Assembly: GCA_006503475.1 (NCBI GenBank)
Contig: RSEH01000003.1
Span: forward strand, 62,001-126,000
Reading direction: 5' to 3'
From: Stentor roeselii
Lineage: Eukaryota > Ciliophora > Heterotrichea > Heterotrichida > Stentoridae
DNA length: 64,000 bases
In this document: positions 1 to 64,000 of the stretch, piece after piece
Numbering within the stretch: the stretch's first letter is position 1
Layout of the letters: each line of letters starts with the position of its first letter
Program-made: the position numbers and the translations under genes
The notes under the pieces: model-generated
Databases searched by the model: none
What the model saw: the letters and a program-made list of their open reading frames with translations, nothing else
Told to the model about the DNA's origin: nothing

Positions 1-2
1 CA

Positions 3-251
3 ATCAGAGCTTCTCTTAAAGATAAGTACCCTGGCCTGCCCAATAAGGAGTTACTTAAAAAGATAGCAGAAGAATGGAAAGCTTTACCAGAAGCTGAAAA
101 AAAAAAGTTTCAAGACAAGTCAGAAGAACTGAAAGTCGAGTACCGGAAGTCACATCCACAAGACAAAGAAAAAAAGGTAAGAAAAGTGAAAAAAAGTGAA
201 GAACTTCGAGAGCCGATAAAGAAAAAGGTTGTCCCTATGTCAAAACACTAG
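3..251 (+). CDS. HMG-box protein, C-terminal part (cut by window edge)
   Basis: An open frame enters from the left edge and ends at TAG 249-251. The first 60 or so residues read like the second and third helices of an HMG box (RASLKDKYPGLPNKELLKKI, then EEWKALPEAEKKKFQDKSEE, then EYRK). A lysine-rich tail follows (KKVRKVKKSEELREPIKKK). HMG-box proteins bend or package DNA in the nucleus; whether this one is a chromatin protein or a transcription factor cannot be told without the missing N terminus. The gene is convergent with the NAR1 gene, with 21 bp between the two stop codons. Confidence 0.8.
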   Translation: MRASLKDKYPGLPNKELLKKIAEEWKALPEAEKKKFQDKSEELKVEYRKSHPQDKEKKVRKVKKSEELREPIKKKVVPMSKH

Positions 252-272
252 ATACCGAATCTTAGATAATTT

Positions 273-1388
273 TCACCATTTTAATTTGTTGGTATTTAAT
301 AGTTTCAATTCACGTTCAGCGTTGATCACAGGACTTTCTTCTAAAGTCTGTTTGTAATAATCACTAGTCACTGACTCAAGAGCCAGGACTTCTTCTCGAC
401 TGGTCCTGAACTGTCCTCCTCCATTGAGACATCCCATGGGACAAGCCATGATTTCAATATATTGATATTTGCATTTTCCAGTTTTTAAAGACCTTATCAC
501 GTTCTGAATATTCTGAAAGCCACTCGCAATACAAAACTTCAAATCTTTATATTCAATCTCAAGTACATCTCTTCTCACAGTACTTTTAAACCTCACCTCA
601 GAAGACTCTCCATAAAGTAATTTCACAGTTTTATGAAAAATAAACTCAGCATAGCCTAAACTACTAGATTTTTCAGAAACACTTGAAAAAAAATCATCAA
701 AATCACCTTCTTCGCTTAATTCTCCACAAAATTCAAGTAATTCAGTAGTTGTCAATACCAAATCGACGCCATTTTCCATGACAGCTTCAAGTTTTTTATC
801 ATAACAAGGCATTACAGCGATATGAAAGCCATGAACACCTTTCAATTCCCTTTGAACAAGCATAGGAGTTTTAACCTTAGACATGAAATTAACAAGTTTT
901 TCATCCCCTTTCTTAAGAGCATAACAAAGCCACCCAGGGCACTCTGAGGACAGCAAAGGCATTTGAGCACTTTGAAATCTTTCCCAAAATTCCTCAAAAG
1001 CCGCTTTTAAGACAGCGTCTCTGGCATGGTCCATTGAAAGAACTTGAAAAATCCCTTTTTTTCTTAAAGCTCCAGATAAAAGTTTTCCTGTAAGACTTAC
1101 ACTTTGACCAAGTCTTTTAGAAATCGAAAGAAGTGACTGTTGAGAAATAGAAACAGTCACTTCACAGCCTTGATCCAGTTTTTCTTGCAAGGTCTGAACC
1201 GACTGCTGCGAAATCAAAACAGTCTCAGCAGATGTGATGCATCCACTACAAGCAAGGCAGTCACTAAGAGTAACTTTCGCCGTATTCTGAGCACTTTTAT
1301 GTATCATGTTATTATGAACTGAGCATTTTTCCGCAGGGTTTAAAAAGTCGTTTAAGTCAGTGATTTTGATAGTTCCTGAAAAGTCCAT
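273..1388 (-). CDS. NAR1: Cytosolic Fe-S assembly factor NAR1 (CIAO3/IOP1, iron-only-hydrogenase-like)
   Basis: This 371-residue protein has the Nar1 layout. The N-terminal cluster cysteines are C22, C44, C47 and C50 (CLACSGC). The hydrogenase-like cluster cysteines are C150 (SSECPGW), C195 (MPCYDKKLEA) and C316/C320 (ACPMGCLNGGGQ). Nar1 passes Fe-S clusters to the cytosolic CIA targeting complex. The family is usually nearer 470 residues, so this copy is short but keeps every ligand. The N terminus (FSGTIKITDLNDFL) fits the family, which supports the start. The last residue is Trp, as in many proteins handled by the CIA targeting complex. The stop is TGA. The start lies 2 bp downstream of the HID1 stop on the same strand. 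Confidence 0.93.
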   Translation of the reverse strand: MDFSGTIKITDLNDFLNPAEKCSVHNNMIHKSAQNTAKVTLSDCLACSGCITSAETVLISQQSVQTLQEKLDQGCEVTVSISQQSLLSISKRLGQSVSLTGKLLSGALRKKGIFQVLSMDHARDAVLKAAFEEFWERFQSAQMPLLSSECPGWLCYALKKGDEKLVNFMSKVKTPMLVQRELKGVHGFHIAVMPCYDKKLEAVMENGVDLVLTTTELLEFCGELSEEGDFDDFFSSVSEKSSSLGYAEFIFHKTVKLLYGESSEVRFKSTVRRDVLEIEYKDLKFCIASGFQNIQNVIRSLKTGKCKYQYIEIMACPMGCLNGGGQFRTSREEVLALESVTSDYYKQTLEESPVINAERELKLLNTNKLKW

Positions 1389-1390
1389 TT

Positions 1391-3358
1391 TTAATTAGCG
1401 AATCTAAAAAGTTTAATCCTTTCTCGAGGAACGAGTTCGTAAGGAAGACTTCGCAAGTAGAGAAAGGTCCACATATAAGCGTGTTCGAAGTACTCGGACT
1501 GACTGTTTAGTTCCAGGTTTCTGATGACTACACTCGCTGGGGCCGGAATGATTCCAATCAACGTGCTAGACCCGATGAAGTTCAAAATGTTTTCGTCTGT
1601 CACATTTGGATTCGCTTTCGTGAATCTTTCAAGTTCAGGGATGAAATGAGATAAAACTCCTGAAATTACTCCTAAAGGTAATTTTGAAGACCATCCTTCG
1701 TACCAGGTCCTTGTTTTCCATTCTTGGAATTCAGAGTTTTCTTCCCAACGACTTGGAATTTGAACTGCTTTAGAAATAATGTCTTTTTTACGGATTAGGG
1801 CAAGGATTAGACCTGGAGCTGCTGACCATTGATAGGAGATTAAGTTGTTTATGGCTTCTAGGATGTAGAATAACAGGTAGTGACTTGTTGGAGACTCTAA
1901 AAGCTGAGTTTTTGTTGAAAATTTCTCTAAAAGACGTACTAGGGAACTGCAGGATAATGGACAAAGTGATCGTAAGAAGGGTGAAATGTTGCAAATTGTC
2001 ATTAAAAAGTAAGGGTTCAATGGAATGTAGTAGTTTGAAGCCAGAAATACGTACCGGGTCAAGGAAATGATTAAAAAGTCACCGTAAGTCCCTGAAAATA
2101 AAGGCAGGTCTGTTGTGATGTTTGGAAAGGCATGGTTAAAACTACAGGAAATCGAACGCTGGGTGCTAAGAAAGAGAAGAATGTAAGTAGAAATCGAGGC
2201 GATGTAGAAATCTGCTGAACTTAACGACTGGATTACTGATGGAAGCATCTCGTAGAGGTCTTCTCGAGTTGAAAGATAAGTCTTGAAATTTTCGTTGTGT
2301 TTTATGAGCAGCCATAAGAGGACCATCACTTCTGGTTGGTAAGAAATTTCTCGAACTGAACCTGGAAGGTAAGTGTTTTGAGAAATTAACTTGATTTGGA
2401 CTAGTTCTTTAATTGAGGTGAAAATTATGTTGAAATCATTTTCTGAGGAAATTTCTTTTAATTTCTCACAAATCACATTGGTTTCTAAAGTTCTTTCATT
2501 TATTTCACAAGCGAGAAGTGGCTCAATGGTAGAAAAGTTTTTTCTATTTAAGTATGAAAGACTTGCTAGCAGGTGGATACTTGTTTGGATTGTTTTTTCT
2601 TGAAATTCTATTGAAAAGTAACTTGAATAAGGTAACTTCCAGCTTCCTAGTGGGTTGGAACTGATAACTGAATTCAAGATAGAGAAGAAAAGCTGAGATA
2701 TCAGTTCATTTGACGACGAGGTTAAGAAAAGTCCTCCAAAATTTGAACAAGGCTGGTTATATTCCTTATAAAGTTCAAAAGAAACAATATTCTGAAGTAA
2801 CTTAATCACATCATACCTGCAACTCCAAATAAATGCTGAAGTTTTTTCATTATTCCTAATCCTCTTCAGTCCACATTCCCAAAGTCGATTTTCATCAACA
2901 TTATTCCAATCAAAAGCCGCATCAGTCCCATTCAAACCCCTGGAAGGAAGAGTAAACCCAGGTACAAAAAGTAATTTCATTCCAAGTTTAATCAAATTAA
3001 CACATCGTCTTTCTCCATCCCACATAAACTCATAATCACTTCCCATGAACGGAACAATTCTTGTAAGAATTTTCAGAGCATTGCCAGCGACAGAGCATTT
3101 CGCAGGTTTCAAGTCCTGAGCAGTGAGAATGTCTCCCAAGATACTAACACAAAAATCATATAAACGAATCAGATTTTCTCTTCGATTTTGAAACAGATTC
3201 ACTATGTCAGTATCAGGAATCATTGAATAAACATCTTGAAGAGTTATCGGAATTGAAAAAAGCATGTCCCAGAAGTCAAAACGGTCTTGAGTCATGTTTT
3301 CATTCACTAACATCTGAATCTGATCACGAAAGATCGTCCGACTGTCACTGTTTCCCAT
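1391..3358 (-). CDS. HID1: HID1 family protein (dense-core/secretory granule trafficking)
   Basis: The 655-residue protein matches HID-1 from end to end by eye: MGNSDS start, FWDMLFS, a LKILTRIVPF segment, a LLFVPGFT segment, NPLGSWKLPY, and the C-terminal block AYMWTFLYLRSLPYELV-RERIKLF. HID1 is a Golgi-associated protein needed for neuropeptide and dense-core granule sorting in animals, and its Gly2 is N-myristoylated; the MGNSDS start keeps that signal. It is somewhat shorter than the human protein (about 790 residues). In a ciliate a role in extrusome or regulated secretion is a reasonable inference. The gene is divergent from a small plus-strand gene, with 16 bp between the start codons, and its stop lies 2 bp before the NAR1 ATG. 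Confidence 0.9.
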   Translation of the reverse strand: MGNSDSRTIFRDQIQMLVNENMTQDRFDFWDMLFSIPITLQDVYSMIPDTDIVNLFQNRRENLIRLYDFCVSILGDILTAQDLKPAKCSVAGNALKILTRIVPFMGSDYEFMWDGERRCVNLIKLGMKLLFVPGFTLPSRGLNGTDAAFDWNNVDENRLWECGLKRIRNNEKTSAFIWSCRYDVIKLLQNIVSFELYKEYNQPCSNFGGLFLTSSSNELISQLFFSILNSVISSNPLGSWKLPYSSYFSIEFQEKTIQTSIHLLASLSYLNRKNFSTIEPLLACEINERTLETNVICEKLKEISSENDFNIIFTSIKELVQIKLISQNTYLPGSVREISYQPEVMVLLWLLIKHNENFKTYLSTREDLYEMLPSVIQSLSSADFYIASISTYILLFLSTQRSISCSFNHAFPNITTDLPLFSGTYGDFLIISLTRYVFLASNYYIPLNPYFLMTICNISPFLRSLCPLSCSSLVRLLEKFSTKTQLLESPTSHYLLFYILEAINNLISYQWSAAPGLILALIRKKDIISKAVQIPSRWEENSEFQEWKTRTWYEGWSSKLPLGVISGVLSHFIPELERFTKANPNVTDENILNFIGSSTLIGIIPAPASVVIRNLELNSQSEYFEHAYMWTFLYLRSLPYELVPRERIKLFRFAN

Positions 3359-3374
3359 TTATAACAAATAATTC

Positions 3375-3848
3375 ATGGAAAAAGATGAACCTTTCTGGAA
3401 AAACGCTTTCAGGAAAATCGAGGAATTACTGAAAAATCCGATTAAATTGAAAAATGAGGATCTTTTGATTGATCTCCAGGACTCTGAGTTACCTGTTGTG
3501 AAAAAAAATCAGGAAATTAAGGAAAAGTTTAAAGCGAAATCTTCGGAGTTGAATAAAAAATACACGAATTATAAACCTGAAATTGTTTTAATTCTTCAGG
3601 AGTCGAAAAGGCTGATGAAACGAAAAAGGTTTATTAATAGAACTCCTAGTCCTTATTTGAAGTCAATTAAGAAAAGTTTTTTTCAGGATGATCGGGGTTT
3701 TGATAGTTTTCAGAAAAATTTTAAAGATAATGAAGGAGTCTCTGGAAATTTGCATTTACCGAAAATTGTGAAGTCTGGAAGACTTGAGAAAATGTCGATT
3801 AAAATGAGGAATGATCAGGTGAGAAGCAAAATATTTAACTTAAAATAA
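3375..3848 (+). CDS. Unrecognised basic protein, 157 aa
   Basis: A Lys/Glu-rich, mostly helical protein with no domain I recognise. It starts MEKDEPFWKNAFRKIEELL and contains the basic stretch KRLMKRKRFINRTPSPYL, where TPSP could be a proline-directed kinase site. No signal peptide or membrane segment is visible. The ATG is 16 bp from the divergent HID1 start, so the two genes must share promoter sequence. A gap of about 275 bp follows, AT-rich and without visible features, up to the end of the 7TM-RGS gene. Confidence 0.6.
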   Translation: MEKDEPFWKNAFRKIEELLKNPIKLKNEDLLIDLQDSELPVVKKNQEIKEKFKAKSSELNKKYTNYKPEIVLILQESKRLMKRKRFINRTPSPYLKSIKKSFFQDDRGFDSFQKNFKDNEGVSGNLHLPKIVKSGRLEKMSIKMRNDQVRSKIFNLK

Positions 3849-4123
3849 TCTTTTTTTGAAGGTATTATAGTTTTTTATAAGACCTAAGGTGGGATAAATA
3901 GATTAATAATGATAGGATTTTAAATAATAAATATTAGTAGGGTCATCAAGAGTAGAACGATAAACAATCACCCGTTAAAATGAAGAACATTTAAATTCAA
4001 ATAAGACCTTATATAAACCATTATGCATCAATTAACTAAAACCTCATAATTTATATAAATATCTACCAATTAAACATCACCCTTTAATCCCTTATTAAAA
4101 TTTCCCCAAAAAATAAAAAATTC

Positions 4124-5245
4124 TCAATAATACTCACAATAAGTATCAATGAACTCTTGCGAAATCTTAAACAACTTAAAAGGTCCATCTTGCAATTTCC
4201 TACTACAAAAGTTTTCAGTTTCATAAAATCCATCATCCTTATGAATCGATTCAACAAGACTATCCTTCAAGACACACCCAATACTTTTCGAGGCATTGAC
4301 AGCATTAACAACAAGTTCAGGGTCAACACGATTAAAACATTCCTTATAAATCCTAACTTTCAATAAAATTTTCAAAATTTCCGCAGCTTCCTTCATATCC
4401 CTTCTAACCAAAAACCTTCTAAAAGCAGAATAAAAATCTTCATTTTCCAAAACAACATCCAAGTCAATATCAGGTGGCAAAGGCGGTTTGAAGTTTTTAT
4501 TAATTTCATAAACTGCCATGATAATCAAAAACATCATGATGGAGTTCCGAATAGGAACTAAATAATATAGTCTTTGTTCAACAGGGTTACGCATCACATA
4601 CAAAGCACAGCTCCAAGCGAAAAGCTGAAAACTCAACTCGACCTTTAAAATAACAGGAACAGGTCTTCGAAAAAGTGGAACTAAAAAGACGAAAAATAAA
4701 AGACATTCAGCTGAAACAGTAGTTCCAACAAATACTTCATAAACTTCGATATTGACTAAAACTGAAGGGTTGGACTGGTACTCGTAAATCAAGTAAGAAC
4801 TGTAAGGAGAACTTAGAATAAAAGTCCCTCCAATTATCATAAAGATATACCACAAGTCGTCTAATCTTGAACGCATCCCACTCAGGCTTTCAAGTGAAAA
4901 ATGACCAGATTCTAAGGAAGATAAAAGCAGCAGACGATGAACTCGAAGTAAATTCGCCATGTAAAAGCTGTTACTTGCGAAAATAAGAAGAATCGCCAGG
5001 TAGAGGTTAGAAGACATTGAACATTTCCAGAGAGTTATGCATTGGCCTAGCAAGACACTTGCTGAAATTTCTATAAAGTTGAAAATTATTGCACTTATCA
5101 AGATAAGGTTCGAATTTGAAAAGACTGCCTTTGATGATTTTTTCTTGATACAGTAAAAAGCTCCAACGAGGTGAAACAGGAAGGTGATGATAATGATTAC
5201 AAGAGATGACTCTTCTACAAGTTCCATTATTATTGATTTCAACAA
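4124..5245 (-). CDS. Seven-transmembrane RGS protein (7TM plus C-terminal RGS domain)
   Basis: The 373-residue protein has about seven hydrophobic segments in residues 10-250 (for example LVIIIITFLFHLVGAFY, LYLAILLIFASNSFYMA, IFMIIGGTFIL). An RGS-like domain fills residues 265-373: NEDFYSAFRRFLVRRDMKEA in the middle, FIDTYCEYY at the end. This is the order seen in plant AtRGS1 and in protist 7TM-RGS proteins, which act as GTPase-activating proteins for G-alpha at the plasma membrane. Met7 (MELVEES) is an alternative start. The start is about 28 bp from the ATG of the divergent EF-hand-like gene. The RGS assignment is by pattern, not search, so it is less certain than the 7TM part. Confidence 0.7.
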   Translation of the reverse strand: MLKSIIMELVEESSLVIIIITFLFHLVGAFYCIKKKSSKAVFSNSNLILISAIIFNFIEISASVLLGQCITLWKCSMSSNLYLAILLIFASNSFYMANLLRVHRLLLLSSLESGHFSLESLSGMRSRLDDLWYIFMIIGGTFILSSPYSSYLIYEYQSNPSVLVNIEVYEVFVGTTVSAECLLFFVFLVPLFRRPVPVILKVELSFQLFAWSCALYVMRNPVEQRLYYLVPIRNSIMMFLIIMAVYEINKNFKPPLPPDIDLDVVLENEDFYSAFRRFLVRRDMKEAAEILKILLKVRIYKECFNRVDPELVVNAVNASKSIGCVLKDSLVESIHKDDGFYETENFCSRKLQDGPFKLFKISQEFIDTYCEYY

Positions 5246-5273
5246 GACTAGATCTTATTATTATTTAACTGAT

Positions 5274-6320
5274 ATGAAATCAAGTCTTGATAGATACCAA
5301 GAGTCAGAGCAAGTCGAGTTGATTTTAACTGAATTAAATCAACGCAACTCAAGTGCTGAAAAACTTCCTTTGTTAAGAAAACCTTTTCGATTCAACCCTT
5401 CATTTAAAACTGTAAAATTCACGTAGGGCGCCGAGTTGCAGTCAAAAACCTGGACTGAAAGAAGAGACCAGTCGAAAAAAGTGAAAAGTTCAGCGATTGT
5501 CGATCTTCTCAAAGCTTTGTTCAACTCACTTGAAGTTGACTCGACGGGGAAAGTTCGAGGCTTGCAGGTCGTTGAGCAGCTTATTTTTTTAGGACTCGCT
5601 ACTGAGCCTGCTGCTTTGATGAAGGTAAATTTTAAGTAGATACTCAGTGCAGCGTTTAAAGAACCGGAAATCTCAAAATTGAGACTTTCTATGGAGGATA
5701 TGATGCTTTTTTGCTCTGGGGATCGGAAAACTGACAATATTTTAGATCAGCTTAACTTTTATTCAGAGAAGAATAAATTGAAGAAACTTTCACCTGGAGT
5801 GAAAATTATGAAAATATCGATTTTCGAGCCAGAACATCGCAAAAATAACACGATTTCAACGATTCCAGAGAAAAAAATGTTCACCATGGCGGATCATCTA
5901 ACTGTGATTAATGAGTGGTGGAAGGAAGTTGATTTAAAAAATGAGCATTTTGCTGATTCGGATGAAGTGGCGCACAAGCTAGTAGAAAAAGGCATGGTCG
6001 CGAACACCTTAGACGCAAAAAGAATGTTAGGCCCTTCAGAGCATAAACACGGTAAAGTCTCATACCAGCAGTTCCAGCAAGTCTTTGCCAGAAGCATGTT
6101 AAAAGGTGCCCTAAGCAGTTTGGTGAGTCGGCTATCAGAAGGTCCCTTATCAAAGCCATACTTCACAGTATCAATGAAACTTTCAGCTTACAAACGCAAA
6201 CTTCTAATCGCCAGGATCCGTCCAGACGAGGGTCAAATCACGAAAGCCGAGGGCGAAAATGCGTTGAAAGCGATTGAAAAGTACAAAAAATACATTCGTT
6301 CTATTTCGCCTTCAAAATAA
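5274..6320 (+). CDS. EF-hand-like protein, 338 aa, three exons
   Basis: Exons 5274-5411, 5427-5624 and 5640-6320 join through two 15-nt introns, both phase 0, to give 338 residues. Exon 2 carries an EF-hand-like helix-loop-helix: IVDLLKALFNSLEVDSTGKV, then RGLQVVEQL. The loop residues D-S-T-G-K fit a degenerate calcium loop. A second similar region lies near LVEKGMVANTLDAKRMLGP followed by KVSYQQFQQVF. Proteins of this kind in ciliates are often axonemal or cortical, but no named family is clear. It heads a plus-strand run whose next gene (kaptin) starts 6 bp after this stop. Confidence 0.75.
5412..5426 (+). other. 15-nt intron 1 of EF-hand-like gene
   Basis: GTAAAATTCACGTAG, phase 0. Left in, it puts a stop (TAG) in frame; removed, the frame continues FKT|GAELQSKTW. 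A is at intron position 10. Confidence 0.9.
5625..5639 (+). other. 15-nt intron 2 of EF-hand-like gene
   Basis: GTAAATTTTAAGTAG, phase 0. Removal joins AALMK to ILSAAFKEPE. A at position 10. Confidence 0.92.
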
Positions 6321-6326
6321 TTAGAT

Positions 6327-7439
6327 ATGATGTACTTATGCTATTATAATGCCCTGCCTTCTGCCACCAACATCTACTCCTTGTCTCAGTTCGAAACTCA
6401 TTCAAAGCGCGGCTGCGTCATCAGCACTTCCAGGAACTTGAACATCGTGATGTCAAAGAAAAAAGGAGAAGTGCATGTAAAACAAATAAAACCTCATAAT
6501 TTGACTGAAATCGATATTCAAAGTCATAGTTCTGTGTTTTTTAAAGGATTTTTGTATATTTCTTTCAGTTATCGATATCGTCGTGACTTGGAATATGTTT
6601 ATTGCCTTGTTACTATGAAGGATAGAAGACCTGAAATGTTCACGGCGGAAGTTTTGGCTTCTGTTGATTTGAATTTTGTTCCTTATAAGATATTGTTTGT
6701 AAATAATAGACAGAAAGTTATTGAGGAGCAGAATATTTTGATGGTTTGTGGAAATAATACGATTAATTGTAAGGTTTAGATAGTGTATGACCCTGAAACT
6801 CTTGCTCCTCTTAGAAAATGTGGACTTGCTGTGGATAACTTTTTAAAGCATCGGACTCCTGTCACTGCATTTACATCAACATGGCACATTAATGAATACC
6901 TTGTGGCAATTGGCTGTCAAAATGGAGATGTCAGTTTTTTAATCTACGAAAATGAGTCCATGGATTATAAGTCGACACTCAACGTCAGTGTTGATGGACC
7001 AGTATCTTCACTTGTTTTATTCGAGATAGAAACAGAAATAGCTGATCTTCTAGTCGTATCAGCCGTTGGATACTGCATTGTTTTTCGAGACATTCTGCAA
7101 AATCATCTAGAAAAACGGGTGGTGATCAGACCGAAGTCACAAGATGCGATAACCTGCGCAGTTGCAGCAGATGTCGACTTTGACGGCCAAAAAGAGCTAA
7201 TCCTAGGAAGTTTCTCCAAAGAAATCTACTGTTTCAAAATAACAGGAAGCACATCTGAAGAGCTCTGGAAAATCGAGTTGATGACTCCAATATTTTGCCT
7301 TTGCGACATCGACATAAACAAAGACGGTATAAACGAGTTGGTCGTAGTAAGCATGAACGGACTATCAATCTTCATCCCAGACCACAAACTCGCTTTAAAC
7401 AAGCTTCGAGCTGTAACTCGATATCTTCAGAATAATTAA
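6327..7439 (+). CDS. KPTN: Kaptin (KICSTOR subunit), 365 aa, two exons
   Basis: Exons 6327-6768 and 6784-7439 join through a phase-1 15-nt intron. The product aligns by eye with animal kaptin along its length: ALPSATNIYSL at the start, VCGNNTINLYDPE across the splice site, IGCQNGDVSF, DGPVSSLVLFE, VFRDILQN, VAADVDFDGQKELILGSF and CDIDINKDGINELVVVSMNG. The DxDxDG-type loops are the FG-GAP-like blades of its beta-propeller. In animals kaptin is part of KICSTOR, which tethers GATOR1 to lysosomes to restrain TORC1 when amino acids are low; it was first described as an actin-associated protein. The start is 6 bp after the previous stop, and the next gene starts 4 bp after this stop. Confidence 0.88.
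6769..6783 (+). other. 15-nt intron of kaptin gene
   Basis: GTAAGGTTTAGATAG, phase 1. The splice restores Leu from T|TG and continues NTIN-L-YDPETL, which matches kaptin. A at position 10. Confidence 0.93.
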
Positions 7440-7443
7440 TAAA

Positions 7444-7908
7444 ATGATAGGAAAAAGGCCCTTAAAACATGAAAATCAAGGTTCTTCATCATCATCTATA
7501 AAAGGAGGCTTTCTAAGTATTTCAGAAGTTAGTGATTATTTCAACTATTTGAAAAAAGCTGAAGGGTTTTTTCGAGATGTTTTTGAAGGAAATCCTGAAG
7601 AGTTGAAAAATTTTTCAAAAGATGAAAAGTTTCATGATTTGACTCAAGTTTTGAAGGATCTTGGCTTCAAAGGTAAAAGATTTGAGAGAAGACGAGTTGA
7701 AAGTAATAAAGAACTTATTGAAGAGATGAAGGGTAAGATTAAGGAAATGTTAGAACAACCGAGTAAAAAGATTTGTGTTAATGAGATCGGGCCTGGAGGT
7801 GACTGGCATGAAGCTTTTGAAGTCATGCTGAGGTCGGTGCACTTGAAGGATCGTGAAAGGAAAGTTGAATTTAAGGAAAGTTTATTTAGCCTTTTGGGAT
7901 CAAGTTAA
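7444..7908 (+). CDS. Unrecognised helical protein, 154 aa
   Basis: A charged soluble protein with predicted helices (EVSDYFNYLKKAEGFFRDVF, KELIEEMKGKIKEMLEQ) and a Ser-rich N terminus. No family is recognised. The ATG follows the kaptin stop by 4 bp (TAA TAAA ATG), in a run with the EF-hand-like gene. The bases after the stop lead into the 33-bp minisatellite that separates this gene from the convergent LRR/IQ gene. Confidence 0.6.
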   Translation: MIGKRPLKHENQGSSSSSIKGGFLSISEVSDYFNYLKKAEGFFRDVFEGNPEELKNFSKDEKFHDLTQVLKDLGFKGKRFERRRVESNKELIEEMKGKIKEMLEQPSKKICVNEIGPGGDWHEAFEVMLRSVHLKDRERKVEFKESLFSLLGSS

Positions 7909-8004
7909 TTTTATAATGTATCCTTCTCTTTACGTGACAAGAATTATTAAATTCAGAAAAATCTACTAGGGTGTTAAAACTTGCGGTTTTCATTGAGTTC
8001 AATT

Positions 8005-8150
8005 ATTTCAAGATAAAGTATGATTGACTTCTACTATTTCAAGATAAAGTATTTAATTGAACTCTACTATTTCAAGATAAAGTATTTAATTGACTTCTAC
8101 TATTTCAAGATAAAGTATTTAATTGAACTCTACTATTTCAAGATAAAGTA
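8005..8150. repeat. 33-bp minisatellite between convergent genes
   Basis: Five copies of a unit with the core ATTTCAAGATAAAGTA start at 8005, 8036, 8069, 8102 and 8135. The last three intervals are exactly 33 bp and the first is 31. Copies alternate between a spacer with TTGACTTCTACT and one with TTGAACTCTACT, so there is a 66-bp higher-order period. Because 33 is a multiple of 3 the array stays open in one plus frame, but it has no start context and sits between two 3' ends, so it is probably non-coding. Confidence 0.9.
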
Positions 8151-8161
8151 TTTAAATTACA

Positions 8162-11107
8162 CTATTTTTTTAAAGACTTTCGGAATTTCTCTAGTCGTTC
8201 ATCTGCTGTTGTCTTCTTGTTCTTGTTCTTTCTCTGCATTTTTTTCATTATCCTGTATTGAAGAGCTTCTTTTACCTCAGGATTAGAAAATCCCCATTCA
8301 TCTAGATGTCTCTCGAGGTCTTCTTTTGCCTTGTTTTTTATTATTGGAGGTAATGAACTTTGAGTTGAACTTTGTAAGGATCGGTTTGAGGATGGACGAC
8401 CTGCATTTATGTTTGAAATCGGTCCTGGCTTTGGAAGACCTGGTTTTAATGGAGGTAGTTTTGGAGTTTTGCTTTCTTCTGATATGTTGGTTGGAGCAAC
8501 TGGAATAAAAAATTTGCTAAGGTCTAAGTTCTTGGGAATAATCAACTCATTGTTGAAGTCATAGTTCAGGTCTACGTCGTCTAAATTAACTTCTTGAAAT
8601 TCCTTGATATCCAAATCATCAGTCCTAACCTTACTCAAAGCAGACTTCATCATCTTCCTCAACCTAAACCCTCTAAAAGCAGCCTGAATTCTAATAATTT
8701 TCTTAACTTTCTCCAACCCCTTTCCCCTAACCCGATCCTTCCTGACCCTCCACCCTCTGAAGTTTTTCTGAATCCTAACAACAAGCCCCACCAAAGGTCC
8801 AAACTTAATCAAAAGTCTTTTTCTCTTAAACAACTTAAACTTCCACCAGCTCTGAATGACCCTCACAGCCATAGTTTCCCTAAACAAGGCTTTTCTTGCC
8901 TGATACCAAAACCATTCAACTCCCCTGATATTCAGTGAAATTTCATTGGGAACAACATAAAAATTAAAGACCCTTGCAGGTATTTCCAAAAGAAACTCTT
9001 TCATTTTCCAGTCAACAAACCTTAAAATTTCATTTTTTCTTCTGATCTTCTGTTCAAGTACATCAATTTGATGTAAATCGAAAGCTTTTAAACAACTTTC
9101 TGCATTACTCAGACCTGTCTTGACAAGAGACGTTCTTGGGGTGTTGTTGAGTTCTTGAATGAAAGGCAGTGCTTTTACCACGATTTCATTGAACATTGGA
9201 AGGAGTTCAGGGTGGATAAGGATGATTGGGTTGTCATTGAATGAGAAGTTTTTCAAGTTTCGGTTAAATTGAATGCATTTCACGATTTCTGAGAAATTTT
9301 GAAGGTCGTTAAAGGAAATTGTAAAATTTTGAAGTAAGGGGCACTCGAAGGCAGTTATTGAACTTATTGAATTGTCCTCAAGACGCAAATTTTCTAGCTG
9401 GGGGCAGCTTTGGATGAAGGAAAGGGAAGTTAAACAGTTGTCGTTTAGCCAAAGCTCTTGAAGTAGGGGTTGAGATAGGTTTTGAATTGATTTTATAGAG
9501 TTTTTGTATAAAATCAATGTTTTTAATAGGGATAGTTTTTCTAGGAAGTCAACTTTTTCCAATTTGTTCTTACCTAGGTCGATGTGGATTAGGTAAGGGT
9601 TGCTTGTGAAACAGGTTTTTGAGATTTCTTTGATTTCGTTGCGGTAGAGGAGTAGCTTTGAAAGAAGATAGCATTTTTCTAAACCTTCTACTTGGGTTAG
9701 TTTGTTGTGGTTCATTGAAAGGGTTCTTAGATTTTGACAGTTTTTTAAACCTTGGATCTTTTGAAGCTGGTTCATCTCAAGAATAAGTTCTTCAAGCAAA
9801 GGACAAGGCAATTCAGGAAGAGAAGCAATTAGATTTTGAGACAAATCCAAATGTTTAAGCGTTCCAGGCAGATTCTGTACTTTTTCAATTTTATTCAGAG
9901 AAAGTGCAAGACTCTCTAAATTTTTAAAAAAAGTAAGTCCTGAAATCGACTTAAGATCTTCATGTTTAACTTCCAGTCTAGTGCTATGACTATCCAGTGG
10001 GTAAGGCAGAACACTTTCAAGAGTAGGAAATTCCGAAACCTTTTCTTCCTTAAGTTCAGGAATGCGCGGTACTTTAGGACAAGTGGGCAAAGGAATACTT
10101 TTCAGTTTAAGACTTGAAGGCAATGAAGTATTAAAAGCCACAAAAGGAAAAACGATTGATGAAGGAAAAGAAAATCTATTCAAATCCCGAGTAGTTTGAA
10201 AAGGAGAAAATTCAGTGAAATACTTCATCTTTCTCTTGATATAAGGTACTTGGTTTCGAAAAGCAAGGCTGAGATCATCATTAACTTTCATAGTTTTATG
10301 TTCTCTCTTCAAGTTTTCAGCATCTTTCTCATCTTTTAAGTATTTTCTAAAGGCATGGCTCCATTGATCTTCAACTTTCATAAGATTTTCTTCTCCGGAT
10401 CTTTGAGCTTCTTCTTGAATTTTTCGAGCTTTTTCTGCCTGGTCCTTCTCTTGTTTTTCCTTTAGTTCAATTCGATGCTTTATTCTCTTTTCTTCTACTT
10501 CAGCAATCCGAATTTTTCTTTTTTTTTTTTCTTCGATTTTTTCTTGTTGCCTGAAAATTTCTTTTTTTTTTTGGTCTTCAAGTAACTTGGCTTCCTTTTT
10601 AGTCCAGTTTTCGAATAACTTGGATAAAAAGTCTTCTTCGGCCATGACAAGACTTTCATTTTTTTCTTTTTCTGTTTCTAGGTCTTTTTCTTTGCCTTTT
10701 TCGATGATTTTAGTGATTTTTTCTGAGGTTTCTTTGATTTCTTCTTGTTTTTCGAAGGTTTCCTCGGATTTTACCTCTTCATCAGGGATTTCCTCGATTT
10801 TTTGAAGTTCTGTTGTCAAGTTGACTTCTTTATCATGTGTGACTTTTCTTAAGTCTTTCAAAGCTTCTGTGAATTCATTTTGCTGCAAGATCTGTTCTTT
10901 TTCAACACTTTCTCTTACTTCAAGGTACTTTTTCCAACTTTCAAAATTCAGAATCGAGGCTGAGACTGGTTCAGGAGGGTCAGAAGAGATTTCAGGTAAT
11001 TCTTGGTTTTCTGCTTCTTCTTGTGAGGAGCATGAAATGTCTTCAAGGCTCAGGTCGATCTTTGCTGATATTTCGGCGTATTCTTCTTCAGATATGAAAT
11101 AATTCAT
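8162..11107 (-). CDS. LRRIQ1: LRRIQ1-like leucine-rich repeat and IQ motif protein, 981 aa
   Basis: Domain order: an acidic N terminus; a long Glu/Lys-rich coiled coil (residues about 50-300); then about a dozen SDS22-type leucine-rich repeats (roughly 385-660), such as LKHLDLSQNLIASLPELPCP and LRTLSMNHNKLTQVEGLEKC; then three IQ motifs at about 748-765 (VIQSWWKFKLFKRKR), 777-792 (VRIQKNFRGWRVRK) and 805-820 (IIRIQAAFRGFRLRK). A proline/serine linker and a basic C-terminal helix finish it. IQ motifs bind calmodulin-like light chains. This order matches animal LRRIQ1, a protein of motile-ciliated cells and sperm. Other LRR-IQ ciliary proteins are possible, so the orthology is moderate. Confidence 0.75.
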   Translation of the reverse strand: MNYFISEEEYAEISAKIDLSLEDISCSSQEEAENQELPEISSDPPEPVSASILNFESWKKYLEVRESVEKEQILQQNEFTEALKDLRKVTHDKEVNLTTELQKIEEIPDEEVKSEETFEKQEEIKETSEKITKIIEKGKEKDLETEKEKNESLVMAEEDFLSKLFENWTKKEAKLLEDQKKKEIFRQQEKIEEKKKRKIRIAEVEEKRIKHRIELKEKQEKDQAEKARKIQEEAQRSGEENLMKVEDQWSHAFRKYLKDEKDAENLKREHKTMKVNDDLSLAFRNQVPYIKRKMKYFTEFSPFQTTRDLNRFSFPSSIVFPFVAFNTSLPSSLKLKSIPLPTCPKVPRIPELKEEKVSEFPTLESVLPYPLDSHSTRLEVKHEDLKSISGLTFFKNLESLALSLNKIEKVQNLPGTLKHLDLSQNLIASLPELPCPLLEELILEMNQLQKIQGLKNCQNLRTLSMNHNKLTQVEGLEKCYLLSKLLLYRNEIKEISKTCFTSNPYLIHIDLGKNKLEKVDFLEKLSLLKTLILYKNSIKSIQNLSQPLLQELWLNDNCLTSLSFIQSCPQLENLRLEDNSISSITAFECPLLQNFTISFNDLQNFSEIVKCIQFNRNLKNFSFNDNPIILIHPELLPMFNEIVVKALPFIQELNNTPRTSLVKTGLSNAESCLKAFDLHQIDVLEQKIRRKNEILRFVDWKMKEFLLEIPARVFNFYVVPNEISLNIRGVEWFWYQARKALFRETMAVRVIQSWWKFKLFKRKRLLIKFGPLVGLVVRIQKNFRGWRVRKDRVRGKGLEKVKKIIRIQAAFRGFRLRKMMKSALSKVRTDDLDIKEFQEVNLDDVDLNYDFNNELIIPKNLDLSKFFIPVAPTNISEESKTPKLPPLKPGLPKPGPISNINAGRPSSNRSLQSSTQSSLPPIIKNKAKEDLERHLDEWGFSNPEVKEALQYRIMKKMQRKNKNKKTTADERLEKFRKSLKK

Positions 11108-11289
11108 TATTAGAGGATTCTGAGAATGAAGTGATTAATTATTTATTTTAAGTGTTTTCAGTTAGGGTTGAGGTTTAATGAAATTTGTTTTTTTCTTTAT
11201 TGGTTCATGAGTGATGGGCTTTAAGGAATTTTCTTGATTGGGGAAGGAATTGATTTAAGGAGAGTTGGAGGTGAAGATTATTTTAATTG

Positions 11290-14200
11290 TTATTGGGCTT
11301 CTAGGGTTTTACTCAATTTATTTGATTCAGGGTAGATCTTTTGAAGAGGAGTTACTGAACTTTGAGACTTTTTCTTTTCTCTCCAGATTCTGAACTTTTG
11401 GTAGAAATTTATGATTGTTCTTAGTAAACTGAATCCGATGTTCATTCCCCAGGTCACTGTTATTAAATTAATGCAAAAGTTAGCCAACTGTTGAGAATCA
11501 CTTGTGACTCCTTTAATATAAGAAACAAATAGGACAGCGTTGAACACTGAAATTGTTATTTCATTGAAAAAGTGATAAATGTTGAACAGGTTTATTCGAA
11601 AGCACCTTGAGTATATTACATAGAGAGGGATCTAAGTTTCAATTACAGTAATCGAGAAAACCAACGAAACCGAAAGCTGAAAAATACCATAAGGAATAAA
11701 CTGAAACGAGAAAATAATCAAAGACCGTCTCAAAATAAACATCAAGTAAAACATCCAATCACTAGCTCCATTTTCCTTGAACTCAACAAAAAAAGTTCCA
11801 TACTTATAAATGAAATGCTTGATCTCCTTACTTTCCTTCAACTTAATCCTCTTTAAAATCAACTTAACCATAACAAAAGCTCCTAAAACTTCAAAAGCCT
11901 ACTAAAACCTTACAATTAAAACCAGTGCCATCACAAATTCAAAAACATCAACACCACTCTTAAGAGGATTAAACCTCAGATCAACAATACAAGCAGTAAA
12001 AATTTCCAAATAACTCTGAATCCAAAACCTTAAAAACACTCCAAAAGTAAAACTTCTAAAAACCCCTTTTATCTTTTTCCTAATTTTCTGATTTCGATAA
12101 GCCAAGTAAACCAAAAACCAAAAACTCAACAACACAAAAAGTGTTGAAATTTGAACACCTACATTCAAAAGACTAAAACAAGACCTATACCCGAACTTTG
12201 AGTATTTTTTACTAATTGTTTCAGTTTCATACCCAGAAAAAAAATACTCGAAAATATTAGGAATTTTTTTTTGTATTCTCAAACCAAGTAAAAACTCGCC
12301 GAGGATCGGGTTGAGTTCCAGGTTGTAAAGATAAACAGAGTAAAAAATCTCTGCTGTGTTTAAAAAGTCGAAAAGTGAAGAAGGGTCGAAATTCAATAGA
12401 CTTATTCCTAAGGCCAGAGAGGTTCCAGTAGTCGCTCCTGTAGAAGCCATTTCTTTAGAGATTTCAGCTTTTTTCGCTAGTTCAAGTTCAGCTTTCTGTG
12501 AATCGCTTAGGTAAATGTCTTGGGAAAATGAAGTGTTGGCTAGTAAGGAGAAGTTAATTGAGTAAATTCGGGTTAAGATAGTCACGTTTAGTTTTTTTCT
12601 GTTTTCTAGAGACTTGGTGCTGACTTTTATCAGAAAGTTCTTCATGTCGTATTTTTCTAGTTCGTAGTCAACTTTAGATGAGTCAACTCGCACTTCAACG
12701 TCAGATTTTTCTAAGGACTTTAAAAGCTTTTCAGAAAAAACAAGGTTTAACACGTTTTCTTGTGTGATCCAAGATTTACATGTGAAAAAAACTTGATTAC
12801 AGGAATTTTTAATATAGGAAAAACCAGGCTTGCATTGACAAGTTGATGAGATAAGTTGACTGTTTTCAATGCAGGTCTCACATTGGGATTCTGTGCAATT
12901 TAAACACATTTTAGGGCATTTTTTGCAGGTTTTTGAAGAGGTCTCGTAAAAGGTGCCTTTTTCGCAAGGGTAGCAGGAGGAGTTCACCACTTGGAAGCCA
13001 TTCAGACATTCAGTGCAGCTGAATTTTTCAAGTGAAGTACAAGAAAAACAGTAGTCATCTGCACATAAATAGCAAGTTGTTGAGTTTTTGCATCCTTTTT
13101 GACAGAAAGTAGGACAATTTTCACAGTTTAAAGAGTTTTCATATGAGAACTGGTTGTAAAGGCAAGTTGAGATGCAAGAGGATTCTTTTGGACAGACTCC
13201 ACAGTTTCCGCAGTCAGAACTTTGAAGGGTTTGGATTAAATTGTTGAGATTTTCAGAAATTGCGAAGATTTTTATACTGTACATGAAACCTTGATAGTTA
13301 GTTTCGGATGAATCACTTCCTCCAATGAAAAATTTTGAACTAGAAGCATCTTTGATGATGGGACTTGCTAGGTTTATGGTAGAATTTTTTGTGTTTACTG
13401 TGAAAGAGATGTTTTTTTCCTTGATTTCGATTAAAATGTGGTTCCATTCGTTTTTCAGTATCTTGAGTCCAGAAGGAATAGAAAGTGAGTCATTTCCGAA
13501 GACTCCTTCAACGATGACTTCGAAATTTTCAACGAGAAGTTTAAAATATTGAAACTCTTCTGTCAAGGAAAGGTTTTCATAAAGACTTGGATCAAAACTG
13601 TTTATTTTTGTAAGAACATCGGTTGAGGAAAGGTTAGTCCAAAGCCAAACTGAAACAGCAAAATTTTTACTAAACAATCTCTGATTAATCATCTCAAAAC
13701 TCAAAAAACTATCTCCAGAGTAAAAAGCTCCTCTTTTAAAACTTGTAAAAACTCCAGTAATTTCATTTATTCTTCTTTTTTTGCTATTTTTATGAACTTG
13801 AATTGAAAAGTTATTCTTTCTTTCATAAAAAACCTCATCAGAGCTGGAAAAGTCAAGAAGAAAGACAGGTTCAGTGATATTTTCTTTCAAGCAGGTTCCA
13901 TTATTCAAGACATATCCAAGGCTGCAGCTGTTAAAGCAAAAAAAGTCTTCTTGAACTCCAGACATACAACTAAGACACTCATCATCTGAAGGCCCTGAAC
14001 ACGACTTGCACGAAAGATGACAATTCAAACATTTTGACCCGAGAAGAAACTCTTTTTCTCCACAAGAAATATTTCCAATAACTGTGCAATTCGGGAGAAG
14101 ATAAGCTTGATCACTGCAAACTGTGCAAAAAGAACTTGAATTACATTCTAAACATTCAGCTGGACATTTGGTGCAGTCCTCGCCTGTAGAGTTGAATGAT

Positions 14201-16971
14201 AAGAAGTATCCTGAACTGCAGACACATGATGAAGAATTCAGGGAAAAGGGAGATTTGCATTTTGAACAACTTGTCAATGATGAACATTTTTCACATTTCG
14301 CTTCGCAGGCTGAGCAGAGAAAGGGTGATGTGCTTGTATTTAGATAGAAACCGGAATTGCAAACACATAAATCATTGGAAAGTAAGGAGTTGGGGAAGGT
14401 ACAGATACAATTTCCTGTTGAATCTAAAATGGCTTGATTACTGTTGCAACTCAAACATTTGTTTAAGCTTGGACATATGGTGCATACGGTGCTGCAGGGA
14501 GTACAAATTCCTGAATTGTTATAATAGTTTGAGTTGCAGGTGCAATATCCGAAGATGTCTGGTGATGCGTTAGAATCGTTACAGGTTAGGCAGGTGCTTG
14601 GATTATTGCATGCTTTGCATGAGCTGTTGCAAACAGTACAAGTCCCTAAATTATTAAAATAATTTGGTTTACATTCACAGTATCCTAGGGATGTGATGAT
14701 TGTATTGTTATCATAGCAACTTTGGCAAGTTGAAGGATTATCACAAGTTAAGCATGAGCTGTTACAAGCGGAGCATTTACTATAACTTAAAAAGTATTGA
14801 ATTTTGCAAGTGCATATTCCTGAAATTAAATTCGCATTTATATCTGAACAATAAAGACAATTTTGGGAACTGCTACAGTTAGAACATAAATTTCCACAGG
14901 CCTCACATATTCCTGATGCATTTTTAAAGAACCCTGGATTACACAAACATTCTCCATTAGACAGAAAAACATTTGTACCAGAGCAGGTTGTGCAATAAGT
15001 GGAATTTAAGCAAGTAGAGCATGAGTTGTTGCATGGAATGCATACTCCATTAGAACTGAAGAACTGTGAATTGCAAAGACATGATCCGTTGACCAATTGA
15101 GCATTAGGATCACTGCAACCTAGACAATAATTATAACTTGAACAATTTGAACAGGAGTTATTACACGGAAAACACATTCCAGAACTATTATAAAATCCAC
15201 TCTTACAAACACAAATTCCTAAAGAAACTGTAGAATTAAAAATCGAGCAGTTATAACAATTATTAAAATCGCTACAGTTGGTGCATCCTTGAGGACAACT
15301 TGAACAAAAAATAGAATTATTTGATGGACTGCTATGATTATAAAAGCCTAAGTTGCACTGACACTTTCCATTCATATCAAGAAAACTATTAGCATCAATA
15401 CATGAAGAGTTGATGATGATCTGCCCATTGACACATGAATTGGATGTTGTATTAAGTAAGAAGTTCGATGAGCAATTTGTACATATTTTAGAAGACTGGT
15501 TGCATGAAGCACAATTCGAATCATCACAGTTTGATTCGAGGATAAACAGCCCTGATTTCAATTTAATGTTAACTGAACTAACGTTGATGGTGAAAGGCAT
15601 GGAGGAAAAGGTTTGTTGTGTTTTAAACCCAGAAGGGCTAGCTTTATAAAGTGGTAAAGTCATGTTTGTTAGAAAGCAGGATTCCACAAAATACTGAATC
15701 GCTGGCACATCTGAATAAACAGGATTACTATATTGATTGTACTGGTCATTACCCAGAGAATAGTAATTTCGACATATTGAATCAGAAAATGCACTCAGAT
15801 TTGAAAATATTACTGTTACTTGAAGAATTATTGTACCATATGAAAGGCCACATGTAGAATAACTAATTTCATTATTCAGAGATGCATACAAAATGTTATA
15901 AGTCGTGTTTAATTTTGACCTTTCTGAGACTAAAGAACTATCTGTTGTATTCACTGGTTTCTGCCCACTAAAAGTAATACTTTTAAAGAAATTAGTGATA
16001 CCTGAACAGGCGTCATTCATATTTTTCGGAAAATCGCTGCCAGAACCTGAAGAAACTGACGCATAATAATCTAAACAAGATTCTTGCAAGTCCAAAAACG
16101 CTTTGGCAACACTGTCAAAACTTGAGCAATACGTAGAAAAATTTGTACAAGTAAAGCTATTCAGAGTAAAATTCATGCAAAGTTCTGATTTCTTGTTAAA
16201 GTTTGACTGTTGCATGAGTGTTTTTACAGCCAAGGCCAGTTCTTTGACCTGACAAATATTTTTAAATTGATTTACTCCATCTGTATAGTTTGATGTAATA
16301 TAATTAAGCAAATAAGTGATAATAGCATCATAATCGGCTGCTGTAAAGTTGGCATAATCTCTAAAATTATAAATAGTGCAAGGAACACAACCACTCATTT
16401 CAGAATTCAAGGAATTGAAATTATTCAAATAGTTTGTCTGTAATTTCCGTTCTAAGGGTTTTTTTCTATTCAACTCGTCAAGGCTTAGTAAATTTTTCTT
16501 ATTATTCGATGGAATCGAGGTACTTTTAATGAATTCTCTAATCTTTCTTATGTTCTCTTGAGTTTCGTAATTTTTCTGATAATGTTCGAAGATGTCCTCA
16601 GACATCAAAATTATTGGGATTAATCTCTGATTGTTCAAAGTGCACCCGAAAGACTTTAACAATGGGGATTTATTTTGAATGATTATGAAAAGGGATTTTT
16701 CTTGAGTGTTGGGCATTGAGGAAAATCGGACACATATCTCAGATATTTCTTGTTCGAAGTATGAATCAGTAGAAATCTTCGAAGGGTTGGATATCTGGCT
16801 CAGGAAGAAGACAGATGAAGATTCGCCAAGGAATTCAAAGTCTGATTCCTTGGGATCTTTTTCAGAAGAACCAGGGATGTTTAAATTTCCAGGATCATGA
16901 TTTATATCATTGAGAGTCAAATTTTCACTGAAACTCCTAGTAAATCCTATAAAAAACAGTAAAGTATTCAT
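11290..16971 (-). CDS. Giant cysteine-rich multipass surface protein with LamG-like domain, 1,883 aa
   Basis: Exons on the minus strand run 16971-11914, 11898-11647 and 11631-11290, joined by two 15-nt introns. Parts in order: a short hydrophobic signal (MNTLLFFIGFTRSFS); an Asn/Ser/Thr-rich ectodomain with many N-x-S/T sites; about a dozen furin-like cysteine-rich repeats of 35-43 residues (for example CNNSCSNCSSYNYCLGC); a LamG/concanavalin-like domain around residues 1,080-1,230; more cysteine repeats; a short linker; then several hydrophobic segments through exons 2 and 3 (FWFLVYLAYR, FVMALVLIVRF and FSLRRSLIIFSF-like stretches), ending in a cytoplasmic Lys/Ser-rich tail. Proteins of this plan are abundant on ciliate surfaces as receptors or adhesion proteins; the ligand is unknown. 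Without introns 2 and 1 the last membrane helices would be missed. Confidence 0.85.
11632..11646 (-). other. 15-nt intron 2 of cysteine-rich surface protein gene
   Basis: On the minus strand GTAATTGAAACTTAG, phase 0. Removal joins FSIT to IPLYVIYSRC. A at position 10. Confidence 0.88.
11899..11913 (-). other. 15-nt intron 1 of cysteine-rich surface protein gene
   Basis: On the minus strand GTAAGGTTTTAGTAG, phase 0. Removal joins ALVLI to AFEVLGAFVMVKL and extends a membrane segment. Position 10 is T and position 11 is A, one of two exceptions to the A10 pattern. Confidence 0.88.
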
Positions 16972-17552
16972 TTATTATAATTAGTTTTTACCTTTTCAGT
17001 CTATTCATTGTTTCGCCAGGGTAAATGGAAAATATTTCAAGATTTTGATTGGAAAATTATTTTAAATTTAATCGTATAAACTTCTATAATGACTACTGGC
17101 TAAAAAGCACAAATAACAAGTATTAATACAGCAAGTCGAAGTAATTTCCCCGAAAATGAAAAAGAATTCTTTCATATTTTTCCAATAATAGACAGAACCA
17201 TTCTTATTTAACTAGTCATACAGATCGTCACTAAAAATCAAATTTTTCAGCTTAAAGTCGAGACCCTAAAACCCAATCCTAAAATCATAATCTAATAAAC
17301 TCTCTCTACAATAACCTGAGATTTCTTATATTCCAAGTAATAATAATCTAACCAAACTCCTAAAAACCATCTTCCTCTCAAACCTCCACTAACCTGAAAT
17401 TTCTTACCTTCAAACAATAATCAATCCATCAACTCCTTCTTCTCAAACAAATCATCAAAAATCATCAAAAAATCATCAAAAATCATCCAAAAATCATCCA
17501 AAAATCATCCAAAAATCATCAAAAAAAAAGATCACAAAGCCACTCCAAATAA
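16972..17552. promoter_or_regulatory. Divergent intergenic region with an ATCATC(C)AAAA repeat
   Basis: These 581 bp separate the divergent cysteine-rich gene and the first DUF229 gene, so they should hold both promoters. No defined site is recognisable. The last 100 bp before the DUF229 ATG hold about seven copies of a 10-11 bp unit ATCATC(C)AAAA at roughly 17450-17530, followed by a run of A. Confidence 0.55.
17450..17530. repeat. 10-11 bp tandem repeat ATCATC(C)AAAA
   Basis: About seven imperfect copies lie directly upstream of the first DUF229 start. Three consecutive copies carry the extra C (ATCATCCAAAA). It could be slippage DNA or a promoter element; nothing decides between them. Confidence 0.8.
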
Positions 17553-19655
17553 ATGTTTAAGTTCAGTATCCTTCTAATCTCAATCGTTTCAATCTCTCTA
17601 GTCGCTCACATATCAGTAGAGCTTTTATACCAAGACCTATTCGAGAAACGAATTCCTTCGAAATCCTACAAGAACTCATTATTCTACCACTACAAACGTC
17701 TGAACACATCAGCCGAAGACCCAATCCCTCAATCAAACGATGTCTACACTTACACCTTCCCTTCTCTAAACATCGACTCAACAACTCACCTGAATTTTTC
17801 AAGTCTTTCATGCAGGCCGATTTCTTTCGGTTACTCAATCGAGCAAGGTTCTAAAGTCTTTCCAGACTTCACCTACCCCGACTGTTCCGAAGTGACGGGA
17901 GTCGATTTTTCCAAAGCGACAATCGACAGGATCAACAATAAACTGTCAATAAACTGCAAACATTCCAATTCTCCCTTTTTCTTCTCCGGGCCGGTTGCAG
18001 GTAGAACCCTGATGAAAAAGGACGATGTTTATATGCTTGAAATCCAAAAGTATTCCTCAGAACTCAACGCAGAAAATATCGAATTTGTCTTGGCAGACTG
18101 TTCTTCATCAGAGAAAAATCTTAAAAAAACAGAAGATTTTTCAGAATTTCTTAAAAAAAACAAGAAAAAAACTGAATTTGAACATGCGGCGATGGTACCT
18201 GAATTCAACGAGCAGTTATTAAATGAATATAAATCAAAAGTGAATGGAAAGCCGAAGATAATTTTTTTATTAACACTAGACTCGATGTCTCGTCGTCATT
18301 TTTTCAGAAAGCTTCCAAATGTAGTGAAATTTTTGAATAATTCGAAGAATTTTCCAGATCATCATTTGTATGACTTTAAACTTCACTCGACATTTGGATC
18401 TGACACGACTCACAACCAAGGACCGTTGTTGGGAGGGAAGGACTACTGGAGTCGAAGAAGTCGGGGCAATGGAGATAAACTTGGTTATTACTCAATGTGG
18501 TCCAAGATGAAAGAAAAGGGCTTCATCACCATGATGGGCACTGATGACTGTGATGGTGGATTTCCAAATGTTTTCGGAGATAATGTAAAAGTAGACTTTT
18601 CAGTAAGACAGTTCTTTTGTCTCATAAATGTCTACTCTGGGGTCAAATCCGCGAAAAATGAAACTGAACAGCGATGTGTAGGGCCTTATCAAAGCCACTT
18701 TTATGTCTTGAACTACACCTTGCAACTAGTGAAGGACTATAAAGAAAGTAACTTGTGGATTTACCATCATTTAAACGCAGCTCATGAAAAAACAGGCCAA
18801 CATGCAGCAACACTTAACAAGGACTTGACCTGGTTTTTAAAAGAATTTTTCAAAGAAGCTGAAAATTCAGAACTTTTCATGTACATCGGCGCTGATCATG
18901 GAATGAGATATGGAAACTGGTATAATTCAATTGATGCTTACCAGGAGACCAAATTACCTTCAATGTTTTTAATCGCTTCGAAGACCTGGCTTCAACGATT
19001 TCCTTATTCTTTTCATGCACTTGAAGAGAATTCAGCAAGACTTACAACGAAAACTGATTTAAGAGAAACTTTTCTCTCTTTGATTGAAGAAGAAGAAAAT
19101 GAACCCTGGGCTTACAACCTGCTTGAAAGAATTGTTCCTTTTTCTAGAGAGTGTCAAGACCTTCAATCAAATATTCTTTTTTGTGCATGCTCGCCGATGA
19201 GGCTTATTTCGAAGTTTAATTCCACCGTTAAACACGTCATTCATGCGATAAGGGAACGTGTTGAGGACATTGTTAATAAAAAGTCTTACTTTTTTCATAA
19301 GTTTCCTCCTGGAAAACACTGTGATTATATTAAAATTGGGAAAATTCTCAGGTTTTATCATATGGAAGTCAATAATCAACTTGAAGTCTTTAAGATAGAA
19401 TTTGGAAGCAATGTTAAAAAAGGATTTAGACTGGAAGTCAATGCACTTATTGGAAGTAAAGCTTCTTTGGTTAATGAAGATGGAGCGGATTTTAAAGGAT
19501 TTAATTTTGCTATTGCTGGGTATAAGTATCGCATTCGAGTAATCTGCAGGTAGGTTATGATGATCTCGAGATTAGATAAATATAGTGGGAAATGTCAGGT
19601 GAAAGCTGAAGGATTCGGAATTTTACCTGAATTTTGTGTCAGGAGCAGTTGTTGA
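17553..19655 (+). CDS. DUF229 / alkaline-phosphatase-superfamily membrane ectoenzyme, copy 1 (695 aa)
   Basis: Exons 17553-19538 and 19554-19655 join through a phase-0 15-nt intron, adding a conserved tail that ends in Cys (ISRLDKYSGKCQ...CVRSSC). An uncleaved hydrophobic N terminus (FSILLISIVSISLVAHISV) suggests a type II anchor. The catalytic core is that of DUF229 (Pfam PF02995): IIFLLTLDSMSRRHF with a metal Asp and likely Ser nucleophile, MGTDDCDGG, HLNAAHEKTGQHAATL, and the distal metal site GADHGMRYGNW. The sulfatase formylglycine signature C/S-x-P-x-R is absent, so a phosphodiesterase or phosphotransferase is more likely than a true sulfatase. First of three tandem paralogues. Confidence 0.85.
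19539..19553 (+). other. 15-nt intron of DUF229 copy 1
   Basis: GTAATCTGCAGGTAG, phase 0. Removal gives YRIR|VMMISRLDKYSGKC, matching the other two copies. A at position 10. Confidence 0.93.
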
Positions 19656-19821
19656 GAGTAGTTTGATTAAGTTAAGGTGTTTAGGAAACTAGTTTTTCTA
19701 GTTACAGCAAATTTTTTTTTTTTAAAGTTTTCATCAAATATCATTCAATTAATTAGTTTTGAATAGGATTATTCTACATTAATTTATTATGATACTGATG
19801 AAGACTTAAAATTTCTCTTTT

Positions 19822-19867
19822 AAAAGACCTTCAACTTTTTAAAAGACTTTTTACTCATTTAAAAGAC
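19822..19867 (+). promoter_or_regulatory. Three spaced TTTAAAAGAC direct repeats upstream of DUF229 copy 2
   Basis: AAAAGAC cores preceded by T-runs start at 19822, 19841 and 19861, spaced 19 and 20 bp. They end about 65 bp before the ATG at 19933. Regular spacing near two helical turns suggests a protein-binding array, though AT-rich DNA makes chance possible. They lie in the 277-bp gap between copies 1 and 2. Confidence 0.35.
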
Positions 19868-19932
19868 TATAAAATGAATTAGTTCAATAAGTTTCCATAT
19901 TTAGGAATATTTAGATTAACATAAATAAAGAA

Positions 19933-22038
19933 ATGCTAAGGTTCATTTTTGTAATAGCAGCTTATCTTAACCTCAGCTATCTTTTCCTAACCTTCCAACC
20001 AAAGTTTTTCAAAACTTTTAAAATTCTTCAAAAAAGCCGCCCTCTTGACTGCAAGTTATTCACTCAAAGTCACGCTCCAAAAAAATCTTATGAAGAAACA
20101 GTTCTTCTTCCAAACGAAGTTTATCCCTACAAGTTCAAACCTCTAGATATCGAAAACACAAAAAACTTAAACCTTTCAAAGTATTCCTGCACTCCAATCT
20201 CTTTCGGTTACTCAATCGCAGAAGGAAAAAAACTATTTCCAGACTATGAATACCCTTCATGTTCATCAGTGACAGGAGTATTTCAGTCTCTACTATCAAT
20301 AAACGAAACTTCAAACAACCTATCAATGACCTGTCCAAATGATAAGAAAGGTTTTTATTTTCAAGGCCCTTTATTTGTAAAAAACTTGATGATGAGAGAG
20401 TCTGTAAAGCACTTCAAGTTGCATGAATACAAAATTCAAAACACTTTCGGACCTTCAAGTTTTGGACTTGGTTTCTGCTCAAATTCAACAATATCCAAAA
20501 ATCCTCCATCAGAAAAATTTGCAGTTTACGATATCAACCCAAAAGAAATCCAACATGCAGACATGACTCCAATTTTTGATCAGCATTTATTTGAAAAAAA
20601 CTTAAAAACCTTAAACGGAACAAAACCAAAAATAATTTTTTTATTAACTTTAGATTCATTATCAAGGCGTCATTTTTACAGAAAACTTCCAAAACTTGTG
20701 AAATTTTTAAATGAAAGTGAAAATCTTTTACCTTCTCTTGCAGTTTATGATTTTTTACTTCATGGAACATTCGGAGCTGACTCAGTTCACAACCAGATTC
20801 CAATCTTCGGAGGAGCGGATTACATGAAAAAGATTCACGAATGTCGAGGAAGGGATAAACTTGGTGAGAGTTCAATGTGGTTTCAATTGAAAAAGAAAGG
20901 GTTTCTGACACTTATGGGATTTGATGACTGTGATAAGTGGTTTCCTAAGTTACTTGGGGAGGAGGTTAATATAGACTATGTGATTCGGCAGTTTTACTGC
21001 CTTGTCGATGTTTATGGAAAGGTTAAGACGGAAAAAGTGAATATCGAGCAGAGATGTCTTGGGCCTTATCAGACACATGCTTATTTGTTGAATTATACTT
21101 TGAAGATAGTTGAAATGTACAAAAAAAATAATATCTGGATTTATCTTCATCTTAATGCGGGACATGAACGCACTGGTCAACATGCTGCGACTTTAGACGC
21201 GGATGTCACTTATTTCCTTCAACGCTTCTTTGAAACTACTAAAAATGTTTCAGATGTTTTCATGTTCCTTGGAGCTGATCATGGAATGAGGTATGGCGAC
21301 TGGTATAATTCTATTGAAGCTTATAAAGAAACCACTTTACCCTCCATGTTCGTCATTTCAGATAAAAGTCTACTTGAACAGTTTAATTATTCTCATCATT
21401 CTTTAGAAGAAAATAGCAAAAGACTCACTTCTAAACTTGATATTAGAAAAACTATCTTTTCTTTAGTAGGGATTCAAGAAGAGTGTCCACAAAGTGTTGA
21501 TTGGTTGAGTCAAATCGCGAATTATTCCAGAAATTGCAAAGATCTCAAGTCTGATATGCTTTTCTGTCCATGTTCCAACTTCATATTAATGAAAAAATAC
21601 AACAAGATCATTAAAAGTGTTTTAAAACTCATTCGGGAAAAGACTGAAGAAGCTATGAATAAAATTTCTTTTAACTTTCCGTTGTATTCTCAAGGCCTTT
21701 ACTGTGATCGGGTCAACTTGGACCGACTGATCGATGCTTATCACTGGTCAGTCAACAGAACACATGAAGTCTTTAAACTTGAATTCGGAACAAGCGCTTT
21801 TAAGCAGTTTAAGCTTCAAGTGAACGTTTTGATAAGTTTAGCTTATTATTTCTCAAAAAATTCTCATTATAAATTCGGGTCTTTTGACCTGGTAGCAAAA
21901 GGGTACAAGTATAAAGCGTCTGTAAGAGCTGCTTAGATTATATCAATGAGTAGACTGGATAAATACGGAGGTCACTGTCAGTCGATAGCAGAGTCTCACA
22001 ATATCATTCCAGAGTTCTGTATTCGAACAGACTGCTGA
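19933..22038 (+). CDS. DUF229 / alkaline-phosphatase-superfamily membrane ectoenzyme, copy 2 (696 aa)
   Basis: Exons 19933-21921 and 21937-22038 join through a 15-nt intron at the same place as in copy 1; the stop is TGA. The N-terminal anchor is FIFVIAAYLNLSYLFLTF. Active-site blocks are IIFLLTLDSLSRRHFYRKLP, MGFDDCDKWF, HLNAGHERTGQHAATL and GADHGMRYGDW. As in copies 1 and 3, a fixed pattern of cysteines (SKYSCTPISFGYS, DYEYPSCSSVTG, IEQRCLGPYQTH) and many N-glycosylation sites point to an extracytoplasmic domain. The substrate is unknown; members of this superfamily act on phosphate or sulfate esters of glycans and lipids. Confidence 0.85.
21922..21936 (+). other. 15-nt intron of DUF229 copy 2
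   Basis: GTAAGAGCTGCTTAG, phase 0. Removal joins YKAS to IISMSRLDKYGGHC. Position 10 is G, the second exception to the A10 pattern. Confidence 0.92.
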
Positions 22039-22096
22039 TAATCCTTCAGTAATATTTAGGATTTTAATTCATTTAGTAGACCTGATTATTTTCAAC

Positions 22097-24178
22097 ATGA
22101 AAAAATTTTGTTTCTTGCTTTTTTCTTGGTACATCATTCTTTTAACATCCTTTATCTCGATTCAGGTATACGATGGAAAAAGATTTGAAAAGAAAATCCC
22201 GAGTAAACACTACAATGACTCAAGATTTTTCAGTAAAAACACAGAAAACTTCAACTTTTCAGACATCAAACAACACCCAAATAGTGGAAATTCTTACAAA
22301 TTCTCTCCTTTAGACATTGACAGCACGAGTAAGATGAATCTTTCGCTTTACAAATGCAAGCCAGTTACTTTTGGGTACTCAAAACTTGATGGTCAAAGAG
22401 TCTTCCCTGAAGTGACCTACCCAGACTGCGGCTCAGTCACTGGAGTTCAGACATTCAAAGCAACAATTGACAGAAATTCACATACAATTAATTTATCTTG
22501 TAAGAAAAACGAGAAAGGGTACTTTTTCGCAGGCCCTGTGAAAGGAAAGTCCTTAATGAAAAAAGAAGACGTTGAAATGATTGACTTTCAACCTTTCCAC
22601 AAGCCAATAAATTCCTCAAATATCGAATATTTTTTAGGAATTTGTGAAGAAAAAGACAAAGAAATCGATAAAAAACACATAAATCCTGAAAAACTTCAGC
22701 ATGGAACAATGAGACCCTCTTTCAACCCAGATCTTTATTCCCGGAACTTGAAAATGGTAAAAGAAAAGCCTTTAATAATCCTTCTGCTAACTCTTGATTC
22801 TTTTTCACGAAGACATTTCTACAGAAAACTTCCGAATTTAATAACTTACTTAAACCAAAGCCAGCACCTTTTACCTGATTTGGCTCTTTTTGACTTTAAA
22901 CTTCACTCAACATTCGGAAGTAACTCAGTGAAAAACCAGGTGCCGATCTTCGGAGGGAGGCACTGGAGAAGAAATCGTGATCCTTTCACAGAAGACACTT
23001 TAGGAGCTACTTCAATGTGGTATCAAATGAAAAGAAAAGGTTTTCTCACATTTATGGGACTTGATGACTGTGACAAATGGTTCCCTCGAGCTTTAGGAGA
23101 TGATGTTAAAGTGGACTACTCAGTGAGGCAGTTCTATTGTTTAATCGACAAGTACGTCGGAATCCGCACAGAGAAAAACGAAACTGAACAAAGGTGCCTT
23201 GGTCCTCGTCAGACTCATCATTATCTTTTAAACTACACCCTTGAATTAACTGATCTTTATAAAGGGACTAATATGTGGATGTCAATTCATTTGAATGCTG
23301 CTCATGAGAAGACTGGTCAACATGCTGGGACTTTAGATAAGGATTTGGTATTGTTTTTTAAAAAACTTTATCAAATAATTGGAAATTTTTCTGAAGTTTT
23401 CGTGGTTTTAGCTGCGGATCATGGAATGAGATATGGACATTGGTATAATACTATTGACTCTCATCAGGAAACTAAATTGCCTGCGTTTTTTTTAATTGCT
23501 AGTAGAAGTCTTTTAGAAAGGCATTTTGCTTATCAGAGTCTTCAGGAAAATACTGAAAGGTTGACTTCGAAACTTGATATAAGGAAAACTATTTTGTATT
23601 TGATTGGGGATTATGAATATGAACCTACTGCTGTTAATTTGATGAGGGAAATCGCTTCTTTGTCTAGGACTTGTGAGGATATGGACTCGGATTTACTTTT
23701 TTGTGCTTGCTCGCCGATTTCGGAGATTATTGAATATAATGAAACTATTAGGGGTGTTATTTCAATTATTCAGAGTAAAGCTCAAGAAATTGTGAACAAA
23801 TTTAGTTATTCTTTTCCGAAGTACCCTCCAGGAAAATACTGTGACCATGTCAACCTAAACCAAGTAAAAAAATTCTACCACATGGAAGTAGATTCAGATA
23901 TAGAAATCTTTAAACTCGAATTCAGCAGTGACCAAATCCCTTCACTAAAGCTCGAAGTGACATCCTTTATCTCTTCAAACAATTATCTTATAACCTATAA
24001 ACACAAGTCAATCTTTCCCGCATTCAAAACCGCAACAAAAAATTTCCAATACATGATAAGAGTAACCCATATTCAGATAGTCCAAATCTCAAGACTAGAC
24101 CAATACTCAGGAAAGTGTCAAAGTATAGCAGAGTCAAAAGGAATCCTCCCTGAATATTGTATTAGAGATAAATGCTAG
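22097..24178 (+). CDS. DUF229 / alkaline-phosphatase-superfamily membrane ectoenzyme, copy 3 (688 or 693 aa)
   Basis: The anchor is FLLFSWYIILLTSFISI. Active-site blocks are IILLLTLDSFSRRHFYRKLP, MGLDDCDKWF, HLNAAHEKTGQHAGTL and AADHGMRYGHW. The frame is open through the position where copies 1 and 2 have introns. In that place sits GTAACCCATATTCAG (24062-24076), which has no in-frame stop. Splicing it makes the tail the same length as in copies 1 and 2 (IR-IVQ-ISRLD versus IR-VMM-ISRLD), so the 688-residue spliced form is the better model. It starts 58 bp after copy 2 ends and stops 6 bp before the C2H2 gene. Confidence 0.85.
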   Translation: MKKFCFLLFSWYIILLTSFISIQVYDGKRFEKKIPSKHYNDSRFFSKNTENFNFSDIKQHPNSGNSYKFSPLDIDSTSKMNLSLYKCKPVTFGYSKLDGQRVFPEVTYPDCGSVTGVQTFKATIDRNSHTINLSCKKNEKGYFFAGPVKGKSLMKKEDVEMIDFQPFHKPINSSNIEYFLGICEEKDKEIDKKHINPEKLQHGTMRPSFNPDLYSRNLKMVKEKPLIILLLTLDSFSRRHFYRKLPNLITYLNQSQHLLPDLALFDFKLHSTFGSNSVKNQVPIFGGRHWRRNRDPFTEDTLGATSMWYQMKRKGFLTFMGLDDCDKWFPRALGDDVKVDYSVRQFYCLIDKYVGIRTEKNETEQRCLGPRQTHHYLLNYTLELTDLYKGTNMWMSIHLNAAHEKTGQHAGTLDKDLVLFFKKLYQIIGNFSEVFVVLAADHGMRYGHWYNTIDSHQETKLPAFFLIASRSLLERHFAYQSLQENTERLTSKLDIRKTILYLIGDYEYEPTAVNLMREIASLSRTCEDMDSDLLFCACSPISEIIEYNETIRGVISIIQSKAQEIVNKFSYSFPKYPPGKYCDHVNLNQVKKFYHMEVDSDIEIFKLEFSSDQIPSLKLEVTSFISSNNYLITYKHKSIFPAFKTATKNFQYMIRVTHIQIVQISRLDQYSGKCQSIAESKGILPEYCIRDKC
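24062..24076 (+). other. Candidate stop-less 15-nt intron of DUF229 copy 3
   Basis: GTAACCCATATTCAG at the homologous intron site; A at position 10, acceptor CAG. It contains no stop, so it is invisible in an open-frame scan and is inferred from paralogue alignment. Confidence 0.75.
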
Positions 24179-24184
24179 TAATAA

Positions 24185-24688
24185 ATGGAAAACACACAAA
24201 GTGTCAAAGAAAAGGTCAGAAGAAGAAGCAAAAAAGATTTAGAAGGTCGAGAGTTTGTCTGTAGTTGTGGAAAAAAGTACCTCAGCTACCCAGCCCTTTA
24301 CACCCACAACAAAACGAAACACGATGGAAACATGCCCATGACTGAAAAACCGAAAAAAGTAAAAACTTGTGATGATGCTTTTTTGGAGTACTTTAAAGAA
24401 ATTCAAGATGATGATGTTGTTCAGGTCATTCAATTACTCAAAGAATGTCTTAATTTAAGAGGGTTTCAAATGGATAAAGAAAGTCCTAATGGTGAATATT
24501 GTCAGGTTAAAAAACCTGGAGGAATTCCGATGATGATCAACTTTTTTTTGATTAGGTTTCTACCTTTCAAGGCTCCTGAGGTGGACTTGGAAAAAGCGAA
24601 GAATGCTGTTGAAAAGTTTTGTTTATGGCTACTTGAGAAAAAGTTTACTGATATGGTTCTTGAAAGGTTTCATAAAGATAATGCTTGA
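24185..24688 (+). CDS. Single C2H2 zinc-finger protein, 167 aa
   Basis: One C2H2 finger lies at about residues 26-47: FVCSCGKKYLSYPALYTHNK followed by TKH. It has only one residue between the two cysteines (C-x-C), a form common in ciliate C2H2 proteins. The rest is a helical domain of unknown type (DAFLEYFKEIQDDDVVQVI). Single-finger proteins of this kind may bind nucleic acid or act in protein contacts. The ATG lies 6 bp after the TAG of DUF229 copy 3 (TAG TAATAA ATG). The stop is TGA. Confidence 0.7.
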   Translation: MENTQSVKEKVRRRSKKDLEGREFVCSCGKKYLSYPALYTHNKTKHDGNMPMTEKPKKVKTCDDAFLEYFKEIQDDDVVQVIQLLKECLNLRGFQMDKESPNGEYCQVKKPGGIPMMINFFLIRFLPFKAPEVDLEKAKNAVEKFCLWLLEKKFTDMVLERFHKDNA

Positions 24689-26011
24689 TTAGATTAGAAA
24701 TTTATGTGAATAGATGAATGTTTTAGATTTTTATTGTTTTAGGAGAATTTAATTTTGAATAAGATTGTTGATGGGTTGAGGGTTATAGTGAGGATATTTT
24801 TTATATTATTTTAGAGAGATATTTAAGGGTAATGATCATGTAGAATTTATTTTTATGTTGGGATAGAATACCTAACATTGCATGTTTTAATTCGACAAGG
24901 AATCAAATTTAGAGTTAATAATAGTTTTATTTGGTTTAAGTGTAATTATTGAGAGATTTGAGCTGATTTAATCTTCAACTTCTATTTGAAAAATTTAAAA
25001 TAGGATAAAATTAGATTTAAACCAATAATCAGAAATCCAAAAAAATTCTAAGGTATCTAAATTTTTCTCTATTTTTAACTCTTTTATCAGCAGTTTTAAG
25101 GAAAAGAGGCAGGAGATGTGATAGGAATGTTTTTTCTTATAAAGAATGAATTTTATAGATTTTTTCCAGATATGTTGTAAGATCAGGGTTGATTTCAGGA
25201 AATAACTTAAAATCCAGCAGTTTATAGATTATCACCCGTCTAAACTCCGCATAAAACTGGTCGTTTCTTTTTTTTTTATTATTTTAAGAAAAACCTGAAA
25301 TCTGTCTTTTTTTAATTTTCAAGCCTTCGTAAGCTTTTAGATAAAAAATTTAAAATATTTTAGTATCTTAATATTTGAAAGCGAGTCCCAGTTTTTCATA
25401 GCATTTTCAAAATCCTGGCAGTTTTATCAATAATTTCAAATGTTCTTTAAGCCAATTCTCTGTACTTTTGCTTGTAATCTCACTTGTTTCATATAAATCT
25501 TTAAAAACAAGTTTTGGAGGGATTGAGGTCATAAGGGCCTGGTGAGTGATAAGAAATTCACAAGTAGGCTCATTAGATTCAAAGTAACTGAATATGAAAT
25601 GCTTTCTTTGATCGCCATGTCAAAATACTCAACAAGGACTTTTCGATTTAAAGAACTGTTCAAAATATTTAGCCGCTTTTCACTAAGGTGAATTATCATC
25701 TCGTAATTTGAAAAAAATTTAAAATCATTTGGTTCGATCTTTCAAGTCCTTCGAGAAGATCTTTTTAGTTGAAAACATTTCTAAACTATTTGATATCCAA
25801 ATCAACCAATATATAAAGTAATTTCTTTTATACCATTACACCAGCTATTAAAAAATTAAACCTTAATTTGTCAGATGTTTACAAAAGTTAAATAAAACTA
25901 ACATACTTTGAATAAACTTTCCTCAAAAATAGTTCATCCTCAAAAAAATCCTATTTCTCACTTTCAAAGTAAAACTAAATAAAATCGATATCAAAGCCCA
26001 TCTAATAAAAT
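24689..26011. other. Gene-poor stretch with a decayed minus-strand gene
   Basis: No intact gene is visible in 1.3 kb. Most is very AT-rich. The part from about 25137 to 25778 holds minus-strand coding-like segments, listed separately; the rest shows nothing I can name. Confidence 0.6.
25137..25778 (-). pseudogene. Degenerate host gene, family unknown
   Basis: Minus-strand translation from an ATG at 25778-25776 gives MFSTKKIFSKDLKDRTK up to a TGA. A +1 shift continues DFKFFSNYEMIIHLSEKRL and on to VEYFDMAIKE. A second shift, of -1, continues HFIFSYFESNEPTCEFL and THQALMTSIPPKLVFKDLYE, up to LIKLPGF and a TGA at 25409-25407. A further segment, FYAEFRRVIIYKLLDFKLF to a TAA at 25139-25137, lies downstream after a stop-rich stretch. 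Residue usage is protein-like and the local DNA is less AT-rich than its flanks. At least two frame changes and several stops argue for a relic. No 15-nt intron repairs the breaks. I do not recognise the family. Confidence 0.5.
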
Positions 26012-26557
26012 ATGTCTAAAAAAAAGCCAGAAAATCTTTTAAACAATTCAAGTATTCAAGATTCTAAACCAGAAGAAACTTTTAAATCAAATGAAAGATT
26101 CCTGAGCGATTCAAAACTAGATGAAAAACCTTCAAATTACGAATTATTTTTTGCTGAGCGACCTGAAAATCCAGAATTTAATTCAAGTGAAAATGCATCA
26201 TTGGAGCATTGTGAAAGACCAGAGATTTTGAATTCATCCACGAAAAATCTTCATTTTTCTGAAGAATCTTCACCTGAGGCTTCTAATCACTCAGGCCAGT
26301 CATCAGAACAAGTACAAGACCCTAGGGAAGTACCGGATCATGAATGTGAAGCTTGGTGCCCGAAATGTCGAAAGAATGTTGAATTTATTCCAGCTCGCAG
26401 ATTTCAACTTTCTATATATGGAGTGATTTGTCTTTTTTGTTCATATTGTTTCTGTCCTGTGTGCCCTTGTTTGTTGTACTGCATTAGGGATATTGGCAAC
26501 TCTCCTGCACGTTGTCGAATATGCTATTCACGTGTTAGGTATATAAATTATCCATAA
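26012..26557 (+). CDS. LITAF-domain-like membrane-associated zinc protein, 181 aa
   Basis: The first 110 residues are acidic, Ser/Asn-rich and probably disordered. Residues about 112-178 look like a LITAF domain: a first zinc knuckle EAWCPKCRKNVEFIP, a hydrophobic cysteine-rich insertion (YGVICLFCSYCFCPVCPCLL), and a second knuckle ARCRICYSRVRY. LITAF-domain proteins sit on the cytosolic face of endosomal or lysosomal membranes through this hydrophobic hairpin. The second knuckle has C-x2-C as expected. The gene is isolated, with 1.3 kb and 1.8 kb of gene-poor DNA on either side. Confidence 0.7.
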   Translation: MSKKKPENLLNNSSIQDSKPEETFKSNERFLSDSKLDEKPSNYELFFAERPENPEFNSSENASLEHCERPEILNSSTKNLHFSEESSPEASNHSGQSSEQVQDPREVPDHECEAWCPKCRKNVEFIPARRFQLSIYGVICLFCSYCFCPVCPCLLYCIRDIGNSPARCRICYSRVRYINYP

Positions 26558-27023
26558 TTTAGATATTTTTAAAGTCAGTTTAATTTTTTTCGATAAAAAG
26601 TTATGATTATAAAGATTAGCAAATGAGATGTGATTTGAAGAATCAATTTATTGAATGATTATAATGAATGTTATAGCTGCTTGATTAATTTCAGTCAAAT
26701 TTATATAAATTTTGGTACGTTTTGAAGTTCTTTTTAAGTTTAAATTATTAATCTAGATAAATGTTGAATTAAGTTTCGATACTAAGTTTTAAAGTTTTCT
26801 TAATAATATTTTCTAGGGTAACTCCAAAACAAGGATTTTGAAGTGAAATGATATGACAGTTTCAGTACCTATTTTTTATCTTGAGAGATTTGATATTTAC
26901 TATTATAATCTAGACAAATTGATATTAAAAATCAATCTAATACATATACTTTGAGAAATTTATCTAAACAGATTTATTATTTTAGCTGAGGACAAGCCAA
27001 GAAAATTTGTTGTCATTAGCATA

Positions 27024-27130
27024 ATTGTGAATATTTTCTATATTTTAATCATTTATATTTCTTTAAGTACTAGGTTGATTATGAATATTTCTATATTTTA
27101 ATCAGTTATATTTATTTAAAGTTCTGGTTG
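27024..27130. repeat. Imperfect 54-bp tandem duplication
   Basis: Two copies, about 27024-27077 and 27078-27130. Each runs from GAATATTT(T)CTATATTTTAATC through TTATATTT to a closing TAGGTTG or CTGGTTG. They differ at several positions, so the duplication is not recent. Confidence 0.75.
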
Positions 27131-27310
27131 ATACAGTTCAAATTCTGAACTGATATAAAATTGATTGAGGCTCTGTTTAGAAGCAAGGAAATACCAAACA
27201 TAAATCAATCTTTGTATGAAATACCGAGTAAGTGAAATATTATACTGATCTAATTCTCTAAATTTACCAAACAATTACTAACGGCTGAGGAGATTAAATT
27301 TTATTGATGA

Positions 27311-27490
27311 GATAATATAGAAAAGCGCGATTCAATGTTCCATATATATAGAAAAATGAGTATTCCAAATGGTAATTTCGCACTTTCAAACAAGATTCGG
27401 CTGCAAATGATATCCAAGTTCGGCACTGCTTATTTTACATCGATATTATCGCTTTTCCAAGTTATATATCGTTTCCCTTCTACACTTTAA
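27311..27490 (+). pseudogene. Coding-like island, possible gene relic
   Basis: A stop-free plus frame of 59 codons runs from after TGA 27308-27310 to TAA 27488-27490. It reads with protein-like composition (RKMSIPNGNFALSNKIRLQM, then SKFGTAYFTSILSLFQVIYR). It is clearly less AT-rich than its flanks. The same frame stays coding-like for about 11 more codons after the stop (NQMNVYDAIS). No family is recognised and no full-length gene can be built. Confidence 0.35.
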
Positions 27491-28401
27491 GTAAACCAAA
27501 TGAATGTTTACGATGCCATATCCTGACACTATTATAAGGAGTTTCTGAGAAGTATTTCAGGAATATAGAATCCCCGATGCACATTATTAAAGATACACTG
27601 AATTTTTGAAGTATTAAGCAGCCATAAGAATTTTATTATAACATTATTAATTAGCACTTTTATTTATCTTTAATGTTTTATCCTTTTGTAATATTTGATC
27701 CTTAATGAGATATATCTGGAGATTAAATTTTATTAATTTTTTAAGTATTAATTTATTGCTTAAGTCAAAGCTTTATTTGAGTAAAAAACATCAGTAAAGT
27801 GGCTTCATACTTAATATGTTTAATGAGGGGTTACTTATATTTCTTTGAATCCAGAAACTCTTTTAAAAATCTTTGATCTGTTCGACTCATCGATTGACAA
27901 TTTTAAAATAAATTAAAAGATTCTTATACATAAAAGAGAGTCAAAATATCTCTTAGACGATTAAATTTATTACAAATCAGATAAAATTCATAAAATATGC
28001 TGGCTCATGATGCAGCAGGAATATTAAAAGGATCAAGCTTCATAATTGTCTTCTTAATGTTGAATCTCCCTTGAATTTTAGGAAAATAATGAATAGTAAG
28101 TCTAAACGAAGTTGCAACTAATCAAGAATCCGAAAGGGCTAACAATGATAAAAATTGTGAATATAAAAGATTTTTAACAAGGTAAATGCTTTTATTAATA
28201 CAGAAATATAGAGGCTTATATCAAGTTGATATTTTTATTAGTTGAGAAAATATACTTGAATATTACAGAAATATACTTGAGAACCAGAAATATTAAAACT
28301 TATCGTTTAAATAGCAATATAATTAGTTCCTCATAAAGTTTGGGTAAATTTTTGATATCGATAATAAAATATTTTCATATAAGTAATCTTTCTGATTATA
28401 A

Positions 28402-28899
28402 ATGTTTCCTTCAGAGTTTTGTATTTTAGATTTTTTTCATGACAGTCGTACCCCAATGCATCTCATCGAGCCAGGTCTCTTTCTAGGTAAAATTGACGCA
28501 GTAAAAAGCCACGACTTCCTAAAGCAAAATGGAATAACTCGTGTCCTTTCAATTCTCGACACATTCCGTCATTTCCCCCGCCTACCAAAAGAAATCGACC
28601 AATTAAGAATAACCCTTCCGAATTCCACATGCAGCAGAATAGTTGACCATTTCCCAGAAGCTCTAAAGTTTATCTCAGATTCTCAAAAGTCAGGAAGGCC
28701 GATACTAGTCCACTGTTCGACAGGGCTTTCGCTAAGTCCCTCAATGGTTATCGGGTATCTGATGGTGAAGTACAAATTGAAGTTCAAGTCTGCGAAAGCA
28801 ATTGTTAGTGAGAAGCGAAGATGCACTTGGCTGAATGAAGGATTTGAAAGTCAACTTAGGACTTTAAATATAAGGCAATATAAAAAATATGTAGATTAA
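28402..28899 (+). CDS. Dual-specificity-phosphatase paralogue with altered catalytic residues (probable pseudophosphatase), 165 aa
   Basis: A full-length, uninterrupted paralogue of the phosphatase at 48590-49087, with the same length and about 70% identity by eye. The active-site loop reads HCSTGLSLSPSM where the active copies read HCAAGVSRSASM. Cys105 is kept, but the P-loop Arg111 is Leu. The likely general-acid Asp74 of the active copies is Asn here. Without the phosphate-binding Arg and the acid, normal catalysis is unlikely, but phospho-substrate binding remains possible. The open frame over 165 codons suggests selection for some function, or only recent loss. It lies alone in gene-poor DNA, 20 kb from its paralogues. 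Confidence 0.8.
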   Translation: MFPSEFCILDFFHDSRTPMHLIEPGLFLGKIDAVKSHDFLKQNGITRVLSILDTFRHFPRLPKEIDQLRITLPNSTCSRIVDHFPEALKFISDSQKSGRPILVHCSTGLSLSPSMVIGYLMVKYKLKFKSAKAIVSEKRRCTWLNEGFESQLRTLNIRQYKKYVD

Positions 28900-31057
28900 A
28901 GTTAGAAATTATGAATGATGGAGATTTGAAACAAAAGTAATGAGGATATAACAATTTCAATATTTTGAAAGCGAGAGATATGGATTTTTTTAGGTTTAGT
29001 TATTAATAAGGGTAATGAAGAGATAAACTTGGTAGAATAATATCAGTCTTTATAATGATGATCAATCATATTGTGCCTGTGAAGTGCAAGAATAGGTATC
29101 ACAATTTAAGATTTATAGAATGACTAGAAATGCTCATCAACTGGATTACTTTTATAGTCTCGTAACTTTAAATAGATAGTATTTTTAGTTTTTCAGTAAG
29201 AGATGCATCTTTAAGTTGAAAAGATCAAAAAACACCGGTTTTTACCTGTTTGTAAGAGAAAATTTCGGACTAATTCATTTAAGCTAATTCCAGATTTGTT
29301 CTATGAAAATTTTTATTCACTAGTGCAGGGATTAATGTAGAGTGTAGCGAATTTCACTTCTTGGCCCCTAAAGAAAGTAGTTTTACGTGCGAAGGTTTTA
29401 AATGAGATCTCTATGAAACTAACAGAAAAAATCAAGTATACTTGAACTAAATATTTTATCATTCAATTTTATTCAATTTCTTAATATGCCTAGTTTTACT
29501 GATGTCGTTGGGCTGAATTTAAGTGCGTAGTTAAAACCTTCAAAAAAATAATGAATTCAAATTAATATCAGGATTTGTTTAACAACCAATATTTATGAAT
29601 CAATTAATTATCAAGAGTTCTTGAAATTCTGTCATGCGAGCTAAAAGTCTTTTATAGAGAGTTTATAATTAAACTGTGAGAAAATTGAAATCATTATTAG
29701 ACCTCAAAAAGTTTGATAAAGTAGCACTTTTCTTAATACAAAAATTTAAGCCTATCAAAAAATGATCAATAAAAAACTAAATGGCTCATCCATAACAAAA
29801 TAACAGCAAAAAATTTTGTCCTTCAATACCTGATAAAGGGAAAATATGAAATTTTTTAGATAATGAAGCAAAAATATTTTTTCTAGTTGTTTTTTAGGGC
29901 CCTATCGATTTTTTTATGCTTAATATTTTAAATCCTTCTAGTTACACTAGAGTCTTGGCCAGCTTAAAAAAGCTTGCTAATGATTCTTTAATATTAAACA
30001 TCAATTTTATAATAAAACTAAAATCTGGAGGTTCAAACCTTAGATCATTTCTTCATTAATCAGTCTAGAATTATCTTCTTTGTCATTGTAAAAGTCCTGC
30101 TTTGAGTAGACCAGGTGTCTTGAAAAAATGGCTCTTAAGGGCTTAGGATTTTATCAAGGCTTTAAGTATAAGAATTTAAGGTATACTCCACTATGATTGG
30201 ATCTTAGATTTGAAGATTTATCGAATTCGAGATACTGCTGATAATTTTTTGAAGGGTTTTAATATAAAGAATGAAGCTTACATGGAGACACTTATTGAAG
30301 ATTACCGAAGAAAATTTTCGAATACTTCTTAGTGTATACTTTCTATGTAATTATTGGTTTTTTCATCAAGATCTCTTTAAGCTGCTTAAAGAAGTATTTA
30401 TTAGCATAAAAATTATTAAGAGATTCCATCTTACTATCTAATCAAATATTGGATTCTTGATAAATGGGCCTAGCTTAGACTGATAAATCAACTCCATTAT
30501 AAATTCACTTAGATTCTGATAATAATAGACTTTTAGAAAGAGTAAAAAATCAATTCTAATCTTTATACATAAAACTATAAATAATCATATAAGAGAAAGT
30601 TGAATGAGTAATCAAGCTTACTTCACTAATATAACTCGAAAACAATATCTCTACTATTAAATTATTTAAACTCCTATGAAATATAAAATATTTGTATAAA
30701 AACATTAAATTCTAATATGCTGAATGTATTTATATATTCATGTCCACTCTTCCTGAAAACCCTTCACAATTAAACAAAAATCTCCCAAGTAATAACCTAA
30801 TATAATCTCATAATAATCTAAATATTCCACTTCTTCCTTTCATCTCTCACAGTCTCACTAAACCAAAAAAATTAAAATTCAACAACTAAATCACCTAAAA
30901 TTAAAACCCCAATCCTTTTCCACTTCTCCACCCTTCAATCTTTCGCTAAATCCAACCTTTCAAAACCAGAAAATTAATTAAAAATCTAAAAAATTAATAT
31001 TCCCTAAACATCTTTCCTACGTCAGCTATTTTAATGGTTCCAAAATTATTATAAAAA
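28900..31057. other. Gene-poor AT-rich stretch with relics
   Basis: No intact gene in 2.2 kb. A plus-strand relic lies at 30110-30332. Weaker coding-like snippets lie at 29096-29179 and 29189-29287 (the latter includes KNTGFYLFVREN). The last 250 bp become C-rich and T-rich before the pyranose-oxidase gene and probably hold its promoter. Confidence 0.55.
30110..30332 (+). pseudogene. Plus-strand gene relic with one frame change
   Basis: The first frame reads CLEKMALKGLGFYQGFKYKN and LRYTPL, then TGA at 30194-30196. A second frame overlapping it continues YDWILDLKIYRIRDTADNFL, then FNIKNEAYMETLIEDYRRKF, ending at TAG 30330-30332. The two segments abut with one frame shift. No 15-nt intron joins them. 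No family is recognised. Confidence 0.45.
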
Positions 31058-32686
31058 ATGCCAGGTTTATTCAAGAAACCACAAAACCTCGCCACTGAAG
31101 AGTCATGCGACGTATTCATCGTCGGCAGTGGTCCAATCGGGGCCTATTACGCAAGAACCATATTCGAGAACCGTCCAAACCTGAAGATCTTAATGGCTGA
31201 AATCGGTGCAAATTATTCATCAAAATACGGGACAAATGCTAAAAATGCTTATATTTTTAACTCAGGTGACGATGGTCTGGACATTCTTTCCCACATAGTG
31301 AAAGGTGAACTGGTTCCGATATCAAGTCCAATTCGTCAGCCATGGCCTGAAAGTTTAGAGCCGAGGTCTCAGCCGCCTTCGCCTCCGCCTCACTACAGGA
31401 TCAACGGTTCTAACCCAGATCAGAAGGATTGGAACAATATGCCTTCCGCAAGTGCCTCTTACCAAGTCGGAGGAATGGGCGGGCACTGGACTTGCTGCAC
31501 TCCTCGACCATATAATGACGAGTTACCTACAGAGTACCCTACTTCTGAATTTGAAGGACTACTTGAAGAAGCAGAAAGAATTTTTAATACGAATCAAGAA
31601 TCTTTTGCTGATTCTATAAGAGGACAAATCATGGTCGAAGAATTGAATAAAGAGTTTCATGAGTTGAAAGGACCGAGACAAGTTCAGATGCTTCCTCTTG
31701 CGTGTAAAAAAGATAGCAAAAGTGGGTATATCAGATGGCATGGACCTGATGATTTATTCGGACCTTTAGCGACACCTAATGGGGTTTCTGCAGATCGATT
31801 CCAGCTATGGGAAGAACATATTGTTAGAAAACTTCAAATTGATAGTAATAACAATATCGTTGCTGCTGAAGTTGAACATTTACCGAGTAGGACTAAAAAA
31901 CTGGTAAAGGCTAAACATTTTATTGTTGCTGGAGGAGCTTTTAGCACTCCTCAACTTTTGTGGAATTCAGGGATTAGACCGAAGGCACTTGGACATTACT
32001 TGAATGAACATCCGATGTGCTTTACACAAATTGTGTTGAGTAGAGATCTGGTCTTGAAATGCAAAAATTTATATCATAGGAGATGTAAAGATGCTGGATT
32101 AGACCCTGATCCTTATTCTATTCCAGATGATGATCCTATTCCTAATGTTTGGATTCCTTATTCGGATAATCATCCTTATCACTGTCAAGTACATAGAGAC
32201 TCTTTTCCGTATTCGACTTTACCTGAAAATCTTGGAGTTGATAGAAGGTTGATCATTGATTTGAGGTGGTTCACGAAAAAGGAAATTAGATATGAAGATA
32301 GGATCAAGTTCTCTTCTAATCATAAGGATATGCATGGAATGCCTCAGGTCACTTTTGAATATGGATTATCAGCTAGGGATGAAGAAGTTGTTGCTGGAGC
32401 TTTAAAAGATATGCAAAGAGCTGCTGGTGCACTTGGTGGGTACTTACCTGGATCTCCACCACTACTATTACCAAGGGGAAGCAGTCTACATTATATGGGA
32501 CTTTACAGGGTTGGTCTTGACTGCAATACCTCAGTTTGTGATATTGATTCAAAAGTATGGGGATACAATAATTTGTATTTGGGTGGAAATGGCATTATTC
32601 CTACGTCTAATACTTGTAACAGCACTTTAACTAGTCTTGCCATTGCGATAAGAGGTGCTAAAAAGTTACTACAAAAGTTAATTTAG
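31058..32686 (+). CDS. Pyranose 2-oxidase-like GMC flavoenzyme, 542 aa
   Basis: An FAD Rossmann fold opens the protein (VFIVGSGPIGAYYARTIFEN). GGMGGHWTCCTPRP matches the flavinylation motif of fungal pyranose 2-oxidase (GGMSTHWTCATPR), placing the covalent FAD histidine at H143. The substrate-loop region HRDSFPYSTL matches HRDAFSYGAV. SLHYMGLYRVG keeps the catalytic His (H478, equivalent to His548 of the Trametes enzyme), and CNSTLTSLAIAIR keeps the catalytic Asn (N521, equivalent to Asn593). The C-terminal LYLGGNGIIPT block is also typical. Such enzymes oxidise C2 or C3 of sugars or glycosides, reducing O2 to H2O2. No signal peptide or PTS1 is visible. It is isolated between gene-poor stretches. 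Confidence 0.9.
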   Translation: MPGLFKKPQNLATEESCDVFIVGSGPIGAYYARTIFENRPNLKILMAEIGANYSSKYGTNAKNAYIFNSGDDGLDILSHIVKGELVPISSPIRQPWPESLEPRSQPPSPPPHYRINGSNPDQKDWNNMPSASASYQVGGMGGHWTCCTPRPYNDELPTEYPTSEFEGLLEEAERIFNTNQESFADSIRGQIMVEELNKEFHELKGPRQVQMLPLACKKDSKSGYIRWHGPDDLFGPLATPNGVSADRFQLWEEHIVRKLQIDSNNNIVAAEVEHLPSRTKKLVKAKHFIVAGGAFSTPQLLWNSGIRPKALGHYLNEHPMCFTQIVLSRDLVLKCKNLYHRRCKDAGLDPDPYSIPDDDPIPNVWIPYSDNHPYHCQVHRDSFPYSTLPENLGVDRRLIIDLRWFTKKEIRYEDRIKFSSNHKDMHGMPQVTFEYGLSARDEEVVAGALKDMQRAAGALGGYLPGSPPLLLPRGSSLHYMGLYRVGLDCNTSVCDIDSKVWGYNNLYLGGNGIIPTSNTCNSTLTSLAIAIRGAKKLLQKLI

Positions 32687-33381
32687 GTTCTAAGTTAGGG
32701 AAATAGTTTTTTTGAAATTTTGAGTTTATCATATATAATTTTTATAAAAATTTCAAAATTTTCATGAGAAAAAATACAAATTTTTAATTGCTCATGATGA
32801 AGTTGTTCTAGTTTTAATTCGAATTTTCACGTTTAAGAACTAATCTGAATCATTTATCTAATCTCTCTTGAACTTTAAAGGAAAAATCAGTATATTCTTA
32901 TGATTCACTCAGTTTATTTATGCAATCTTGAAATTTTAAATACTTTTTCACCTAATGTGATTTCAATTGGTATGAATGTTGAAGGAGATTAGAGGTATAT
33001 GCTTACTTAATCATCACTCTCTTGTTAATTTTTGCTTAGTTCATATGTGACCAGAAACTCCTGATAATGCACTGGCACAGTCCTGGTACTATCTTTGACT
33101 GTCCTTGTACTTCCCAGCTACTGCGTCTAACAAAATTATTATAAAATTCACAATACATTCTCCAAATATTAAAAAATATCTAGACTAATACATATCTGAA
33201 AATCACTAAAAAATTGAAAAATAACTATTTTTCTATAAACATTTATATAAATTCTATTGAGTCTATTAAAGAAACTAGTAATTTCCACCAATCTCGAATT
33301 CCTTCAAATCTTCCTTAAAAAAATTTAAAAACCGTCTAAAAAATCCAATCTCTCAAAATCCCAGTAAATAAAACACAATAA
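32687..33381. other. Intergenic, 695 bp, nothing recognised
   Basis: AT-rich except for a patch near 33060-33125 that contains two similar pieces, GTCCTGGTACT and GTCCTTGTACT. No open frame of note, RNA gene or defined site is visible. The last part should hold the promoter of the PP2C-like gene. Confidence 0.5.
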
Positions 33382-34683
33382 ATGGGATGCTTTAAATCCA
33401 AACCTAAAATCGGTTTCAAAGTAATCGAAGACTACAAGACCGAACTATCTTATCCCAGGACAATTTCAATCCAAATAAAGAAAAAGGGTTCAAGAGGAAG
33501 AGTGCAATCAGTAGAAACTGTGACAATAAGCCACACAGAGCCAATGCTCTGCGTTTCTGAAGACATTAGCATAAACTTCTTGACATGGTGTTCAGGTATT
33601 CAATAAGCAGCTTGTGTCCTTCCTGGAATTGACCCTCATGAAAAAATATTCAAAATCTGTCAAGATCTTTGCTTTTTCTCGAGTGATGGTCGCTCTATTA
33701 TTCTGGGTCTTTTTGATGGACATGGCAAAGAAGGAGAACACCTTGTTAACTTTTGTATCAAAGAATCAGATGATTTTTTTCATAAACGAATGGGAGACTT
33801 TGATGATAAACCTTTGGAATTCTTGCAAAATTTGATAAAAAATCTGGTAAAGACCTTGAAATCTCGAAATGTTGATACGAAAAGTTCAGGCTGCTCATGT
33901 GTGATTTCTTTAATACACAAAGATGCTTTGTTTACTGCGAATATTGGGAACTCCAGATCAATTCTTGGTACATATCGCAGCAACATCGAAATAGACCAAA
34001 GACACATCACAGCAATGCAAGAACAAAACTTTTTAAAAGACCTATCAAAACGTCGAAGAAGTTCACTAACGCGTCAACCCTTCGCCTACCAGTTAACAAA
34101 AGACCACATGACTTCAAACCAAGAGGAATTCATGAGAATCCTAAAAGCAGGAGGCAGGTTATTAAAACCAGAATCAAAACCAGGAGAAAAAGAAATGCCT
34201 TACAAAGTTTATCTGCCTCACAGCCAGCTGCCTGGAATAGTTGTGACCAGGTCGATAGGACATTCAATAGCAGAAAGCATTGGAGTCGTTCCTAATCCTA
34301 ACACCAGCAAATATGCCTTGACCGTAGAAGACGAGTTCATTGTTTTAGTCAGTGAAGGAGTTTCTCTCGTCATGGGCAATGACGACATCGTGAATTTCGT
34401 TGCCAAGTATCGAAAAATCGCGAATAGAAAAGTTGAAAATCATTTAGAAGGTGAACGAGTCACTCCAAGTAACTCTTGTATTGCTCAACTTCTTTGTGAG
34501 GAAGCTAGGTATAGATGGATTAGTATTGTTGAGAATGAGGATAGCTTTATTGAAGATATTTCTTGTGTTATACTAGAAATCGATAATCGTGTTGAAAAAA
34601 GATCGAATACTTTTTATAGAATGCAAATCGATCGGATTGGAACTTCAAGAGAAGTGGAAAATAATCGCTTGAATGCTGATTAA
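33382..34683 (+). CDS. PP2C-family phosphatase-like protein with altered metal site, 428 aa
   Basis: Exons 33382-33595 and 33611-34683 join through a phase-1 15-nt intron. The join creates the PP2C block IILGLFDGHGKEGEHL (D107-GHG). Further family blocks are SSGCSCVISLIHKDALFTAN, PGIVVTRSIGHSIAESIGVV and DEFIVLVSEGVSLVMGNDDI. The N terminus MGCFKSK is a strong N-myristoylation and palmitoylation signal, suggesting a membrane or ciliary location. Several acidic residues usual in the family are changed: GDSR to GNSR (N185), RSxGD to RSIGH (H288), SDG to SEG (E319) and DN/DD-I to EDI. Activity may be weak or lost. The uninterrupted exon 2 frame alone lacks the DGHG motif. Confidence 0.82.
33596..33610 (+). 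other. 15-nt intron of PP2C-like gene
   Basis: GTATTCAATAAGCAG, phase 1. Splicing gives CS-A-CVLPGIDPHEK and brings the FDGHG frame into line with the rest. A at position 10; acceptor CAG. Confidence 0.9.
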
Positions 34684-34814
34684 GTATTATTTTAATTATT
34701 TACCTTTCAAACCTGTTTAAATGAAGGTTTAAATAAAACTTTATCATTTTAAAATTTGAATTTCATGTTAAGCTTGACCTTCTTAACTAATAAGATCCAA
34801 TAAATAAGCCTATT

Positions 34815-36290
34815 ATGAAAACCAACACTTTTTACAAGTACATTCCTCGAGAAATCATCAAGATTCCACTCAACAAATGCTCAAATATCGGAGAAAATTC
34901 TTATTCCAGCTCAAGTATCGACTCAGAAAGACTTCCTTCCAGGAAAGTAAGTCCAAAAAACTCATTCTTTATATCTCTTGAACTAGAACTAAAAAAAGTT
35001 CTGCCTGAAACAATCATTCGAAATGAATCAGATTTAAAAAAAGCCATAAAAACCTTGACTTCCAAACTAATTTCAGGAAACTTTCCTTGTAAAACTTGCC
35101 AGGAAAGGTCAGAAATGATTGAAAAATCAAATAACGACCTTCATCAACAGAAGAAAGCGGCTCTAGACGAAATGGAAAATTTGAAAGAAATGAAAGCCCA
35201 GGTAAAAAAATATGAAAATTTGCTAAAAACTAAAGAAAAAAATTTAGAACTTCAGAGAATCAACTTGTCAGAAAACAGCGAAATCCTTGAAAAAAAGAGT
35301 CAAATGATTGAAAAAAATAAGAGAGTTTTTGAAGCTGAAAAAGAAAAAATCAAAGAAGAAAGATTGAAACTTGAAGAGGATAAAATTTGGTTCAATAAAA
35401 AATTTAAAAAATTAGATGAACAATACTTTTATGCCAATCGTGAACTCACTGAAAGAGAATTTAGAGAATCTTCTGAACTTCCTACTAAAGAAAAGCAAGA
35501 AATCCTGATTAAAACAGAAGAACTCAACCAAACCCTCCTAGAAATCAAGCAAAAACATCAGATTGTCATGGAAATCATTGAAAAATTCGGTGAAATGAAA
35601 GGAAAATTCGAAGAAAACCAGAAAAATTTCGAAATAATCATAAAAGAAAAACTTTCAAAAGACCAGGCAAAAGAATTAAAAAATAAAGAAAAACTGAAGA
35701 AAATCAAACAAAAGGTCAAGACGATGGAAGAGAAAATGAAAGAATTAATCAATAAAAATAATGACTTAAGTTTCATTAGAACCGAGGAAGTCACTGAGAA
35801 GTACATCACGAAAACCCCCAGCGAGACTGACTCTGAAGATAAAGATTTGATGATAAGGAAATACAAAGATAAATGTCAAAAACTTGAAGAAAGCTTGTTT
35901 AAAAAAAGAATCGAACTTCAAGATGTGAATTGTTTAACTGATGAAATCGCAGAGAAGACTAAGGATTTTGAAGTTAGGGAAAAAGAACTGATTTCTATGC
36001 AGGAGGAAATTAAGAAGGAAAAAATTGATATTGGAAAAACTGCTGAATATTTGCAGGATATTTGGATGCAGCTTGAACAGAAGAGGAATGAATTGGATTT
36101 GGAGAAACAGATTATTCAAACTGAAAAAGAAGCTAATCAGACCTTTGGTAAGAGGGAGAGTGTTGGGAAGGATAAAAAGGGGATAAATATTAGCAGTGCT
36201 ATTCCTTTAATTCCATCTCTTAATGAGAGGAGAGAAAGTTATCATTTTACGGATGAAAATTTAATTGTTAGGATAAATGAGAAAAAGTAA
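34815..36290 (+). CDS. Long coiled-coil protein with N-terminal CxxC, 491 aa
   Basis: A Ser-rich head leads into C-K-T-C (PCKTCQERSEMIEKSNNDLH) at about residues 94-97. A nearly continuous Lys/Glu-rich coiled coil follows from about 105 to 460. No motor or membrane segment is seen. A similar C-x2-C directly before a coiled coil occurs in the kinesin-14 protein nearby (CSNCENF). Probably cytoskeletal; I cannot name a family. The gene is convergent with the next one, with 15 bp between the ends. Confidence 0.7.
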   Translation: MKTNTFYKYIPREIIKIPLNKCSNIGENSYSSSSIDSERLPSRKVSPKNSFFISLELELKKVLPETIIRNESDLKKAIKTLTSKLISGNFPCKTCQERSEMIEKSNNDLHQQKKAALDEMENLKEMKAQVKKYENLLKTKEKNLELQRINLSENSEILEKKSQMIEKNKRVFEAEKEKIKEERLKLEEDKIWFNKKFKKLDEQYFYANRELTEREFRESSELPTKEKQEILIKTEELNQTLLEIKQKHQIVMEIIEKFGEMKGKFEENQKNFEIIIKEKLSKDQAKELKNKEKLKKIKQKVKTMEEKMKELINKNNDLSFIRTEEVTEKYITKTPSETDSEDKDLMIRKYKDKCQKLEESLFKKRIELQDVNCLTDEIAEKTKDFEVREKELISMQEEIKKEKIDIGKTAEYLQDIWMQLEQKRNELDLEKQIIQTEKEANQTFGKRESVGKDKKGINISSAIPLIPSLNERRESYHFTDENLIVRINEKK

Positions 36291-36305
36291 AAAACTTAGA
36301 ACTTA

Positions 36306-38420
36306 TCATAAATACTTAATTAGTTCCAACAACCCAACACCCCCACTCCCATCAACAACACCGACAGATACCCTAGCCCTAGCAGGAATCATTAAAAATT
36401 CCGAAAAAACCTTATTCCTCCCAATAACATTTTTCCCTCCACTATCCATAATAACCTCTCCATTGACATTAAACTGTACCCTGCACTTTTTCTTATAAAA
36501 CAATGCAAAGTTCATAAAATAAACTCCAGTGCACAATACAATAATACTTGTCTTATCCTTTTCCCAAAGCAAGTTCTCCGGATGAGTATTCACATTTTGT
36601 ACTTCCCAAGGCACCAAATTATTCGCTTTAACCTCTCCACTCTTCCAATTCCATCTTCCGACCTGCCAAGTCTGCTGAACAATCTGCAAACTAGAAAAAA
36701 TTCCTGAAATTGTTTCATTTTCAGCTTTTCCATCGAGTTCTTTGTGAATTTCAACTAAAGCTGTGTTGATATCTTCAATGTTTGCCTTGTTTTCAATCAA
36801 AGCTAGGATTTCTTTGTTGCCTAGTTTGGACTTTTGATCGTTTTGAAGAGATTCTTGAAGTGATAATAAGGATGAAAGCTGGGAGGATAAAAATGATGAA
36901 TTCGCTTTTTGCTCGGATTTTAAAAGGTCTATGTCTTGAAGAATTGCTTGGATTGTTAGGTGGAAGGTTGAAAGGTCTGGTGATGATTCGAATACGGTCA
37001 CGGATTTTGAATGCTTTTCTTTTTTTGATGGTGGTTTTAGATCTGGCTTTAATTCTGGCTTTGTTTCTATCGGTTTGAAGGTCAGAGGTTTTTTGTCTTT
37101 TAAGTATTCGATTTTTGATTTTAGCTCGGATATTGATAAGGATATTAGGGATAGATCTTCTTTGCTGGATTTTTGATCTTTTAGAGTCGTTATGTCGGAT
37201 TTTAAGGAAGATAGGTCGGATTTTTTCACGAAGGAATTGGAAAGACTGTCCTTAACTTGATTAACCTGGTCTTCTACAGCAGATACCATATCCTTCACTT
37301 CACTTTTAACTTGGCTCATCGAATTTTTCAAAAACTGTGCATGATCAATCGTATCTTTTTTCCTATCTTCCAAAACTTCAAGAATTTGACTTCTAATTTT
37401 AGTAACATCTTCAGAAAGTCTGCTAATTAAATCTCCATTAAATCCGTTTTTTTTTTCTTGATTTTTCAAATCTTTTTTAAACTCAATCAAGACAGTTTTA
37501 AAGTCCTTCGAAATTTTTTCTTGTAATTCTTCCAAATGTTTAATATCAGCTTTTTGCTTAATCCCTTCATACAAATTTTCCACTTCAGAATAGTCAACTT
37601 TTTTGTTTAAGGCATTCGTTGTCTGTCTTTTCATGTTTTCGATTTCATTTTTCATTGTTTTCTGCAAATTTGACAAAGAAGACTGGACTGAAGTAATCTT
37701 TTCTTCAAAGGCTTCTTTTTCGAGGTTTGACTGGTTTTGGATTATTTTGTTGGAAAGGTGATTTATTTGATTTTCTACAAATGTCTTGTCACTTTTTACG
37801 TCTATTCTTGATGAAAGGGCTGCAAGGTCTTTAGAATCTGCTTTGAACCTTATTTGGTCTTCTAACTCGCTTTTTATCCACTTTTTAGATGGAAGATCGG
37901 ATAATGCGCTTTGGTCAAGTTTTTTGGAAAGCTCTTCTTGGACTTCTTTCCAGGAAGCTTTTTCGATTAGTTCTAAATGCATTTTTTGTAAGTCTTTTGT
38001 GGAGGATAACTCGATGAATTTTCTTGACAGATCCTCATTAAACTTCTCTATTTTTTTATTGATTTCTTCCACTTCAGAGTAAAACTCTTCAGAGTCGAGT
38101 TTAACTTTCAAATGGTCCAAAGTAACTTTATTCGAAAGTGCAGAGTGCAAGTCTTTCTTCGAAGCCTTTTCTTGTAACAAATTTTTCACCTCCTCCAAAT
38201 CATCCTTCGAAACCTCTGAAGTCCTATCAACATTTTCAGGAATCGAAGAAAGTTGTTTATTAAGATGCGAAATTGATATAGACTGATTCTTTAAGACTTC
38301 AGTAATAGCTTTAAAAGTCATTCTAATAATATCCTGAATTCCTTTCCAATCAGTCACTCCCCCCATCATATCCTCAACCATTCCAACAGAGCAGTCCGAG
38401 ACTTTGAGCGGTAAGTCCAT
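36306..38420 (-). CDS. Coiled-coil protein with C-terminal C1q-like beta domain, 704 aa
   Basis: Residues 1-560 are coiled coil built of repeated SxxDLxxLKxxI-type heptads with many K/D/S residues. The last 120 residues differ: TSIIVLCTGVYFMNFALFYK, CRVQFNVNGEVIMDSGGKNV and a closing GLLELIKYL. This alternation of short beta strands with G-x-Y-x-x-x and V-N-G-E turns resembles a C1q/TNF-like jelly roll at the end of a coiled coil. Some ciliary or basal-body proteins of protists have this plan, but the fold call is only a visual impression. The start is about 150 bp from the divergent kinesin-14 gene. Confidence 0.65.
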   Translation of the reverse strand: MDLPLKVSDCSVGMVEDMMGGVTDWKGIQDIIRMTFKAITEVLKNQSISISHLNKQLSSIPENVDRTSEVSKDDLEEVKNLLQEKASKKDLHSALSNKVTLDHLKVKLDSEEFYSEVEEINKKIEKFNEDLSRKFIELSSTKDLQKMHLELIEKASWKEVQEELSKKLDQSALSDLPSKKWIKSELEDQIRFKADSKDLAALSSRIDVKSDKTFVENQINHLSNKIIQNQSNLEKEAFEEKITSVQSSLSNLQKTMKNEIENMKRQTTNALNKKVDYSEVENLYEGIKQKADIKHLEELQEKISKDFKTVLIEFKKDLKNQEKKNGFNGDLISRLSEDVTKIRSQILEVLEDRKKDTIDHAQFLKNSMSQVKSEVKDMVSAVEDQVNQVKDSLSNSFVKKSDLSSLKSDITTLKDQKSSKEDLSLISLSISELKSKIEYLKDKKPLTFKPIETKPELKPDLKPPSKKEKHSKSVTVFESSPDLSTFHLTIQAILQDIDLLKSEQKANSSFLSSQLSSLLSLQESLQNDQKSKLGNKEILALIENKANIEDINTALVEIHKELDGKAENETISGIFSSLQIVQQTWQVGRWNWKSGEVKANNLVPWEVQNVNTHPENLLWEKDKTSIIVLCTGVYFMNFALFYKKKCRVQFNVNGEVIMDSGGKNVIGRNKVFSEFLMIPARARVSVGVVDGSGGVGLLELIKYL

Positions 38421-38568
38421 ATTGATATTATTACTTCAAGAATTCAAATAAAAAACAACAAAAAACCCTAAAATTTTCTTTTAAAACCTAATAAAAAAAC
38501 ACCCCCATCAAAAATTTACACAAAATCTAAAATGCTAAAGCCCTCCATTTCTGATTCTAAATTCAAAA

Positions 38569-39873
38569 ATGAACCCAGTTCAGGAAAGGATCAAAGAATG
38601 CACTGATAGTGTCCTTAGCCAGCTAAAACAATACGACTTTCGAAGGAAACAAAGTCCTGATAAGTCTTCAGGGCCTCCTCCTCTTAGACAAAGAGCCAAG
38701 TGGAATAAAAGCTCTTTTCATTCAGACCCTTTTTCCTGTTCAAACTGCGAAAACTTCAGAAATATCATCGAGAACCTTCAAGGTCAGATACAGAAAATGA
38801 AAGAACAGCTGCTTATCAATAAAAATGAAATCTCGATTTTGAAAGAAAATCTGTCGAAAAGTGAAGAAATCAGAAGGAATTTGAATCAAATAATTCAAGT
38901 TAAAAAAGGACCTATTAGGGTTTGTTGTAGGGTTAAACCGGCTTTAGCATCTTTTATTGAATACCCGTCGAAAGGGCTTGAGGAAAAATCGCAGATGATA
39001 CAAATTTCGAAAAATTCTTTAAAAAATGTTTACTTGTTTGATAGGATTTTTGATGAGCAGAGTACACAGGTTGATGTCTTTGATGAAGCTCAAACTTATA
39101 TCCAAACAGCCATTGATGGAGGAAAAGTTTGCATTTTTTCTTATGGCCAGACCGGCTCTGGTAAAACTTTTACTCTTGAAGGGCAGACATTGACAGATAA
39201 AATAACTGAAAAGTCAGGGATTCTACCACGCTCAGCCCATTTATTATTCGAAGAAATAGATCGACAGAGCTTTAAAAGCAGCCAAATTAATATTTCATGT
39301 GCAGAAGTCTACATGGATCAAATTACAGACCTGCTGTCAGAATCGAGAAAAGTAATAAAATCTTTGGACTCAGTGATTTGGTATCCTGTAAATTCACTTT
39401 TCGAACTTTTATCAGTGATTTGCGAGTCTAGTAAAAGAAGAGTTACGCGTGACACTCACCTAAATTCAACAAGTTCCCGAAGCCACACAATCTACCAAAT
39501 CCGTATCGATGGTGAAGTCGAAGGCAAATTCCGTTCAGGCCGTCTAAGCATAATCGACTTAGCAGGTTCAGAAAGAGCAAGCACCGAGTCATTTTCAAGT
39601 AAATCCACCGAAGAAGTAGAATCAATGAAAAAAGTTCTAGAAGAAGGAAAGTTCATAAACAAAAGTCTCAGTTGTTTAAAGCGAGTATTCATGGCTCTAG
39701 CAAGTAAATCAACCACCTTAGTCCCCTACCGCGACAGCAAACTAACAAAAGTCCTTCAAGACCAACTACAAGCCGGCCTGGTGATAGTCTTCGTAACAGT
39801 TTCTCCAGACAACTACCAAGAAAGCCTGGAAAGTCTAAAGTTCGGGTCGAACATCCAAGACGCTAGGATTTAA
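38569..39873 (+). CDS. Kinesin-14 (C-terminal motor), 434 aa
   Basis: Order: a basic head with C57-S-N-C60, a short coiled coil (60-112), then the motor immediately after the neck (IIQVKKGPIRVCCRVKP). Motor landmarks are the P-loop GQTGSGKT (193-200), switch I NSTSSRSH, switch II DLAGSER, and the microtubule-binding PYRDSKLTKVLQD. A neck leading into an N-terminal-facing beta1 strand is the kinesin-14 layout, so minus-end-directed movement is expected. The stalk is very short for the family, so this is a compact minimal member. It ends 22 bp before the next plus-strand gene. Confidence 0.9.
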   Translation: MNPVQERIKECTDSVLSQLKQYDFRRKQSPDKSSGPPPLRQRAKWNKSSFHSDPFSCSNCENFRNIIENLQGQIQKMKEQLLINKNEISILKENLSKSEEIRRNLNQIIQVKKGPIRVCCRVKPALASFIEYPSKGLEEKSQMIQISKNSLKNVYLFDRIFDEQSTQVDVFDEAQTYIQTAIDGGKVCIFSYGQTGSGKTFTLEGQTLTDKITEKSGILPRSAHLLFEEIDRQSFKSSQINISCAEVYMDQITDLLSESRKVIKSLDSVIWYPVNSLFELLSVICESSKRRVTRDTHLNSTSSRSHTIYQIRIDGEVEGKFRSGRLSIIDLAGSERASTESFSSKSTEEVESMKKVLEEGKFINKSLSCLKRVFMALASKSTTLVPYRDSKLTKVLQDQLQAGLVIVFVTVSPDNYQESLESLKFGSNIQDARI

Positions 39874-39895
39874 TTAAATCACTCATAACTGTTTA

Positions 39896-40729
39896 ATGAA
39901 CTTGCAAAGCCTGCAAGAAAGCTCTTTAAAAAGACAGTCAAAAAAAGTCTCAATCAAAAAAGCTGGACTCGACAACTGCTGCTTGATAGTAAAGAATATT
40001 CAGGACCTTGACAAACAAAAGATCTGTCAAAAGACCAACTCGAAGAAAATCGCTGATGAAGATTATTTAAAAGCCTTGAAAGTTCATTTGGATCCAAGAA
40101 AAGTTGACTCAAATGTGTCTTTTGAAGTACTTCATAGTGTTGATAGAATCGTTTATGATAAACTTAGACCTATGTCTGTTGAACCCAACCAACGAAATTC
40201 CTTTGAAAACTGGGTCAAGTATAAAACTCTTCAGGAAAAGTTAAGGAAAATTTACTTGGATAAGGAAAACTCGAAGGAAAAGTCCAGGAAAAATTTAGAG
40301 GAAAACTCTGAACATTCTCCGATATTTTTTGAAAATTGGCTGAAGAAAAAGAAAAGTGAAGAAAAAAGAATGAAAAAAGAAGCTTTTCGTGTCCAAAATG
40401 AAGAAATTTTAAATAAACTCAAATTGCAACAAGACGGTGTTAGTTACAAACAATGGTTGAAAGTTAGTCTAGCAAGAGAAAAATCTGAAAAAAGAAAAAG
40501 AAGGGCAGAAGAAACTTTTCAAGAAGAGAAGAAAAAAGAAATAGAAGTTCAAAAAAACTACGAAAAACATGTGAAGAAGTTAAACGAGAAGAAAAAACGT
40601 TCAGAAAGACTCTCAAGGCTAAACTTCCGAAAACAAGAAGAACAAAGAGAAGCCTCTCACAGTCCCCTCCTTCTGGCGTATTCCCCAAACAAGTACTCAA
40701 AGCCGTTAAACACAAAACAGATGATCTAA
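39896..40729 (+). CDS. CCDC34/CCDC181-like coiled-coil protein with F-x-x-W repeats, 277 aa
   Basis: Three spaced motifs of the same type occur in a Lys/Glu-rich coiled coil: SFENWVKYKTLQEK, FFENWLKKKKSEEK and SYKQWLKVSLAREK. This W-x-x-K pattern with a following basic helix is typical of the microtubule- and cilium-associated CCDC34/CCDC181/MAP9 group. The N-terminal 90 residues look less ordered. The call is a resemblance rather than firm orthology. The gene is convergent with the Trp-repeat gene; only 6 bp separate the two stop codons. Confidence 0.65.
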   Translation: MNLQSLQESSLKRQSKKVSIKKAGLDNCCLIVKNIQDLDKQKICQKTNSKKIADEDYLKALKVHLDPRKVDSNVSFEVLHSVDRIVYDKLRPMSVEPNQRNSFENWVKYKTLQEKLRKIYLDKENSKEKSRKNLEENSEHSPIFFENWLKKKKSEEKRMKKEAFRVQNEEILNKLKLQQDGVSYKQWLKVSLAREKSEKRKRRAEETFQEEKKKEIEVQKNYEKHVKKLNEKKKRSERLSRLNFRKQEEQREASHSPLLLAYSPNKYSKPLNTKQMI

Positions 40730-40735
40730 TGTAAC

Positions 40736-43700
40736 TTAAAAGCTAGATAGTGAGTCTTGATTGAGTTTAAGTGTCATAAATGCATGAAACAAAGGCAACT
40801 CTGCCATTTTCTTCACATGCGCTACAAGTTTTGTGATTTGAATTCCGTTTATCATCAAAGAAAGTGAATTACAATATTCATTCGTCCTTTCAAGAGACTC
40901 AATAAGAGCTTCGTTGTGAGTTCTAAGTGAATTGTTATCTTCCAACAAGCAAGCCTTGTCATAAACTAAAAAATTCACCTGTTGGACAAGGTCTTCATAG
41001 TCGTTTTCAATCACTCTCGCCTTTCCACTCAAACATTCAATGCACGCAAAGGCCCAGGTCAACCTTCTTATCATGCAAGTCTTCAAACAAAGACCTAAAA
41101 TTTCCACTGCGCCACTTTGATTGATACTTAAAACATCGTCTTTCGTCATTTTCGAAGAAACTCCTGAAAATAAAGAAGGCTGGCTTCGATCACAGGAAAT
41201 TTCATAGTCTTCTAAAAAAGGAGCCTTTGAAAAGCTGTTGTTTGGAGATGGACTTGAAGCTGTTGGGATTGTTAAAAGACGTGAAAACATCAGAAGTTTG
41301 AAAAATGCGAATTGGCAAAGACGAGTTTGGAAGTTGTGGGAAACTGTTTGGAGACGCTTTGAGACTAGAGAGTGTTGAGGGTTTAAAGCTTGGTTGTTTA
41401 CTATTGTGTATTTCCATCTCCAGATTGCGGTCTCTTCGCTGAGGGATGTCGTGTAGATTATTTTTAAAATGTATTTTCGACCTAGAAGACGCTTGTGGAT
41501 GTGGTCTTGGGTTTTCCATTGGAAGAAACGAGATTTTTTTGAATTTTTTAGAGATGAGAGGAATATTTTCATAAAAGCTTCCAAAGACTTGAATTTGCTA
41601 AAGATGTGAAATGAACGAACACGAATCTGTAATTTAGTAAATGCTGTTCTCAAGGCAGATTTCAATGAATTCCCCAGAAAAATGAATCGACGAGTTGAAA
41701 TCAGTTGACTGAAACTGAAACGTAAAGATCTAAGAGGAAGTTTCTGAAGGGTCTGAACGAAATTTTGATTATTTTTCAATGCTTTTGGCTTGAATAGTTG
41801 AAAATATTGAGACATTCGGGTTTTTAGAGTAATTTTCAGCTTCGAGATAAAAATTGACTTTAAAGGCTTAGTCGTTTCGATGATCGACAAAAAGCTTTTA
41901 AACTTGATTCTTTTTATTACTTTTTGCAGTGAATACTGAATTTTTAAACTTTTCATCAAATTTTCTGTTTCTTTTGCTTTGAAAGACCTGGAAAATAATT
42001 TCCAAATACTCAAAAAAAGCTTCAATTTTTCATAAAGGGCAATAAATCTAAGTTTTAACTTTTGTACCAGGTTTCTCTTGACTTCGTCAGCGTTTTTTAT
42101 GACTCTAACAGGCCGAAAAATGAATTTGGCTCTTGATCCGAATTTGAACAACAAGTTTTTGACCATTTTTTTCAGTTTAACTTGTCTTGAAGAAGTGAAT
42201 TTTTCTCCTTTCATTTTCTTGAAAGCAAAAACTTTTCTTTTCCAAGTTAAATTTTTTAAAATTTCAAAAAATTCAAAAGTTTTAATCCGAGACTTTTCAG
42301 TGATTTTTTTATTTTTATTGAAATTTAAAGATTTTTTCACTTGAATTTTTAAACCTTTTGAAAGAATTTCAATCATTTTTAGAACTTTTTGAGAGATATT
42401 TTTATATTTTTTTACCTGAGACATCCAAAAGTTGAAAAATTCAGAAAGTCCTAATTTTTCCATTTTTCGAAAAGCTCTGAGAGCTAACTTCAAATTACGA
42501 TCACCAATTTTCAGTCCTTTTTCAAAATAAAATACATTTTTTTTTGAATCCAAATTAAAAGCATTTAAAGTTTTCCTTCCACTGACACTTTGAAATCTCT
42601 TCCACTCTTCAAAAAACTTTTCCACTAATCTCCTATGAAAATTCCTTAAAACCCTCAAAGCAATAAAAAACTTCGCATTTCTCACCGCTAAAAACCTTCC
42701 ACCTTCCTGAATCCACAAATTAACCGCTAAGCCCATCATATTTTTCCTGAAATTCGCGATTTTTCCTAGAAACTCAATTAACTTTCCAACATCTTTTCTA
42801 TTTTCAATCCAATTCGCATTTCTAATAAGAAAATTTTTTCTATTTCTAGTCAATCCAGCAAGAAAGACACTTTTCGAAGTAATATTTTCTAAAGTTTTTT
42901 CCAAATCATTAAGTTTGTTCAAGTTAAGCTGCCGAGGACTGAGGATTTTTTTTCTTTTGATGACGTGATGATGCTCTTCTTGTGAAAAACTCTCTTCTTT
43001 GGGGATCATCTTCCAACGAACGAAGTACATTCGTTTAGTGAAGAAATAACGAGTCTCTCCTGCTAAGACAAGAGGTTTTAACACGGCAGGAGTCGAGGCT
43101 TTTAAAGTCCTGCTTAAAGAGTTGGTCCTTGAATGATTTTTTGAAGACATTCTTGAACTTCTTCCAGAAGGAATCACGATTTTTCTTCGTCTTTTGATTA
43201 CTTTGCTGATGTCAATCTCAGAAATTGTCTCTTCAAGTAAAGAGTTGAAGTGAAAACGAGTGAAAGATGTTTTCATTAAACATCTACAGCGAAGGTCAGC
43301 AGATTTTAACACGGTTAAAAAAGAGTCTTTGAAATTTCTGTTGTTTTCACCAGAAAATAACTTTTTCCATAGTTCACGGGTTTTTTGAAGGTTTTTTAAA
43401 GTTTTAAACCAACGAGCTTTCAAGAAAAAATAACGGGTCTCACTTTGACTTAAAACTCTTCGAAACAAGGAAAATTTGACTTTTTTAAAAAGATTTAAAA
43501 AATCTTTCCAAGTTTTAAAACCATTCAAAAAAATCCCGTTTTTTACTGCTTTGTTCGCAGTTTCAACTCCTCTTCTCAAAAGCTTCACTGCTTGTTTATA
43601 CTCAATCAGTTTTACTTTCCACTTGCAAAAAGCGATCGTATCTAAACTAGCAGTCACATATCTAAACATCTGCATCAAAACCTGCATCTTAATCCTTTGT

Positions 43701-44224
43701 CTGGCGTATTTTCCACGAGCGAGTTTTCCAAATTTAATCTGCAAAAAAGCCTTTTTTAAACTTTCCAAGACTTTTTTTTCCAAAATTTCAGAAAAATTTT
43801 CACAAGCTAAAAATTTGATTTTTTGACTTTTTTTCTGAAAATCGAGAAATTTTTTAAGGACTGCGAAAGAAAAGTTCAAAGTTTTCCAGACCTTTTTTTC
43901 CAGCTTTGAGAAACCGAAGATCAGTGAAGAGGTCTTCTGGGCGAAGATCTGGTTGAAGCCTCGATGTTTCAATGAAAGGGTTTTTGGCTTTTGAGATGAT
44001 TGAAGATCTTTCAGGTATTTTGAGAAGATTGAATGGTTTTCTTCTGTGATCTTGTTTTGGGATTTTAGTCGAGAAGCTATGAAACTCGCTGCTCGGATCA
44101 CTGAGGCTGGACTGCTCAGAAGAAGAAGGTGAAGAGTTTTGGATTTAGCTTCGCTTGATGATGGGTTGAAGTTAATACCTGTTAAGGCTTCTTCGAGTAA
44201 GATCAGAGTATCGGTTCCTTCCAT
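40736..44224 (-). CDS. Large Trp-repeat (Sfi1-like) protein, 1,162 aa
   Basis: A Lys/Phe-rich all-helical protein. It has at least ten spaced aromatic-W-K motifs, including FCKWKVKL, FKTWKDFL, FVRWKMIP, FEEWKRFQ, FNFWMSQV, LSIWKLFS, FQWKTQDH and IWRWKYTI. Repeats with a central Trp spaced tens of residues apart resemble Sfi1 centrin-binding repeats, though the spacing here looks irregular. Residues about 1,050-1,130 form a C-terminal coiled coil (ENDYEDLVQQVNFLVYDKAC). Sfi1-type proteins form contractile fibres with centrins at basal bodies; Stentor-like ciliates have large centrin-rich myonemes, so this role is attractive but inferred. Confidence 0.7.
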   Translation of the reverse strand: MEGTDTLILLEEALTGINFNPSSSEAKSKTLHLLLLSSPASVIRAASFIASRLKSQNKITEENHSIFSKYLKDLQSSQKPKTLSLKHRGFNQIFAQKTSSLIFGFSKLEKKVWKTLNFSFAVLKKFLDFQKKSQKIKFLACENFSEILEKKVLESLKKAFLQIKFGKLARGKYARQRIKMQVLMQMFRYVTASLDTIAFCKWKVKLIEYKQAVKLLRRGVETANKAVKNGIFLNGFKTWKDFLNLFKKVKFSLFRRVLSQSETRYFFLKARWFKTLKNLQKTRELWKKLFSGENNRNFKDSFLTVLKSADLRCRCLMKTSFTRFHFNSLLEETISEIDISKVIKRRRKIVIPSGRSSRMSSKNHSRTNSLSRTLKASTPAVLKPLVLAGETRYFFTKRMYFVRWKMIPKEESFSQEEHHHVIKRKKILSPRQLNLNKLNDLEKTLENITSKSVFLAGLTRNRKNFLIRNANWIENRKDVGKLIEFLGKIANFRKNMMGLAVNLWIQEGGRFLAVRNAKFFIALRVLRNFHRRLVEKFFEEWKRFQSVSGRKTLNAFNLDSKKNVFYFEKGLKIGDRNLKLALRAFRKMEKLGLSEFFNFWMSQVKKYKNISQKVLKMIEILSKGLKIQVKKSLNFNKNKKITEKSRIKTFEFFEILKNLTWKRKVFAFKKMKGEKFTSSRQVKLKKMVKNLLFKFGSRAKFIFRPVRVIKNADEVKRNLVQKLKLRFIALYEKLKLFLSIWKLFSRSFKAKETENLMKSLKIQYSLQKVIKRIKFKSFLSIIETTKPLKSIFISKLKITLKTRMSQYFQLFKPKALKNNQNFVQTLQKLPLRSLRFSFSQLISTRRFIFLGNSLKSALRTAFTKLQIRVRSFHIFSKFKSLEAFMKIFLSSLKNSKKSRFFQWKTQDHIHKRLLGRKYILKIIYTTSLSEETAIWRWKYTIVNNQALNPQHSLVSKRLQTVSHNFQTRLCQFAFFKLLMFSRLLTIPTASSPSPNNSFSKAPFLEDYEISCDRSQPSLFSGVSSKMTKDDVLSINQSGAVEILGLCLKTCMIRRLTWAFACIECLSGKARVIENDYEDLVQQVNFLVYDKACLLEDNNSLRTHNEALIESLERTNEYCNSLSLMINGIQITKLVAHVKKMAELPLFHAFMTLKLNQDSLSSF

Positions 44225-44257
44225 TGTTAAATATTAGGATTAATTGAAAATAAATTA

Positions 44258-46063
44258 TTATTGTTTGGATTCTGATGTTTCCATTTTCTTGACCACTCCC
44301 TCAATAATCTTTTCTAACTGTCTTCTAGTAGGAAGGTAATCCTGAAACATGAGACTCTTTTGTAAAAAACCACTAAGAGCCGTATGAAAGAGTTTCCTTT
44401 TATCATTATCCTTAAGATTTTCAAACATGATTTTAGTATCTCTCTTATACCTTTCAACACATTTCATATAATATTCTTCAATAGCAGCTTCACGAACATG
44501 AGTAGGAATCGATATAACTTTTAAACTTGCACGTTTTCTAGACTGTTTTTTTCCACTACTTTTCCTAAATAAATAATGCTCACAAGCAGAAGTCCACATT
44601 CTCTTCAGTTCTTGAATCAACTGTTCTTTCCTTGACAGATGCATGCGAATATTCCTCTGAATTCTAATCGTATTTCTAAAAAAAGTACTGAATTTGTTAA
44701 AAGCTCGAAAAGCATTTGCTGCGAAAGAAATAAAACTAGTTAAATTCGAACCAGAGTGCTTTTTCGTGATATTTTTAGTGATTTTTGAATAAAACATTAA
44801 GGAATTTTTGCATCGACACATGATAATATCTTGAATATTTTGATTATTTTTAAAAGACTTGTAAGCTTTTTGAATAAGAATCACTTTGCGAAGCAAAGTC
44901 TGTGCCTGTATTTTTTCTTTTTTTCTCTTAAAAATCGAAGACCTGATACATTGAATAGAAAAAGCAAAGTAAGAATATTTCAACCAAAATCCCCAAAATT
45001 TTTCTTTCATTTGAAAAATTCGAAGTTCTTTTCTCTTAACTTTTTCTTGCTCTTCTTTAAGTTTCTTTTTATTCAAATTTTCCAAAGCTTTATTTTTCTT
45101 TAAATCCAAGAAATCTTTTTTTCTCGTTAAAACTTTTTCTCTTCTAATTTTCCAGATTTCAGCTTTTTCAGAAAGAAGACTAGCTCGACTAGTAAGACTT
45201 GCATATTGAGTGCATTTATTTTCTTGAATAAAGTCTTTATGATTGAATTTAGAAGGACTTTTATCCAGTTCTTTCGACTCATCTCCTTCAGTGAACTGTG
45301 TTGGAAGTAACGTGAGTTGTCTTTTTATGCGTTTCAGTTCTTCAAGACTTCCTATTTTATTCCCGAAGGAAATGTAAAGTTTAATCAAAGACTCTTCAAT
45401 TCCTTTGATACCTAAATAAAGGGTGTCGTATTTAAAGTGAAGACTTGACTCTCGAATTTCTAAGTAGTCTCCTGGAAAGCATTTTTCGTAACTGAGCGGG
45501 CCTGGCTCTTGCACTTCACTTGAGGTGTAAGAACAAACCCGCCCTTGTTTTCTCTTAATTTTTATCGTTAAAGGCGCTTTTTTACCCTTGACTGGACATC
45601 GGAAGAACTTTAATTTTCCTTCTCCGATGTGGACTTCTATGTGGTCACCTTCTGTTAGAGTGATTGAGTCACTTGCTCCTTTTGGCGAAATCACTTCGTT
45701 GATAGAATTCATCAGATTTGCGTAGTCTCGGTCTGTGAAAACTTGTGCTTTTAGGTGAATGTCCGGGAAAAATGATCTTTTGTTTGATTCACCTGATAGA
45801 GGAGTCAAAAATGTGAAAATTTTTTCGTTTTGTTTCTCGGAATAGTCGCTTATTGACTTGTGGTTCCTTTTTCGGTCTAAGGGCTGGACTGACTTGCTTA
45901 TTGGAGGGATTTCTTCTGGGTTTGTTGAGTCGTAGTTTGAAAGGTTTTCAGTCTTTATGGAGAGAGAAGTGGTTATTTTCGAAGCCATCAATCTGAATGA
46001 AGGAAGAACATAAAACGAATTAGCTTTCGAGTGTCGATGAAGAAAGTCTTGGTATTTATTCAT
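44258..46063 (-). CDS. IQ-motif coiled-coil protein with beta-rich domain, 601 aa
   Basis: Residues about 125-235 look beta-rich (GDHIEVHIGEGKLKFFRCPV, GDYLEIRESSLHFKYDTLYL). A basic helix follows (about 300-360) and then IQ-like segments (KVILIQKAYKSFKN, TIRIQRNIRMHLSRKEQ) that may bind calmodulin or centrin. The C-terminal 90 residues are helical. No named family. It neighbours the Trp-repeat gene on the same strand (33 bp gap) and is divergent from ARMC9, with 39 bp between start codons. Confidence 0.65.
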   Translation of the reverse strand: MNKYQDFLHRHSKANSFYVLPSFRLMASKITTSLSIKTENLSNYDSTNPEEIPPISKSVQPLDRKRNHKSISDYSEKQNEKIFTFLTPLSGESNKRSFFPDIHLKAQVFTDRDYANLMNSINEVISPKGASDSITLTEGDHIEVHIGEGKLKFFRCPVKGKKAPLTIKIKRKQGRVCSYTSSEVQEPGPLSYEKCFPGDYLEIRESSLHFKYDTLYLGIKGIEESLIKLYISFGNKIGSLEELKRIKRQLTLLPTQFTEGDESKELDKSPSKFNHKDFIQENKCTQYASLTSRASLLSEKAEIWKIRREKVLTRKKDFLDLKKNKALENLNKKKLKEEQEKVKRKELRIFQMKEKFWGFWLKYSYFAFSIQCIRSSIFKRKKEKIQAQTLLRKVILIQKAYKSFKNNQNIQDIIMCRCKNSLMFYSKITKNITKKHSGSNLTSFISFAANAFRAFNKFSTFFRNTIRIQRNIRMHLSRKEQLIQELKRMWTSACEHYLFRKSSGKKQSRKRASLKVISIPTHVREAAIEEYYMKCVERYKRDTKIMFENLKDNDKRKLFHTALSGFLQKSLMFQDYLPTRRQLEKIIEGVVKKMETSESKQ

Positions 46064-46102
46064 TATTTAATAGAGTTTAAACTGTATTAAACTACTTATA
46101 AA

Positions 46103-48112
46103 ATGTCTCAGAGCCTTTATGATCCAGTGGATAAATCAATCCAAGAAGCAATTAAAGAGTACCTAATAAGTCAAGGATACCTGCAGACCCTAAAGCAACT
46201 CGAAGTACTTTCCACATAGTCCGAAAACTCCAACAAAAAACCCGAAAGTCTTTCATCAGTTTTAAATTTATTCAAGGCGCTCGATCAAGGCGATTCTCAA
46301 ACCTTTTTCCAAACCTGGCAAACTCTTCCAAAAGAAAACACAGTTCAAATCAACGAGCTTCGAAATCTTGAATTCTTTGTAAAAGTCTATTTTACCATCT
46401 ACCCTTGCCATCAAATAAACAAGTCAAGTTCATCTGAGAGAAATCTCATCAAATACAAAAAAAACATGGAAGAGTTCAAAGCTTATCTCGATCAGGAAGG
46501 CGAGAATTTTAGTAAAGCTGAAGAAATTCTTCCATTTTTCGCATTGCCTTACATTCCCAACCCGAGTGAGCATCAAGCTTTTAAAACAATCTTTAGTACG
46601 AAGTGGCTCCAGTCCTTAAAAGAACGGATTCGAAAAGTGATGGGAAAGTCTGAAAATGAAGAAACGACTCTTCGACTACTCTTTGAAAAAACATCATCTG
46701 AAGTGAAAAATGAAAAAAATGAAAGACAAGACCCGCGGGCTGTTGTAAGAATTCAAGAGCTAGAAAGACAACTGGGCATTGTAAGTGAAGAAAATGCGAA
46801 ATTACAACAAAAGATCTTAAATATTGAAGAAAAGTATGATTTGTATATTGAAGGAATTTTAAAGGTCGCTCGTGATATGTTTAAAGTGATTGAAATAGGA
46901 AAAAATCAAAGAATCACAGAAGATATCGTGATTCAGGTCTACACAGCTCTAAGCAGCTTTGACAATTCAATTAAAATCTCATCGCCTCGGAATAAAACCG
47001 AGGCAGAGCTGGACTACGTGTTGATATCAAGAGACCTTGCAAGTCTCAAAGACGAGACCCAACTTTGTGCTCTTTTACAAGCTTTGAGATGGAAACTTAC
47101 TAGAACTCTCAGAGCTTCACGAAAATTAAACCTGTCTTATTTCATCGAATTCAACATTCTAGGCACTAGTAAACCACAGAAGCCAATTCTTGACTACCTT
47201 CTCGGAAGTACTGCAAGGGTGAAGGAGTTCACAGTAAAGCTACTCAATGTCATGACAAGTGAAAGTCTTCCTAGAGACTACCTTCTTTGCAAGGCAAACA
47301 TCACAAGCCTTCTCCTTTCCATTCTTTTTAACGAGAAGCAAGACACCCCCCTTCGCCAAGGCACTTTAGGAGTCATTCAAAAACTTTCACTTAAAAAATC
47401 CGCTCAACTTGACATGATAAGACTTGATGTTCTTGACTGGCTTTTAAAGCTTCTTAAGTCTTCAGCGGAAATTTCGACTTACACCCTTGAATACTCAACT
47501 GCTTTGTTGATGAACTTGTCGCTTCGGACTCTGGGAAAGGAAAAATTGTGTAAAAGTCCGAATGAAGTGATGACTGTTCTCAGTAAGTTCATGGTCAGTG
47601 AGAATAATCAGGTAAGAACTTATGTTAATGGCACTTTGTATTCAGTTTTAACGAAAAAACAAATGAAAGATGCTGCTATGAAAATTGGATTAGAGAAGAA
47701 ATTAAAGGGAATCAAGCCGAAAGTTGATGAAAATATTAGAAGACAGATAGATTTTATTTTAGAGCAGATGAAACAGGAAGAAAATAATTGTCCTACTGAT
47801 GAAGGGGAAGAGGAACAGGAAGATGTTGAATCTGAAGGAGATGAGGAGGAAGAAATTGGAGAGTTTGAGGATATGGATGATTTGATCATGATTAATGGAG
47901 TTTTGACTGGGGATAACTTGCTTCAGCAGAAATACTCGATTTTACAGAAAAAAATGTCGCCTAGACAAGTTGAAGTGGAAAACAAAAAAGTTACTGAAAA
48001 GTTTATCAGGAAAAATGAACCGAAGGGAAGCAAAGTTGTTCCAGTTAAAGATGAAGACTACTCTAAAGTTTTTGGTGCAAATGACAGAATTCCAAGAACT
48101 CCTGCTAATTAA
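46103..48112 (+). CDS. ARMC9: ARMC9 (LisH and armadillo ciliary protein), 664 aa, two exons
   Basis: Exons 46103-46204 and 46220-48112 join through a phase-0 15-nt intron. Exon 1 encodes the LisH motif (IQEAIKEYLISQGYLQTLKQ). The rest follows human ARMC9 closely: ILPFFALPYIPNPSEHQAFK, a coiled coil, LLQALRWKLTRTL, the armadillo block TYTLEYSTALLMNLSLRTLG, and VRTYVNGTLYSVL. An acidic stretch (about residues 560-590) follows. ARMC9 is a basal-body and ciliary-tip protein; human mutations cause Joubert syndrome, and it takes part in axonemal microtubule stability. The uninterrupted frame alone (from the internal ATG at 46466) would omit the LisH domain. Confidence 0.92.
46205..46219 (+). other. 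15-nt intron of ARMC9 gene
   Basis: GTACTTTCCACATAG, phase 0. Splicing joins LKQLE to SENSNKKPESL after the LisH motif. A at position 10. Confidence 0.92.
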
Positions 48113-48150
48113 ATAACTCATAAAATAGAACCAGTTAATTAAATCCTGCA

Positions 48151-48573
48151 TTATTTGAATTCATGCTGTACACTTTTCCTCTTGCTAAGCGGGTGAAATT
48201 TAATATTTTTCTGTATCTTTTCAACTCTAAGATGTGTCTCTGACTGAACAGCTAAGGAAAATTTAGTAGTTTTAAGTTTTGGGGTTTGTAAATAAGGTAA
48301 TCCAGTGACAGAGGCATTCCTCGGCATTCTATCAGTTTGAATAATAGTTAAACTCTTCTTTTCCTTCCTCTTCGCAGGTACAGGTTGAAGTTTGGCCCTA
48401 AAATCAAGACTAGAATTAGCGCCAGCAACTCGATCCCTTTCTTTTTTGACCTTATTAAGTCGACAGACCAAGTCATTATAATCAAAATGAACTCCATATC
48501 TCTGACTTTCAGGAATGGTTGCATGTTTGTGACTATCTTCATTAAGTTTCTTGCAAAATTCATCAGTGTTCAT
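48151..48573 (-). CDS. Unrecognised basic protein, 140 aa
   Basis: A short Lys-rich protein without membrane segments. The N-terminal half is helical (DYNDLVCRLNKVKKERDRVA); the C-terminal half is basic with S/T-P-like sites. No family recognised. The gene is convergent with ARMC9 (38 bp between ends), and the adjacent phosphatase gene ends 16 bp upstream of its start. Confidence 0.6.
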   Translation of the reverse strand: MNTDEFCKKLNEDSHKHATIPESQRYGVHFDYNDLVCRLNKVKKERDRVAGANSSLDFRAKLQPVPAKRKEKKSLTIIQTDRMPRNASVTGLPYLQTPKLKTTKFSLAVQSETHLRVEKIQKNIKFHPLSKRKSVQHEFK

Positions 48574-48589
48574 AATAATCTTATAATCT

Positions 48590-49087
48590 TTAATCTAAAT
48601 ATTGTTTGTATTGATTAATGTCTAAATTCCGAAGTTGTCTTTCAAAACCTTCATTAGGCCAAATGCATCTTCGCTTCTCTCTTACCATCGCTTTTGCAGA
48701 TTCAAAGTTAAGGTTGTACTTTACCATCAAATACCCGATCACCATTGAGGCACTTCGGGAAACTCCTGCTGCACAATGAACTAAAATCGGCCTTCTTGAC
48801 TTCTGAGAATCTGAGATGAATTTCAGTCCTTCTGGGAAATGGTCGATTATTCTACTGTCGGGGAAATCTGGAAGAGTTATTTTTAAATGATCGACTTCTG
48901 AGGGGAGGGGAGGGAAATAACGGAATGTGTCGAGGATTGAAAGGACACGAGTTATTCCGTGTTGATTTAGGAAATCGTGTTTTTTTGTTGCCTCGATACT
49001 GCCCAGGTAGAGTCCTGGCTCGATCAGATGCATTGCTGTGCGACTGTCTTCTATGAAATCTGCTAGACTAGCCCCTGAAAGAAACAT
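48590..49087 (-). CDS. Dual-specificity phosphatase, tandem copy A (165 aa)
   Basis: An atypical small dual-specificity phosphatase consisting of the catalytic domain only. The active-site loop HCAAGVSRSASMVIGYLM gives Cys105 and Arg111; the likely general acid is Asp74 (ITLPDFPDS). The N-terminal MHLIEPGLYLGSIEA strand-turn is typical of the family. Such enzymes remove phosphate from Ser/Thr/Tyr of kinases or other targets. It is the closest relative of the altered copy at 28402-28899. It has a 205-bp upstream gap that contains an 18-bp tandem repeat. Confidence 0.9.
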   Translation of the reverse strand: MFLSGASLADFIEDSRTAMHLIEPGLYLGSIEATKKHDFLNQHGITRVLSILDTFRYFPPLPSEVDHLKITLPDFPDSRIIDHFPEGLKFISDSQKSRRPILVHCAAGVSRSASMVIGYLMVKYNLNFESAKAMVREKRRCIWPNEGFERQLRNLDINQYKQYLD

Positions 49088-49192
49088 TTTTATAGTGGGT
49101 GGATTTAGATGAAATACATTATTTTATCAAAATTAGGAATAATTTTTAGAAGATGGGAAAATTTTAGGATTTTATTTTTGGAAATTTGGAAA

Positions 49193-49228
49193 TTTTGCAA
49201 ATTTTGGAAGTTTTGCAAATTTTGGAAG
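49193..49228. repeat. 18-bp tandem repeat upstream of phosphatase copy A
   Basis: Two exact copies of TTTTGCAAATTTTGGAAG abut at 49193 and 49211, with weaker GGAAATT-containing relatives just before. They lie about 105 bp upstream of the copy A start. Confidence 0.85.
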
Positions 49229-49291
49229 TTTTCAATTATTTTATGATTTAGGAAAAATTGAGTTTTTATTGAGTTTAACTTTTATCAACGA

Positions 49292-49837
49292 TTAATTAGT
49301 TAAATATTGTTTGTACTCATCAATGTTGATCATTGTTAGTTGACTTTCAAATCCTTGATTAGGGCAGATGCATCTTCTTTTGGTCTTTACTATTTTCTTG
49401 GCTTCATCGAAATTCAAGGAATATTTTATCATTAGGAAGGCGATTACAATACTTGAACTTCTTGATATTCCTGCTGCACAATGAACGAGTACATTTCTAT
49501 GAATTTTCTGTGATTCTGATATAAATTTGATTGCCTCAGGGACATATTTGAGAATGTTAGATGTATAAAAATCTGACAATTTTAACTTTAGATGGTCAAT
49601 CGAGGAGTCGAAAGGCTCAAGATATCGAAAAGAGTTTCTGGATTCAAAGAAACCAGAAGGATCGTCCTCATCAAACATATCGAGTAAAGAAACCACCCTA
49701 GTGATGTTGTTTTGATTAAGTAAAGATCTGTCTCTAGCAGCATCAATACTCCCTAAAAACAGCCCATCTTCAATAAAATGCATAGGAGTTTCTAAATCCC
49801 TGAAATACTCCTCATTAAACTCCTCAAATTCCTCCAT
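49292..49837 (-). CDS. Dual-specificity phosphatase, tandem copy B (181 aa)
   Basis: Catalytic loop HCAAGISRSSSIVIAFLM (Cys120, Arg126) and acid candidate Asp89 (KLSDFYTS). It has a 16-residue acidic insertion (DEDDPSGFFE region) relative to copies A and C, between the first strand and the general-acid loop, which could change substrate choice. All catalytic residues are present, so it should be active. Its start is 24 bp from the end of copy C, on the same strand. Confidence 0.9.
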   Translation of the reverse strand: MEEFEEFNEEYFRDLETPMHFIEDGLFLGSIDAARDRSLLNQNNITRVVSLLDMFDEDDPSGFFESRNSFRYLEPFDSSIDHLKLKLSDFYTSNILKYVPEAIKFISESQKIHRNVLVHCAAGISRSSSIVIAFLMIKYSLNFDEAKKIVKTKRRCICPNQGFESQLTMINIDEYKQYLTN

Positions 49838-49861
49838 TATAACCCCAAACCCATTCTTAAA

Positions 49862-50359
49862 TTAAAAAACAAATTCCTTATAATTTTCAATATCAATTGT
49901 CTTCAGCTGATTTTCAAATCCTTGATTCGGCCAAATGCAAGCTCTCTTTTCCCTCACCATTCTTTTCGCAGTTTCAAAGTCACAGGAATACTTTACCATT
50001 AAAAAAGCGATGACCATGCTAGCGCTTCTTGAAATTCCGGCAGCGCAATGAACTAAAATGTTTTTTCCTTCATTTAAAGCTTCAGAAATAAACTTTAAGC
50101 CATGTGGCAAGTGGTCAATTATTCGAGCCGCTGGCGAGTCAACCATGGTGATTTTTTTGTGAGTTATGTTTGGACCGTAGTGGTGAGTACCTCGGAATGA
50201 GTCGAGAATTGATAACACGCAGGTGATGTTGTGTTTTTCTAGAAGCTCAGGGTCTTCAGCAGCGTCTAAACTTCCTAGAAATAAACCTTCCTCGATCATG
50301 TGCATTGGAATTGCTCGGTCTCGAAAGAAATTTGAATGAAAGTTTAGACCTGATGACAT
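49862..50359 (-). CDS. Dual-specificity phosphatase, tandem copy C (165 aa)
   Basis: Catalytic loop HCAAGISRSASMVIAFLM (Cys105, Arg111) with Asp74 (ITMVDSPAA) as likely acid. The C-terminal block MVREKRACIWPNQGFENQL is shared with copies A and B, confirming tandem duplication. All three read on the minus strand. No localisation signal is seen. A 123-bp gap separates it from the ankyrin-DHHC gene. Confidence 0.9.
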   Translation of the reverse strand: MSSGLNFHSNFFRDRAIPMHMIEEGLFLGSLDAAEDPELLEKHNITCVLSILDSFRGTHHYGPNITHKKITMVDSPAARIIDHLPHGLKFISEALNEGKNILVHCAAGISRSASMVIAFLMVKYSCDFETAKRMVREKRACIWPNQGFENQLKTIDIENYKEFVF

Positions 50360-50482
50360 TTATTTGGGTTGGATTTTGGAATGATTCTTTGATACAAGAA
50401 ATATTTTAACTAAATACTGACTTGATAGTAAAATCCCATTTCCCAACACTTCTAGTTAGATTTATCTAACAGTAATCCCTAA

Positions 50483-52027
50483 CTAAGGCCTAATTTGTAG
50501 TTCAACCGTGAGATCCTCATTATTGACCTTACCCTCATTTTTCCTCTCCCCTTTTTCCAAATCCTCCAAAGAATTACAACACATTCCTTTAAAATTCACA
50601 AAAGAGTACCTCTTCAAATCCCCAGCCTTATCAGTAAGTCTTTCACTAGTAGTGACCCCTCTACAAAAGTTCTGCACCTGAAACACAGCCAAAGCAGCAA
50701 CAACAAAAATAAACCCAACAAGTAAAGCCAAGTTGAATCCAATTAAAACATTTCGAGCAAAATCAGGAATAACCAAAACCTCAACTTTTCTTTCAGGAAA
50801 TCTGAAAAGAAAAGCAACAACAACAAGACTAGCGAATAAAGACGTTAAAGTGACGAAGACAAACCAAAGAAACCATCCAAGATTCTTCGCGCCGATGCAG
50901 TTGTTGATCCAGGGACAATGATGGTCAAATTTTTCTACACATTTATTGCAGAACTGGCAGTGTCGGGACCTGGGAAGTCTCAAAACGACGCAATCAGGAC
51001 AAATTAAATGAGATTCTTGACTTTCATATAAAGAAAACAAGGAGTCTTTTTCTTGTCTTTTAAGATAACCCGGGTCTTTTCGTACTGCGACTAAGCAGCT
51101 GAGGACCCAAAGGACTTCTAAGCTCCAGTAACTGGCAAGTGCTTTTTCTTCGTAATACTCGATGCACCATAACGAGGTTAAAATGATTTTTATACTGAAA
51201 AGCAGAGAAAAGAAAAAAAGTCCTGAGATACTTTTTTTTGAAGGACGTAAAGGCGCTTTTAATTTGAATTCATCGAAGCAACTCACTGGGCGGAGCAAGG
51301 GAAGGACTGAAAGTTTTTGGTTTTCACTTGCGAGGGCTGAAGGGGTCTTGCCTTTTTTATCTTTTAAGGAAATGTCTGCTCCTTTAATCAGCAGAGATTT
51401 GATTATTCGAGAGTTTCCAGCAAGTGAAGCCAGATGTAAAGGTGTCTGACCGTCTTGGTCTTTGAGGTTCACTTGAACGTTCCATGATAAAAGAAGTGAA
51501 GATGAAATCTCGCAGCCCATGTAAGCTGCCCAATGCAAAGGTGTCCCGCCCTTCTTGTCTTGAAGACCCACATTCAAACCTTTCCCTTGAAGGTAAGATA
51601 TTATCAAAGGCTGGTCACCTTGAGATGCAGTGTGAATTAAACCCAAGCCGTCTTTATTAACACTATCAAGACGAGAGCCCATTTCTTCAAGCAACAAAAG
51701 AATTTTCTAAATAATCTTCACATAATATCCACGATAAGCTGCATAATGAATCGCTAAAAATCCTTCGTTATTTTGAAGATTCGCCCAAAAGTCTAAGACT
51801 GAAGCAGAAGTTTCTTTGAAATCAAAAGAAATCTTTATAAATCTTACCTGGTCTTTTAAATTACGAATAAGATTCAAGTTTCCATTCAAAGTAGCGAGAT
51901 GAAGAATGGAATTTCCTTTTTTGTCTTTAAAATCCTGGATTTTTATTTTGCGTGTCTCGAGATATTTCAATATTCTTTTGAAATTTCCTTTTTGGATGAT
52001 TTGACAGAGTTTTTCGGGGTCTGACAT
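50483..52027 (-). CDS. Ankyrin-repeat DHHC palmitoyltransferase (ZDHHC17/Akr1-like), 509 aa
   Basis: Exons 52027-51722 and 51706-50483 join through a phase-0 15-nt intron. The N-terminal half holds ankyrin repeats (GNSILHLATLNGNLNLI, GFLAIHYAAYRGYY, GTPLHWAAYMG, GQTPLHLASLAGNSRIIKSL, KKGKTPSALASE). Then come two membrane segments, the zinc-binding cysteine-rich domain with the active-site DHHC (HLICPDCVVLRLPRSRHCQF, then KFDHHCPWINNCIGAKN), and two more membrane segments. Such enzymes S-acylate cysteines at Golgi or plasma membranes, and the ankyrins pick substrates. The first repeat is stretched by a possible stop-less intron at 51833-51847. Divergent from a second DHHC gene, with 33 bp between the start codons. 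Confidence 0.9.
51707..51721 (-). other. 15-nt intron of ankyrin-DHHC gene
   Basis: On the minus strand GTGAAGATTATTTAG, phase 0; the only GTG donor seen. Splicing gives AYRGYY|KILLLLEEMG, which restores the ankyrin repeat. A at position 10. Confidence 0.88.
51833..51847 (-). other. Candidate stop-less 15-nt intron in ankyrin-DHHC gene
   Basis: On the minus strand GTAAGATTTATAAAG follows the codons for LKDQ in the first ankyrin repeat. It has A at position 10 and an AAG acceptor, and carries no in-frame stop. Removing it would shorten an oversized repeat by five residues, though the repeat would stay longer than normal. Confidence 0.35.
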
Positions 52028-52060
52028 TATAATGGAAGTTTATTCTTAGAATATATAATT

Positions 52061-53110
52061 ATGAGATTAAGGAAGACACAAATAATTGTACAGGCTTTTC
52101 ATTTGACTCTATTATCAATTAGTACTTTTCTTGTGGAAGATTTGAGATCGTTGAGGGAAGGTTCGAGCTGGTTTTTTTGGTAAGATCAACTCAGGATTAC
52201 AGTATTTTTATCGTTAAGTCTTTATTTTATTACGGCTTTACGAGACCCGGGTGTTGTTTCGACTCCTTATGTACAGCCTATTCATCATAAGCAGTCTTCA
52301 TCAATTACTAGTAATCAGACAGGTCTTCCGATCGTAAAGCTAAATCCTAGTACTAATACAAGTGCATTGATTAGAAATCTTCATGTTGAGTCTATTCATG
52401 ATTCAAGTGCTGAAGAAATCATATCGCATCGAAGCTTTGGAGACCAGTTCTTCCAACTATCAGAGCCAGATGTTCCAAAACTCCAACCAATCGACTTATC
52501 CGCAACAATAATAATTTCAAAGCCAATCCCTTGCATACCAGAGCCGGCATCGCCGGCGATATACTCTCAAGAAGACGCTACCGAAAGAGTTCACAGCGAA
52601 GCAAAAAGTAACGAAAGTGAGTCCTTTTCACACTTTTGTGAAAAATGCCAAAAAGTTCAACCTCTGCGAGCACGTCATTGCTCAACCTGCAACGCTTGCA
52701 TAGCGATGTACGACCATCACTGTCCTTACATCGGGACTTGCATCGGTGAAAAAAATCGACTGTTTTTTTTTTGGTTTGTTTTTTTTCAGGCACTTGAATG
52801 TTGGGTGGGTTTCGGAGTTTGTATTGGAAAAACAAGCAAAGGTCGTGAAGTTGGAGAATGGGCTGAGGAAAATATTAAGTTTGTCATCCTTGGGTTCATT
52901 GGAATGACTCTTGGAATTCTTATTGGATTTTTATGGGTTTATCATTTTTGTCTTGCTTTGAAAAATCTTACTACTTGGGAAAGTCTCAGATGGGAAAAAA
53001 TTGAGTATATGAAAAATCATGAACATTCACCTTTTTCTAATGGGATTTTTAGGAATTTGAGGTATTATTGTCAGGTGCAGAGGAAAGTTACTGAATGGAG
53101 ACTTACTTAA
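52061..53110 (+). CDS. DHHC palmitoyltransferase, 344 aa, two exons
   Basis: Exons 52061-52179 and 52195-53110 join through a phase-2 15-nt intron, which adds the first two membrane segments (the second begins WITVFLSLSLYF). The conserved DPG motif after them (ALRDPGVV) confirms the reading. A long Ser/Pro-rich loop follows, then the cysteine-rich domain (HFCEKCQKVQPLRARHCSTC) with active-site DHHC (YDHHCPYIGTCIGEKN), two more membrane segments and a TTxE-like motif (LKNLTTWESLRW). It acylates cysteines on membrane-associated proteins. The uninterrupted frame (from an internal ATG at 52367) loses the first two helices. Divergent from the ankyrin-DHHC gene. Confidence 0.9.
52180..52194 (+). 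other. 15-nt intron of DHHC gene
   Basis: GTAAGATCAACTCAG, phase 2. Splicing rebuilds Trp (TG|G) in SSWFF-W-ITVFLSLSLYF. A at position 10; acceptor CAG. Confidence 0.9.
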
Positions 53111-53375
53111 ATTTTTTTTGGGTTTATGTTAACATTAGTTTTTAAAGTAAAAATTAATATTTTTTGGGTAACTTTAATAGAGATGATTGATTAGGTTTAA
53201 ATTTAAGATTATGTTTTAATTGGAACTTTGACTGGAGAAAGATGGATGGAATATAGTTAAATGATTTGATTTTAAATTGAGAGTTAATTCGAAGATCAGA
53301 TAGTTTTAAAATGGTAGAAAAGAATGAATATATAACCCAGCAGGCATTTCATCTAACTTGAATAAATAATCCTAC

Positions 53376-54776
53376 TTAAATATCCCTTCTCTTCGAATGA
53401 CTTGACTGAGTACTTCCAAGTACATACTTCTGCTCTTTCCTTTCAGTCATAGGCACATAAGATCTCCTCGGAGGTCCAACATAATTCTGCCTGGGTCTAA
53501 CAATTTTATTCTCAGGGTCAGCATGAAATTCCCTCCAATGAGCGAGCCATCCAGCGACCCTAGGAATAGTAAACAAAACCGGAAACATATCAGTAGGAAA
53601 TCCCATAGCCTTATAAATAACTCCAGTATAAAAGTCAACATTAGGATAAAGTTTCCTAGACTTAAAATAATCATCAGTAAGTGCAACTTTTTCCAATTCC
53701 ATTGCAATATCAATCAAAGGTTCTTTTCCAATAATCTCAAAAATCTCATCAGCGATTTTTTTCACAATCCTAGCCCTGGGGTCATAATTTTTATAAACTC
53801 GATGTCCAAATCCCATAAGTCTTCCTTTTCCAATTTTAACTTTTTCAATAAAAGACGGAATATTTTCAACAGTTCCTATTTCTTCAAGCATTTTAAGTAC
53901 AGCTTCATTCGCTCCTCCATGTCTTCTTCCATAAAGTGCAGCAGCTGCTCCAGCGACGCAGGTATAAACATCGACTTCGCTTGAAGCGAGATGTCTCATC
54001 ATGGCAGTGGAGCAGTTAAGTTCGTGTTCAGCATGAAGAATGAAAAGAATGTCTAAAGCTCTGACGAGTTTCGGGTGGGGACGATAAGAAGACTCGTTTA
54101 ATCTGTCCATCATGTAGAAGAAGTTCTCGATGTAGGGCAAGTTTGACGGGTGGTTGAAGGGCCTGCCTATTCTGTGACGGTAGGCGTGGGCTGCGACTGT
54201 CGTCATTCTTCCGATTATTCGGTGGATTTGCTGGTTCATTACTCGTGGGTTCTTGTAAGGGTCGATTCCTACTAATAGTGTCGGGTTCTGCTCTGATTGG
54301 AATGTTGACATCGCGCTCATTGTACTTACTACTATACCCATTGGATGAGCGTCGTAATGGTAACTTTGCATCATCTTTGCAACGTCTGAATGTAAAAACA
54401 TGTGCTTTTTTATACCTTGGGTAAATGTTAAGGATTGATCTGATGTGGGCAACTCGCCGTAGATTAGTAAAAAAGCTACCTCTAAGAATGTCGACTTTTC
54501 TGCAAGCTGCTCGATCGGGTAACCTCGGTATTCTAAGATGCCTTTGTCACCGTCGATGTAGGAGATTTTTGATGTGCAGCAGATGGTTAGCATGTACCCA
54601 GGATCATAATTCATAAGACTCTCCCCGTTATGAGTGATTTTGCCGAGGTCCTTTCCCTGAATATGCCCATCCCTGATTGGAATTTCGTACTTTTTTCCGC
54701 TTCTGTTATCTGTGACAGTAAGAATCTCAGCGTTAAGATGATTCTGAATGACTTTAAGTCTGTTGGCACTTTCCAT
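53376..54776 (-). CDS. Peroxisomal-type citrate synthase with PTS2 signal, 466 aa
   Basis: A citrate synthase of the bacterial type II / plant peroxisomal kind. Catalytic residues are H251 (HAEHELNCSTAMMRH), H325 (MGFGHRVYKNYDPRAR) and D381 (NVDFYTGVIYKAMGFP). It condenses acetyl-CoA with oxaloacetate. The N terminus holds R6-L7-x5-H13-L14 (RLKVIQNHL), which fits the PTS2 consensus exactly and parallels plant glyoxysomal citrate synthases. So this enzyme should act in peroxisomes, probably in fatty-acid breakdown or the glyoxylate cycle. The C terminus (KRRDI) is not a PTS1. The start is confirmed by the PTS2 placement. A 265-bp gap without features lies downstream. Confidence 0.93.
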   Translation of the reverse strand: MESANRLKVIQNHLNAEILTVTDNRSGKKYEIPIRDGHIQGKDLGKITHNGESLMNYDPGYMLTICCTSKISYIDGDKGILEYRGYPIEQLAEKSTFLEVAFLLIYGELPTSDQSLTFTQGIKKHMFLHSDVAKMMQSYHYDAHPMGIVVSTMSAMSTFQSEQNPTLLVGIDPYKNPRVMNQQIHRIIGRMTTVAAHAYRHRIGRPFNHPSNLPYIENFFYMMDRLNESSYRPHPKLVRALDILFILHAEHELNCSTAMMRHLASSEVDVYTCVAGAAAALYGRRHGGANEAVLKMLEEIGTVENIPSFIEKVKIGKGRLMGFGHRVYKNYDPRARIVKKIADEIFEIIGKEPLIDIAMELEKVALTDDYFKSRKLYPNVDFYTGVIYKAMGFPTDMFPVLFTIPRVAGWLAHWREFHADPENKIVRPRQNYVGPPRRSYVPMTERKEQKYVLGSTQSSHSKRRDI

Positions 54777-54828
54777 ATTACATCACTAGTTTTTAAGGTC
54801 TTAAGTTAATCACTAGTTTTTCACTCTT

Positions 54829-56847
54829 TTATTGCATCCCTTCAAGCCAATCATCAGCACTAATCGACACGAGCTCTTTTTCAAGCTCAGCCAAGAAGTC
54901 ATCTTTCGAATGCTCTTTCCTTTCCCTTTCATCAAGAAGGACACTTTTATTAATCTTGATTTTGAATGGAGAAACTTGTTTCGCTTCTGGTTTCACAAGT
55001 TTTACTTTTGTTGCAACACGAGTAAGCACTTCAGACTTTTCTTTCACTTCTGGCTGAGAATCTTTTGAATTCGGTCTTCTGGTGAATGTGGCTCGTCTTA
55101 CTGGCAGTGGTGAGCGAGATTGAGTTCTTTTAGGCGAGTCTTGCTTTGGCAGGTCTCGAGATGTGAAAGCCGACTCTTCAACAATATCTGATTCAGTTGC
55201 TATTCTAGATTCAAGTATTTCAAAACTCGCATTATTTTTCTTAGACTGCAAAAGTTCCTTCAAACTCAAATTTTTCTGAAGTTTTTCCTGTTTTTCTTTT
55301 GGATTATCAGTAATTTTAAAGAACTGAGGCCTAGCTGGAGCAAGTGGCAAAGCCTTTTGTTTAGGATGGAGCAAAACTTCACTAGCTTCTCTTTTCAAAG
55401 TATCAAAATACGACTCATTCATATAATTAACACTGAAAGTTCCCTTTAAATACTGTGCCTGAACTGCAAGTTTTCCAAGAATATTCATATTATCCACAAG
55501 TTTCTTCGCCATAAACTGAACTTTTTCAACCACCTGTGCAGAAGGAAGAGTATCCAACTTAACAAATAATTCTTTCATATACTCCTCATCATTTTCCTTG
55601 CGATATCCACTTAACGGATAAGGAAACTTTTCCTCAGCAGCTTTCAACATCTGCAAATCAATTTCATTCCTAACCTTATCAACTTCCTGAGTAAGTTTAA
55701 TCGAATTCTGTGTGACTTTCGCTAAAAGTCTCAACAAATAATAAATAACTTCCGAATGAGAATGATTAAAAATCATCGAATTCTGAGTTTCCAGTTCTTT
55801 CACTCTTGCCGTTAGAAACTCTTCACGTCTTCTTAAGTCCTGAATAGTTTTCAAGTCAACAGGTTGTAAATTCAAGTCTTCTTCAAGAGTAGGAATGCAG
55901 ATGACTTGTTTACATCGACTTGCGAACTGAAGAGTTGAGATTGTTTCGCCTCCGTATTTGTAACAAGGACTCACTGTTGCTACAAGGACCACCTTTCCAT
56001 TTAAAGAAGGTTGCAAGAGACGTGTTAATTTCGAGTCGCGAAAAGGAATGTGAGTCAAGTTCTCAGTGGACAAAGCCGATATCACCTTGCCTAAGGCGCT
56101 CAACGACGAGTTGATGAACTTCGCCTCGTCGAGACGCAGACCGGATGAACTGGTTGAACCGACTCGCTCGGAACCTGCAAGGTCTATCAACGTCAAACGT
56201 GAAGAACGGCCACCTTGCTCGATGTCTAGAGCTAGAACTATGTGGGAACGAGAGGAGGTCTGGTTCGCGTTGTGAGAACCCATTATTCGGTTACATATTC
56301 CAGCGTTTATTAAGTTTACTGCTTGGTTGAAATTGTCTGTTGGGACTTGAGTTAGGTCTGATACGAATGCACCACCTGATGGGTCTTCTCGAAGCTTTAA
56401 AGGCTTTTTGTCTGGTTTTAGCAAGTCGTAAACATTTTCCATGTAGATCTGCAAGAAACTTAACGTAATACTTAAATTTTTCTCTTGATTGTATATTTGT
56501 CGTAGTGCCAGGGGAATAATTCCTTCTGATTTCGGTGAAATCTTCTTTAAAAGCCCCATTGTGTGAGTTTTTCCTGTTCCCGTCTGTCCATAAACAAAAA
56601 AAGTTCCGTTATACCCTTGAAGGACATGGTCAACAAGTTTTTTTGCGCTCAGTTCATATGTCTCAGTTTCAGTCGAATTTTCATTCAAAACCCCATCAAA
56701 ATGAAAAGGCCTTAAAGTATCCCGTGGGTAGATCAGGTTTAAAGTCTGTGCAGATGGGACTTCTGTGCATTTTTTGTAGTCTTTGGACAAAAGTTCAGTT
56801 TCATTTGGAGGACGAACTCGGATGTAAACTTTAACAGGCTCTTCCAT
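54829..56847 (-). CDS. N-terminal-motor kinesin, family uncertain, 672 aa
   Basis: The motor domain fills residues 5-330: VKVYIRVRPP, P-loop GQTGTGKT (87-94), switch I NQTSSRSH, switch II LIDLAGSERVGS, and HIPFRDSKLTRLLQPSLNG. It is followed by a short coiled coil (about 340-370), a helical middle and a basic, Ser/Pro-rich tail (PKRTQSRSPLPVRRATFTRR). This layout predicts plus-end movement. It is not clearly kinesin-1, -2, -5 or -8; loose resemblance is to plant ARK-type (ungrouped) kinesins, without their armadillo repeats. A tandem 17-18 bp repeat lies directly upstream of the start. Confidence 0.88.
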   Translation of the reverse strand: MEEPVKVYIRVRPPNETELLSKDYKKCTEVPSAQTLNLIYPRDTLRPFHFDGVLNENSTETETYELSAKKLVDHVLQGYNGTFFVYGQTGTGKTHTMGLLKKISPKSEGIIPLALRQIYNQEKNLSITLSFLQIYMENVYDLLKPDKKPLKLREDPSGGAFVSDLTQVPTDNFNQAVNLINAGICNRIMGSHNANQTSSRSHIVLALDIEQGGRSSRLTLIDLAGSERVGSTSSSGLRLDEAKFINSSLSALGKVISALSTENLTHIPFRDSKLTRLLQPSLNGKVVLVATVSPCYKYGGETISTLQFASRCKQVICIPTLEEDLNLQPVDLKTIQDLRRREEFLTARVKELETQNSMIFNHSHSEVIYYLLRLLAKVTQNSIKLTQEVDKVRNEIDLQMLKAAEEKFPYPLSGYRKENDEEYMKELFVKLDTLPSAQVVEKVQFMAKKLVDNMNILGKLAVQAQYLKGTFSVNYMNESYFDTLKREASEVLLHPKQKALPLAPARPQFFKITDNPKEKQEKLQKNLSLKELLQSKKNNASFEILESRIATESDIVEESAFTSRDLPKQDSPKRTQSRSPLPVRRATFTRRPNSKDSQPEVKEKSEVLTRVATKVKLVKPEAKQVSPFKIKINKSVLLDERERKEHSKDDFLAELEKELVSISADDWLEGMQ

Positions 56848-56860
56848 ATGAAATAATGAA

Positions 56861-56930
56861 ATTGATTAAAAGGATTAGAAGATTAAAAGGATTGAAATTA
56901 TTAAAAGGATTGAAATGATTGAAAGGATTA
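56861..56930. repeat. 17-18 bp repeat with ATTAAAAGGATT core
   Basis: Four copies of (G)ATTAAAAGGATT or a close form start near 56864, 56881, 56900 and 56917. The array begins about 15 bp upstream of the kinesin ATG and could lie in its promoter or 5' leader. Confidence 0.8.
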
Positions 56931-57558
56931 TTTTGCTGGTATGATCTAAGAACTTCACTTATTTTATTATTCTTTCGTTGATATTATCTCTATTGGCACA
57001 GTTTAATACCTCGAAATGCATGAAAAGGTTTAAATCAGACTTCATCCTTGCAAAGTATCTAGTGACTGCTGTTATCGTACAAAATTTATGAGAAAATTTG
57101 ATTATCACATTAAACGATGATTGAGGGTATCATATGAAGATGTAGGAAATAAATATTGAGCTTATCTTGGTCTGTTTTGGTAGCTCTACATTAAAGTTCT
57201 GTAATAGATTCCATCCCATAAAGATGAAAACCTCTAAAAAATTCCAATATAAGCAGACCATAATTTAGCAAGTTTCCTTCACATAATCTTATGTTCTTTT
57301 AAATCAAATTTAAAATAATACAAATAAAACTTGCAGAAATAAACAATATCCTCCTCTAAAATAGTAAAGGTAACATTTTCCCTTCATATCAGATATTCCG
57401 CACTTATCACCATTCATAGTTATAACAAATCCTAAAAACCATAAAAAATATTGAATAAAATTATTAAACAATAAAATTATAAACATATCTACCCCAAAAA
57501 CCTCAAATCTAAATCCAAGCTCACAAATTATTATTATCCTATTCAAATTGTAAAATGT
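56931..57558. other. Intergenic, no gene recognised
   Basis: About 630 bp between the kinesin gene start and the stop of the cysteine-rich gene. Short minus-strand frames (57310-57546) have hydrophobic, low-information composition and are not convincing. No RNA gene is visible. Confidence 0.5.
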
Positions 57559-58110
57559 TCAGATATCTTGATGATAAATTTCAGGTTCAACACGATTAAA
57601 CCGTTCATTTTTAAAATCCTGTTCAGTCCCAGGTAGTTCATGTTCTCCAAAACGATGAGGATTTTTCTTTTTTTTCCTTTCAGCCCTGCTATTAATATAT
57701 CCAGCTCTCGAATATCCCATAGTGGCCAAGCAATCAGCAGGACAACAGAAAAGCCAGCAAAAAAAAGCATCACAAAGTCGATTCGCATAACCATTGCATA
57801 TAACTTGAAGTCCAAGAGAGAAATTCCCTATAAACGAGTTGCAATTAAGCATTGCCAAGCAATCATTTTCTATTCCTTTGCAAAGAGTGCTAGCCCAAAT
57901 ATTATCACAAGATTGAGGCGAGCATCCACAGCACATCTTAGAGCAGAAGCTGCAGTTAATTCCATGAATGCAGTCAACGAAACATCGAAAAGATCCAGTA
58001 ATGCACTGCCCTGGACATTCAACGCATTTTCCAATACAGTTAGTATTGCAAATACATTCCCAACACTTAGGATTGCAAATAATACATAAAGATTCAAGCA
58101 ATTCAGCCAT
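57559..58110 (-). CDS. Small cysteine-rich protein, 183 aa
   Basis: The start is placed at the ATG of 58110-58108 (MAELLESLCIIC), because the longer frame to 58227 overlaps the divergent TPR gene and has an unlikely leader. Residues 8-135 contain about 30 cysteines, often as C-x2-C, CC and C-x3-C (NPKCWECICNTNCIGKCVEC, CWLFCCPADC). The last 45 residues are charged and basic (SRAERKKKKNPHRFGEHELP). No secretion signal is obvious, so the cysteines may bind metal or be lipidated rather than disulfide-bonded; the hydrophobic CC-rich part could also sit at a membrane. Loosely similar to PLAC8/Cys-rich families but not assignable. Divergent from the TPR gene with about 75 bp between starts. Confidence 0.65.
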   Translation of the reverse strand: MAELLESLCIICNPKCWECICNTNCIGKCVECPGQCITGSFRCFVDCIHGINCSFCSKMCCGCSPQSCDNIWASTLCKGIENDCLAMLNCNSFIGNFSLGLQVICNGYANRLCDAFFCWLFCCPADCLATMGYSRAGYINSRAERKKKKNPHRFGEHELPGTEQDFKNERFNRVEPEIYHQDI

Positions 58111-58185
58111 TATAAACGAATATACCCAGGGTAATTTAAATTGAAATAGAAAATAATTAGTCTTTGTAGAATAATTCTTTAATAA

Positions 58186-60048
58186 ATGACTCACCAGATT
58201 GTTTTCGTTACTCTTGAAAACCTTCAAGTCAGCCTTTCATGTTACAGAGACCAGGTAATTGCAGCAGGTTTTGACTTTTCTCAGAGAAAGTCAGTGAATC
58301 TTTCATTGTTAAACCTTTCAACCTCTCGTTTTCAATTTTTATTACAGCTGAAGTCAAGCCAGATCTGCCGTTTCTTTCAATATTTTCCTATGAAGAACCT
58401 TCTGGTGTTCAATGAAGGGCTGAAAGGAGGAGGCTGTGGGACTTCCAAATCGAAAAAACACGGAATTCTTACAGTTTCAGAGGCAAACATGAGTCACATG
58501 GCAAGTCCTTTGAAGTTAAATCAACGTGAAGTTGAAGTCTCATCCGATATCAAATATTCAAGCCTTTCAGAAGACTTCGAATTGACTTACCTCGAAGAAG
58601 AAGCTCAAAACAACCCCCTTTACTCCAAAGACAACATCGAGAAACAGCTGAGCCATGCCAATTCTGATCGACTTCTCGCTAATTACTACCTCGAAGTCGG
58701 CAAAAGAAAAGAAGCAAAACAGAAGTTCATTCAAAGTTACTCTATTTTTATCCACTTTTTACCTAAAGGCGATGAACTTTTAACTGAACTCTCAGCGATC
58801 GTCGGACAACTTTCATTCGAACTTGAAGACATGGAAGAAAGTCTTGAATTTTTCACAAAAGCTTTAAAAAATTGTTATGAAAATATTGACTTGAATCAAA
58901 AAAATATTTTTGAAGTTTGTTTTGGAATTGCTCAAGTTTATGCGAAACTTGAAGATGTTGAAAATTTTCAAGATTTTTTTAAGTTCATTGAAAAAGACTT
59001 GAAAAGTTTGAATGTGGAAAAAGAAATCGAGTTTTATTTCTGGGTTGGAGAAAAGTTCATGAAAACTGACTGCTTGACTAGCAACAGGTTTTTAATGAAA
59101 GCTTGGGAACTACTGGAAAAAGTTCCTAGTTTTAATAAAAAAAAAGAACTCCTTATTGATTTAGGAAGCATTTCTTCTGATTTGAAAAGTTGGGAAGAGT
59201 CTAAAGATTTTAATATAAAAGCTTTGAAAATAGTAGAAAACCTTGAAAACCCGAATACTTCTGATTTTGTTAAAATTTATAAAAATCTCTGTAAAGTTTA
59301 TGAAAACCTTGGAGATCGCTCGAACTTGAAACAAGCAAATGAAAGTCTTTTAAAATACCAGACACAGCTCAGTGAAGCTGATGAAAGTCTCGCAAAGTCC
59401 CTTTTCAACCTTGGCCTGATACAAATAAAAGAAGGAGAAGTTCTAAAAGCGATAGATTCTTTCAAAAAATCAGTCGAAATCCGAGTCGCTCTAGGAAAAA
59501 AAGCAAAAGACTGTCAAGTCGCCTACAAAAACATTGCCTCAACTTTATACAACCTGAAGCGTTTTCAAGAAGCAAAAGAATATTTCAACATTTTACTCGA
59601 AATTCACAGGTCTTCTAAAAGTGATTTAGAAATTGCTGAAGTTCTTTGCAATATTGGGACTTGTTGTGTTGAAACTGAAGATTTTATCAAAGCACGAGAA
59701 GTATACTCAGAACTTCTTACTAATGAGAACTGGAATAATCAAAGAAAAGATGTTGAAGCAGATTTTTTTAGCTTTGCTTGGGTTTTGTCTAAGTTGGAGA
59801 TTTTTGAAGAAAGTGCGAAAATGTATGAAAAAGCAGCTGGATTCGAATTGAGAAAGGATGATGTCAATTTTGAGTTTTTGACTAAGTGCTTTAATAATGC
59901 TGAGAACTCTTTTTGTAAAGTGCAGAATTATGAGAAGGCTTTGAGTTGTGCTCAGGAGAACTTGAAAATTATGAAGGCACATTTCAAAAATGATAGAGTG
60001 AAAATTAATACTTTGAAGAGCAATATAGAGTTTTATAGAAGATCATAA
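58186..60048 (+). CDS. Tetratricopeptide (TPR) protein, up to 620 aa
   Basis: Residues about 165-600 form a TPR array with repeated helix pairs of 40-42 residues, such as LLANYYLEVGKRKEAKQKF, LFNLGLIQIKEGEVLKAIDS and AYKNIASTLYNLKRFQEAKE, like those of kinesin-light-chain or GPSM-type scaffolds. The N terminus is uncertain. The first 68 residues are unlike the rest, and an internal ATG at 58390 (MKNLLVFNEGLKGGGCG) gives a 552-residue protein with a more natural start. TPRs act as protein-binding scaffolds; partners are unknown. Confidence 0.8.
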   Translation: MTHQIVFVTLENLQVSLSCYRDQVIAAGFDFSQRKSVNLSLLNLSTSRFQFLLQLKSSQICRFFQYFPMKNLLVFNEGLKGGGCGTSKSKKHGILTVSEANMSHMASPLKLNQREVEVSSDIKYSSLSEDFELTYLEEEAQNNPLYSKDNIEKQLSHANSDRLLANYYLEVGKRKEAKQKFIQSYSIFIHFLPKGDELLTELSAIVGQLSFELEDMEESLEFFTKALKNCYENIDLNQKNIFEVCFGIAQVYAKLEDVENFQDFFKFIEKDLKSLNVEKEIEFYFWVGEKFMKTDCLTSNRFLMKAWELLEKVPSFNKKKELLIDLGSISSDLKSWEESKDFNIKALKIVENLENPNTSDFVKIYKNLCKVYENLGDRSNLKQANESLLKYQTQLSEADESLAKSLFNLGLIQIKEGEVLKAIDSFKKSVEIRVALGKKAKDCQVAYKNIASTLYNLKRFQEAKEYFNILLEIHRSSKSDLEIAEVLCNIGTCCVETEDFIKAREVYSELLTNENWNNQRKDVEADFFSFAWVLSKLEIFEESAKMYEKAAGFELRKDDVNFEFLTKCFNNAENSFCKVQNYEKALSCAQENLKIMKAHFKNDRVKINTLKSNIEFYRRS

Positions 60049-62867
60049 TATTTAATATTTTTCTTGAAGGATGTTTATTTATAGAGGATTATATCAGGAA
60101 TTGGATGTTTTGGTAAATAAAGCTAGAATGCATAGATTAGCTTTAATATTATGCTAGATTTAAATAGGATTTGTACACTGAATAATTAGCCTAAATCAAT
60201 CGAATTGTATAAATTTAGTGTTACACCATAATATTATGAAAATATTTTTTATTAATCCCAATTTTTTAGCTTATTTTAGATAAACTCTTGCTCTATTTCT
60301 GATTCTATCAATAAAGTTTGAAAGGTTCAAATGAGAAAGGTATGTTTAGGGTGTAATAGCATCACTTAAACAAAGGTTTTTTTAAATTAAGATCATGAAA
60401 TTATTTAAATTGAAACTTCAATCTGGAATTGGTATGATAATAAAATTTTGTGATGATCAAGAAAGGTCTAGAAAATAAGGAATAAACAGTCATGATTAAC
60501 ATGGATAAGAAAAAAAAAAACTAATCTTTAATAATATTCTTGCTATTTTTATTATTGAGTTAGTACCAAAATTAGAGAAATTTAGTAAATATAGCAGATT
60601 TGATAGCTTTTATCAGTACGAAATTCGAAAAAATTGAACTATAATAATAATTCTTTGATATAAATTAATCCTATAATCAATTATTGCTATATTTTGAGTT
60701 TAAATATTTTAATGACGGCGAATTATAGTTTAATCTAATGAAGCCTAATATATTTTCTTTTTTTAATTTGTTTTAAATTATGTGTATATGATGAGAAAAT
60801 AGTAGTAATGGAACCGAAGGTATACAGATTCTAGCTTAAGAATTGTTAACTAGTTTATGTACTGAATTGAAAGGATTTGAACTAATTTTAGAATTTAGGA
60901 GTTTCTTTATTAGTATATATTAAAAAATTTTGAGAAGTTTGAAAGGTAACTTTCAGGTGACAAGTTGAAATATTACCCTGCTCTGCAGCCCAGATCATAT
61001 GTTAATTCAAAGCTTATAGGGAGCATCTTCAGTAGCAGAAATAAAAATATGCTGTATCTTTATAATGAAGTCGTTTATTGTGAGGGATTGGTTACTAAAC
61101 TAACAGCATAATAAAATTGATCATAAATTACAACAATTTTTAAATTGCTTAGCCAATTCTCAATTTTGATGACTCGATCTTCAATCTGGTTTAGTTTCAA
61201 CTCATGATAGATATATCGGAAGTCTATTATAATAAACATTGATCTTTAGAGTGATTTAATATAATATTTATAAAAATAAAATAGAATATGAAAAGCATTA
61301 ACTTCGTAAGAATTCTGGGTCTACTCGTTCTTAAAATTTCTACAAAATCTATAGGTAGAATTAGTCATCTTAAATTTAATGTTACTATATAATATTAAAT
61401 ATTGAAAAATTTTTGCAAGTTTTAATATTTTTTTACTGAAATTAAGATTTAATTTTTGTATTATAATCAATAAATTTATATTGAAATATTTTAAGTAAAG
61501 TTTAGTTTCCTATATATACATTCTTTAAATGAATACATTATTCAAAATAATAACAAATTAATATCAAAGTTATAAAAAATAATAAAAGAGAGTCTCTTAT
61601 AAAAATAAGGTAATATTTTATTATCTTTGCTGTAGCTTATTGAACGCATATATACATCATTGGAATTTACCTGATTTTATAAACTAATTTATGATATTTT
61701 AATAGCACTTTGATTTATATATAATTCAGATTTTCCAGAATAGCATTTATTTTAAGTTAATCTCACAATAATTATATCTCTAGGCTTCGTTTATTTTCCT
61801 TTGTGATTTATCCGAAATGATATTTCAAATATACAGAGCTTAGTAAAATCTTGAGGAAGAGTTTATAATTTTTACAAAGTTTATTGATGATAGGGTGCAA
61901 GTCAATTCTTGTCATTTTACCCACTAAACTCTTTTATTGGGAATATGATTAAAACTAAATAAATTTAAATTATTTTCGAAGGTTAAAAGACACAGATCTT
62001 GAATTTTTATAGCTTAGTTTGATAATTTGTGTATTCACATATGATAGCGATTTACTAAATTATATTACTTTATTAACTTTATATAAACTAAACCAAAACT
62101 TTAATCGTTTTTTATAAACTTTATTAAACTTTAATGGTTCAAAAATCTTAACTAAAATTAACGCTAATCTTCTACCTAAGTATTAGAAGTAAAAATTCAG
62201 CTTTTTAAGAATGAAAAAAACATGTAAAACCATTTCTTCGATAAATATTTTCTCTTAAATGTAATTATATGAATTGATTCATTCTCCAGTATCCATTTTT
62301 TCATTCTTTTCTTAAAACCAACCAAACAAAAGATTAATTACTTTGAGTTGTATGAACCATGATCTGATTTATTAAGTAAATACTCTTGAAATTATTCATC
62401 ACTCGGATAAACCTCGAGAATTAAGTCTTTATATTAAATATTCATATTAAGAAAGAAAAATAATATAAATGTTATTCGCATAATATTATCTTATATAAGG
62501 AATGTTTTAAATTAATCGATAAAGAAATTTCACCTGGTTCAAATTTATTGACTTTATATTCAAGTCATTCCTTTGAAATATTGAAACTTAAATTCAGCCC
62601 ATCAGAAAATTTTACTCAAAAGGGTTATTGGACCTTTATCCAATAATTTTCACAGACACCAAAATTTTATTAAGTTTAAATAAAAAAAGTTCCGCTGATA
62701 ACACAATGACAGAATCTTAATAGTCCCTTGCTCTTAGTGCAAAAATATTACATATATTATCTTGAGTAAGATATTAATAACCAAATATCCATACATCAAC
62801 TAATTGTAAATAATAAATCCAAATAACTATTAAATTTATCAAAGGTATATTTATCTAACTATCTAGT
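60049..62867. other. Gene-poor AT-rich stretch, 2.8 kb
   Basis: No intact gene is visible. Apart from a 53-codon coding-like island at 60950-61111 I see only AT-rich DNA with frequent stops in all frames, no tandem array and no RNA gene I can recognise. Confidence 0.6.
60950..61111 (+). pseudogene. Coding-like island, possible gene relic
   Basis: A stop-free plus frame of 53 codons runs between TAA 60947-60949 and TAA 61109-61111. It reads LKYYPALQPRSYVNSKLIGS, then RNKNMLYLYNEVVYCEGLVT. The composition (P, Q, G, C, E) is protein-like and the DNA is less AT-rich than around it. It has no start codon near its beginning and no recognised family. Confidence 0.3.
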
Positions 62868-63662
62868 CTAAGTAAGATTTTCCCCATGATGATGCAAAAT
62901 AAAATCTTCATAACTCATCAAAAACGTTTCTTTGATCGAGCTCTGACATTGATCAAAATAAGCAAAAATCTGTTTACAAAAGACTTGCTTACAATTATAA
63001 ACATTAATTTTCCCTTCCTTATCCTGATTATAATTTACCATGATCAAATTAAGAGTAGCATTCAAAACTGCATCAACCTCTTTTGGAAAGTTGATAAGAC
63101 AAAGACAAATGATGAAAATTCCATGATGTTTAAGAAAAATCCTTTGAATCCTTTCACGGTTCTCAAACAATTTAAACGCAAAAATCGCCGTGTTCCTTTC
63201 TTTGACAAGCGAAATCTTCTCAAATATTCCAAGTCGAACAACATGAAAAATCACTGATTCAGACAAAAAGTCCAATGAAGATTCAATCAAATCAAAAGAA
63301 TTCAACTGTAGCGACTTTTCAGTTGACTGAAGATTGCTCACTAGTTCAGGAATTATTGAAATAAAAATCGAGAAATGAGACTTGTTCGAAAAGTCTAAAT
63401 TTTTTTGCAAGACTGAAACACTTTGAGCTCCGATTGAATCAACGTTTAAAGATTTTTCAGGAAATAAAAACTCGTTTGGCTTTTCTGTTACTTTCACAAG
63501 TGTGGATAAGGATTTCCAGTTTTTTTTTGAGAGAAAATCTTGGAATTTTTTGGAGTTTTCTGATTCGTGGGAGACACGGTTTAGGGTTTCGGGAATGGTT
63601 TCTGAATGGTTTGATGAGAATTTGGAATCTGTAAAATCAAATCTTTGAGCACAACACCCCAT
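62868..63662 (-). CDS. MGCC-type acylated helical protein, 264 aa
   Basis: The N terminus MGCCAQRF is a classic dual N-myristoylation (Gly2) and palmitoylation (Cys3, Cys4) signal, so the protein is probably anchored to the cytoplasmic face of a membrane. The rest is helical, with Leu/Phe-rich segments like alpha-solenoid repeats (FDLIESSLDFLSESVIFHVV, VLNATLNLIMVNYNQ). It could be an armadillo-like scaffold; no family is certain. Palmitoylation at Cys3/Cys4 would need a DHHC enzyme such as those encoded at 50-53 kb, a general possibility only. Confidence 0.65.
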   Translation of the reverse strand: MGCCAQRFDFTDSKFSSNHSETIPETLNRVSHESENSKKFQDFLSKKNWKSLSTLVKVTEKPNEFLFPEKSLNVDSIGAQSVSVLQKNLDFSNKSHFSIFISIIPELVSNLQSTEKSLQLNSFDLIESSLDFLSESVIFHVVRLGIFEKISLVKERNTAIFAFKLFENRERIQRIFLKHHGIFIICLCLINFPKEVDAVLNATLNLIMVNYNQDKEGKINVYNCKQVFCKQIFAYFDQCQSSIKETFLMSYEDFILHHHGENLT

Positions 63663-63875
63663 TAGCGATTATATTTATTACAATGTTAAAGTTTGCTTTT
63701 TAAAATAGTGGATTTGAAAGGGTTACTGTTTGAAGATAGATAAATAATCCTTAGATTTGGAAATAGATAAAATTATTCAGTTGTTGTGAGTGGTCTTTGA
63801 TTCAACCTATAAAAAAAATAGAGTAAAAGTAATATTTAGGTTTAAAACTAAAACTTTATCCATAACTTAGATACC

Positions 63876-64000
63876 CTAGACTGTAAAAACGTTTATCGGT
63901 CCAGTGACTGAGAGCAACTCAGTTTTCATCTCATCATGGGTCCTCATTTGCATCGTTAACGAATTTTCATTAGACATGAGGCCAAATGCGCAAATTTTCC
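63876..64000 (-). CDS. C-terminal end of an unrecognised protein (cut by right edge)
   Basis: On the minus strand a frame entering from the right edge reads KICAFGLMSNENSLTMQMRT, then HDEMKTELLSVTGPINVFTV, and stops at TAG (63878-63876). The composition is protein-like and the DNA is notably less AT-rich than the flank. It is too short for a family call. About 215 bp separate it from the start of the MGCC protein gene on the same strand. Confidence 0.5.
   Translation of the reverse strand, partial: KICAFGLMSNENSLTMQMRTHDEMKTELLSVTGPINVFTV

Follow-up and report, generated by a model that had tools for sequence, protein, structure and literature searches.

An intact single-exon gene of Stentor roeselii predicted to encode a deep-branching pyranose oxidase-type flavoprotein

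Pyranose oxidases (POx) and C-glycoside oxidases (CGOx) are described as occupying one sequence space (PMC10807413). According to the cited sections of PMC11650716 and PMC10807413, the characterised POx come from fungi, actinobacteria and one cyanobacterium, and related activities have been reported for some genes of Pseudomonadota and Deinococcota. The Oscillatoria princeps enzyme (OPOx) oxidises glucose at C2, and the same section of that source describes no activity on carminic acid or naringin, the glycosides tested (PMC11650716). Its authors tie Glu69 of OPOx to the position of the flavinylation histidine and to activity that is lost reversibly around pH 6-7; they state that they found no Glu69 equivalent in other POx with known covalent FAD (PMC11650716). 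In known POx the arm is the oligomerisation loop, and the head domain is larger in the fungal enzymes, at 61 residues in ToPOx (PMC11650716). PsG3Ox, in turn, is reported to bind FAD without a covalent link (PMC10807413). Among the papers listed from open-access PMC for ciliates, protists, Stentor and Trypanosoma, none was seen to describe a POx in a ciliate; the evidence of absence is weak.

We analysed a gene in a 64,000-nucleotide stretch of the Stentor roeselii genome, hereafter the window, which covers positions 62001-126000 of its contig in a 44.4 Mb assembly of 522 contigs. A preliminary description of this DNA had proposed a pyranose 2-oxidase (P2Ox)-like gene at 31058..32686. We recovered exactly these coordinates, with an intact open reading frame of 542 codons in a single exon that runs from ATG to TAG (Table 1). 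In 100 first-order Markov sequences of 64 kb, generated with the dinucleotide transitions of the window, the longest stop-free run was 220 codons, and we therefore rejected a chance open frame. The protein belongs to the GMC superfamily, scoring 31.7 bits against GMC_oxred_N (cut-off 23) and 49.8 bits against GMC_oxred_C (cut-off 24.6). A phmmer search of the PDB returned OPOx first (9fl2, 1e-107, residues 12-539), followed by 8qve (3.9e-86) and then by fungal P2Ox from 3.7e-74. OPOx was also the best Foldseek match of the predicted model (E 8.5e-51, TM 0.82-0.85). The matches to pyranose oxidases in the PDB thus uphold the proposed family.

Table 1. Features of the gene and its predicted protein, in window coordinates
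Feature	Position	Strand	Basis
Pyranose-oxidase-type GMC flavoprotein, 542 aa	31058..32686	+	ORF, PDB and profile searches, structure model
N-terminal Rossmann FAD-binding segment, residues 16-49, DVFIVGSGPIGA	31103..31204	+	alignment; strand-helix-strand in model
Glu84, equivalent of OPOx Glu69	31307..31309	+	alignment
Arm segment, residues 84-134, 51 aa	31307..31459	+	alignment; low pLDDT in model
Flavinylation motif HWTC, residues 143-146; His143 = TmP2Ox His167, Thr145 = Thr169	31484..31495	+	alignment
Short head-domain segment, residues 328-362, 35 aa	32039..32143	+	alignment
Substrate loop with flanking positions, 377-403 (Q377, H379, D381, F383, Y385, R403)	32186..32266	+	alignment
Catalytic His478 = TmP2Ox His548	32489..32491	+	alignment
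Catalytic Asn521 (= Asn593), then Ser522	32618..32623	+	alignment

The motifs HWTC and HRDSFPY (379-385) and the H478/N521 pair had been read as matching fungal P2Ox, and an alignment to the Trametes enzyme (TmP2Ox) confirmed this. All ten mapped Trametes residues are kept: besides those equated in Table 1, Q377, H379, D381, F383, Y385 and R403 correspond to Q448, H450, D452, F454, Y456 and R472. The flavinylation histidine, the next threonine and the catalytic His/Asn pair (H143, T145, H478 and N521) are also common to the CGOx side and are not diagnostic of POx alone. The ciliate protein further carries the substrate loop D-x-F-x-Y and the Arg472 equivalent (D381, F383, Y385 and R403). Among 92 aligned rows, the ciliate protein counted, D381, Y385 and R403 occur in all 24 POx-branch rows but in none of the 68 on the CGOx side, and H379 occurs in 21/24 and 0/68, respectively. 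The residues typical of CGOx at positions 379, 385 and 403 are Met (66/68 CGOx-side rows), Pro (66/68) and Gly (60/68), where the ciliate protein has H, Y and R. Because the branches were taken from the 92-row tree of the same sequences, this split is a description rather than independent proof. From the distribution of D381, Y385 and R403 we predict that the protein oxidises free monosaccharides and releases H2O2; glycosides would be less likely substrates.

HWTC had been called a flavinylation motif. It is present and its histidine aligns with His167 of TmP2Ox, but an equivalent of His143 is found in 67/68 CGOx-side rows, and H-W-T also occurs in PsG3Ox, where FAD is non-covalent, so that HWTC alone is no proof of a covalent flavin. 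Glu84 and the arm would suggest a covalent His-FAD link and an oligomer. Glu is found at position 84 in three of the 24 POx-branch rows (the ciliate protein, a Sinorhizobium row and OPOx) and in 6/68 CGOx-side rows, where the alignment is less sure. By alignment only, the arm measures 51 residues in the ciliate protein, 48 in OPOx and 49 in the fungal row, and the head, counted in the same way, measures 35, compared with 42 in OPOx, 39 in the Kitasatospora aureofaciens POx (KaPOx) and 15-21 in three CGOx-side rows. These lengths would agree with the arm and head of POx in place of an insertion-1, although residues 54-118 have a pLDDT below 50 in the structure model. Two further positions set the protein apart. 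Ser522 takes the place of a Pro that is found in 90/90 other rows with a letter there, and relative to OPOx, KaPOx and the fungal row the substrate loop has two extra residues. Among the 24 POx-branch rows, only the Sinorhizobium row has this longer form; seven actinobacterial rows have a different one. Ser476 of the ciliate protein recurs in 68/68 CGOx-side rows, in OPOx and in the Sinorhizobium row.

Compared with the known enzymes, the ciliate protein is most like OPOx (9FL2), its best match in both sequence and structure. The two have the same catalytic residues, arms of about equal length and matching S475-S476, and Glu84 corresponds to the pH-switch Glu69. They differ in that identity is 38-39%, in the longer ciliate loop, and in NS in place of NP at the catalytic Asn. 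KaPOx and actinobacterial clade I lie in the same branch and have similar arm and head lengths, yet KaPOx is 42% identical, has His rather than Glu at position 84 and lacks Ser-Ser before its Leu477 equivalent. The fungal P2Ox of Trametes, Peniophora and Phanerochaete (1TT0, 1TZL and 4MIF) form a separate branch. PsG3Ox (7QF8) and DaCGO1 (8QVE), C-glycoside oxidases like CarA (7DVE), are without equivalents of D381, Y385 and R403 and belong to the CGOx side of the tree.

The closest sequence that we found is bacterial. A tblastn search over plasmids gave 12 records, the best being a gene on pSymB of Sinorhizobium meliloti Ak57 at 50.7% identity and the other 11 lying at 20-35%. Over 412 residues of trimmed pieces the identity was 54%, and the C-terminal piece was 46% identical by BLASTP. 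The Sinorhizobium gene also resembles the ciliate protein in loop length, in Glu84 and in the arm, which is 63% identical, compared with 31% for the next row. The frame of this gene is broken in the deposited record (CP090106.1, 4878-6642 of the analysed piece), where it is split over at least two frames, and the ciliate frame is intact. The broken gene adjoins genes for an acyl-homoserine-lactone synthase and LuxR. A two-motif scan of one genome from each of 84,980 prokaryote species yielded 362 relatives, and among the best 80 of these the highest best-segment identity to the ciliate protein was 42%. Relatives were rare in whole-genome samples, whose counts each include the centre genome: 2/385 at E 1e-30 in the class of G001, 2/400 at E 1e-70 in the phylum of G004, 1/17 at E 1e-70 in the order of G335 and 1/398 at E 1e-50 in the phylum of G008. 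No closer kin above 41% identity appeared in these four groups, and an exact-octapeptide scan followed by a two-motif scan found no relative in viral contigs.

A phylogeny, which the preliminary description had proposed as a check, placed the ciliate protein on the POx side and apart from the CGOx side. Trees were built from 92 rows (quick), 48 rows (careful) and 34 rows (without Sinorhizobium); CarA (7DVE), two further sequences (L010 and L103) and the Phanerochaete sequences were left out of all of them, and fungi were represented by one row whose residues 378-420 are unknown. In the quick tree, the ciliate protein fell within the 24-row branch that holds OPOx, the fungal row and KaPOx (SH-aLRT 100). 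In the careful tree, the POx branch including the ciliate protein was supported at 100/100, with the ciliate protein at its deepest split. The other 22 POx rows, among them the cyanobacterial, the actinobacterial and the single fungal enzymes, formed one group with the ciliate protein outside (100/100). Removal of Sinorhizobium left the ciliate protein outside a group of all other POx rows, OPOx and the fungal one included (100/99). In this 34-row set, an AU test rejected a grouping of the ciliate protein with OPOx (p 0.0033), a pair that was picked after Glu84 had been seen. The ciliate protein paired with Sinorhizobium at 82 in the quick tree and at 86/54 in the careful tree, and we regard this pairing as unproven. 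The tree program warned that long branches join at the ciliate node and that the letter composition of the ciliate protein is unusual, and the exact depth of its branch is therefore less certain than the support values.

The score against the curated NCBIfam equivalog for pyranose oxidase, TIGR02462, was 421.8 bits. This is under the cut-off of 544.9, so the ciliate protein is not a member of the equivalog as curated. The POx-branch controls scored 563.8 (KaPOx), 568.5 (L011), 615.4 (L015) and 527.1 (L091, also under the cut-off), and four CGOx-side proteins scored 183.2-230.3 bits. Taken together, the sequence comparisons indicate a sister branch, located on the POx side within the common POx/CGOx sequence space, and by its residues the protein should work like a POx.

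The genomic setting is eukaryotic and the codon usage native. Neighbours in the window are eukaryotic: Dymeclin/Hid1, LRR/IQ, three DUF229, dual-specificity phosphatase and PP2C genes, two kinesins, ARMC9, two DHHC transferases and a TPR gene. GC3 of the POx-like gene is 0.310, compared with 0.302-0.372 in 15 neighbouring frames; its codon-preference score is 0.140 compared with 0.076-0.138, and its total G+C of 0.403 is slightly above the neighbours' 0.312-0.400. With the Dymeclin/Hid1, LRR, PP2C, DHHC, kinesin and ARMC9 genes on its flanks and native codon use, we rejected a contaminant contig. In addition, the gene is the sole match found in the assembly to GMC_oxred_C (E 0.001) and GMC_oxred_N (E 0.01), which argues against one of several ordinary ciliate GMC oxidoreductases. 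A search of the assembly with its own protein found no second copy; apart from the gene itself it gave a single match, at E 0.088, that we consider noise. These searches ran exon by exon, ignoring introns, and scored the best candidates only.

A gap of 2.2 kb upstream had been described, and we measured 2.16 kb from the end of the dual-specificity phosphatase frame at 28899; the downstream gap is at most 0.92 kb, the PP2C frame being open from 33607 at the latest. The suggestion that a gene-poor setting is a sign of acquisition was not supported, because the stretch at 24-30 kb contains at least one ordinary gene, the dual-specificity phosphatase, despite its low G+C (0.277-0.299) and few long frames. 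Three tandem DUF229 (PF02995) genes at 17553-24175 (+) precede a stretch, low in G+C and poor in long frames, that reaches to about 31 kb. Upstream of the gene, a long frame at 29916-30557 is open only if TAA and TAG are read as Gln; it has no Pfam match at E 0.01 and is probably noncoding. Elsewhere, G+C drops sharply at the window end (60001-64000; 0.232 and 0.281), and a tandem array of a 33-bp unit lies at 8004-8155 (4.7 copies, 92% matches). Within the POx-like gene, GC3 is 0.42 and 0.40 over the first 180 codons and then 0.26. This early excess resembled partial amelioration, but the DUF229a gene, the gene at 44261 and the TPR gene have it as well, and the Dymeclin, ARMC9 and kinesin genes do not. 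Third-position C is enriched over the first 90-180 codons at 17553-19550, 28456-28896, 31058-32683 and 44261-46066, and not in all of the 16 genes examined.

The telomeric repeat is (CCCTAACA)n, for which a three-unit pattern gave 547 overlapping matches and the reversed control 0. The same CCCTAACA repeat is reported for Blepharisma, and UGA is reported to be read as Trp in B. stoltei (PMC9942806); for a Stentor transcriptome, annotation relied on the standard code (PMC9371601). In the window, 15 of 18 TAA/TAG-open frames of at least 400 codons had 0 TGA and 100 TGG. In the remaining three, TGA stood at codon 0 of one frame, at codons 14 and 724 of a 725-codon frame, and within the final 63 codons of a frame of 436. 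With TGA absent or near frame ends, we conclude that it acts as a stop, and we rejected its reading as Trp. The usual eukaryotic eRF1 motif is TASNIKS. The host eRF1 (L105:1387-2763) reads GKAANIKS, yet TGA, TAA and TAG are all stop-like in the window.

No hydrophobic N-terminus was found; within the first 40 residues, 15-residue hydropathy peaks at 1.02, over the Rossmann strand. The protein ends QKLI and has no PTS1 at its C-terminus, whereas the sole catalase match in the host genome (L106:1477-2949, 490 aa) ends AKL, which we take to be a PTS1-type peroxisomal terminus. We therefore rejected peroxisomal import via PTS1, and the cytosol is our default guess for the location of the protein.

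These results leave several accounts of the gene and its product to be weighed. We hypothesized that, as in PsG3Ox or CarA, the main reaction could be oxidation of C- or O-glycosides at C3, and that the enzyme could serve in the degradation of glycosides from plants or algae. Its intermediate TIGR02462 score, the common sequence space of the two enzyme kinds (PMC10807413) and Ser476, the residue of every CGOx-side row though also of OPOx and Sinorhizobium, would agree with this. However, D381, Y385, R403 and H379 match the POx pattern, the ciliate protein lies in the POx branch at 100/100, and OPOx, which has the same S-S, is described as inactive on carminic acid and naringin (PMC11650716), so that we consider a glycoside oxidase unlikely. 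An altered or inactive homologue is also improbable. Here, the change to Ser behind the catalytic Asn, together with the extended loop, would have abolished sugar oxidation and left another role, consistent with a Ser522 unique among 91 rows with a letter and with the uncommon loop form; against this, the other mapped functional residues are kept and the 542-codon frame is intact. An enzyme restricted by its regulation is a further, rather unlikely variant: a deep POx lineage of bacterial origin in which acid gating by Glu84 limits H2O2 production to food vacuoles or similar acid compartments. If true, an acid-gated POx would give a phagotroph a step in digestion or defence that produces peroxide. 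Gating in a food vacuole would need targeting, and none was seen in the sequence.

The origin of the gene can be weighed in the same manner. Fungal P2Ox, the classical enzyme of the family, has the catalytic residues in common with the ciliate protein, so that a gene taken from a wood-decay or aquatic fungus might be expected. Yet identity to the fungal chains is 28-34%, and AU tests, with one fungal sequence in the tree, rejected a grouping of the fungal row with the ciliate protein (p 7.0e-5) and with the ciliate protein plus Sinorhizobium (p 9.9e-5). The tests run counter to a specifically fungal affinity, and we hold a fungal source to be very improbable. An old eukaryotic or ciliate-wide gene, inherited vertically and lost elsewhere with no transfer into this ciliate, is doubtful but deserves more consideration. 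The native codon usage and the deep branch fit it, as does the ceiling of 42% best-segment identity among the best 80 prokaryote relatives. On the other hand, the closest relative that the searches gave, at about 50-54% identity, sits on a rhizobial plasmid, and the host is the sole eukaryotic genome searched. The idea of an acquired gene thus retains the support of its bacterial relatives and loses that of a foreign codon signature, which means that any transfer would be old or fully ameliorated. With the nearest kin bacterial, the codon use native and the host the only eukaryote searched, transfer from a bacterium would be the simplest reading.

Taken as a whole, we favour a functional FAD oxidase of the POx type that is oligomeric and has arm and head, from a lineage that predates the splits among the sampled members and was most likely acquired from bacteria, and we assign this reading a probability of roughly 0.7. 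In such an enzyme, FAD would most likely be tethered to His143, and free monosaccharides, for example D-glucose or D-xylose, would enter under loop 381-385. His478 and Asn521 would take the proton while a hydride moves from C2 to flavin N5, and by analogy with OPOx and fungal P2Ox the flavin would be reoxidised by O2, giving a 2-keto-sugar and H2O2. The lineage would have branched before the cyanobacterial, actinobacterial and fungal enzymes in the sample diverged, and the ciliate most likely obtained the gene from a bacterium. Roles in digestion, defence or pigment chemistry, as raised in the preliminary description, are speculation.

The locus thus carries one intact ciliate gene for a peroxide-making type of sugar oxidase, known chiefly from wood-decay fungi and bacteria. 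Its closest relative found is bacterial, not fungal, and it would represent a deep new lineage of a known enzyme kind in an unexpected host. A POx-type enzyme has reached, or has been kept by, a non-fungal eukaryote. A member that splits below the sampled POx may help to order the divergence of monosaccharide-type and glycoside-type enzymes. For the ciliate itself, the protein is a candidate source of H2O2, for which the residue Glu84 predicts acid gating.
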